Positions 1 through 35,326 of a stretch of 35,326 nucleotides of DNA are shown one piece after another. Position numbers and translations under genes: made by a program. Position 1 is the first letter of the stretch. Every line of letters starts with the position of its first letter. The DNA comes from an uncultured Bacteroidota bacterium (GTDB taxonomy: Bacteria; Bacteroidota; Bacteroidia; AKYH767-A; JABDAW01): positions 1 through 35,326 of the forward strand of contig CAIWCG010000175.1 in NCBI GenBank assembly GCA_903911135.1. Reading direction: 5' to 3'. The notes beneath the pieces were generated by a model. It made no database searches. It saw only the letters and a list, made by a program, of their open reading frames with translations, and had not been told where the DNA came from.

Positions 1-45
1 GAAAAGAAATTAAGGAAACCATTGCGCCTCTTTGCGAAACCCTCT

Positions 46-100
46 GGTGAACATCCTTACAGGTCGGCTTTTTTCTCACCGTCCAGTAAGGTTGTTCACC
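46..100. repeat. Imperfect inverted repeat, 15-bp arms
   Basis: GGTGAACATCCTTAC at 46-60 and its near reverse complement GTAAGGTTGTTCACC at 86-100 pair with one mismatch around a 25-nt loop. It lies 8 bp before a perfect palindrome, so the two could be stems of one structured element. No coding function is visible here. Confidence 0.6.
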
Positions 101-108
101 ACCCCGCT

Positions 109-132
109 GGTCTGGATTTGCAAATCCAGACC
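109..132. repeat. Perfect 24-bp palindrome
   Basis: GGTCTGGATTTG at 109-120 is followed directly by its exact reverse complement CAAATCCAGACC at 121-132. Hairpins centred on TTTGCAAA are, from memory, common between genes in Bacteroidota. Neither side has a strong T-run, so a classical intrinsic terminator is not well supported. It could be a transcript-end hairpin for a gene left of the window or part of a REP-like element. Confidence 0.7.
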
Positions 133-227
133 CCAAAAAACCTCAAAAATCAAAGTATTATCACCAAACTTTACCCCAAAATCCCTCCCCCATTTCCCAA
201 AATCCCCGTTGAGACCGCCAGGAATAA

Positions 228-521
228 GCCCTCACAACCCTAACACAAGCCCTCACAACCCTAACATACGCCCTCACAACCCTAACACAAGCCCTCACTA
301 CCCTAACACAAGCCCTCACAACCCTAACAGACTCCCTCACAACCCTAACAGACTCCCTCACAACCTTAACAGACTCCCTCACAACCTTAAGATACTCCCT
401 CACAACCCTAACATACGCCCTCACAACCCTAACACAAGCCCACACAACCCTAACATACGCCCTCACAACCCTAACATACGCCCTCACAACCCTAACATAC
501 TCCCTCACAACCCTCTTGCCA
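228..521. repeat. 21-bp tandem array 1 (about 13 units)
   Basis: Thirteen units start exactly every 21 bp at 228, 249, 270 and so on to 480, with a decaying fourteenth at 501. Each has the core CCCTCACAACCCTAACA followed by a 4-nt segment that varies among a few recurring versions. The strand is C-rich and lacks G, unlike its surroundings. The array ends about 50 bp before the promoter of the T9SS gene at 628. Because 21 is a multiple of 3, all frames stay open and give artefactual seven-residue repeat ORFs on both strands. Confidence 0.95.
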
Positions 522-570
522 ACCTTCACCATCTTTTCGCCCTCCATTCTTTGAACATTTTATGCTTTTC

Positions 571-601
571 TTGGAATTGACATAAAGTTTATTTAATTTT
601 A
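571..601 (+). promoter_or_regulatory. Putative Bacteroidota-type promoter of the T9SS protein at 628
   Basis: TTG at 571-573 is followed after 20 nt by TAATTTTA at 594-601, close to the Bacteroidota -33 (TTTG/TTG) and -7 (TAnnTTTG) pattern except for the last base. It is 27 bp upstream of the start codon. Called by pattern only. Confidence 0.45.
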
Positions 602-627
602 CACCACTAATTATTAAAAATAATGTC

Positions 628-2769
628 ATGAAAAAAGTAATCTTTACCCTCGCCCTACTGTTCACGGTTCTGTGTTCCCTGTTCACTGCCAAAGCCACTA
701 ACGTATCAGGCGGCATCTACTCCAACACCACCTGGACACTTCTCAACAGCCCCTACATCGTCACCGATAATGTTGTGGTTTTTCCTGGCAATACCTTAAC
801 AATTGAGGCTGGTGTAATTGTTAAATTTGCAGACACCAAAAGCATAGAAATAAGGCAAGCCTCTTTAATCGCTATTGGGACAATATTAGATTCCATCACT
901 TTCACAAGTAACAATGCATCTCCAACGCCAGGTATTTGGGATAAGGTTTGGTTAAATGGAGGTTCTATGACAACAGAATTCATCTTTTGTAGTTTTAAAT
1001 TTGCGACAAAGGGAATTTGTGAAGGTAATGGTACGACTATTATCAAAAAGTCAAATTTTGATTACAACCGTTTTGGAATACTTGGTGGTTACACTACCTA
1101 TATTGATACTTGTTCGTTTACTAATAATACTGAAGCGGGAATTGGTGGAGGAGCCACAATCGTTAATTATTGTACATTTAAACATAACCACAGAGGAACA
1201 GGAGATGATGCTGACGGTCCACTTGGTGTCGTGGAAATTAGAAATTGTTTAATTGATTCAAATCAAATCGGAATGATTATAGGAGGTCGTGTTAGAAATT
1301 GTGTAGTAAAACATAATCAAACAGGCATTACAGGGAATTCGGTTATTGAGACCACAATTCTAAATTCAATAATTGATTCTAATTCGATAGTTGGAATAAA
1401 GGAATGGGGAAGCTATTCTAATGATTCAATATTCAATAATCAGATTATGTATAATGGATTAGGGCTTGATGTATTAAATACTTCTCAATTCCTAATTTCA
1501 AGGAATGTTATTGAATATAATAACATTGGAGTTTTACTTGATTATGGTATTGGAAATATTTATTGCAATAAAATTTCTAATAACATATCATTCGATTTAA
1601 AAAGTTCACGACCTAATCCTTTTAATGTTTCTCTAAATGATTGGGGCACTACAGATTCAACTACAATAGCATTGCATATTTGGGATGGATACGATACTAT
1701 TGCATTTGGTCTAGGAACATTTATGCCCATTGATACCTTGCAATGTTACCTCACTGGCTGTAATCTCCAATTATCCACCTCTGTTGTCAATGCAACTTGT
1801 AATACCTGCGCCAATGGCACTGCAAGTGTTTCCATGTCTAATGGTTTTGCTCCTTATACCTACACTTGGAATACATCTCCTATTCAAACAACACAAATGG
1901 CTACCGGCCTTTTGCCTGGCACTTACACCGTCTGTGTAGTCGATGCAAATGGCTGCACTGCCTGCCATGCCGTCTATGTAGATTCTACCAACTGCACTTC
2001 CTTCCACGATTCCTTATTGTCGGTTTCCAATGCCACATGCGCCCTGTGTTCCGACGGTTCGGCCACCATCAATATCGTTGGAGGAACCACTCCCTATCAA
2101 TATACCTGGTACACATCGCCCATGCAATCCACCGCTACTGCCACTGGCTTGCCTCATGGTTCCTATCAGATCTGTGTTTTCGATGCTGCCGGATGCCATC
2201 TCTGCGATACGGCCATCATCGGCACAGGCAATTGTTCCGCCCATTTCAATCTCTATCCCGACACCAACATATTGCATAATTATTTTGCCGTAAACATGGC
2301 TTCTGGCGTCACACCCATTTCCTACGATTGGAATTGGGGAGACAACAGTCCGCATGATTTTACACCTTTCCCAAGCCACCAATATGCCAATGCAGGTTAC
2401 TATAATATCTGCCTTTCCATCACCGATGCGGTAGGCTGCACCAGCACCTATTGCAATAATTTCTATCTACTAAGAACCAGCAATACCATGGTTTATGTCA
2501 ATGTCGTCAGCACCCTTACTACTGGCATCTACAACTTGGCAGCATTGAACATCACCAGCATTTTCCCCAACCCTGCCACCTCCAGCATTACTGTCCATCA
2601 AACGGCCTTTAAAGCCAATCAAAACTTCATCATCACCGATGTATTGGGCAATAAGGTCTATGCTCAAACACTGAATAACGATGAAGAAACCATGGACATA
2701 TCCCACCTAAATTCAGGGATTTATTTCTATGAGATTAATGGAAACAGGGGCAAGATCATCAAGGAGTAA
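628..2769 (+). CDS. T9SS-secreted beta-helix / SprB-repeat / PKD surface protein
   Basis: A 713-residue secreted protein, probably cell-surface or extracellular. Residues 1-23 are a signal peptide. About residues 60-345 are Asn/Ile-rich with many short strand motifs (NSIIDSN, RNVIEYNNIG), as expected for a right-handed parallel beta-helix. Two SprB-type repeats follow at about 382-445 and 460-525 (motifs NATC, ANGTASV, GTYTVCVVDANGC). A PKD-like domain lies around 540-625 (YDWNWGD). A type A T9SS sorting domain occupies about 639-713 (IFPNPATSSI, GIYFYEI, GKIIKE). Families of this type serve in adhesion or polysaccharide binding; the ligand is unknown. The 3' half is much richer in C than the AT-rich beta-helix half, which suggests a mosaic origin. 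It converges on the gene ending at 2809. Confidence 0.9.
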   Translation: MKKVIFTLALLFTVLCSLFTAKATNVSGGIYSNTTWTLLNSPYIVTDNVVVFPGNTLTIEAGVIVKFADTKSIEIRQASLIAIGTILDSITFTSNNASPTPGIWDKVWLNGGSMTTEFIFCSFKFATKGICEGNGTTIIKKSNFDYNRFGILGGYTTYIDTCSFTNNTEAGIGGGATIVNYCTFKHNHRGTGDDADGPLGVVEIRNCLIDSNQIGMIIGGRVRNCVVKHNQTGITGNSVIETTILNSIIDSNSIVGIKEWGSYSNDSIFNNQIMYNGLGLDVLNTSQFLISRNVIEYNNIGVLLDYGIGNIYCNKISNNISFDLKSSRPNPFNVSLNDWGTTDSTTIALHIWDGYDTIAFGLGTFMPIDTLQCYLTGCNLQLSTSVVNATCNTCANGTASVSMSNGFAPYTYTWNTSPIQTTQMATGLLPGTYTVCVVDANGCTACHAVYVDSTNCTSFHDSLLSVSNATCALCSDGSATINIVGGTTPYQYTWYTSPMQSTATATGLPHGSYQICVFDAAGCHLCDTAIIGTGNCSAHFNLYPDTNILHNYFAVNMASGVTPISYDWNWGDNSPHDFTPFPSHQYANAGYYNICLSITDAVGCTSTYCNNFYLLRTSNTMVYVNVVSTLTTGIYNLAALNITSIFPNPATSSITVHQTAFKANQNFIITDVLGNKVYAQTLNNDEETMDISHLNSGIYFYEINGNRGKIIKE

Positions 2770-2808
2770 GACCAGCTAACGAAAACCATTGTAGGCTTCC
2801 GTTGTTGC

Positions 2809-4023
2809 TCAAAGTTCTTCTTCCTCTTCTTTTAAATCTACTCTCGATTCGGTTATCGTGTTGAAGATATGCGTTAATATATCCACTTCTATCTGGTCGA
2901 AAACCTTTCCTCTGCGCTCGAACACACGCTTTGCCACTTCTATGGCTTGCTCCAGTTTATAGCTTACAAATCCATTGGAGCCTCCCCAAGCAAAGGAAGG
3001 TATGAACTTGATTGGAAATCCCGAATCGAAGATGTTTGAATTGACGCCAACAACAGTGCCGGTATTGAACATCGTGTTGATGCCGCATTTGGAATGGTCG
3101 CCCATGAATAGCCCCACAAAAGGAGTTCCGGTATCTACCATATTGTAGTTCTGGAAGTCTATGACAGCTACATTGCCGTAGTTGTTCTTGAGATTCGAGG
3201 TGTTGGTGTCAGCCCCAAGATTGCACCATTCGCCAATGACCGAATTGCCAACAAAACCGTCATGTGCCTTGTTGCTGTTCCCGAAAAAGACGCTGTTCGA
3301 AACCTCTCCACCTACCTTTGAGTTGGGACCAATGGTTGTATCACCATATATTTTGGCGCCCATCTTGATGATGGAATGGTCGCCCAAGGAAAATGGTCCG
3401 CGTATTAATGAACCCTCCATAATCTCAGCATCTCTACCTATATATATAGGACCATTGGTGGCATTCAAAACGGCACATTCTATCTTAGCACCTGCTTCAA
3501 TGAAAACCGCTTCCTTGCCTAAAACAGTATTGGTTTTACTAAGTGACTGCGACTTCCTGCCTTTGGTTATCAGTTTGAAATCATGACGAATCTGCTCCCC
3601 ATTAAACTTGAATATATCCCAATTATGGCGCACTTTTATCAATGGCAATTCATAATTTACATGAACCAGCTTTGAAAAGGTGTCATAATCTTTCAATACG
3701 TTCAATTGTTTCTTGTTTATCCTTGCGGCTATGGTTACAGGATTAGAAAACAATACTTGGCCAGGTTGCAGTGCCTTGATGGCTTTTACCAGATTCTTGT
3801 CTGGTAAAATGCTCCCGTTTATAAGCACATTATCTTCATCCTTGATCATCGGATATTTCGTTTTCAAGTAATCTTGAGTAAAGAAGGAGCATGATTTGTT
3901 AAGCATCTTTTCCCATTTTTCTCTGATAGTCAGGATGCCTACTCTTAATTCAGGTACAGGTCTTGTAAGCGTAAACGGATACAAACTTCTTCTGGTTTTG
4001 CTGTCGAAAAGTATATAGTTCAT
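2809..4023 (-). CDS. GlmU-like sugar-phosphate nucleotidyltransferase family protein
   Basis: 404 residues from the ATG at 4021-4023. An upstream in-frame start would add 14 residues that do not look conserved, while MNYILFDSKTRRSLYPFT is the expected start of this Bacteroidota family. The N-terminal half resembles a degenerate nucleotidyltransferase domain (TRPVPELRVG) without the canonical GxGTRM loop. The C-terminal half is a left-handed beta-helix of hexapeptide repeats (IGRDAEIMEGS, IGPNSKVGGEV), with a GlmU-like segment GEWCNLGADTNTSNLKNNYG. GlmU makes UDP-GlcNAc; whether this relative catalyses both steps is not shown by the sequence. The C-terminus ends in an acidic run (KEEEEEL). A UDP-sugar role would fit the polysaccharide genes in the window. 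Confidence 0.85.
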   Translation of the reverse strand: MNYILFDSKTRRSLYPFTLTRPVPELRVGILTIREKWEKMLNKSCSFFTQDYLKTKYPMIKDEDNVLINGSILPDKNLVKAIKALQPGQVLFSNPVTIAARINKKQLNVLKDYDTFSKLVHVNYELPLIKVRHNWDIFKFNGEQIRHDFKLITKGRKSQSLSKTNTVLGKEAVFIEAGAKIECAVLNATNGPIYIGRDAEIMEGSLIRGPFSLGDHSIIKMGAKIYGDTTIGPNSKVGGEVSNSVFFGNSNKAHDGFVGNSVIGEWCNLGADTNTSNLKNNYGNVAVIDFQNYNMVDTGTPFVGLFMGDHSKCGINTMFNTGTVVGVNSNIFDSGFPIKFIPSFAWGGSNGFVSYKLEQAIEVAKRVFERRGKVFDQIEVDILTHIFNTITESRVDLKEEEEEL

Positions 4024-4092
4024 AGTCTTTTTATTAATGGGACAAAGTAAATTGTTTTTTTGCACATGACAAAATATTTAGGACATCTTTTT

Positions 4093-4122
4093 AATAAAAA
4101 GGAGAAAGTTTCCTTTCTCCTT
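4093..4122 (-). terminator. Rho-independent terminator after tRNA-His
   Basis: AAGGAGAAAG at 4099-4108 and CTTTCTCCTT at 4113-4122 form a perfect 10-bp stem with a 4-nt loop. On the minus strand the stem runs into a T-rich tract (TTTTTATT), and it lies 20 bp past the tRNA 3' end. Confidence 0.85.
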
Positions 4123-4141
4123 TTCTTTTCTTCTTGTTTTG

Positions 4142-4216
4142 GGTGGAAGATGGGGCTCGAACCCACGACCCTCAGAACCACAATCTGATGCTCTAACCGA
4201 CTGAGCTACTACCACC
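4142..4216 (-). tRNA. tRNA-His (anticodon GTG)
   Basis: On the minus strand all four arms fold: D arm GCTCAGTCGGTTAGAGC, anticodon stem TCAGA/TCTGA around loop TTGTGGT (anticodon GTG), and T arm GTGGG-TTCGAGC-CCCAT. An extra 5' G pairs with C73, the hallmark of histidine tRNAs. The acceptor stem has one apparent U-U mismatch at 5-68. CCA is not encoded; the sequence continues CAA. A terminator follows. Confidence 0.95.
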
Positions 4217-4342
4217 ATGTATGAGGGCGCAAAAATAGAAATTAAAATGTGAATAGAAAGTGAAAGCCATACTTTTTTATATAAATTTGCTTCCTCCATA
4301 TATAATTAATCGATAATATACGTTTCCAATTTTCTAAAATCA

Positions 4343-5650
4343 TTGCTTTTGAAACTCTCCCGATTCTATAATCATATAAGCAGCTACCAGTTTTTTCAGG
4401 TGTTCCGGTTTGGAGCCATGTTTCTTATTGGAATATTATTTACCAAAAGTCATCTTACCATATCTGAAATTGGCAATTATGAAACCTTGATGTTTATTTC
4501 TGGTGCAGTGAGTTTTTTTTGGGTATCTGGCCTGATGAACTCCATGTTGGCATTATCAAAAAAGGAAAAGGACAATCCATCATTTTATTTTAATGCATTC
4601 CTTCTGATGGCTCTTTTCAGTGTAATAATTGTCCTGGCGATGATTGGCTTAAGGAATCAGATAAGCGCTTGGTTGGTTCAAGGCAGGGATATTCAGTATT
4701 ATAATTTGCTATTGATATTCATTCTGTTGAATACGCCCACGTTTCTCATCGAACATTTGCTGTTGTTAAAAAAGCAATCAAGGAAAATCATCACCTATGC
4801 CATCTTTATCTTTTCAATGCAGATTATTGCAGTTTCGGCACCCATCTTTCTCGGTTATTCGATAGAAAGCAGCATTATGGCATTGATATTCATCGCCATC
4901 ATCAAACTTTTTTATCTTGCCTATCTTATACATAGAAACTCGACAATTAAAATAGATATAGAACAATTGAAGGAACATTTGATTTTGGCGGCTCCATTGA
5001 TGATTACAGCCTTATTCAGCGGGTCAGCAGATTATATAGACGGCATCATCGTATCAAAAAACTTCTCTCCAGCCACCTTTGCCATTTTCAGATATGGGGC
5101 TAGGGAATTGCCTTTCACCTTGTTGATGGCCAATGCCATGAGCGTGGCCATGATTCCTATCATTGCAAGCACCAATTTGAAGGAATCATTAACCCAGATA
5201 AAGGAAAAATCGACCCGATTGATGCATCTTTTATTTCCAATTACCATCGTATTATTGATGAGCAGCAAGTGGCTGTATCCCGTTGTTTTCAATGCTCAAT
5301 TCATTGACAGTGCCACTATTTTCAATGTGTTTTTGATGCTGATTATAAGCAGATTGGTATTTCCGCAAACCATTTTGATAGGCTTGAGGAAAACCAGAAT
5401 CATCATGATTGCCGCCTTCATCGAAATCGTCATCAACGTGGTTTCGAGCTTGATCTTATTGAGATATTTTGGCATCATCGGGGTAGCCATGGGCACCATT
5501 GTGGCCTATTTTTCTGAGAAGTTGATACTCATTCTATACAATTATTTTTTCTTGAAGATAAAGCCGGCCGACTATTTCTCCATTCCTATTTTAGCAATCT
5601 ACTCCATTTTGCTGATAAGTTGTTATTTCTTGGTGCAATATTATTTATAA
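4343..5650 (+). CDS. Wzx-like polysaccharide flippase (MOP/MATE superfamily)
   Basis: A 435-residue integral membrane protein with about 12-14 hydrophobic segments and little else, typical of oligosaccharide/O-antigen flippases that move undecaprenyl-linked glycans across the inner membrane. The start appears to be TTG at 4343. An in-frame stop at 4307-4309 leaves no upstream ATG, and the next ATG (residue 26) would remove half of the first membrane helix (FFQVFRFGAMFLIGILFTK). The ITALFSGSADYIDGIIVSK region matches the central part of such flippases. The gene stands alone between tRNA-His and array 2, far from the wza/wzc genes at 22847-26102. Confidence 0.85.
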   Translation: MLLKLSRFYNHISSYQFFQVFRFGAMFLIGILFTKSHLTISEIGNYETLMFISGAVSFFWVSGLMNSMLALSKKEKDNPSFYFNAFLLMALFSVIIVLAMIGLRNQISAWLVQGRDIQYYNLLLIFILLNTPTFLIEHLLLLKKQSRKIITYAIFIFSMQIIAVSAPIFLGYSIESSIMALIFIAIIKLFYLAYLIHRNSTIKIDIEQLKEHLILAAPLMITALFSGSADYIDGIIVSKNFSPATFAIFRYGARELPFTLLMANAMSVAMIPIIASTNLKESLTQIKEKSTRLMHLLFPITIVLLMSSKWLYPVVFNAQFIDSATIFNVFLMLIISRLVFPQTILIGLRKTRIIMIAAFIEIVINVVSSLILLRYFGIIGVAMGTIVAYFSEKLILILYNYFFLKIKPADYFSIPILAIYSILLISCYFLVQYYL

Positions 5651-5707
5651 GAATTTATATTTATTTCACCTTTTATAAGCTAAAATTGGTTCACAGGAGA
5701 CATGTTT

Positions 5708-5971
5708 GTGTCGAACATCTTGATGTTGGTGACGAACATCTTGATGTTGGTGACGAACCTCTTGATGTTTGTGACGAACCTCTTGATGTTTGTGACGAAC
5801 CTCTTGATGTTGGTGACGAACCTCTTGATGTTGGTGACGAACCTCTTGATGTTGGTGACAAACCTCTTGATTTTGGTGACGAACTTCTTGATGTTGGTGA
5901 TGAACCTCTTGATGTTGGTGATGAACCTCTTGATGTTGGTGATAAACTTCTTGATATTGGTGATGAACATC
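5708..5971. repeat. 21-bp tandem array 2 (12 units plus a partial)
   Basis: Twelve full units start at 5708 and every 21 bp after, with a partial one at 5960. The core is GACGAACCTCTTGATGTTG with scattered single-base changes (GATGAAC, GACAAAC, CTTCTTG). It begins 58 bp after the flippase stop. Its consensus is unrelated to array 1, but the period is identical. Open frames across it on both strands are a by-product of the period. Confidence 0.95.
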
Positions 5972-6076
5972 TAAACTAACGGTATTTTAGTGTCATAGGT
6001 AGGTATTGAGGCATTATTTATGATAATTCAAACAGGTGTTTTGCAAATGAACATCAAAAATCAATATTAAAATTAA

Positions 6077-6103
6077 AAAAGCGGCAAATCACTAACCGCT
6101 TTT
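6077..6103. terminator. Bidirectional terminator hairpin
   Basis: AAAAGCGG at 6077-6084 pairs with CCGCTTTT at 6096-6103. A T-rich tail follows on plus (CTTTATT) and an A-run precedes it, which reads as T-run on minus. It lies between the convergent flippase and the gene ending at 6199 and could serve both. Confidence 0.7.
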
Positions 6104-6198
6104 CTTTATTCATGATGCTTTTATAATTGCATCCGCTTCGGTGCCATCATAATAGCATCCAAATTGTTGATGATTTGGAACTCCTGCTTTTCGCCCAA

Positions 6199-6738
6199 TT
6201 AATTGGTAAGCATGCAAGCAGCCGTTTCCTTGAGTTTCTTGGCTTGCTTGGCTGAAATCTCGGGAGAATCAAGGTCCTTGCCAGCAATTTTCACACGGAT
6301 AGCTGTGATGGTGGATGACGAAAGCGACTTCATCTGGTCTTTGCTCAACTCGCCTTTTGGCAGCCACATGGAAGAGATGAATGGGTTGGCAGTGCCTGTG
6401 TTTTCAACGTTTTGTTGGGGATTATAATCCTGATCCACCACGAGCTCAACGATGGAATTATCTTCCAATTTCATCAAAATCTTCGAGTCTTTCGTAATCG
6501 GATCATCCACCTTGCCATGGACGGAAATCTGGTAGGTCATGAAACATTTGTCGCCTTTTTGTTCCATCAGGATGAACCATCGATAGAAGGCGCCACCTAC
6601 CTGAAACTTGGACGCACGAATATGTTCGTTGGTGAATTTGTCGGTAGTTTCCTTGTCGAACTTGCATTTTTGTGCCAACAGCACATTCGGGATGGTGAAA
6701 AGCACCATCATTATCATCATTGTCTTTAAAGTTTTCAT
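6199..6738 (-). CDS. Secreted protein of unknown function
   Basis: 179 residues with a clear signal peptide (residues 1-22, cleavage after NVLLA, then QKCKFDKET). The mature part has no recognised catalytic motif. It has mixed strands, a pair of cysteines near the N-terminus and centre, and a Lys-rich C-terminal helix (SAKQAKKLKETAACMLTN). I do not recognise the family beyond small periplasmic or outer-membrane-associated proteins common in Bacteroidota. It lies downstream of the T9SS gene at 6845-8983 but is separated by about 100 bp, so co-transcription is uncertain. Confidence 0.75.
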   Translation of the reverse strand: MKTLKTMMIMMVLFTIPNVLLAQKCKFDKETTDKFTNEHIRASKFQVGGAFYRWFILMEQKGDKCFMTYQISVHGKVDDPITKDSKILMKLEDNSIVELVVDQDYNPQQNVENTGTANPFISSMWLPKGELSKDQMKSLSSSTITAIRVKIAGKDLDSPEISAKQAKKLKETAACMLTN

Positions 6739-6844
6739 TGGGAATTATTTATTTTTAATGGCGGCAAAAATAAATAATATTCCTCAAAATATTGATGAGA
6801 ATACGTGTTTCTTGTTGTTATTATCAAAGAAATTCTTGAAAACG

Positions 6845-8983
6845 TTACCTTAACAGGTTTACGATGCCGTATTTTGACTTCGCCTGAAGTTCTATCAAGG
6901 TATAGGTTTTATAATCCACTCTATATATATAGGAACCTTGCGGAACTTCGGGTCCGTCATATTTTCCATCCCAACCATTCGAGATGTCGGTGGATTCAAA
7001 AATAAGTTCTCCCCAGCGATTGAAAATGTATAGATGATAATCCACAATTCCTTCGCCAAAAGCCATGAACCGGTCATTGGCTCTATTGCCATTTGGAGTA
7101 AAAGAATTGGGGATATAAAGGTCAGTAGCACAAAACTCCTGAACCAAAATAGAGCTGCTCACAGGGCAACCATTGGTATCGACTGCATTGCAAATGTAGG
7201 TTCCAGGTTCATCAACAATTATAAAGTAGGAACCACTTCCGCTTGGAGTCCATGAATAGCTTGCAAAGCCTTTTTCAGCCGTTATCTGTAATGGTTCGCC
7301 AGGACATATGAAGGTATCTACACCAAGATAAAGACTTAACTTTTTACCAATGTATACGATAACCGTATCCGTGCCAACGCAGCCATTATTACTTACTTGA
7401 ACCCAATAGATGCCAGAGGAATAAATATTGATTCGTTGTGTCGTTTCGGCAGTATTCCAAAAATAATTATAACCGGGATTACCAGCATTCAGTGCGGTAT
7501 CAATGCCGTAGCATAATTTGATGTCAGGACCGAGATTAACAGTAGGAGCAACATTTCCGGAGATGATAACGGTGTCACTGCCAACACAAGTTCCGTTTTG
7601 AACCAATACCCAATAGGTGCCTGCAACGTTAACCGCAATTGTTTGCGTTGTAGAACCATCAGACCAATTATATGTGGCACCTGCATTGCCAGCATTTAAG
7701 ATAACCGAAGTTCCACTGCATAAGGATTGATCTGGACCGAGATTTACAACAGGAACAGCATTAAAAGTAACGTTGACAGTATCTTTACTGATGCAATTGC
7801 CGATATTGATAACTACCCAATAGCTCCCAGAAACCGTTGGACTGATGGTTTGAGTTGTAGCCCCATTAGACCAAAGATAATTTGCCCCTGCATTTTGTGC
7901 ATCAAGGGTAACTGGAACTCCATTGCATACGCTAATGTCGGCGCCTAAATTTGCTACCGGTCCTGCTACAAATGTAGCAGTTAAGGTATCGACATCAGAA
8001 CAGACTCCAGAAGTTACCGTTACAGAATAATTGCCTGTTGTAGTTACATTTATGCTTTGTGTGGTGGCACCTGTTGACCAAAGATAAGCGGCACCTGCAT
8101 TTTGAGCATTTAAAGTCAATGAACTTCCATTGCATAAAGTGGTATCATTACCTAAATTGACGGTAACATTAGGATTAAATGTAACCACCACGGTATCTGT
8201 ATCAGAGCAGGAACCAGTATTGGCTATTGCCCAGTAAGTTCCTGTGGTGTTAACATTGATGGTTTGTGTAGTAGCCCCTGTTGACCATGTAAAGGCAGAA
8301 CCAACATTTCCTGCATTCAAAGTATAGGTAGCTCCTGCACACAATGTAGTGTCAGGGCCAAGATTTACAGAACAAGGTTGGGTAACGGTATTGCAATCAC
8401 TGCAAAATGAAAGCATGATGCCAGATGTACCCGAAGTCAAATTATGAATCACAATCCAATTATGGCCATTTTCAGCAGCAACAGCTGTGAAGTTTAATGT
8501 ATAAGTAAACCATGCAAATCCGGCAGAAGGTAATTGGGTGATCTGATAAGAGCCTGCAAGCGATGCACTGGTATTTGACATGACAAATGGTGCAAAATTC
8601 CCTGTGGCTGAGAATCCATTACTTGCATAAGTAAAGGTAATGGAGTAGGATTGTCCAGTTACCAGAGGATTAATCAAACGTATGCCGAAACCTTCCCCTC
8701 CTGTTGTCCAAGAATTGGCATCACCCATCCAGATGGCATGACAGGCAGCAGAACCCGTGGGCGGAGCAAGATTAACATTGGCATTCGACCATTGGCCAAG
8801 CCAAGTGGTGCCATCCCATTGTAGAAGATCGGCATCCAAGGAAGCTAAATCTCCGCTGGAAGTGAAACTTGTTCCTACAGCTGCAGAATAAAAACAGGAG
8901 TCAACAAACATTTGACCTTTTGAAGTGTTTGTTACCAGAAATAATACTAGGGCAATCGATATATATAGCAGTGTTCTTTTCAT
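6845..8983 (-). CDS. T9SS cargo with six Ig-like repeats and CHU_C gliding-type C-terminus
   Basis: 712 residues. The signal peptide is residues 1-23. Residues about 30-200 form a beta-rich domain of the carbohydrate-binding kind (DGTTWLGQW, GEGFGIRLINPL), function unknown. From about 206 to 620 there are six tandem repeats of about 69 residues, each starting VNLGPDTTLC-like and containing WSTGATTQTINV and GTYWV. These are common Ig-like/PKD-related modules in Bacteroidota surface proteins. Residues about 625-712 are the gliding motility-associated C-terminal domain (IPNSFTPNGNRANDRF, YIFNRWGELIFES, WDGKYDG, GSYIYRV), a type B T9SS signal. Such proteins are exported across the outer membrane and held on the surface. 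It is first of three consecutive minus-strand T9SS genes; each has its own gap, so they may be separate units. Confidence 0.92.
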   Translation of the reverse strand: MKRTLLYISIALVLFLVTNTSKGQMFVDSCFYSAAVGTSFTSSGDLASLDADLLQWDGTTWLGQWSNANVNLAPPTGSAACHAIWMGDANSWTTGGEGFGIRLINPLVTGQSYSITFTYASNGFSATGNFAPFVMSNTSASLAGSYQITQLPSAGFAWFTYTLNFTAVAAENGHNWIVIHNLTSGTSGIMLSFCSDCNTVTQPCSVNLGPDTTLCAGATYTLNAGNVGSAFTWSTGATTQTINVNTTGTYWAIANTGSCSDTDTVVVTFNPNVTVNLGNDTTLCNGSSLTLNAQNAGAAYLWSTGATTQSINVTTTGNYSVTVTSGVCSDVDTLTATFVAGPVANLGADISVCNGVPVTLDAQNAGANYLWSNGATTQTISPTVSGSYWVVINIGNCISKDTVNVTFNAVPVVNLGPDQSLCSGTSVILNAGNAGATYNWSDGSTTQTIAVNVAGTYWVLVQNGTCVGSDTVIISGNVAPTVNLGPDIKLCYGIDTALNAGNPGYNYFWNTAETTQRINIYSSGIYWVQVSNNGCVGTDTVIVYIGKKLSLYLGVDTFICPGEPLQITAEKGFASYSWTPSGSGSYFIIVDEPGTYICNAVDTNGCPVSSSILVQEFCATDLYIPNSFTPNGNRANDRFMAFGEGIVDYHLYIFNRWGELIFESTDISNGWDGKYDGPEVPQGSYIYRVDYKTYTLIELQAKSKYGIVNLLR

Positions 8984-9103
8984 TAATTATAATTTGAATG
9001 TAAAATTATAAAAAAATATAGGAATAAAAAAACAGATTGAATGGTAATCCAATAAAATCTTCGTTTCATTCTAAAAAATACCCAAGTTATCACAACTGAT
9101 TTA

Positions 9104-10630
9104 TTATTTTATCAAAACAATTTTGCCTTTATCAATAGCTTCATTATTCGTAATTTCCCAAAGATAAATCCCATTGTTCAAAGGAGAAATGTCGATAGTT
9201 TCTTTGCCTTCAGTGCTGGAAAGGCCACGACTGCAAACGATTCTTCCCATGATGTCCTTCAATTGAAAAATGCTATTTGGAGAATTGACCTTATAGGCTA
9301 CCACAATGCTTCCATTGTTTGGATTCGGAAAGATATTCACATGGTTGTCATTCAAAATCTTTGGGATACCGATATTGAATGTTCCGGCAATATTAGACAT
9401 GGATACATTGTAATTCATATTGCTTATTCTTAGAGAAGGATTGCAGCCCGAAGGGTTGGTGGCTTCTATAAGATAATAGATATTTCCGGCAGGTGGAAAT
9501 GAATCCGTGTATTGCAACGTGGTGTTTGAAACAGTTGTCAACAAGGTCAGGGAAGTAGGTGATGCGCCTCGGTAAATGGAGTAGGAGGGGAACCAAAATC
9601 CTTCTGATGAATCCCAATTTAGTACCCAGGATGAACCGCTGCCCGAACTCAAGGTAAGATGGATGGTTTTATGTTGGGTACTAAGGTTGGAGATGATGCC
9701 GCAACTATCCTTGAAAGCCAGCTTGTAACGATTGGAAATCATGTCGGGATAAGAGCCTGTGTCGATAAAGCTGCTGAAGGCAGAACCGGCTTGAATGCCG
9801 CATGGAGCATAGGTTCCTATGGTGCTGGTTTCTTTATAAATCACGAAAGAGTCGATCTGGATTCCGGTAGGTTTATCCCAGGCTATCACATTTTTATGGG
9901 TGGCACTGTCCACACTGGTGATGCATAGCGGAATGGCTGGAAACGGACCATTGAGGGGAGTAAATCTTCTTCCATCATTCATGGCGCTCCATTGCGATGG
10001 AACATTTCTTCCAGTGGCAACGAAAGCCACGGTACCAGAGGCATTCTGTATCCCTTCTATGGCACTTCCGTTGTTCCAGTTGGAGCATATGGACTTGGTT
10101 TGAATATGTATTGATATGGTATTGACGGTTTCGCTTAAGATAATTTGTCCGGTATATTTTTGAGTGAGACAACCGAACATGGGAATGGAATCGAAGGAGA
10201 CGATGAACTTGCTGTTCGGGCTGGAACCAAGGGTTTTGTAATGAATGAATCCGGCATTGACATTATACAAATCTATCCAGGGGCCAAAGATGGTATTCAA
10301 AGGATTGTCGATGGAAGGGATGGGGGTGGCTATGTTCCAGGCAGAACTGGCATTGGCCCTGGTGGTATCGAAGGTGATGAGGCCATTGTTTGATATGATG
10401 ACTTTGGTATAATCTACATCGAAATAGCGAAATGTAAAACCGAGAGGAATGACGGAACTATAAGTATTGTCGGGCAAGGATAGGAGGGTGTCGCCATCGA
10501 TGGGGTTGTAGGAATAGGCGATGGTATCGACGCGATATCCGATGAAATGACATGGATTCTGTGCGCTGTTATCTTTTGTGGTGAGTAGTGCGATAATTGC
10601 AAAAATCATTGTCAAGAGGTAATTTTTCAT
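9104..10630 (-). CDS. T9SS-secreted protein with nidogen-like N-terminal region
   Basis: 508 residues with signal peptide (1-23). The region at about 40-225 (LGFTFRYFDVDYTKVIISNNG, IFGPWIDLYN, QIILSETVNTISIH) resembles the fold often found at the N-terminus of Bacteroidota secreted proteins with nidogen-like extracellular modules. Residues about 235-400 look like fibronectin type III or Ig-like beta domains. A type A T9SS sorting domain is clear at about 425-508 (NIFPNPNNGSIVVAYK, GIYLWEITNN, KGKIVLIK). Substrate or ligand is unknown. The last residues match the end of the protein encoded at 10782-12224 closely, suggesting the sorting domains share recent ancestry. Confidence 0.87.
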   Translation of the reverse strand: MKNYLLTMIFAIIALLTTKDNSAQNPCHFIGYRVDTIAYSYNPIDGDTLLSLPDNTYSSVIPLGFTFRYFDVDYTKVIISNNGLITFDTTRANASSAWNIATPIPSIDNPLNTIFGPWIDLYNVNAGFIHYKTLGSSPNSKFIVSFDSIPMFGCLTQKYTGQIILSETVNTISIHIQTKSICSNWNNGSAIEGIQNASGTVAFVATGRNVPSQWSAMNDGRRFTPLNGPFPAIPLCITSVDSATHKNVIAWDKPTGIQIDSFVIYKETSTIGTYAPCGIQAGSAFSSFIDTGSYPDMISNRYKLAFKDSCGIISNLSTQHKTIHLTLSSGSGSSWVLNWDSSEGFWFPSYSIYRGASPTSLTLLTTVSNTTLQYTDSFPPAGNIYYLIEATNPSGCNPSLRISNMNYNVSMSNIAGTFNIGIPKILNDNHVNIFPNPNNGSIVVAYKVNSPNSIFQLKDIMGRIVCSRGLSSTEGKETIDISPLNNGIYLWEITNNEAIDKGKIVLIK

Positions 10631-10781
10631 TCCTATAGTGTTTGTTATTGCGCAAAATTAGACAAAATTAAGAAAGCTAATAATATTTAATGATCCCTCT
10701 CTTTCCAAGCAGGAATGGAAGAAGATACTTGCAGACCTGTGAGGATGAAAAATCTGTGAGGTGTTAGGGTCACAGCGGGGT

Positions 10782-12224
10782 TTATTTTATCAATGCTATT
10801 TTTCCTTTCGATAGGATACTTAAATTATTGATTACTTCCCAGAAATAGATACCATTTACAAGACTTGATATATTAAAAGTTTCTAAACCATTAGAGGAAT
10901 TTAAATGATAATTATACACCTCTCTGCCCGTTATGTCTTTTAATCTAAACAATGAATTCTGATTATTTATTTCATAGTTTATTGTTATCTTATCTAAATT
11001 TGAATACACTGCCAAGTAATTATTATTATTATATTCCTTTATACCAGTAGTTTCGCCTCCTACCTCATTCAAATAAAAGTAAGGACCAACCCCCTCTGCA
11101 AAATTAAAGCTATGAATTTCAGTGTATGTATTGGTCAAGAGGTCGTATTTATAAATATTTCCCTGACCATTTGTGCCACCAGTACTTGTTGTACCATATA
11201 GTTTTCCATCAGTGGCTTGAACAGGATTGCCTATTGGTTGGTATCCTCCATTGCCTCCTGTGAAATCATGAATGTCTATATAGGAATTATTCGATATATC
11301 AAAACTGAATAATAAACCATAACCTAAATTCCCACCAGTTTCACATACTCCATAAATTAATCCGTTGGTTGCTTTAATCAGGGAACCAATCGGGGTAATC
11401 CCTGTCAATGTTGTAAAATTATAAAGTACTGTATATGCATTGGTATGAACATTAATACTATAGATAACCCCCCAATTATTTAAGCCACCTTTATTAGTAG
11501 TGCCAATAAATATACTGTCGTTTATTTGTATAGGAGCACCAATAGGAGAATGAGACATACAACCAGAAGTACAATTAAAATCATGTATATCTGTTACAAC
11601 ATTTGTAACAGGGTTCAGGCAAAACATATATCCGGCAGTATCATAGCCACCATAAGTTACAATACCATACATCAGTCCATTGTTTGCCTGCATTATGGCG
11701 TCAGAAGTATTAGCGCCTGTAAAATAGTTTAAATTGTAAACAACTGTATAATTTAAACTAATGAGATCAAAACTGAAGATTACACCTCCGTTATATGTTC
11801 CTCCTATATTTGTTACCCCATATAATTTCCCATTGCTTGCAAGTATTAATCTTGAACAACCTGTACCACCGTCAAAACACCCATCATTTGTATTAAAATC
11901 ATAAAGATCGATATAGACATTGGCTGCCGTATCATAACTATAAATGACACCTTCATAGTTATTTGCCCCACCATCTGCGCAACCATAAAATTTGCCATTA
12001 TGCATCACCATATTTGTTATCGGGCTATATCCTGTAATTAATGATGGGAATCCGAAGGGACCAGCAAAGTTTGAGCCATCGCCATTAATTCTAAATATTG
12101 ATCCATCTAATATCCCGCCATTAGTAGTCGTACCCCAAAATTGTGGTATTTGAGCATCAAGTTTAATAGATGCAATGGTTAATAAAAGAATTAACCAACA
12201 TCTTATTTTATTTATATTTTTCAT
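10782..12224 (-). CDS. T9SS-type secreted protein with GloVer-type tandem repeats
   Basis: 480 residues with signal peptide (about 1-24). About seven repeats of roughly 50 residues fill residues 27-390, each with the pattern GKLYGVTNIGGTYNGGVIFS followed by a D-F-N segment. This is the choice-of-anchor GloVer repeat (TIGR03803-like), predicted to form a beta-propeller or solenoid. The C-terminus (about 405-480) ends like a type A T9SS domain (LFRLKDITGREVYNY, GIYFWEVINN, KGKIALIK), but the usual FPNP motif is absent: the equivalent position reads VYSNLDKITINYE. Secretion may still work because the last strands are intact. Function unknown; family proteins are surface or secreted. Confidence 0.88.
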   Translation of the reverse strand: MKNINKIRCWLILLLTIASIKLDAQIPQFWGTTTNGGILDGSIFRINGDGSNFAGPFGFPSLITGYSPITNMVMHNGKFYGCADGGANNYEGVIYSYDTAANVYIDLYDFNTNDGCFDGGTGCSRLILASNGKLYGVTNIGGTYNGGVIFSFDLISLNYTVVYNLNYFTGANTSDAIMQANNGLMYGIVTYGGYDTAGYMFCLNPVTNVVTDIHDFNCTSGCMSHSPIGAPIQINDSIFIGTTNKGGLNNWGVIYSINVHTNAYTVLYNFTTLTGITPIGSLIKATNGLIYGVCETGGNLGYGLLFSFDISNNSYIDIHDFTGGNGGYQPIGNPVQATDGKLYGTTSTGGTNGQGNIYKYDLLTNTYTEIHSFNFAEGVGPYFYLNEVGGETTGIKEYNNNNYLAVYSNLDKITINYEINNQNSLFRLKDITGREVYNYHLNSSNGLETFNISSLVNGIYFWEVINNLSILSKGKIALIK

Positions 12225-12379
12225 ATTTTCTAATCATAATAATTATCATCCCCGCAAACATACAAAAACAAACTCAGGTTTCCAATTTGTTGCAAGGAAT
12301 ACTTATCAACCTGTATGCACTCATATCTTTTTTTACCTTCCTTTTTGGGGAGAGGAAGCGACTGCTTTTGCAAAATAGT

Positions 12380-12637
12380 CGATTGACTAAGAAGTTAAGT
12401 CGATTGACTTAAGAAGTTAAACGTATATTATAAACTCTTAAACGTGTGTTATAAACTCTTAAACGTATGTTATAGACATTTAAACGTGTGTTATAAACTC
12501 TTAAACGTATGTTATAAACTCTTAAACGTGTGTTATAGACTCTTATACGTGTGTTATAGACATTTAAACGTGTGTTATAAACTCTTAAACGTATGTTATA
12601 GACAATGAAACGCCTCTTTCAATGTCTTAGTCAATCG
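12380..12637. repeat. Inverted repeat bracketing array 3
   Basis: CGATTGACTAAG at 12380-12391 has its exact reverse complement CTTAGTCAATCG at 12626-12637. Array 3 lies between the arms. A near-duplicate of the left arm (CGATTGACTTAAG) follows at 12401-12413, 21 bp on, so the left arm already has the array period. Confidence 0.75.
12417..12605. repeat. 21-bp tandem array 3 (9 units)
   Basis: Nine units start every 21 bp from 12417 to 12585. The core is TTAAACGTGTGTTATAAACTC-like; versions GTGTGTT/GTATGTT and AAACTC/AGACAT alternate in mixed combinations, suggesting duplication of unit pairs. It lies in the gap between the divergent genes starting at 12224 (minus) and 13481 (plus). Confidence 0.93.
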
Positions 12638-12664
12638 TTTCTTTAAGCTACAGAGGTGTTTTTA
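12608..12664. repeat. Hairpin next to array 3
   Basis: AAACGCCTCT at 12608-12617 pairs with AGAGGTGTTT at 12652-12661 (one G-T pair), enclosing the right arm of the array-3 inverted repeat. A T-run follows on plus (TTTTT). It could end a transcript crossing the array on plus. Confidence 0.5.
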
Positions 12665-12917
12665 TGGCTTATTCATGCCCTTGTCAACGGGTGTCATGGT
12701 CTTGAATGTTAATCTAGATGGTTGTTGTTATAAATTCAGTTAAAATGCTTTCTCCTAAGGCTTTTATTGAGCTTATATTTACCTTCATCATCTATGTAAA
12801 ATCATATGATGTATCTGATTGGCATCACCATAATATCCATTCGTCCTTCAATAAGAAATAGGATGCCGTTCATGTAAAATAATCCCTTCAAATAAGGAAT
12901 AGGTAGTGGTACATAAA
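12665..12917. other. Gene-free spacer between arrays 3 and 4
   Basis: About 250 bp of AT-rich sequence with no convincing ORF, RNA or repeat, apart from a degenerate approach to array 4 at its right end (GGTAGTGGTACATAAA). Confidence 0.5.
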
Positions 12918-13169
12918 TTATAAGTAGTGTTACTTAGGTTATAAGTAACACTACTTACGTTATAAGTAGCACTACTTACGTTATAAGTAACACTACTTAC
13001 GTTATAAGTAACACTACTTAGGTTAAAAGTAGCACTATTTAGGTTATAAGTAACACTACTTAAGTTATAAGTAACACTACTTAGGTTATAAGTAGCACTA
13101 CTTAAGTTATAAGTAGCACTACTTAAGTTATAAGTAGCACTACTTGTATAATAAGTAACACTACTTATT
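12918..13169. repeat. 21-bp tandem array 4 (12 units, dyad-symmetric core)
   Basis: Twelve units start every 21 bp from 12918. The core is AAGTAACACTACTT or AAGTAGCACTACTT, itself an inverted repeat (AAGTA/TACTT). The first unit instead carries AAGTAGTGTTACTT, the exact reverse complement of the AACACT version. The linker between cores is CGTTAT, GGTTAT or AGTTAT. Sequence and symmetry differ from array 3, only 310 bp away, but the period is the same. Confidence 0.95.
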
Positions 13170-13453
13170 TTCAAATTAGCAGGTTTTAGAATGTGTTTTA
13201 TGTTGTTACAAAAGCATTTGAAAGCGTTAAAAGGATTAAACAGCCTATTAAATTTCAATGCAATGCCTGATGAAAAAGTATAGGATGGATTTCAAGTGAA
13301 ATGCATATTGCTATAAACATCATTGATAGCATTAGATAGATGCAAGACTACTTGGCTTTTCGAACCGATGAAAGAAAGAAACTCATGCAGGCATCTGTTT
13401 GTTCATATAGTATAGTTCTGTCTTTGGTTAATGAAACATTACTTGATATTTCA

Positions 13454-13461
13454 TAGATTTG
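13454..13461 (+). promoter_or_regulatory. Putative -7 element of the gene at 13481
   Basis: TAGATTTG matches TAnnTTTG and is 20 bp upstream of the ATG. A -33 TTTG at the usual distance is not evident (nearest 13423-13426). The rest of 13170-13453 shows no gene or repeat. Confidence 0.4.
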
Positions 13462-13480
13462 CAGAAAGAATTTTAGGTTC

Positions 13481-13978
13481 ATGAAACAACTTTTGTCTAT
13501 TTTGTTTTGCATTGCATGGATGTCATCATTTGGCCAGAATCATTTGAACATAGAGAAATGGAATGGCTCGATACATAAGCGCTTTTTTGCCAATGATTAC
13601 CTGTGGCTGAAGACCAGCGACACGGGCGTTTGGATAGGAGGGAGGATTGATTCGATAAGGGAGAAATCGGTGGTGGCAGATGGCAACGATGTGGAAATAG
13701 CTGCCATATATAGCATCAAAACAAGGCGAGAAAATGCCAATTACAAAGCAGATGGTGCCGTAATAGCATTGGGAGGATTTATTTTACCGATACTTGGAAT
13801 TACGAATAATCTGCTGGACCATAAACGGCCCTTGTTGCCGGTTTCAAATATCGCTTTCAGCAGTGTCATGGTGGTGGGTGGATTACTGCTGACGCGACTG
13901 GAGTTCAGAATTTATGTCCTTGGAAAAAGATGGCACTTGAAGTCCGCCATAGATGACCGGATTCGGACCGATTATTGA
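13481..13978 (+). CDS. Small exported/membrane protein, unknown function
   Basis: 165 residues with an N-terminal signal peptide (1-18, SSFGQ). The middle (about 35-80) is a compact beta-rich segment (LWLKTSDTGVWIGGRIDSI) of the kind often found in Bacteroidota proteins that set out a small surface property. Two hydrophobic helices follow at about 93-115 and 120-140, then a basic C-terminus (KRWHLKSAIDDRIRTDY). Not recognised beyond that. Its last 7 bases overlap the end of the convergent DUF3108 gene. Confidence 0.75.
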   Translation: MKQLLSILFCIAWMSSFGQNHLNIEKWNGSIHKRFFANDYLWLKTSDTGVWIGGRIDSIREKSVVADGNDVEIAAIYSIKTRRENANYKADGAVIALGGFILPILGITNNLLDHKRPLLPVSNIAFSSVMVVGGLLLTRLEFRIYVLGKRWHLKSAIDDRIRTDY

Positions 13979-14763
13979 GTCTTGTTGATGATGTTTGCCA
14001 AGCCGGAATAGGAGGAAAGGTCGATTTTTATGGAACCTATCAGCAGTTCGGATTCTACTCGGATGGGGAGGTGATTGAGGTCGTCTGATATCCACAATGT
14101 CATGCCTTCTTGGTCTTTGAATATTCTGCCTTTTTGAAGTTGTGGAGAGAATTTCATGCAAGGAAAAGTGCCGAGTTTGGTTTCGATGGTTTGTTTGCCC
14201 AAATATTTGATGCCCATGGGATAAATTTTGTTGTCGAGGAAAATTTCGATGGTGAGCACGTCGCCTTCCTTGAGGTTATTGTAGTCAAGTGTTCTGGCAT
14301 AATAAAAGGATGACAAGAGGTCTTGGATATTATCTGGCACTTCCTTGACTTCCTTACCGGTGCTGACGGTATTTTTGTAGGGATTGAAACTGTAATCCTG
14401 CGTTATCTTATAACCTCCTTCGTTTACGCGGCGAATAAAAACCCATGGAGAAATGGCATCGGCATCTAGGAAGGTTTCGTACCTGTCTTCCACCTTAAAG
14501 AACCAATTGAAGGCGCCAAGCGACTTGCCTATCCCCACTACATGATAGACATCCCTAGGTCCCACCTTCTCGAACGGAGCCTTGATTTCCAAGGAACATT
14601 CGCCAGCATCGATAACGCCATAATGAACGCGGAAGGTGAGCTTTTCGCCACATCTGTAAGCCGAATTCTTAATGTGTGGCAACGTCTTTTGTGCCATTGC
14701 CAAAGAGGCATAAAAGGAAAAGATGGCCAATAGGATGATGGTGTGGATGTTTGACCTTTTCAT
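13972..14763 (-). CDS. DUF3108 domain-containing periplasmic protein
   Basis: 263 residues from the ATG at 14761-14763; this start gives a good signal peptide (MKRSNIHTIILLAIFSFY, then LAMAQ), whereas the longest ORF adds 17 non-hydrophobic residues. The mature protein matches the DUF3108 pattern: YRCGEKLTFRVHYGVIDAGE near the start, VEDRYETFLDAD, then GTFPCMKFSPQLQKGRIF and LWISDDLNHLPIRVE at the end. The family is a secreted beta-sandwich of unknown role, often annotated only by domain. Its stop overlaps the convergent neighbour. It is upstream-adjacent on the same strand to scpB, with a gap of 86 bp, so a shared transcript is possible. Confidence 0.88.
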   Translation of the reverse strand: MKRSNIHTIILLAIFSFYASLAMAQKTLPHIKNSAYRCGEKLTFRVHYGVIDAGECSLEIKAPFEKVGPRDVYHVVGIGKSLGAFNWFFKVEDRYETFLDADAISPWVFIRRVNEGGYKITQDYSFNPYKNTVSTGKEVKEVPDNIQDLLSSFYYARTLDYNNLKEGDVLTIEIFLDNKIYPMGIKYLGKQTIETKLGTFPCMKFSPQLQKGRIFKDQEGMTLWISDDLNHLPIRVESELLIGSIKIDLSSYSGLANIINKTQ

Positions 14764-14849
14764 TGGCAGGTGTTGTTCAATATTGTTTGGATATTTATTC
14801 ATTTTGGATGTCATATTGATGGAGTTAATACAAATGTTATTCCAAAATT

Positions 14850-15437
14850 CTATTCAACTGCATTTTCTGCTTCATTGATTTCTTGAGGTTGGGCAATGTT
14901 GGTATTTTCAGGGGCAATATCCTTTAGTTGTGGCAAGTCTTTTGGGTTTTTAATTCCGAAGTATTCCATAAAGGTTTTGCTGGTGACGAACTGCATGGCT
15001 TTGCCTGGCCCTTCGCTCTTTCCTTTAATCTCTATCAGGTCTTTTTCCAACAGTTTCTGAATGCTGTAATTGCAATCCACCCCACGAATCTGCTCTACTT
15101 CTGATTTGGTTACCGGTTGCTTGTATGCAATGATGGAAAGTGTTTCAAGAGCGGCTGTAGATAATCTTTTTTGAGCCTTTTGCTGCAGTAGAACATTCAA
15201 GGTAGTCTGGTATTCCTTTTTTGTGAGAAATTGATACCCGTTTGCAATTTCAGCAAGCTCAAAGGAGAAGTCTTCATGGTTGTATTTCGTCTTGAGTTCT
15301 TCTATGGTTGAAATGATATCCTCGTTTGGTATATCCCAATCGAAAACACTCTTGAGACAAGAAGCGATTTCATCAATGGTAATGCTCTGTTCAGCCACAA
15401 AGATCAATGCTTCGATATGTTGTTTAAGTACTTGCAT
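14850..15437 (-). CDS. scpB: Segregation and condensation protein B
   Basis: 195 residues. ScpB is the winged-helix kleisin-binding subunit of the SMC-ScpAB condensin that organises and segregates the chromosome. Two winged-helix domains are visible: residues about 1-85 (HIEALIFVAEQSITIDEIA, GYQFLTKKEY) and about 90-165 (RLSTAALETLSIIAYKQPVT, RGVDCNYSIQKLLEKDLIE, GKAMQFVTSKTFMEYFGI). The C-terminal tail (from about 170) is acidic and low-complexity. It begins 6 bp after the leuS stop, so the two are very likely co-transcribed. scpA and smc are not in the window. Confidence 0.95.
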   Translation of the reverse strand: MQVLKQHIEALIFVAEQSITIDEIASCLKSVFDWDIPNEDIISTIEELKTKYNHEDFSFELAEIANGYQFLTKKEYQTTLNVLLQQKAQKRLSTAALETLSIIAYKQPVTKSEVEQIRGVDCNYSIQKLLEKDLIEIKGKSEGPGKAMQFVTSKTFMEYFGIKNPKDLPQLKDIAPENTNIAQPQEINEAENAVE

Positions 15438-15443
15438 AATTAT

Positions 15444-18200
15444 TTAAAGGACTATGTTTACTATTCTGTTCGGAACTACAATTATATTCTTTGGTGTCTT
15501 GCCGGCCATCAGTTTTATCACTTCGTCATGAGCCAAAATTGTTGAGGATATCTCTTCTTTTGTAAGATTTAACGGCAAGGATATCTTGGTTCTTGTTTTT
15601 CCATTGATTGAAATGGGATATTCGAAGTTCTGGTCGATTATATACTCCTCTTTCCATTCGGGAAAGTTGGCATAAGTGATGGTTCCGGTGTTTCCCATCA
15701 AAGACCACAGCTCTTCAGTGATGTGTGGAGCATAAGGTGCAAGAATAATGGCAAGGGGTTCCAGTATTCCACGCTTGTTGCACTTCAAATCAGTCAATTC
15801 ATTCACGCATATCATGAAAGAACTCACCGAAGTATTGAAAGAAAACCGTTCCATATCCTCTTCTGTCTTCTTGATGGTCTTATGAAGTATTTTAAGCTCA
15901 GCAGGAGTAGGTGATTCGTCAGAAACTTGGAAGTTATTGTCGCCATCATGGTATAATCTCCAAAACTTCCTGATGAACTTCGACACACCTTCTATGCCGT
16001 TGGTGTTCCATGGCTTAGGCAGCTCCAAAGGACCAAGGAACATCTCATAAATACGCAAACAATCGGCACCATATTTCGCAATGATGTCATCAGGAGTTAC
16101 AACATTGTATTTGGATTTGGACATCTTCTCAATTTCTGGCACCAATAAGATGAATTGCTTTCCAGTTTCATCAGTTTTCCAAGACAATGCATTCATTTCA
16201 AGATTGGTAAACATCTTTTTCACTTCCGTAAACCTGTCTATCATCAATCTATCCTTGTCATCGGCATATTCTATTGGTATTCGATAACTGATTTGCTTTC
16301 CATCATTCGTGTTTTCATTCAAAAACAAGGATCTTCCCAATATCATTCCCTGATTAATCAACTTCTTGGCTGGTTCTTTCGCCGGAATAAGGCCCAAATC
16401 ATAAAGAAACTTCGTCCAGAAGCGCACATACAGCAAATGTCCTGTTGCATGTTCCGCTCCACCTATATATAAGTCCACATCTTGCCAGTAATTTACCGCA
16501 TCCTTCGACACAAATTCCCCGTTGTTCGTTGCATCCATGTATCTTAGGTAGTACCAAGACGATCCTGCCCACCCAGGCATGGTGTTAGTCTCCAAAGGAT
16601 AGCCATCCTTAGTTATCCAGTTCTTTGCCCTTGCCAACGGAGGCTCTCCTGTTTCCGTAGGAAGGTAAGCATCCACATCCGGCAGTTCCAAAGGCAAATC
16701 TTTCTCATCCAAAGTGTAAGGAAGTCCATCCTTATAGTAAACAGGAAACGGTTCTCCCCAATAACGCTGACGGCTAAAGATGGCATCGCGCAATCGATAG
16801 TTAACCTTGCCCTTACCCAAGCCTTTTTCTTCTATTTTCTCAATGATTTTCTTTATCGCAGCCTTCACATGAAGGCCATTTAGGAAATCCGAATTCACCA
16901 AACTGCCTTCTTTCGCATCATAAGCCTCCTTGCTGATGTCGCCACCCGAAACAACCTCTATTATTGGCAAGTCAAAGTACTTGGCAAAGGCATAATCACG
17001 GGTATCATGGGCAGGAACAGCCATCACAGCGCCAGTTCCATATCCAGCCAAGACATAATCGCCAATCCAAACGGGAATCTTCGCTCCGCTGAAGGTATGA
17101 ATGGCATAAGCACCGGTAAACACCCCTGAAATCTTCTTCACATCGGCCATCCTTTCGCGTTCACTGCGGTTTTTCGAGAGTTCCACATAAGCATTCACTG
17201 CATCTTTTTGGTCAGCAGTGGAAATTTTCTTTACCAATTCGTGTTCGGGGGCAAGAGTCAAGAACGTGGCACCGAATATGGTGTCAGGTCTGGTTGTAAA
17301 AACCTCTATCTCCTCATCCAAACCCTCCAATTTGAACCGCAAGCTGCTACCTTCGCTCTTGCCAATCCAATTTTCCTGAATCTCCTTGATGCTTGGGCTC
17401 CAATCCAGGTCCTTCAAGTCATTCAACAGTCTATCGGCATAAGCAGAAATGCGCAGCGACCACTGTTTCATGAGTTTCCTCACCACCGGATAGCCACCAC
17501 GTTCCGAAAACCCATCCTTCACCTCCTCATTAGCCAACACCGTTCCCAGTTGAGGGCACCAGTTCACCATGGTATCCGAAAGAAAGGCCATTCTATAGTT
17601 CAGCAATAGTGTTTGTTGGGCTTTCTCATCCATCTTTTTCCAATCATCGGCAGAAAAAACGCCCACCTCCTCACAAGCAGCCCACACATCCCCATTCCCA
17701 TGGCTTTCAAACACCGTTATCAAGGTCTTTATGTCCTCCGCCTTGTCCGTTTTCTTGTTATACCACGAATGAAACAGCTTGATGAATATCCACTGCGTCC
17801 ATTTATAGAAATCCGCGTTCGAAGTCCGCACCTCACGGTCCCAATCAAACGAAAAACCTATTGCATCCAGCTGCTCGCGATACCTGTTTATGTTCTGTTC
17901 GGTCGTTATTGCCGGATGCTGCCCCGTTTGAATGGCATATTGCTCGGCAGGCAAGCCAAAAGCATCATAGCCCATGGGATGCAACACCTCAAAACCCTTC
18001 AGCCGCTTGAATCTCGCGATGATGTCCGACGCAATATATCCCAGCGGATGCCCCACATGCAAACCCGCACCCGAAGGATACGGAAACATGTCCAAAACAT
18101 AATATTTAGGCTTCTCCGAACCGTTTTTGGCGGCGTAAGTCTTGTTTTTTGCCCAATAATTCCGCCACTTCCTCTCTACATCTGTGAAATCATATTCCAT
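15444..18200 (-). CDS. leuS: Leucyl-tRNA synthetase
   Basis: 918 residues, normal for bacterial LeuRS. It charges tRNA-Leu with leucine in the cytosol. The class I signature is PYPSGAGLHVGHPLGY with HVGH at residues 48-51, and KMSKSKYN follows in the C-terminal part of the catalytic core. The CP1 editing domain is present (TTRPDTIFGATFLTLAPEHE, GYGTGAVMAVPAHDTRDYAF). The adenylate-binding region WAGSSWYYLRYMD is intact, and the anticodon-binding helical domain and C-terminal region complete the protein. It appears fully functional and heads the leuS-scpB pair. Confidence 0.98.
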   Translation of the reverse strand: MEYDFTDVERKWRNYWAKNKTYAAKNGSEKPKYYVLDMFPYPSGAGLHVGHPLGYIASDIIARFKRLKGFEVLHPMGYDAFGLPAEQYAIQTGQHPAITTEQNINRYREQLDAIGFSFDWDREVRTSNADFYKWTQWIFIKLFHSWYNKKTDKAEDIKTLITVFESHGNGDVWAACEEVGVFSADDWKKMDEKAQQTLLLNYRMAFLSDTMVNWCPQLGTVLANEEVKDGFSERGGYPVVRKLMKQWSLRISAYADRLLNDLKDLDWSPSIKEIQENWIGKSEGSSLRFKLEGLDEEIEVFTTRPDTIFGATFLTLAPEHELVKKISTADQKDAVNAYVELSKNRSERERMADVKKISGVFTGAYAIHTFSGAKIPVWIGDYVLAGYGTGAVMAVPAHDTRDYAFAKYFDLPIIEVVSGGDISKEAYDAKEGSLVNSDFLNGLHVKAAIKKIIEKIEEKGLGKGKVNYRLRDAIFSRQRYWGEPFPVYYKDGLPYTLDEKDLPLELPDVDAYLPTETGEPPLARAKNWITKDGYPLETNTMPGWAGSSWYYLRYMDATNNGEFVSKDAVNYWQDVDLYIGGAEHATGHLLYVRFWTKFLYDLGLIPAKEPAKKLINQGMILGRSLFLNENTNDGKQISYRIPIEYADDKDRLMIDRFTEVKKMFTNLEMNALSWKTDETGKQFILLVPEIEKMSKSKYNVVTPDDIIAKYGADCLRIYEMFLGPLELPKPWNTNGIEGVSKFIRKFWRLYHDGDNNFQVSDESPTPAELKILHKTIKKTEEDMERFSFNTSVSSFMICVNELTDLKCNKRGILEPLAIILAPYAPHITEELWSLMGNTGTITYANFPEWKEEYIIDQNFEYPISINGKTRTKISLPLNLTKEEISSTILAHDEVIKLMAGKTPKNIIVVPNRIVNIVL

Positions 18201-18292
18201 AATCTTGTCCTCTACCTTTAAACTTTTTCAATGCTGCGAATGTAGAAAAAAAGCCGTTACTCCCAATCCGCCAATGATGGCCCGATGGAAGC

Positions 18293-18763
18293 CTAAAGTT
18301 CCAGTTTTAGCTTGTTTATTTTCTTCAATGGGCCAGGGCAGGAGGCTTCGTGGCAGGTGGCGCACTTCTGAACGGTAAGATTATAGGCCGATTTAAGTTC
18401 TGATTTGGGTGATTGGTAAATCTTTTTGTAGGTATTTAGATAATCATCGGCATAGGCATCAAAACCATCGGGTTTGGTATGGGAATCGGTGGGTTTTGCG
18501 GTATGAATCTTGAGAAAAGCATCAGGAAAGGCGGCTGGTATGCCTCCATTTTTAATGATTAGGTTCATGGCAAGGAGCGAATCGTACATCTGCCGCATGA
18601 GCAGGGCCAATTCGCTGTCGCCGTTGGGGTTCATTGACTTTGATTTGGTGCAGGATGCTTCGTCTTTTGACTTGTCTTCGGGTTTTTCGGAGTGGGTGCA
18701 GGCCGAAAAGAGCCACAGAAAGGCCAATAACAGCCATAAGCTACTTTTTGAGGATAACGCCAT
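18293..18763 (-). CDS. Lipoprotein with C-terminal CxxCH motif
   Basis: 156 residues from the ATG at 18761-18763. A longer frame adds 26 lysine-rich residues read from the neighbouring gene, while this start gives a lipoprotein signal (LWLLLAFLWLFSAC, Cys22). Near the end is KCATCHEASC, a CxxCH motif that could bind covalent c-type haem (residues 134-138). The central part is helical (LALLMRQMYDSLLAMN, DDYLNTYKKIYQ), and the layout resembles small haem-binding lipoproteins. Whether haem is attached is not shown. The start overlaps the 3' end of the DUF4920 gene by 23 bp, implying translational coupling. Confidence 0.8.
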   Translation of the reverse strand: MALSSKSSLWLLLAFLWLFSACTHSEKPEDKSKDEASCTKSKSMNPNGDSELALLMRQMYDSLLAMNLIIKNGGIPAAFPDAFLKIHTAKPTDSHTKPDGFDAYADDYLNTYKKIYQSPKSELKSAYNLTVQKCATCHEASCPGPLKKINKLKLEL

Positions 18764-19235
18764 TGGCTTCGAAGCTGATTTTTGTTTCGGGCTGGGTGAT
18801 TTTTTCGATTTCTTCCTTCGATTTTCCGGCATCTTCGGCATAATGTTTCAGGTCGGCTACCGAAGTTTCGTCGATGAAGGCATAACCTTCTATGGTTGCT
18901 TCTTTTCCGGAGGCATCTTTTGGCACGAAGAAGCCATAATCCTTGAATCTTACCATCATGTTCTGTTCGTTGCCGATGTTCATCTTCATCCAGCAGCCTT
19001 TTTTCTGGCATACGGCCTCTATTTTGCCAGTTACCTTGATTTTTATGGAGTCTTTTCCTTTCAATTTTGCTGGTATTTGGTCGGCGGCGATGGCACTGTC
19101 GGTGGTAATGGTGTCGCCAAAGTACCTAAGGGTGGTATCTTTCAATGATTTGTTGTCGGCGGTTTGTTTTCCGTTGTTGTTGCATGCTGCGAGCAGCACG
19201 ATGGAGAGGATGGAGGCTACGATTAGGTTTTTCAT
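18741..19235 (-). CDS. DUF4920 domain lipoprotein
   Basis: 164 residues with a lipobox LLAAC (Cys18). The rest matches the DUF4920 pattern: YFGDTITTDSAIAADQIPAK, KVTGKIEAVCQKKGCWMKM, VRFKDYGFFVPKDASGKEAT, EGYAFIDETSVADLKHYAED and KISFEANGVILKK. The two cysteines in VCQKKGC and the Met-rich neighbourhood have suggested metal or redox roles, but the biochemistry is not established as far as I know. First gene of a two-gene unit with the CxxCH lipoprotein. Confidence 0.88.
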   Translation of the reverse strand: MKNLIVASILSIVLLAACNNNGKQTADNKSLKDTTLRYFGDTITTDSAIAADQIPAKLKGKDSIKIKVTGKIEAVCQKKGCWMKMNIGNEQNMMVRFKDYGFFVPKDASGKEATIEGYAFIDETSVADLKHYAEDAGKSKEEIEKITQPETKISFEANGVILKK

Positions 19236-19370
19236 GGTGTTTAATTTTAGTTATTGGGTGCAAATTAAGTGGTTTGTATGGAAATGAGACATGATAATTG
19301 TCAAGGTTTTGGTTGGTTGAGTGTTGAGGGGGAGGGTAGGAGAGGTGTGAAGGTGGTTTTACGTATAAAT

Positions 19371-19401
19371 CGCCAAAAAAGCGGGTGTTTTAGGCATAAA
19401 A
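19371..19401. repeat. Leader of array 5
   Basis: GCCAAAAAAGCGGGTGTTTT and the following AG form a segment that is repeated just before array 6 (19563-19582). The exact shared word is CGGGTGTTTTAG at 19382-19393. Confidence 0.75.
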
Positions 19402-19548
19402 AACTCTCGAATTGGCAGGATAAACTCTCGAATTAGGAGGATGAACTCTCTAATTACGAGGATAATCTCTCTATTTGGGAGGATGAACTCTCTAATTGGG
19501 AGGATGAACTCGCGAATCTTGATTTTAATCTCTTAAATATTGATGGGA
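19402..19548. repeat. 21-bp tandem array 5 (5 clear + 2 degenerate units)
   Basis: Units start every 21 bp from 19402 with the core AACTCTCGAATT followed by a more variable 9-nt half (GGCAGGATA, AGGAGGATG and so on). The last two units, from 19507, are decayed (ATCTCTTAAATA). The array is in the gap between the DUF4920 gene start at 19235 and the AddB-like gene end at 19971. Confidence 0.9.
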
Positions 19549-19562
19549 AGGGAAAAATAGGT

Positions 19563-19589
19563 GGCAAAAACGGGTGTTTTAGCCTCCTC
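19563..19589. repeat. Leader of array 6
   Basis: GGCAAAAACGGGTGTTTTAG matches the leader of array 5. In both, CGGGTGTTTTAG is followed after exactly 14 nt by the word CGAATTGGCAG inside the first unit. Confidence 0.75.
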
Positions 19590-19736
19590 GTTACCCCGAA
19601 TTGGCAGCTCGTTACCCCAAATGGGCACCTCGTTACCCCGAATATTCAAACGGTTACCCCGAATATGGAGGTAGTTACCCCGAATCGTGGGGTGCTTACC
19701 CCAAATTCAAAAGCATTTACCCCGAATGGTGGAGGC
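19590..19736. repeat. 21-bp tandem array 6 (7 units, 12+9 organisation)
   Basis: Seven units start at 19590 and every 21 bp. The first 12 bases, GTTACCCCGAAT, are nearly invariant, with only single changes (CCCCAAAT, CTTACC, TTTACC), whereas the remaining 9 differ in every unit. This constant/variable layout is sharper than in the other arrays. Confidence 0.92.
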
Positions 19737-19804
19737 TAGGATGCGAGTGGAGGCTGTAGGGTTTGTTTTTTAGCTGTTTCGGAGCTTGGGCGAGGGAGTG
19801 GAGC

Positions 19805-19943
19805 GGCGCCGAAGGCGGTTCTTTGCCTTTGGCGGGATATTGCGTGGGCGGCAAAAACGGAGCGTAGCGAACCCGTGTAGCACCCCGACCCCTTGCAGCA
19901 GCCCTTTCCCTTAAGGCTGCTGCTGGGGGCGCCCCCAAGGGAG
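19805..19943 (-). repeat. GC-rich hairpin element, copy 1
   Basis: On the minus strand the element starts with the palindrome GGGGGCGCCCCC (19925-19936), then a stem CAGCAGCC/GGGCTGCTG enclosing AAGGGAAA, then GGTCGGGGTG, GGGTTCGCTACGCTCCG and TTTTTGCCGCC. It starts 28 bp after the AddB-like gene stop on the same strand. A second copy lies inverted at 35235-35326. From memory, similar GC-rich elements are frequent in Bacteroidota genomes; I cannot name a family. A small ORF across it (19717-19938) is an artefact. Confidence 0.75.
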
Positions 19944-19970
19944 TATCAGGATTAAAACTTTGGTTGAAAT

Positions 19971-22745
19971 TTATCTATTGCAGAGGTTTTTGTATGGGCA
20001 ATAGATGCATTGGTCTTTGTCGGTGGTTTGGGTGAAGGGTTTGGTGGCGTCGAAGAGGCCTTCTATCAAGGTTTTGAGGGATTGTTCGAAGTTTTGGAAG
20101 TCTTCTGGGGTGATGGCGGCGCCTTTGTTCAGCCATAATATGCCGTCGGAGAGTTGTTTTAGAGGATAGATTCCTGTTTTGATGGTGGCGGTGGGGTTTT
20201 GTTGGCGATACATCCAGGCGTAGAACATGGTTTGGAAGACGAACTTGTGTTTTGGGTCGGTGAAGACGTTTTCGAGGTCGGTTTCCTTCAATTCTACCTT
20301 GCCGGTTTTGTAATCGATGATGCGGGTGATGCTGTCTTTGGTTTCGATTCTGTCGAGAATGCCTTTGAAGTTGATTTTTTGGCCCGAAGTATCGGATATT
20401 GTGGCGTGAATTTCCTGTTCTAGCCCATTGATGACGAAAGGAGCGCTTTTCATGTCTGCTTCGAGCACTCTGCTCACCAATTCCTTGATGACATTTTGCA
20501 GCAATAGGTTTCTTCCCTCCAAGTCTTCGATGGCGGCGTATTCGTTTATTATCGCTTCGTCGGTTATCTTCGCTATGAGGTGCTTTAATTGGGCTATCGT
20601 GTCCTTATCATAGGTGCTGTCTTGGCTGTAGATGTGCTGCATCACCTGATGGAATATCTTTCCGAAGGTAGCTGCGTCTATGTCGTCTTCTACTTCGTCT
20701 TGTTCCTTCAGTCCGGCGATATAATGAAAGTAAAACTTCAAGGTGCAGGCTATATAACTGCTCAATGCGGAAGCGGAAAAGTGTTTTGTTGTTTCATTTT
20801 CGAGGCCTGTGTATTTTTTTAAGGCATCAAGTATGTCTTCCGACTTTTGGATGGTTATTTCTTTAGGTTTGATGTTAATGATGTCGGTCGTCAGCAACTG
20901 TTTCTTGATGGTTATTGAGTTCGGGAACTGTTTTGCGAGTTCATGTTCCAGCTGCAGCAGGTATCTGCTCTTCTCGCCACCGGTAATGCTTTTGATTTCG
21001 GTATTATAATACAAATAGATGTTTTCAGCACGCTGCAGTAGTCGGTAAAAATGGTAGGCGTAGATGGCATCTTGGTCTTCGCCAGTGGGAATGCCAAAAG
21101 TTTTTCTAAGGTTATATGGAATAAAGGATGAATCGCTTTTCTTTTTTGGCAGAATGTTTTCATTCATGGAGAGAATAAAGACATTCTTGAAGTCTAATGC
21201 CCTGGTTTCCAAGAATCCCATAACCTGCAATCCTTTCAGTGGCTCACCAGTAAATGGAACTGCGGTGGTGTTGATGATTTCCTTGAAAAGTTTCCAGAAA
21301 GAATCGATGCTCAAGTGCACTTTTTGCTCCGAAATGATATCTTGAAACCGCTTTAATTGGCAATAAAAGTGATAAATGAATTCAGATTCGATGTTATTGT
21401 CAGAAATGTTGTTTCTGATCATCAAAAGTATATCGAGCAAGTAATCAAATACATCTTCACTCTTATCTATCGGTAAGAATAATAGTGAAAGGTCATTGGA
21501 TTTTAGGCTTTCAAGGTGTTTGGAAGAGATATAAATCCAATTGTTCTTGCGATAATCCTCCATCCATATATTTATCTTATCTTGTTCAATGTGTTTTATG
21601 TAGGGATGGTTCAAAACATTGACAATATCGTGATGATAATAGACTCCCTTTTTTCTGTTTTTATTTAAACTTAGTAAAAGTTCCAATAAACCAAAGAGAG
21701 GCGTGGCATTTAGTGGATATCCCATTGTAACATTTATGTTTTCAATGTCCGTTGGCAAGGACGAAAGCACCGAAAATAGAAGATTCTCATCTGCTAATAC
21801 CATCGCTGTATCATCAAGGTTGATTTCTTTATTCTTAATCAATGATTCCAAGTCATTGCTGGCTGCTTTGGCTTGCCCTATTTGCAATGGAACGCCTGTA
21901 ATTATGATTTGCTTAGGTATAGTTTCGAAATAGTTGCCATTCCATTTAAATTGTTCAGATTGACTCTGTATTTTAGAGAAGAACTTTCCAGCTTCTTGCT
22001 TTTTATTTGTCAAATAGTAATTATCAGCATCATAATAAATTTCTGCCTTACCAATATTCAATAGTTTGTTGAATATGTTTTTTTCAGCCTTTGATAAGGC
22101 ATAGAACCCAGCAAATATTATTTTATCCCATGGAGAGTTTTTTTGATACTCTTCTATGTTTTCAGAAACGAATTTATAGGCCTTCCCTTCATAAGTTTTA
22201 TTGTTTTCAAATAAAAAATTCTGAAAATCAACATAAACCTTATGTAATAATTCCCAGTTGTATAGGAATTCCTTTTGTACATGCGTAAGGTCTTTATCAG
22301 ATATGGATTTCCAGAATTTAATAAGATATTCCAGCTGTTCTTCATCCAGTTGAAATTCATCCTCAATTTCCTTTAATTCAATAATTCTTTTAAATAAGGT
22401 TTCTGTGTTTACTAAAGCTTTATCTATCTCATTAAAGTCAATTAAAACTTGCATTCCCCAAGTATAAAACGAATCAAAATATTCCTCTGGTATATACTTG
22501 TTGTAAATTTTAAAAACATCAAATAAAAGTGTCAATGAATCTTCAATTTTTAAAGGAGAAAGTTCTTGAATAAAGTCCTGAATGGACAATATCGTAGGCA
22601 TCCATATTGGATCAGTTAACTTATTGGATAATTCTTTTTTTAAAAATAATGCAGCGCGTCTTGTAGGAAAAACAATACATAATTTATCCAAATCGGTTTT
22701 ATGGCAAACTAGAATTTCTTCGGATAATTGTTCAATAAAAGACAT
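19971..22745 (-). CDS. AddB-like PD-(D/E)XK nuclease with Fe-S cysteines
   Basis: 924 residues. The C-terminal third is a RecB-family PD-(D/E)XK nuclease: His699 (FGKIFHQV), Glu776 (GLEQEI), Asp798 (GILDRIE) and DYKTGK from residue 811. One cysteine at 667 (SSYIACTLKFYF) plus CIYCPYKNLC (Cys913, 916, 922) give the 1+3 cysteine pattern of an Fe-S clasp as in AddB and Cas4. The N-terminal part has the UvrD-like fold start (CIVFPTRRAALFLKKELS) without a GxGKT Walker A loop, as in helicase-dead AddB. It therefore probably pairs with an AddA-like helicase (not in the window) to process double-strand breaks for recombination. It follows the wza-wzc unit by 101 bp on the same strand. Confidence 0.88.
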   Translation of the reverse strand: MSFIEQLSEEILVCHKTDLDKLCIVFPTRRAALFLKKELSNKLTDPIWMPTILSIQDFIQELSPLKIEDSLTLLFDVFKIYNKYIPEEYFDSFYTWGMQVLIDFNEIDKALVNTETLFKRIIELKEIEDEFQLDEEQLEYLIKFWKSISDKDLTHVQKEFLYNWELLHKVYVDFQNFLFENNKTYEGKAYKFVSENIEEYQKNSPWDKIIFAGFYALSKAEKNIFNKLLNIGKAEIYYDADNYYLTNKKQEAGKFFSKIQSQSEQFKWNGNYFETIPKQIIITGVPLQIGQAKAASNDLESLIKNKEINLDDTAMVLADENLLFSVLSSLPTDIENINVTMGYPLNATPLFGLLELLLSLNKNRKKGVYYHHDIVNVLNHPYIKHIEQDKINIWMEDYRKNNWIYISSKHLESLKSNDLSLLFLPIDKSEDVFDYLLDILLMIRNNISDNNIESEFIYHFYCQLKRFQDIISEQKVHLSIDSFWKLFKEIINTTAVPFTGEPLKGLQVMGFLETRALDFKNVFILSMNENILPKKKSDSSFIPYNLRKTFGIPTGEDQDAIYAYHFYRLLQRAENIYLYYNTEIKSITGGEKSRYLLQLEHELAKQFPNSITIKKQLLTTDIINIKPKEITIQKSEDILDALKKYTGLENETTKHFSASALSSYIACTLKFYFHYIAGLKEQDEVEDDIDAATFGKIFHQVMQHIYSQDSTYDKDTIAQLKHLIAKITDEAIINEYAAIEDLEGRNLLLQNVIKELVSRVLEADMKSAPFVINGLEQEIHATISDTSGQKINFKGILDRIETKDSITRIIDYKTGKVELKETDLENVFTDPKHKFVFQTMFYAWMYRQQNPTATIKTGIYPLKQLSDGILWLNKGAAITPEDFQNFEQSLKTLIEGLFDATKPFTQTTDKDQCIYCPYKNLCNR

Positions 22746-22846
22746 GGTAGTAATATTATTAATGATTTTTATGGGTATAAAATTACATCCAGAAGATAAA
22801 TATATAACCTCAAACGATTATAATAATGGCAATTACAGCTATTCTT

Positions 22847-25312
22847 CTAACTTTTTTTAGTAAATGGTATAAAATTCTTAACTGCCCCCCAAAGTGAGCG
22901 TTTTTCCTTATCCTCTTCATAGTATCCATATCCATATCCATACCCATATCCATACCCATATCCATAACCACCATATCCATAACCGTATCCGTATCCATAT
23001 CTATACCCATATCCATATCCATATTTAGAACGCATGGTTTCAACGCCATTCAAAATTATGGATAATCTTTTGATATTATTGTCTTCAATTAACTTGTTGA
23101 TATTTTGAATAAAAATCCGTTTAGAAAAATTTGCCCTTAATATATATATCGGATAATCGGCTAATTGAATCATAGGAATACCATCGGTTACGATTCCAAC
23201 TGGTGGGGTATCAATGATTATCATGTCATATATGCTTTTTAAATGCTCAAGAAACTCTGACATTCTTCTGCTGATGATTAATTCGGATGGATTAGGTGGT
23301 ATTGGTCCAGCAGTTATAAAATCGAGGTTTTCCAGACTACTTTTGTAAATGCAGTTTTCCATTGTATCCTTGTCAATTAAAATGGTACTTACCCCTTTTA
23401 CATTTTCAACGTTAAAACCTACGTGAATTTTTGGTTTTCTCATATCCAAATCGATAAGTACAACCCTTTTACCGGAGAAAGCAATTACTCCAGCAAGATT
23501 AATTGCAACAAATGTCTTTCCTTCGCCGGATATTGTTGATGTGACAGCCAACACTTTTGCGCCTGTATCATTATTTATGAAAGATAAATTTGTTCTAATC
23601 GATCGGAAGGATTCCGATATGACGGATTTAGGATTTTTATCAACCAATAATTGCGATACTGGAATCTCTTTCTTGTACTTGGGAACGATACCGAGAAGTG
23701 GTGCCTCCGTGTATTGTTCAACCTCATCCAAAGCATTGATTTCATTATGGAAGAGATATCGAACTACAATTAATCCGAGACTGATAAACATACTTCCAAA
23801 TAGAAATGCACTTATTACTAATGTCCTATTAGGTGATATTGGAGTATTTGGTATCTCTGCTTTATCCAAAACTAAATTATTGGTAACGATTCCTGCTTTT
23901 GAAATCTGGAATTCCGCCTTTTTTTGAAGCAACAATGAATAAAATTTTTCGTGTATCGAAAATTCCCTGTTAAGTCTTGCAAATTCAGCCTCCTTTGAAG
24001 GAATACTATCGAAGTACCGATCAGCACTTTTCATTTTATCAACAATTGCTGCCTGTTTTATTTTGGTATTTGTCTTTGCAACTTTTATGCCTTCCAGCAA
24101 TGTCACTTTACTTCTTTCGATTCTTTCATTAATTGATTTTATTGATGCATTTTTTTCAGTTGAGTGCAACAACAATTGATTTTTATTATTATCCAGTGTT
24201 TCAATTGTGTTTATCAAGTGTGCAATGATTCCATTGTTGTTTTGTCCAACAAGCAAGGGAATAAGTGCAGTTAGGTCCTTATTGTCCTTGATGTTTTCTT
24301 CTAATTTATCTAATACATTATATTCTAATTCGAGAAGAATTTTTTGATTCTCCAAATCATTTAGGCGGGTCATGGTATTTGCTGCCATAAGTTCCGGATT
24401 GATGATTTTATTGTTCTTCTTGAAGTCTTCTAGAATATCTTCCGAACTCCTAAGATTTGCATCAACACTGTTTAACTGCGCGTCGATGAATTTTAAAATG
24501 TTATCGGCTCCTTGAGAGTTTTTATTGTAGTCATATTTTAAAAATTCATTGGCTATGGAATTTACGATGTCTGCCGTTTTTCTTGCATTTTTATCCTTAA
24601 ATCTTATCTGAATGGTTTGTGCATCAGCGTTCAATAATTGTATTTGCATGAATCGCATTACATTCGCTATGATGGCCTCACGACTATTTAAAATAAAGTA
24701 ATACGCATTTTTCTTTATCAGTTTCTGTTGCTCTTCAATTGTTTTTGCATCGGTGATGAAGATTCTTAAATTGGCGGCAGGCAGTTTGATTATTTCTCCA
24801 TTTTTTCCCTTGATGGATTTCTTGCTATTCTCCAATCCCCAAGAAATTGTAAATCCATTTGCGTCATCAAATTGAACAAAATATGGTGTATCAAAGCCAC
24901 TGGAATCAACATTTTCTATCGTTACCAAAAATGGTGATTGTTTATACAGTTCGTTTACAAGTACTGTTCCTTTGGTGTAGTAGCTGACTGAAAATGGTTC
25001 ATCGTTGATGATGTTTTCGATGATTTTTGGAGACTTGATAAGTTCTATTTCACCAGCTATCAGATTGTTACCATTAATACCATAAGACATATTGTTATTG
25101 AAGTTCAAAATCTTGTTGGCATTGTCTTCCATGCCCAGTTTTATGGTCGAATAACTTTCGTAGATAGGTGCTGTATATCGAAGATTCAGAAATGCAGCCG
25201 TTATGGCGATGATCAGAAAAAGCAATATCCAGATAAAACTTTTTTGCGCTATCATGAAGAACAGCTTTACATCAAAATCTTCATTGATTAGCTTTATCTT
25301 TTTCTTTGCCAT
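22847..25312 (-). CDS. Wzc-like polysaccharide co-polymerase / tyrosine autokinase with Gly-Tyr tail
   Basis: 821 residues, probably inner-membrane, controlling capsule/exopolysaccharide polymerisation and export. Domains: Wzz N-terminal region with a membrane helix at about 29-48, a long coiled-coil periplasmic region (about 250-470), and a second helix at about 500-525. A cytoplasmic BY-kinase follows with Walker A SGEGKT at 595-600, Walker A' VVLIDLDMR around 617, and Walker B MIIIDTPP around 697. Residues 764-798 are almost pure Gly-Tyr (18 Tyr in 35 residues), followed by a basic tail ending in FTKKS. BY-kinases normally autophosphorylate a tyrosine cluster at the C-terminus, so the tail is a plausible, unusually dense cluster. 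It is encoded 22 bp after the Wza-like gene, forming one operon. Confidence 0.95.
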   Translation of the reverse strand: MAKKKIKLINEDFDVKLFFMIAQKSFIWILLFLIIAITAAFLNLRYTAPIYESYSTIKLGMEDNANKILNFNNNMSYGINGNNLIAGEIELIKSPKIIENIINDEPFSVSYYTKGTVLVNELYKQSPFLVTIENVDSSGFDTPYFVQFDDANGFTISWGLENSKKSIKGKNGEIIKLPAANLRIFITDAKTIEEQQKLIKKNAYYFILNSREAIIANVMRFMQIQLLNADAQTIQIRFKDKNARKTADIVNSIANEFLKYDYNKNSQGADNILKFIDAQLNSVDANLRSSEDILEDFKKNNKIINPELMAANTMTRLNDLENQKILLELEYNVLDKLEENIKDNKDLTALIPLLVGQNNNGIIAHLINTIETLDNNKNQLLLHSTEKNASIKSINERIERSKVTLLEGIKVAKTNTKIKQAAIVDKMKSADRYFDSIPSKEAEFARLNREFSIHEKFYSLLLQKKAEFQISKAGIVTNNLVLDKAEIPNTPISPNRTLVISAFLFGSMFISLGLIVVRYLFHNEINALDEVEQYTEAPLLGIVPKYKKEIPVSQLLVDKNPKSVISESFRSIRTNLSFINNDTGAKVLAVTSTISGEGKTFVAINLAGVIAFSGKRVVLIDLDMRKPKIHVGFNVENVKGVSTILIDKDTMENCIYKSSLENLDFITAGPIPPNPSELIISRRMSEFLEHLKSIYDMIIIDTPPVGIVTDGIPMIQLADYPIYILRANFSKRIFIQNINKLIEDNNIKRLSIILNGVETMRSKYGYGYGYRYGYGYGYGYGGYGYGYGYGYGYGYGYYEEDKEKRSLWGAVKNFIPFTKKS
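22919..23023 (-). repeat. Short-period coding repeat for the Gly-Tyr tail
   Basis: Hexamers of the type GGNTAY (plus strand CCATAT/CCATAC) follow one another for about 105 bp inside the Wzc-like gene. The in-frame six-base unit could expand or contract without frameshift, changing the number of tyrosines. Confidence 0.85.
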
Positions 25313-25334
25313 TGGTATTATTTATATTAAAAAA

Positions 25335-26102
25335 TTATTTTGGCTTAATTAATGTATAAACCAATAATGTGGCCGTTAGGATGCCTATATAAGGACTTAT
25401 TTGTGCCAAAATTCCGGTACTGATATTTCTTACAGGCTCTACATAAATGATATCATTTGCCTGCAGGATAATGTTTCCACTGTTCATGTTTTCCACAGTT
25501 GAAAAGTCAATCAGGAATATTTGAGGATTAGCAAAACTGCCTCTGATCAATTTAATTCTATAAGCCTTTCCATTCGCGCTAATTCCGCCAGCAAGAGCTA
25601 GGGCTTCGATAACGCTGGTGTTATCGTTGTTCAATGGCACCACTATGCCGTTTCCTCCTTCTCCTCTGAAAACAACTGCCCGTTTGCTCACTATCTTTAA
25701 CTTAATGAATGGCTCTTTATAAAATTCAGAATACAACCCTTCCAGATAAGTTTCTGCTTCATAAACCGTTTTCCCTACTAAATTAACCTTATCAACGATA
25801 GGCAATTTCACAAACCCATCCTTATCTAAGGTATATTCCAATATTGCTGCCGTATTGGCCACGATGTTGCTACCAGAACTTGATGACGATGTATAATCCA
25901 CTAATTTATACCCCTCATTGGTGGCCATGTTGAAAGTTAACCTATCATTCGGAGCTATCTTGTATTCTGGCACTATTGAATCCGTCTGCGTAGCGAACTT
26001 ATAATCCTTGCCTGTTTGAAACATGATGCTTGGATTGATCAGTTGGCACGAAAATGCGCACGAAATCAGGAATATATATACTATGTACTGGACTTTTTTC
26101 AT
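25335..26102 (-). CDS. Wza-like polysaccharide export lipoprotein
   Basis: 255 residues. The N-terminus is a lipoprotein signal (YIVYIFLISCAFSC; Cys15 or Cys19). Poly_export domain at about 45-130: YKIAPNDRLTFNMATNEGY and LDKDGFVKLPIVDKVNLVGK. An SLBB-type domain follows (FRGEGGNGIVVPLNNDN, SVIEALALAGGIS, IILQANDIIYVEP), then a C-terminal hydrophobic segment (IGILTATLLVYTLI). Wza forms the outer-membrane channel for capsule/EPS export and works with Wzc, encoded next, 22 bp downstream. In Bacteroidota the C-terminus is a short membrane helix as here. Confidence 0.93.
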   Translation of the reverse strand: MKKVQYIVYIFLISCAFSCQLINPSIMFQTGKDYKFATQTDSIVPEYKIAPNDRLTFNMATNEGYKLVDYTSSSSSGSNIVANTAAILEYTLDKDGFVKLPIVDKVNLVGKTVYEAETYLEGLYSEFYKEPFIKLKIVSKRAVVFRGEGGNGIVVPLNNDNTSVIEALALAGGISANGKAYRIKLIRGSFANPQIFLIDFSTVENMNSGNIILQANDIIYVEPVRNISTGILAQISPYIGILTATLLVYTLIKPK

Positions 26103-26115
26103 TCTTTTGAGACGT

Positions 26116-26123
26116 CAAAACTA
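26116..26123 (-). promoter_or_regulatory. Putative -7 element of the wza-wzc operon
   Basis: On minus, TAGTTTTG fits TAnnTTTG and is 13 bp upstream of the Wza-like start. A -33 partner at the expected distance is not clear. Confidence 0.35.
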
Positions 26124-26218
26124 CAACAATTTATTTTATTTACGTTTTTCAAGTATAAAAATTGCATTTTTCTATCCCAAGATTCATTTAAATCCATTTT
26201 GAATTTCAATTTTCATCA

Positions 26219-26251
26219 TAAAAAAAGCTCTTCGATCACTGAAAGAGCTTT
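26219..26251 (-). terminator. Rho-independent terminator of the gene at 26274
   Basis: AAAGCTCTT at 26224-26232 pairs with AAGAGCTTT at 26243-26251. On the minus strand a run of seven T follows. It lies 22 bp past the stop of the minus-strand gene. Confidence 0.8.
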
Positions 26252-26273
26252 CTTTTTCTTTTACAATCATCCT

Positions 26274-27006
26274 TTATCCTTTTACAAAAATCGGTTCCGA
26301 CAGTTCGCTTATTTGCGTCTTCCCATTTTGCGAAAAGGCATAAACTGCATATTTCACACCAGGTTTCAAACCTTTAAAATGTGAAAACCGTCCCTTCCCG
26401 ATAGAAGTTTTTATCACTATTTGCCCCTTCACCGTCAACTCAATCATCAATTCGTCAACCACCAACGAAATCACCGCACCCGTAGATACTTCCACCATAA
26501 TGATGGTTGTTTTCGAAGGCTTGTAACTCACCCAATTGATGATTTCAACATCTACCTTTCCCGTTCCAACATTTTTCACCTTCAGTTCAGGTGTTTCTGG
26601 GGTGCCTTTCGGAGCATAATCCAGTTTCTGATGCTTTAAATACGACAATAAAATGTTTGTAGCTGCCTCATCTTGAGTAGTTCTGTTTGCAGGTTCGTTA
26701 GCAATCGTTTCAACTAAATCAGAATAGTCGTTTAGCCAGATTTCCCCATCATAAGCTCGATCGAAAATCGCCTTATGATTACCCTCCGTAGGCGTCAAAG
26801 TATGCAAATCAATCGCACTCTGAATAGCCACTCCAGCAGCAGTCCCATTCGTAAAAATTATTGTTGCGATATGCGGATTCTTGAATAACGTTGCCGCCGA
26901 ACCCGTCGCTACCGCCCCATCAATATAGGCCTTTACCTTTGCAGGTCTGGTAATGTTCATGTATTCCGACCTTTTAACCAATGCTTTTTTTAATTCCTAG
27001 TCCCAT
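26274..27006 (-). CDS. Unknown protein with C-terminal fibronectin-like region; probable frameshift near the start
   Basis: The intact frame (26274-26981) gives 235 residues starting at a TTG (MVKRSEYMNITRPAKVKAYI). A much better start, ATG at 27004-27006, reads MGLGIKK and then needs one base fewer in a run of seven A (plus-strand T at 26985-26991) to continue as KALVKRSEYMNITR. The N-terminal half (about 1-120) is helical (IATIIFTNGTAAGVAIQSAI, EAATNILLSYLKHQ) and the C-terminal half (about 130-235) is beta-rich, with GLKPGVKYAVYAFSQNGK like the end of a fibronectin type III domain. No signal peptide is evident. I do not recognise the family. A strong terminator follows. The frameshift may be sequencing error, phase variation or transcriptional slippage. 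Confidence 0.65.
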
Positions 27007-27092
27007 AATTTTTGTTTTTTAATTGTTAATTTATTATTTTTAATGATCATTTAATTCCATGAATAACTTGTAAATCCGGTACTTTCACCAAT

Positions 27093-27260
27093 CCCATGCA
27101 TTTGCTCTTCAATCCCATGCATTTGCCCGCCAAACCCATGCATTGGTCCGCCAATCTCATGCATTTGCCCACCATTCTCAGGCATTTGAACTTCAAACTC
27201 ATGCATTTGCCCGCCATTTCCATGCATTTGAACTTCAATACCAAAAGTTTGCCAAATAAG
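27093..27260. repeat. 21-bp tandem array 7 (7 units + 1 degenerate)
   Basis: Units start every 21 bp from 27093 with the core CCCATGCATTTG, containing the palindrome ATGCAT, followed by a 9-nt half that alternates between CCCGCCAAA-like and AACTTCAAA-like forms. The eighth unit at 27240 is decayed. It sits between the divergent genes starting near 27006 (minus) and 27806 (plus). Confidence 0.92.
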
Positions 27261-27573
27261 CTTAATTCCGACTTCCTCAAGCCCACCCAAACATTCATTA
27301 AAGCTATATTTTTGATTTATCATTCTTCAAATCCGAGTCAAAGGTACAGTTATAAACACATACAAACCAAATTAAATCCCAATCCTATATGTAAATAAAT
27401 TATTCCCCACCTCAAAACAATCCAAAACCAACAAAAAAACAAGCCCCATCCGCCCAAAAACATACATATATATATAGGCACCCATTTTCCACACCATAAT
27501 TACCAGAAACACTTGAGCCATTTTTATTTGAAGCCGTCATCTTCCACCCGCCATAACACACCACCCGTCTCCA
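27261..27573. other. Gene-free AT-rich spacer
   Basis: About 310 bp without a supported gene. A/C-rich on plus (AACAAAAAAACAAG) with a short TA run. Open frames here lack signals and support. Confidence 0.4.
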
Positions 27574-27624
27574 GGCATTAGGCCCGGCCAACCACCAAGC
27601 CCCATGCACACGGGGCTAAGTGCC
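27574..27624 (-). other. Candidate branched RNA/DNA structure
   Basis: Read on minus: GGCACTTAG and CTAATGCC at the ends pair with one bulge. Inside lie CCCCGT/ATGGGG around a GTGC loop and CTTGG/CCGGG around a 7-nt loop, forming a three-way junction in 51 nt. The surrounding 27537-27680 is markedly more GC-rich than its neighbours. It may be a small RNA, a decayed element, or chance. Confidence 0.3.
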
Positions 27625-27737
27625 TTCACAGGAGCTAATATACCACGGCAGGTTGCCCGCCCCATATTCCAATGAATTACCCAAAGCCAAAACACAAGCA
27701 TTCCCGAAAAAAATAAAATAAAAATCTTCATCTTACA

Positions 27738-27767
27738 TTTGCATATTATATTTTTTTTATATATTTG
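27738..27767 (+). promoter_or_regulatory. Bacteroidota-type promoter of the first lipoprotein
   Basis: TTTG at 27738-27741 and TATATTTG at 27760-27767 (TAnnTTTG), 18 nt apart, 38 bp before the ATG. A textbook -33/-7 pair. Confidence 0.75.
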
Positions 27768-27805
27768 CGCCCAGATAAAAAAATTAAACAATTAAATTTA
27801 AAAAA

Positions 27806-28114
27806 ATGAAAAAAGTACTGTCCTTATTAATGGTGGCTGGAATGTTGTCATTCTTTGCCTGTGGTCCTAGCGCAGAAGAAAAAGCTGCAAAAGAAAAAGC
27901 AACTCAAGATTCCATCGCTAGAGTTCAAAAAACAGCTGATTCCTTGAAAGAAGTAGCTGTAAAAGATTCCTTAGACAAAGCTGCAAAAGCAAAAGCAGAA
28001 GCTGATTCTATCGCAAAAGTAGAAGCAGACAAGAAAAATGTTAAACCAGCCTCTAAAGGAAACGCAGCACCAGCAGCTAAACCAGCTTTCAACAAATCTG
28101 GAGCTAGAAAATAA
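27806..28114 (+). CDS. Small Ala/Lys-rich lipoprotein, paralogue 1
   Basis: 102 residues. The lipoprotein signal MKKVLSLLMVAGMLSFFAC ends at Cys19, followed by GPSAEEKAA. The mature part is a charged, alanine-rich helix (KEKATQDSIARVQKTADSL, KAAKAKAEADSIAKVEADK), likely a coiled coil, with a proline/alanine tail ending in FNKSGARK. It resembles the Lpp-like and Ala-rich outer-membrane lipoproteins of Bacteroidota; no function is known to me. It has its own promoter and terminator and a tandem paralogue at 28245. Confidence 0.88.
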   Translation: MKKVLSLLMVAGMLSFFACGPSAEEKAAKEKATQDSIARVQKTADSLKEVAVKDSLDKAAKAKAEADSIAKVEADKKNVKPASKGNAAPAAKPAFNKSGARK

Positions 28115-28130
28115 GAAGTCCTCAATATAA

Positions 28131-28168
28131 AATTAAGGAACTAAAAATTTAGTTCCTTAATTTTTTTT
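28131..28168 (+). terminator. Terminator of lipoprotein paralogue 1
   Basis: ATTAAGGAACTAAA pairs with its reverse-complementary TTTAGTTCCTTAAT and is followed by eight T. It sits 17 bp after the stop. Confidence 0.88.
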
Positions 28169-28174
28169 GGAAGA

Positions 28175-28207
28175 TTTGGTAGATTCAAAAAAAAAGTATT
28201 AGTTTTG
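28175..28207 (+). promoter_or_regulatory. Bacteroidota-type promoter of the second lipoprotein
   Basis: TTTG at 28175-28178 and TAGTTTTG at 28200-28207, 21 nt apart, 37 bp before the ATG. It shares the downstream TTTTGCGCC-like context with the first lipoprotein promoter (ATTTGCGCCC), suggesting the promoter was duplicated with the gene. Confidence 0.72.
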
Positions 28208-28244
28208 CGCCGCATTTTAAAAACAATTAAATATTAAACGAAAA

Positions 28245-28541
28245 ATGAAAAAAGTATTATCATTAATGTTACTAGCTGGAATGTTATCATTCTACGCTTG
28301 TGGACCAAGTGCTGAAGAAAAAGCTGCTGCAGAGAAAGCAAAAGCAGATTCAGCAAAAGCAGCTGACGACGCTGCAAAGGCTGCTAAAGAAGCTGCTACC
28401 CAAGATTCTCTTGCTAAAGTAAAAGCTGCAGAGGATTCAATCGCTAAAGCTAAAGCTGCTGAAGATTCAGCTGCTGCTAAAGCTAAAGGTGGAAAAGGTG
28501 GCAAAATGGCTCCTGCTCCAGCACCAGCTAAAAAGAAGTAA
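28245..28541 (+). CDS. Small Ala/Lys-rich lipoprotein, paralogue 2
   Basis: 98 residues. Signal MKKVLSLMLLAGMLSFYAC with Cys19, then GPSAEEKAA, nearly identical to paralogue 1 over the first 28 residues. The mature helix is even richer in Ala and Lys (KAKADSAKAADDAAKAAKEA, KAAEDSIAKAKAAEDSAA) and ends in PAPAPAKKK. The repeat element is about 11 residues, a heptad-like/hendecad register fitting a long coiled coil that could link outer membrane and cell wall. It is followed by a strong terminator, so it is probably an independently expressed abundant protein. Confidence 0.88.
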   Translation: MKKVLSLMLLAGMLSFYACGPSAEEKAAAEKAKADSAKAADDAAKAAKEAATQDSLAKVKAAEDSIAKAKAAEDSAAAKAKGGKGGKMAPAPAPAKKK

Positions 28542-28578
28542 GAATTCAGTTTCTAACTTTTAATTAAGCTTAAAGATT

Positions 28579-28610
28579 AAAGTCCCGGTCATCCGGGACT
28601 TTTTCTTTTT
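28579..28610 (+). terminator. Terminator of lipoprotein paralogue 2
   Basis: AAAGTCCCGG at 28579-28588, loop TCAT, CCGGGACTTT at 28593-28602, followed by a T-rich tail (TTTCTTTTT). Perfect 10-bp stem. Confidence 0.92.
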
Positions 28611-28616
28611 ATACCA

Positions 28617-28766
28617 CTATGTTTTTTTATTCTTGAAGGACTTATTGTCCAAATCAGGGCTACATTTGTCGCAGTCCTTTGCCTTCGCAGCATTTACCAT
28701 TTTTCTAATCAAATACATGATAGAAAAAATGACCAATATGATTACAATTATTAATTGAATATCCAT
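28617..28766 (-). CDS. FeoB-associated-like small Cys membrane protein
   Basis: 49 residues from the ATG at 28764-28766. One N-terminal membrane helix (IQLIIVIILVIFSIMYLIRK) is followed by a basic turn and KDCDKCSPDLDNK with a Cys-x-x-Cys pair. This resembles the FeoB-associated Cys-rich membrane protein family (Pfam FeoB_associated), but no feoB is in the window, so the functional link is uncertain. A longer frame adds 13 poorly supported residues. It is divergent from the E1 gene starting at 28837. Confidence 0.6.
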   Translation of the reverse strand: MDIQLIIVIILVIFSIMYLIRKMVNAAKAKDCDKCSPDLDNKSFKNKKT

Positions 28767-28836
28767 TTCATTTTTATTTATGCAAAAATACAACAAACTT
28801 TTCAATAATTTTGCACACTCATTAACATAGAAGATT

Positions 28837-30816
28837 ATGAATTACAATAAAAGAGATTACTCGAACGAGTTATTGATTAACTTATACAAAAGCCTATTAA
28901 AGCCAAGAATGATTGAAGAAAAAATGCTGGTTTTGTTGAGGCAAGGAAAAATATCAAAATGGTTTTCAGGAATAGGGCAGGAGGCCATTTCAGTAGGTGT
29001 TGCCAACGCCATGAGAGAAGATGAATACATACTTCCCATGCATCGAAATTTAGGGATATTTACCACCAGAAACATTCCTCTTACCAGATTGTTTTCTCAA
29101 TTTCAAGGAAAAGGAAATGGTTTCACAAAAGGAAGAGATAGGTCCTTTCATATGGGTTCTCAAGAATATAAGATTATTGGAATGATATCTCATCTTGGGC
29201 CACAGATGGGCGTTGCTGATGGTATTGCATTAGGGAATTTATTAAAGAAAAACAAAAAAATTACAACGGTTTTCTCTGGCGATGGTGGTGCAAGTGAAGG
29301 TGATTTTCATGAATCCATAAATGTGGCTGCAGTTTGGAATTTGCCAGTCATTTTTGTGATTGAGAACAACGGTTACGGACTTTCTACACCATCGAATGAG
29401 CAGTTTAAATGCAAGCAGTTCATTGATAAATGTTTAGGCTATGGAATGGAAGGGGTGCAAGTGGATGGCAATAATATTTTGGATGTTTATCAAGCAGTAC
29501 TTGACATATCAGAATCCATGCGAAGCAACCCACGGCCTATAATGCTCGAATGTCTTACGTTCAGGATGAGAGGACACGAGGAGGCATCTGGAACGAAATA
29601 TGTTCCGAAGGAATTATTCGAAGAATGGGGAAAGAAAGATCCAGTTCATAATTATGAATCGTTTTTGTTGAATGAAAATATCTTGAATGAAAACAAGATT
29701 CTGACCATTAGGAATGAGATTAAAATGGAGATAGACGAGGCCGTTACAGTTGCATTCAGCGAAGAAGATGTTAAGGCAAATACCACCAATGAATTAGCTG
29801 ATTTGTATGCACCTTTGACATCAAAATCAATGACTCCAATAAAAAATGACAAGACTGAAAAACGGTTACTTGATGCCATTTCAGACGCTATGAAAATGGC
29901 AATGCAGAAACATGACAACTTAATAATCATGGGGCAGGATATCGCTGAATATGGAGGTGTATTCAAAGCTACTCAAGGCTTCGTTGAAGAGTTTGGGAAG
30001 GATAGAATTCGAAACACTCCTATATGTGAATCCGCCATACTAGGTGCAGGTTTGGGGCTTTCAATCAATGGTTACAAATCCATCATCGAAATGCAGTTTG
30101 CCGACTTTGTTACTTGTGGTTTCAATCAAATCATAAATAACCTTGCAAAGACTCATTATCGTTGGGGCCAAAATGTTGATGTAGTCGTCAGGATGCCTAC
30201 TGGGGCAGGGGTTGGAGCTGGACCTTTTCATTCCCAGTCGAATGAGGCATGGTTTACTCATACTCCTGGTTTGAAGGTGGTTTATCCGGCTTTTCCTTCT
30301 GATGCAAAGGGCCTTTTGTTGGCTGCTATCGAAGACCCTAATCCGGTCATGTTTTTCGAACATAAGGCATTATACAGAAGCATTTCTGAAGAGGTATTTG
30401 ATGATTATTACACCATTGAAATAGGTAAGGCTAACCTGTTGAAAGCAGGAAAAGATGTATCCATCATCACCTATGGTTTCGGTGTACATTGGGCATTGGA
30501 AACACTAAAAAATAATCCAAGCATTTCTGCCGATCTGATTGATCTTAGAACGCTGTTGCCTTGGGATAAGGAGGCTGTAATCAATTCGGTGAAGAAAACT
30601 GGTAGGGCAATCATCTTGCATGAAGACTGTCTGACTGGTGGCATCGGTGGTGAGATTGCTGCCTATATTTCAGAGAATTGTTTTGAATATCTTGATGCCC
30701 CAATTATCCGTTCAGCAAGTTTGGATACCCCTGTTCCGATGTCGGAAGAATTAGAACGTAATTTCTTGCCTAAGGCAAGGTTTGAGCAGCAATTGTTGCA
30801 GTTGTTGGAATATTAA
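28837..30816 (+). CDS. Fused alpha/beta E1 component of a 2-oxoacid dehydrogenase
   Basis: 659 residues. Residues about 1-320 are the alpha subunit, binding thiamine diphosphate: GDG at 148-150 and NN at 177-178 mark the TPP/Mg motif (SGDGGASEGDFHES, FVIENNGYG). Residues about 340-659 are the beta subunit (AILGAGLGLSINGYKSIIEM, MPTGAGVGAGPFHSQSNEAW, VYPAFPSDAKGLLLAAIED, LRTLLPWDKEAV, LHEDCLTGGIGGEI). The two halves are fused, as is common in Bacteroidota. It decarboxylates a 2-oxo acid and passes the acyl group to E2 lipoyl. The branched-chain form (MRGHEEASGTKYVPKELF) is more likely than pyruvate, but the substrate is not settled by sequence; E2 and E3 are elsewhere. Confidence 0.92.
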   Translation: MNYNKRDYSNELLINLYKSLLKPRMIEEKMLVLLRQGKISKWFSGIGQEAISVGVANAMREDEYILPMHRNLGIFTTRNIPLTRLFSQFQGKGNGFTKGRDRSFHMGSQEYKIIGMISHLGPQMGVADGIALGNLLKKNKKITTVFSGDGGASEGDFHESINVAAVWNLPVIFVIENNGYGLSTPSNEQFKCKQFIDKCLGYGMEGVQVDGNNILDVYQAVLDISESMRSNPRPIMLECLTFRMRGHEEASGTKYVPKELFEEWGKKDPVHNYESFLLNENILNENKILTIRNEIKMEIDEAVTVAFSEEDVKANTTNELADLYAPLTSKSMTPIKNDKTEKRLLDAISDAMKMAMQKHDNLIIMGQDIAEYGGVFKATQGFVEEFGKDRIRNTPICESAILGAGLGLSINGYKSIIEMQFADFVTCGFNQIINNLAKTHYRWGQNVDVVVRMPTGAGVGAGPFHSQSNEAWFTHTPGLKVVYPAFPSDAKGLLLAAIEDPNPVMFFEHKALYRSISEEVFDDYYTIEIGKANLLKAGKDVSIITYGFGVHWALETLKNNPSISADLIDLRTLLPWDKEAVINSVKKTGRAIILHEDCLTGGIGGEIAAYISENCFEYLDAPIIRSASLDTPVPMSEELERNFLPKARFEQQLLQLLEY

Positions 30817-30844
30817 AAAGCAAATTCCTCTAAGAGCAAGGAAC

Positions 30845-31312
30845 TTATTTTGTCTTCAAATTGATCGTCATCACGATGGTGGTATCCAAGAAAAGACACT
30901 TGTCCTTGCAGGCCTCATAATCGATTTTTACAGGCACCGTAAATTTCTTTTTATCCTTCACGGCAATCGTTTGTTTGAAGACAGGACTGCCTTTTAGCGT
31001 CAATACTTTTACACCGAAATCCTTGTCGAACGCCTCATCAGCCTTTGGTTCAGAGGTTTTTCCTGCCAAGGTAAAACTGGTCGTTTTAGGGTAGGTAAAA
31101 ACTGTGGCAATGGGACCACCATCCGGAGTAAATTGCGAATAGATATGCCATTCCTTATCAATGTTTGCCGTAAAAACCAAGGTTGCCGAATCGGCTTTCG
31201 TTTGCTCCACCGAACCCACCCATTTGATGGGGCGTTCTTGCTGTTGCGCAAACAAATTCATGGAAATTAAAAGAAAACAAAGGGCTGTGGCAGTTCGATA
31301 AATGGTATTCAT
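30845..31312 (-). CDS. DsbD N-terminal-domain-like periplasmic protein
   Basis: 155 residues with signal peptide (MNTIYRTATALCFLLISMNL, then FAQ). The mature domain resembles the immunoglobulin-like alpha domain of DsbD: WHIYSQFTPDGGPIATVF, and KIDYEACKDKCLFLDTT near the end, with Cys135 and Cys139 in place of the redox pair that receives electrons from the membrane domain. The membrane and thioredoxin domains are absent, so this is a stand-alone version. Such proteins are common in Bacteroidota, sometimes next to full DsbD; here it ends 28 bp from the convergent E1 gene. Confidence 0.82.
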   Translation of the reverse strand: MNTIYRTATALCFLLISMNLFAQQQERPIKWVGSVEQTKADSATLVFTANIDKEWHIYSQFTPDGGPIATVFTYPKTTSFTLAGKTSEPKADEAFDKDFGVKVLTLKGSPVFKQTIAVKDKKKFTVPVKIDYEACKDKCLFLDTTIVMTINLKTK

Positions 31313-31387
31313 TTTTGATTTTTTTATTGGTTATTGTGGTGCCAAATTTAGGAAAATGGAATTAATTGAAGATTAATTCTGATTTGG

Positions 31388-31500
31388 AGCCTATGTTCAG
31401 TTCTCGTATCATGTACGTCCTGCCAGCCACCGATTATCTGCCGCCAACCGCCAAGGCCTTCGTAATGGCAGGATAAGTCTGGGCGTGTCAGGGCTATGTT
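31388..31500 (-). repeat. Structured intergenic element, left inverted copy
   Basis: On the minus strand it reads CATAGCCCTGACACG, a variable GC-rich hairpin region (CTGCC/GGCAG), then GGACGTACATGATACGAGAA (31420-31401) and CATAGGCT. The right copy at 31966-32071 has the same ends in the opposite orientation. Confidence 0.7.
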
Positions 31501-31617
31501 TTGACGGCAGGTGGCTTCGAAATGGCTTTCAGCATATTGGCAAATAAGCTTTAATGAAGTTCAGATTTCCGGTTTTCATTTCATTTTTACGCTATAAAAG
31601 TTAAAATTTTAACAAAT

Positions 31618-31850
31618 CTCTTATTAGAGGATGCCATAAACCGTACAGATTATGCCATCCTCTAATAAGAGAATGGCATAAACTACGCAAATTAGGCCGC
31701 TCTCTTATAAGAGAATGGCCTAAACCATGCAGATTATGCCATCCTCTGATAAGAGAATGGCATAAACCACGCAAATTATGCCATCCTCTGATAAGAGAAT
31801 GGCATAAACTATGCAAATTTTGCCTCTCTCTTATAAGAGAATGGCATGAT
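31618..31850. repeat. 42-bp (2 x 21) hairpin array 8
   Basis: Hairpin centres recur every 42 bp from about 31660 (31702, 31744, 31786, 31828), plus a first copy at 31618. The stem is ATGCCAT...ATGGCAT with inner CTCT-GATA-AGAG or the perfect palindrome CTCTTATAAGAG. The linker is AAACYAYGCAAATT. The words ATGGCAT and ATGCCAT are spaced exactly 21 bp, so the unit is two half-units of 21. In one hairpin the arms are AGGCC (31694-31698) and GGCCT (31717-31721), a compensatory pair of changes. Confidence 0.93.
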
Positions 31851-31965
31851 AAATTGTGAAAAGCACCTAGAAAAACATTCGATTGAACTTAACTGCTGCT
31901 TGATCCTTTATCATTGAAGGGAACATTCTCTTTCTAAAAGCTCTTTCGAGCAACCTGCCAACGAG

Positions 31966-32071
31966 CATAGCCCCGATAGTAGCGGCAGCCCGCTGCTTTG
32001 TTTCGGCAATGGGGATGCAGCGGCTACAGCGGATAGCGGGACGTACATGATACGAGAAGCTGCCATAGGCT
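31966..32071 (+). repeat. Structured intergenic element, right inverted copy
   Basis: CATAGCCCCGATAGTAGCGG, then the stem CCGCTGC...GCAGCGG around TTTGTTTCGGCAATGGGGAT, then GCGGATAGCGGGACGTACAT and GATACGAGAA (to 32058) and CATAGGCTTC. From memory, CCCCGATAG...GGATAGCGGGAC elements are widespread between Bacteroidota genes; their role is not known to me. Confidence 0.75.
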
Positions 32072-32113
32072 TCAAAAAATTATTCTAAAAAAGCAAGTTT
32101 GTGGATGAAAAAA

Positions 32114-33940
32114 CTATTGGTTCAGCCAATAATTCAACATGCAAATTCGCCATACAAAAACGGCTTGAGAATTGTCTCCTGCCTTGTATTTATTGATGAC
32201 GGTATTTAATTTTTGCTGGTTCAACATGGATAGGTTGGTGAAATTGCCATCCAACAGGAACTTTAAAGGACCGCGCAGCCATTTTACTTCGCCTGGGGTG
32301 ACAAAGCCCTTTTTGTCTTTTCTGTTTGCAATTTTTTCGGGAAGCAGGTTGCTCAAGGATTTGCGGAGGATGTATTTGGTTTCGCCGTGATTGATCTTGT
32401 CGAAATCGTTCAATGAAAAGGCAAATTCCACCAGTCGATGGTCGAGAAACGGTACGCGGGATTCGATGGAAAAAGCCATCGAATTCCTGTCTTCGTAATG
32501 CAACAGGTGGGGCAGCGAAGTGTGGAACATGAGTTGGTACAAAAAGTTATTCAATCGGCTGCCAGATTTGGTGTTTAATGAAACTGTATCTCCATCATTC
32601 AAAGGAAGAAAAGGGAAATAATGCTTGTATTCCATTCTGTATAAATCTTCCTCTGATTTCATTCCTGCCAAGATGCTCTTGGCAAAGATATCAGCGGATT
32701 TAGTCATTGAAAACCCTTGCTGCCATTTATGTTCTGACAACACGCCGAGTGCTTTGATGACGTTTAAATTCCTAATAAGTCCACCTATCTGTCTATAAAA
32801 CGAATGCATGTATCCTGCCAAATATTCGTCAGAACCTTGCCCATCAAGAATGACTTTTATCTTTTTGCTGCCAGCCAATTTCATGACAAAATATTGTGAA
32901 ATAGGTGAGGAGCCAGCGATGGGAATATCAGCATGATGAACGATATTCTTGAATTCAGAAGCTATTTCATCATCCGTAGGACTTGCATAATATGGTGTTA
33001 TGTTTTTGCATTGTTTCAAGACTTCGTTCACCCAAGGTCGCTCATCAACGGCATCCATTCCTTCATAATAAACGGTAAATGTTTTAAAAGGAGTTTCAGG
33101 AAATATTTTATTTATTGCACAGGCGATGGAGGAGCTATCCAATCCTCCGCTAAGGCATCCCCCAACTTCTGCATCACTGCGGTTATGTAGCTTGATGCTG
33201 TCGGAAAACAATTCACTGAAACGTGTTTTTTTTTCTACAAAAGATAACGGGGACTTGATATTCAAATCGATATCCCAGTATTTGTAAACATTTACTTTGC
33301 CGTTAAGAAAGTTTAAGTTACAACCTTCTGGCAACACCTTTATCTTTTCAAAATACGTCTCGTCATTATAGGTTATCCATCCTAACTGGAGCCCTCTGTT
33401 GATCTGATTCAAATTTAATTCATTTGAAAAAACAGGAGCCACTTTCAAAGGTTTGTATTCCGAACCAAAATAAAACTTATCACCGGATTGGATATAATAT
33501 AATGGCTTGATGCCGAATCTGTCGCGAGAAGCAAAAAGCTTGCCGCTGGACTTGGTATAGATAACCATTGCCCACATTCCGATAAAATGATTAACACAAG
33601 ATTCGCCATATTCCTTGTATGCAGCTAATATAACTTCGGTGTCTGAAGATGATTTGAATTGATAGCCTTTCTTGATTAATTCTTCCCGAACTTCAATGTA
33701 ATTATAAATCTCACCATTAAAGGTTATGACATAATCTTCAAAGTGCATTGGCTGTTTGCCTCCTTCAGATAAATCAATTATGGAAAGTCGATTATGACCC
33801 AAAGCAACAGGCATCTCAATCCATTTGCCACGTGCATCAGGTCCACGGTAGGCTATGGTTTCAAGCATGTTCTCCAAGAGGGCATCCGCTTGTTCCTTGT
33901 TTTTTAGGGATGGATCTATAAATCCTGCTATTCCACACAT
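32114..33940 (-). CDS. asnB: Asparagine synthase (glutamine-hydrolysing)
   Basis: 608 residues. N-terminal class II glutamine amidotransferase domain: MCGIAGFIDP with catalytic Cys2, then YRGPDARGKW, GHNRLSIIDLSEGGKQPM, VITFNGEIYNY and SRDRFGIKPLYY. The synthetase domain has the PP-loop CLSGGLDSSS (SGGLDSS at 264-270) and RVPFLDHRLVEFAFSLN. It makes asparagine from aspartate, ATP and glutamine. In polysaccharide loci, AsnB-like proteins (WbpS/AsnB type) instead amidate sugar acids or other substrates, and its partner here is wecB, so a role in surface-glycan modification is quite possible. Its start is 9 bp after the wecB stop, so the two are one operon. Confidence 0.93.
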   Translation of the reverse strand: MCGIAGFIDPSLKNKEQADALLENMLETIAYRGPDARGKWIEMPVALGHNRLSIIDLSEGGKQPMHFEDYVITFNGEIYNYIEVREELIKKGYQFKSSSDTEVILAAYKEYGESCVNHFIGMWAMVIYTKSSGKLFASRDRFGIKPLYYIQSGDKFYFGSEYKPLKVAPVFSNELNLNQINRGLQLGWITYNDETYFEKIKVLPEGCNLNFLNGKVNVYKYWDIDLNIKSPLSFVEKKTRFSELFSDSIKLHNRSDAEVGGCLSGGLDSSSIACAINKIFPETPFKTFTVYYEGMDAVDERPWVNEVLKQCKNITPYYASPTDDEIASEFKNIVHHADIPIAGSSPISQYFVMKLAGSKKIKVILDGQGSDEYLAGYMHSFYRQIGGLIRNLNVIKALGVLSEHKWQQGFSMTKSADIFAKSILAGMKSEEDLYRMEYKHYFPFLPLNDGDTVSLNTKSGSRLNNFLYQLMFHTSLPHLLHYEDRNSMAFSIESRVPFLDHRLVEFAFSLNDFDKINHGETKYILRKSLSNLLPEKIANRKDKKGFVTPGEVKWLRGPLKFLLDGNFTNLSMLNQQKLNTVINKYKAGDNSQAVFVWRICMLNYWLNQ

Positions 33941-33949
33941 GGTTCGTTG

Positions 33950-35104
33950 TTATTTCTTGAAGTTATCAACGATTTGTTGACAAATAAATTTTGCAGCATT
34001 GCCATCGCCATACATTTGGGCAAATTGCAAAGTGTCTCCTTTTTCCATGTAGTATTGATAGGCTTCCTTGATTTTTGTTTCATCCGAACCAACCACCCTT
34101 GCGTTGCCGCTCTCTACCAATTCTACCCAGGCGGTATCTTCCTGGAAAATTATACAAGGCTTATTAAAAAAATAGGCCTCTTTTTGCACCCCTCCCGAAT
34201 CGGTCATGATCAGTTTGGCATTGGATTCCAATTGGATGATGTCAAGAAACGAAGCAGGAGGAATGATTTGAATGAATGGATTATTTGAAATTTCATGGTA
34301 TAATCCGCTATCCAAACCTTTTTCCATTGCTTTTTGAGTACGTGGATGCAGCGGAATGATAAACGATATTTTATCTTGTTTACTAAGTTCATTAAAGGTT
34401 CTGAATAAGGTATTCAAGGCCAATAGGTCATCGGTATTATGTGGACGATGCACTGTTACCAAAACATATTCCTTACCTTCTATGCCAAGTTTCGATAATA
34501 TGAACGATTTTTCCTTAGCCACTTCAGCAAAATGCAAACTGTTGTCGTACATGATATCGCCACAGAAGAAAACCTTCGGGTTATTAACCGTATAGGGAGC
34601 TTTATTTTCCAAATTGAAACCTTCTTTGGCAAGATTATTTACCCCCGAGGTGGTAGGTGTAAAGAGCAAAGTGGAGAGATGATCGCAGACAATCCGATTG
34701 ACTTCTTCAGGATAATGTTTGTTATAGGAGCGCACGCCAGCTTCCACATGAACGATGGGAATATGAAGCTTCGAAGCCACCACTCCACCGGCTAATGTGG
34801 AATTGGTATCACCGTATAACAACAGACAATCGGGCGTTTCCTTCATCAGGATTTTTTCGATGCCCTCCATGATTTTTGCAGTCTGGTTGGCATGAGAATC
34901 CGAACCTGCCTCAAGATTATAATCTTCCTGTGGAATATTCAATTCTTCAAAGAAAACCTTCGACATGTTTGGGGCATAATGCTGGCCGGTATGAACGATA
35001 ATTTCTTTGATGTCTGTTCTAAAATCATTTCGAATGGCCCTGCTGATGGCCGCGGCTTTGATGAACTGTGGGCGGGCACCTACTATGGTTACTATTTTTA
35101 TCAT
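33950..35104 (-). CDS. wecB: UDP-N-acetylglucosamine 2-epimerase (non-hydrolysing)
   Basis: 384 residues, the usual length. It interconverts UDP-GlcNAc and UDP-ManNAc for enterobacterial-common-antigen-like or capsular sugars. Family motifs: IVTIVGARPQFIKAAAISRA at the start (in place of GTRPE), VHTGQHY, HVEAGVRSYNKHYPEEVNR, VTVHRPHNTDD, PLHPRT and TDSGGVQKEAYFFNKPCI. It uses a GT-B fold and is cytosolic. Together with asnB it points to a polysaccharide locus that may continue beyond the window. Confidence 0.95.
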   Translation of the reverse strand: MIKIVTIVGARPQFIKAAAISRAIRNDFRTDIKEIIVHTGQHYAPNMSKVFFEELNIPQEDYNLEAGSDSHANQTAKIMEGIEKILMKETPDCLLLYGDTNSTLAGGVVASKLHIPIVHVEAGVRSYNKHYPEEVNRIVCDHLSTLLFTPTTSGVNNLAKEGFNLENKAPYTVNNPKVFFCGDIMYDNSLHFAEVAKEKSFILSKLGIEGKEYVLVTVHRPHNTDDLLALNTLFRTFNELSKQDKISFIIPLHPRTQKAMEKGLDSGLYHEISNNPFIQIIPPASFLDIIQLESNAKLIMTDSGGVQKEAYFFNKPCIIFQEDTAWVELVESGNARVVGSDETKIKEAYQYYMEKGDTLQFAQMYGDGNAAKFICQQIVDNFKK

Positions 35105-35123
35105 AAATTTTTATTGCTGTGGG

Positions 35124-35131
35124 CAAATTTA
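35124..35131 (-). promoter_or_regulatory. Putative -7 element of wecB-asnB
   Basis: On minus, TAAATTTG fits TAnnTTTG and is 19 bp upstream of the wecB start. No good -33 partner is visible. Confidence 0.4.
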
Positions 35132-35234
35132 GTTTTTAGACGGTAATATGGGTTTAAAATTGGAAAAGACCACTATAAATCCATCCTTCTATTTTGTAAA
35201 AACTAAGAAAATAGCCTTTTATTTTTCTTTTTTT

Positions 35235-35326
35235 GGGGGCGCCCCCTTTTAGCTGCCAAGGGAAAAAAGGCAGCTAAAAGAGGTCGGGGTGTTGCGTGGG
35301 TCGCTATCGCTCCGTTTTTGCCGCCA
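35235..35326 (+). repeat. GC-rich hairpin element, copy 2 (cut by window end)
   Basis: GGGGGCGCCCCC at 35235-35246, then TTTTAGCTGCC/GGCAGCTAAAA around AAGGGAAAAAA, then GGTCGGGGTG, GGGTCGCTATCGCTCCG and TTTTTGCCGCC at the edge. Same order and outer words as copy 1 but a different apical stem. It lies upstream of the wecB promoter region on the opposite strand. Confidence 0.8.

Follow-up and report, generated by a model that had tools for sequence, protein, structure and literature searches.

CRISPR arrays consist of a conserved repeat of about 23-47 bp alternating with unique spacers of about 26-72 bp. In Borg extrachromosomal elements many tandem-repeat regions have been described, nearly all of unique sequence, partly intergenic and regarded as recently formed (PMC9879509). 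Their units are perfect and of varied length, 14-38% of the intergenic ones being divisible by three; partial repeats stand at the edges, about half of the repeats lie in genes, and they occupy 0.62% of the genome and are virtually absent from the host chromosome (PMC9879509). These repeats are the closest published analogue of the arrays described here in the literature searched, and they are not period-locked. BrickBuilt of Porphyromonas gingivalis is a minisatellite inside a MITE that is present in 19 copies per genome; its 23-nt unit has a single sequence, and there are no spacers (PMC4596501). No report of period-locked arrays was found in the literature searched, which takes in few subscription papers.

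The window, the whole stretch of 35,326 nt that was analysed, belongs to an uncultured Bacteroidota bacterium whose genome, with those of its congeners, holds hundreds of intergenic tandem arrays of fixed period and free sequence. This is the main result, and it is more important than the pair of arrays (5 and 6) on which the original prediction was made.

The gap that holds arrays 5 and 6 has a DUF4920 gene on one side and, on the other, a gene whose product carries a PD-(D/E)XK nuclease domain; both genes are on the minus strand. The arrays and their leaders are given on the plus strand. The leader of array 5 (19374..19393, CAAAAAAGCGGGTGTTTTAG) includes the 12-mer CGGGTGTTTTAG at 19382-19393 and precedes six units of 21 nt (19401..19526, consensus approximately GAACTCTCTAATTGGGAGGAT). 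The leader of array 6 (19563..19582, GGCAAAAACGGGTGTTTTAG) has the same 12-mer at 19571-19582 and precedes seven units of 21 nt (19590..19736), which have a near-invariant core TTACCCCGAAT and unrelated spacers. As predicted, the word CGAATTGGCAG follows CGGGTGTTTTAG after exactly 14 nt in both arrays, at 19408 and 19597; the intervening 14-nt gaps are GCATAAAAAACTCT and CCTCCTCGTTACCC. Most of each gap consists of an incomplete unit of the array that follows, so that array-type sequence extends nearly to the leader. The distance between the two leaders is 189 bp, exactly 9 × 21, and both arrays stand in one absolute 21-bp register. When the 21-nt consensus units are anchored to the leaders, 12 of 21 positions match at shift 0 and no more than 8 at any other shift, and seven of the mismatches are contiguous. 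The prediction of a common leader, spacing and first part of the unit with different repeat cores therefore holds, with one correction: GCAAAAA stands ahead of the second leader only, and the first has GCCAAAAAAG.

The similarity of these leaders is not due to chance. Exact runs of at least 8 nt on one diagonal sum to 23, the maximum in 4000 Markov-1 resamples was 18, and only one of 888 control pairs of array starts exceeded 10, a pair which proved to be homologous. The possibility that the leader is just a common short repeat can be set aside for the full 12-mer, since CGGGTGTTTTAG has only two sites (19382 and 19571) in the whole genome (3.80 Mb, 296 contigs); a search for the leader pattern recovered both of these and no further array with it. 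The upstream leader part GGCAAAAACGG does recur in a dispersed repeat of about 160 bp. One copy of this repeat (19775..19942, no strand assigned, GGCGGCAAAAACGGAGCGTAGCGAACCC...ACCCCGACC) lies on the right side of the gap and has GGCAAAAACGG at its start in common with the second leader; it has at least 40 genome matches, and most of those listed are to this stretch. Near arrays this repeat keeps one orientation relative to the array, as does, in nearly every case, the Flavo-1 RNA treated below. When the gap was searched as DNA in the family, arrays 5 and 6 had no counterpart elsewhere, and the matches were to the adjacent dispersed repeat only.

The two arrays differ in their internal structure. 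Among the seven units of array 6, identity is 96% in the core TTACCCCGAAT and 32% in the remainder (permutation p = 0.005), and the likeness of the spacers is no greater than that of random DNA. Array 5 is more uniform than array 6, and its core/spacer split is non-significant (permutation p = 0.49). Array 6 folds no better than column-permuted arrays. The common register and the difference of one block are plain in this pair; the order of events may be reconstructed as follows. Arrays 5 and 6 would be sub-blocks of one 21-bp-phased intergenic tract, in which a piece with the leader and the first unit was probably duplicated exactly nine units away. Afterwards a contiguous unit block of about 7 nt would have come to differ between the arrays while uniform within each, with spacing and register kept. 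Two sub-blocks of such an older tract, duplicated by nine units and homogenised separately, fit the pair equally well as the change of a single unit followed by its amplification.

At least six further arrays of period 21 or 42 lie in the window. The units of the array at 224..514 (plus strand) consist of GCCCTCACAACCCT and AACATAC/AACACAA, and its leader and trailer are homologous to those of two loci which keep the 14 nt and have a different 7-nt block. The remaining arrays have no strand assigned. Those of period 21 are found at 5702..5972 (about 13 copies between convergent genes), 12417..12612, 12931..13167 (with a 6-bp dyad TACTTA..TAAGTA) and 27088..27243 (core CATGCATTTG with a variable spacer). 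A 42-bp array with strong dyad symmetry occupies 31618..31847, and a Flavo-1 RNA (RF01705) at 31965..32047 on the plus strand reads away from it. This array is related to another 42-bp array of the same genome, G000:C33:4809-5034; the homologous flanks on both sides are inverted, the two places are not orthologous, and the units of both are near-complete palindromes (ATGGCATAA..TTATGCCAT).

If such arrays are numerous in one window, then we can ask: how common are they in the genome and its relatives? We compared the genome of the window (G000) with two genomes of the same genus (G001 and G002) and one of the same family (G003). Arrays of at least 80 bp numbered 79 of period 21 and 24 of period 42 in G000 (0.71 Mb), 114 and 24 in G001 (0.71 Mb), and 9 and 2 in G002 (0.11 Mb). 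With a threshold of 70 bp, counts of 105 in G000 and 154 in G001 were obtained, corresponding by extrapolation to 3.8 Mb to about 560 and 820 per genome. For the three genomes of the genus the extrapolated number is thus roughly 560 to 820 intergenic arrays in 3.8 Mb, and their period is almost always 21 or 42. Many G000 contigs end in arrays or Flavo-1 copies, so the array counts are probably too low. The same periods dominate a scan of intergenic tandem runs without regard to copy number, in which a single array may yield more than one run: 120 runs had period 21, 28 had period 42 and 7 had any other in G000 (0.71 Mb), and 173, 32 and 16, respectively, in G001 (0.71 Mb). Periods 18, 24, 27, 30 and 31-32 are rare or missing among these runs, and coding regions have far fewer 21- and 42-bp runs than intergenic ones.

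The arrays stand in tandem, convergent and divergent gaps several hundred bp long, rarely inside open reading frames, and occupy about 3% of the chromosome. The median identity of a unit to its consensus is 0.91. As head-to-tail copies of a unit in the range of about 10-100 bp, they belong among the minisatellites. No 21-bp array with more than two copies turned up in the 189 kb sampled from G003, where repeats were scattered and of differing periods, and such arrays were also missing from short stretches taken from five more genomes within the order; in this sample the arrays are restricted to the genus.

While the period is common to all, unit sequences are different in nearly every array. 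Words of at least 12 nt were common to two unit consensuses in 19 array pairs (0.5 expected), and many of these pairs turned out to be loci with homologous flanks. The clearest case of block replacement with leader, trailer and register kept is a triplet made up of the window array at 224-514, G000:C30:9229-9558 and G000:C40:10268-10617. All three share the leader, the trailer and the 14 nt GCCCTCACAACCCT in register, and the 7-nt remainder is AACATAC/AACACAA in the window, CTTACCT in C30 and GCGTTAC in C40, each through 14 to 17 copies. The last units of the first and third arrays end in CTTGCCA and ACTACCA, near the form of the second array, as if an older form had been kept at the edge. The gene that follows the window array and the one that follows the C40 array start alike. 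Copy number differs among the homologous loci (13.9, 15.7 and 16.7).

The same behaviour was seen when all period-21 arrays were compared by leaders of up to 300 bp. Fifty-eight pairs in 36 groups aligned until close to the array, a number that includes a few redundant rows (in two, arrays 5 and 6 are paired with TRF rows of their own, and some loci entered the comparison from both sides). Their leader-phased unit identity ranges from 2 to 21 of 21, and some pairs with a good leader in common have wholly different arrays. The leader-anchored shift was the best of 21 in 31 of the 58 pairs against 2.8 expected (11 times chance), and among the 33 pairs of intermediate identity it was the best in 25; mismatches were clustered in 17 intermediate pairs (z = -4.2). 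Register is also kept between neighbouring arrays in one gap, since 14 of 23 pairs, arrays 5 and 6 among them, keep one absolute 21-bp register across the intervening DNA (1.1 expected). Thus the rule read from arrays 5 and 6, that leader and period are kept while a replacement of part of the unit spreads along the array, has good support, mainly from loci outside that pair: the triplet, the leader-sharing pairs and the adjacent pairs in one register. Arrays in the same place that keep spacing and register while the repeat block is swapped suggest that spacing, not sequence, is what matters. G000 and G001 are too distant from each other (median protein identity 57%) for a comparison of orthologous gaps, of which only three were informative.

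Two observations concern related arrays at other places. The 42-bp arrays G000:C35:9536-9803 and G001:C6:10473-10698, from two species and non-orthologous places, have 25 nt of the unit in common (CCTCCCAGCCACGCGGATGGAACCC) and differ in the remainder. G001:C8:10482 and L078:3568 have a homologous leader, and the dyad GGAAACAGCGTTTCC of one corresponds to CCAAACAGCGTTTGG in the other; the difference hits both dyad arms, and symmetry is kept.

Units differ more the farther apart they lie in the array (divergence 0.14 between neighbours and 0.25 at lag 10), which indicates that arrays grow by local tandem duplication; the units at the edges are somewhat more divergent. A core/spacer split was significant (p < 0.05) in 24 of 157 arrays tested. 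In the older arrays a core of 8-14 bp is uniform and the rest drifts; for example, G001:C6:66774 has six copies of the core CGGCTCAAGAA and a spacer identity of 43%. In 38 arrays with spacer identity of 0.65 or less, core-to-core spacing was 21 in 234 of 242 cases, 42 or 63 with a skipped core in seven, and 22 once. Spacers which collect substitutions without indels imply either a constraint on the spacing or its continual restoration. Some indel is present in about 30% of the TRF rows of 21- and 42-bp arrays, so this strict figure is valid for the core test and not for every array.

The explanation we prefer, with a probability of about one half, is that these are sequence-tolerant, helically phased arrays of two or four turns which turn over by concerted evolution. 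Its parts do not stand equally firm. The evolutionary part is very probable: as the rise of divergence with distance shows, arrays grow and are homogenised when whole units, singly or in groups, are duplicated in tandem. That the phase is constrained is also probable, if less so; spacers diverge freely with phase-breaking insertions and deletions almost absent, and the core stays uniform in old arrays, as seen in a subset. A role in curvature or chromosome architecture we put forward only tentatively. A self-similar element would then appear on one face of the helix at every second turn for about 200 bp, and the outcome would be curved DNA or a platform for architectural proteins in the gaps between transcription units. 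The spacings of 21 and 42 bp equal 2 and 4 helical turns of 10.5 bp, as in phased DNA, and because they are the smallest whole-bp multiples of this helical repeat, a physical function seems the most likely one. Such a role needs spacing and self-similarity and no particular sequence, which would explain how one array type can change into another.

In a wedge model, predicted curvature was 0.092 for arrays, 0.042 for shuffled sequence, 0.059 for array-free intergenic DNA and 0.045 for coding DNA, and it fell on either side of 21 when the unit was trimmed or padded. Column-permuted arrays of the same period reached 0.076 in this model against 0.092 (p = 0.03), with only 53% of arrays above their own permuted mean; most of the predicted curvature comes from the period itself. 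Units contain no internal periodicity of 10-11 bp or of A-tracts. Since permuted arrays are almost as curved and the units lack internal 10-11 bp periodicity, a sequence selected for curvature is at most a possibility. The conservation of cores in old arrays exceeds what curvature alone needs. It is possible, though we would not give it even odds, that the chromosome owes its organisation to several hundred intergenic arrays for which spacing and internal self-similarity count and sequence does not, where any short core in exact two- or four-turn phase serves and types replace each other in place with register kept.

The strongest rival is a mutation mechanism without function, in which an enzyme of fixed geometry duplicates any local sequence in 21- or 42-bp steps and nothing is selected; staggered nicks 21 bp apart with fill-in, or slippage on a nucleoprotein filament, are examples. 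Even intergenic duplications of two to three copies are almost only of 21 or 42 bp, and, taken together with the separate sequence of nearly every array, this speaks for a period set at birth. However, such a mechanism leaves unexplained why spacer substitutions saturate while indels stay near zero, why cores are uniform in old arrays and why runs are scarce in coding regions. We take a purely mutational origin of the period seriously, although we consider it unlikely, and favour a physical, sequence-tolerant role of phased DNA.

Phased DNA of tolerant sequence is also to be weighed against arrays of operator sites or RNA hairpins, where every core would serve as a binding site or fold as a structured RNA unit. 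The 42-bp arrays have strong dyads, fold far better than column-permuted ones (z averaging about -2.5 to -2.8 for either strand) and have ATGGCA/TGCCAT in common, and strong inverted repeats occur in 15-20% of 21-bp units where 1-2% are expected. But most 21-bp arrays fold no better than permuted ones and have no strong common motif, at most weak CGTAAC-type words in G000. Hundreds of distinct cores would require hundreds of regulators, and cores show no excess of targets in their own flanks (96 and 107 matches against about 90 expected), which makes this explanation improbable.

Slightly more doubtful still is that the arrays form the variable inner part of mobile elements of the MITE type, comparable to BrickBuilt, and were spread by transposition. 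The repeat beside many G000 arrays is the Rfam family Flavo-1, and a 20-nt word of it has 304 matches in G000 (up to 2 mismatches) and none in 40 relatives (up to 1 mismatch). In G000, 28 elements have an array on the side of their 5' end and read away from it, and often they lie on both sides of an array; the one exception is near a contig end and has an array only on its other side. These facts speak for mobile elements, as do the flanks shared by related 42-bp arrays at non-orthologous places. However, about one third of G000 arrays have no flank resembling that of another array, array sequences vary from copy to copy, and a family search found no Flavo-1 in G001, G002 or G003, though G001 is richer in arrays than G000, so that Flavo-1 is not needed for arrays.

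Heptapeptide-coding repeats (21 nt being seven codons) are rejected as very improbable: at least one frame is open in 94% of arrays and the period is divisible by three, but the variability has no codon phase (0.105 against 0.114 in the null) and no concentration of substitutions at third positions, open frames hardly exceed the column-shuffled/Markov null (2.57 against 2.33), the other multiples of three (18, 24, 27 and 30) are nearly absent, and arrays are found whatever the orientation of the flanking genes.

Conservation of sequence is the usual sign by which functional noncoding DNA is known. In these arrays the spacing is fixed and the sequence free at hundreds of loci in three genomes. 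If selection holds the 21-bp phase, then there would be a class of functional DNA invisible to methods based on sequence conservation, and the organisation of a bacterial chromosome by phased DNA structure would become a directly testable question. Should the period come from a mutation mechanism, the enzyme responsible, which would duplicate DNA by 21 bp at a time, is still to be found.

The arrays resemble the known systems each in a different respect. Like Borg repeats, they are tandem repeats spread over a genome, nearly every one with its own sequence; in contrast to them, they have units of 21 or 42 bp only, are imperfect, intergenic and in part of core/spacer structure, and make up about 3% of a bacterial chromosome. 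With BrickBuilt they have in common the Bacteroidota host and an intergenic tandem array with leader and tail, but here there are hundreds of arrays with differing sequences and a 21- or 42-bp period. Inverted-repeat ends of the BrickBuilt type may be represented by Flavo-1, which faces several G000 arrays on both sides, is absent from G001 and G002 and does not adjoin arrays 5 and 6. The alternation of a near-invariant core with unrelated spacers of fixed length in some arrays recalls CRISPR. However, the core is 8-14 bp, the spacer 7-13 bp and the whole unit 21 bp, the core is different in nearly every array, and growth duplicates units along with their spacers. A 21-bp unit with such a core is outside the CRISPR sizes of repeat and spacer. 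Local tandem duplication and homogenisation, that is concerted evolution, are shared with bacterial VNTRs and minisatellites, from which these arrays differ in a period fixed genome-wide and in a register that stays anchored to the flank while the unit is replaced.
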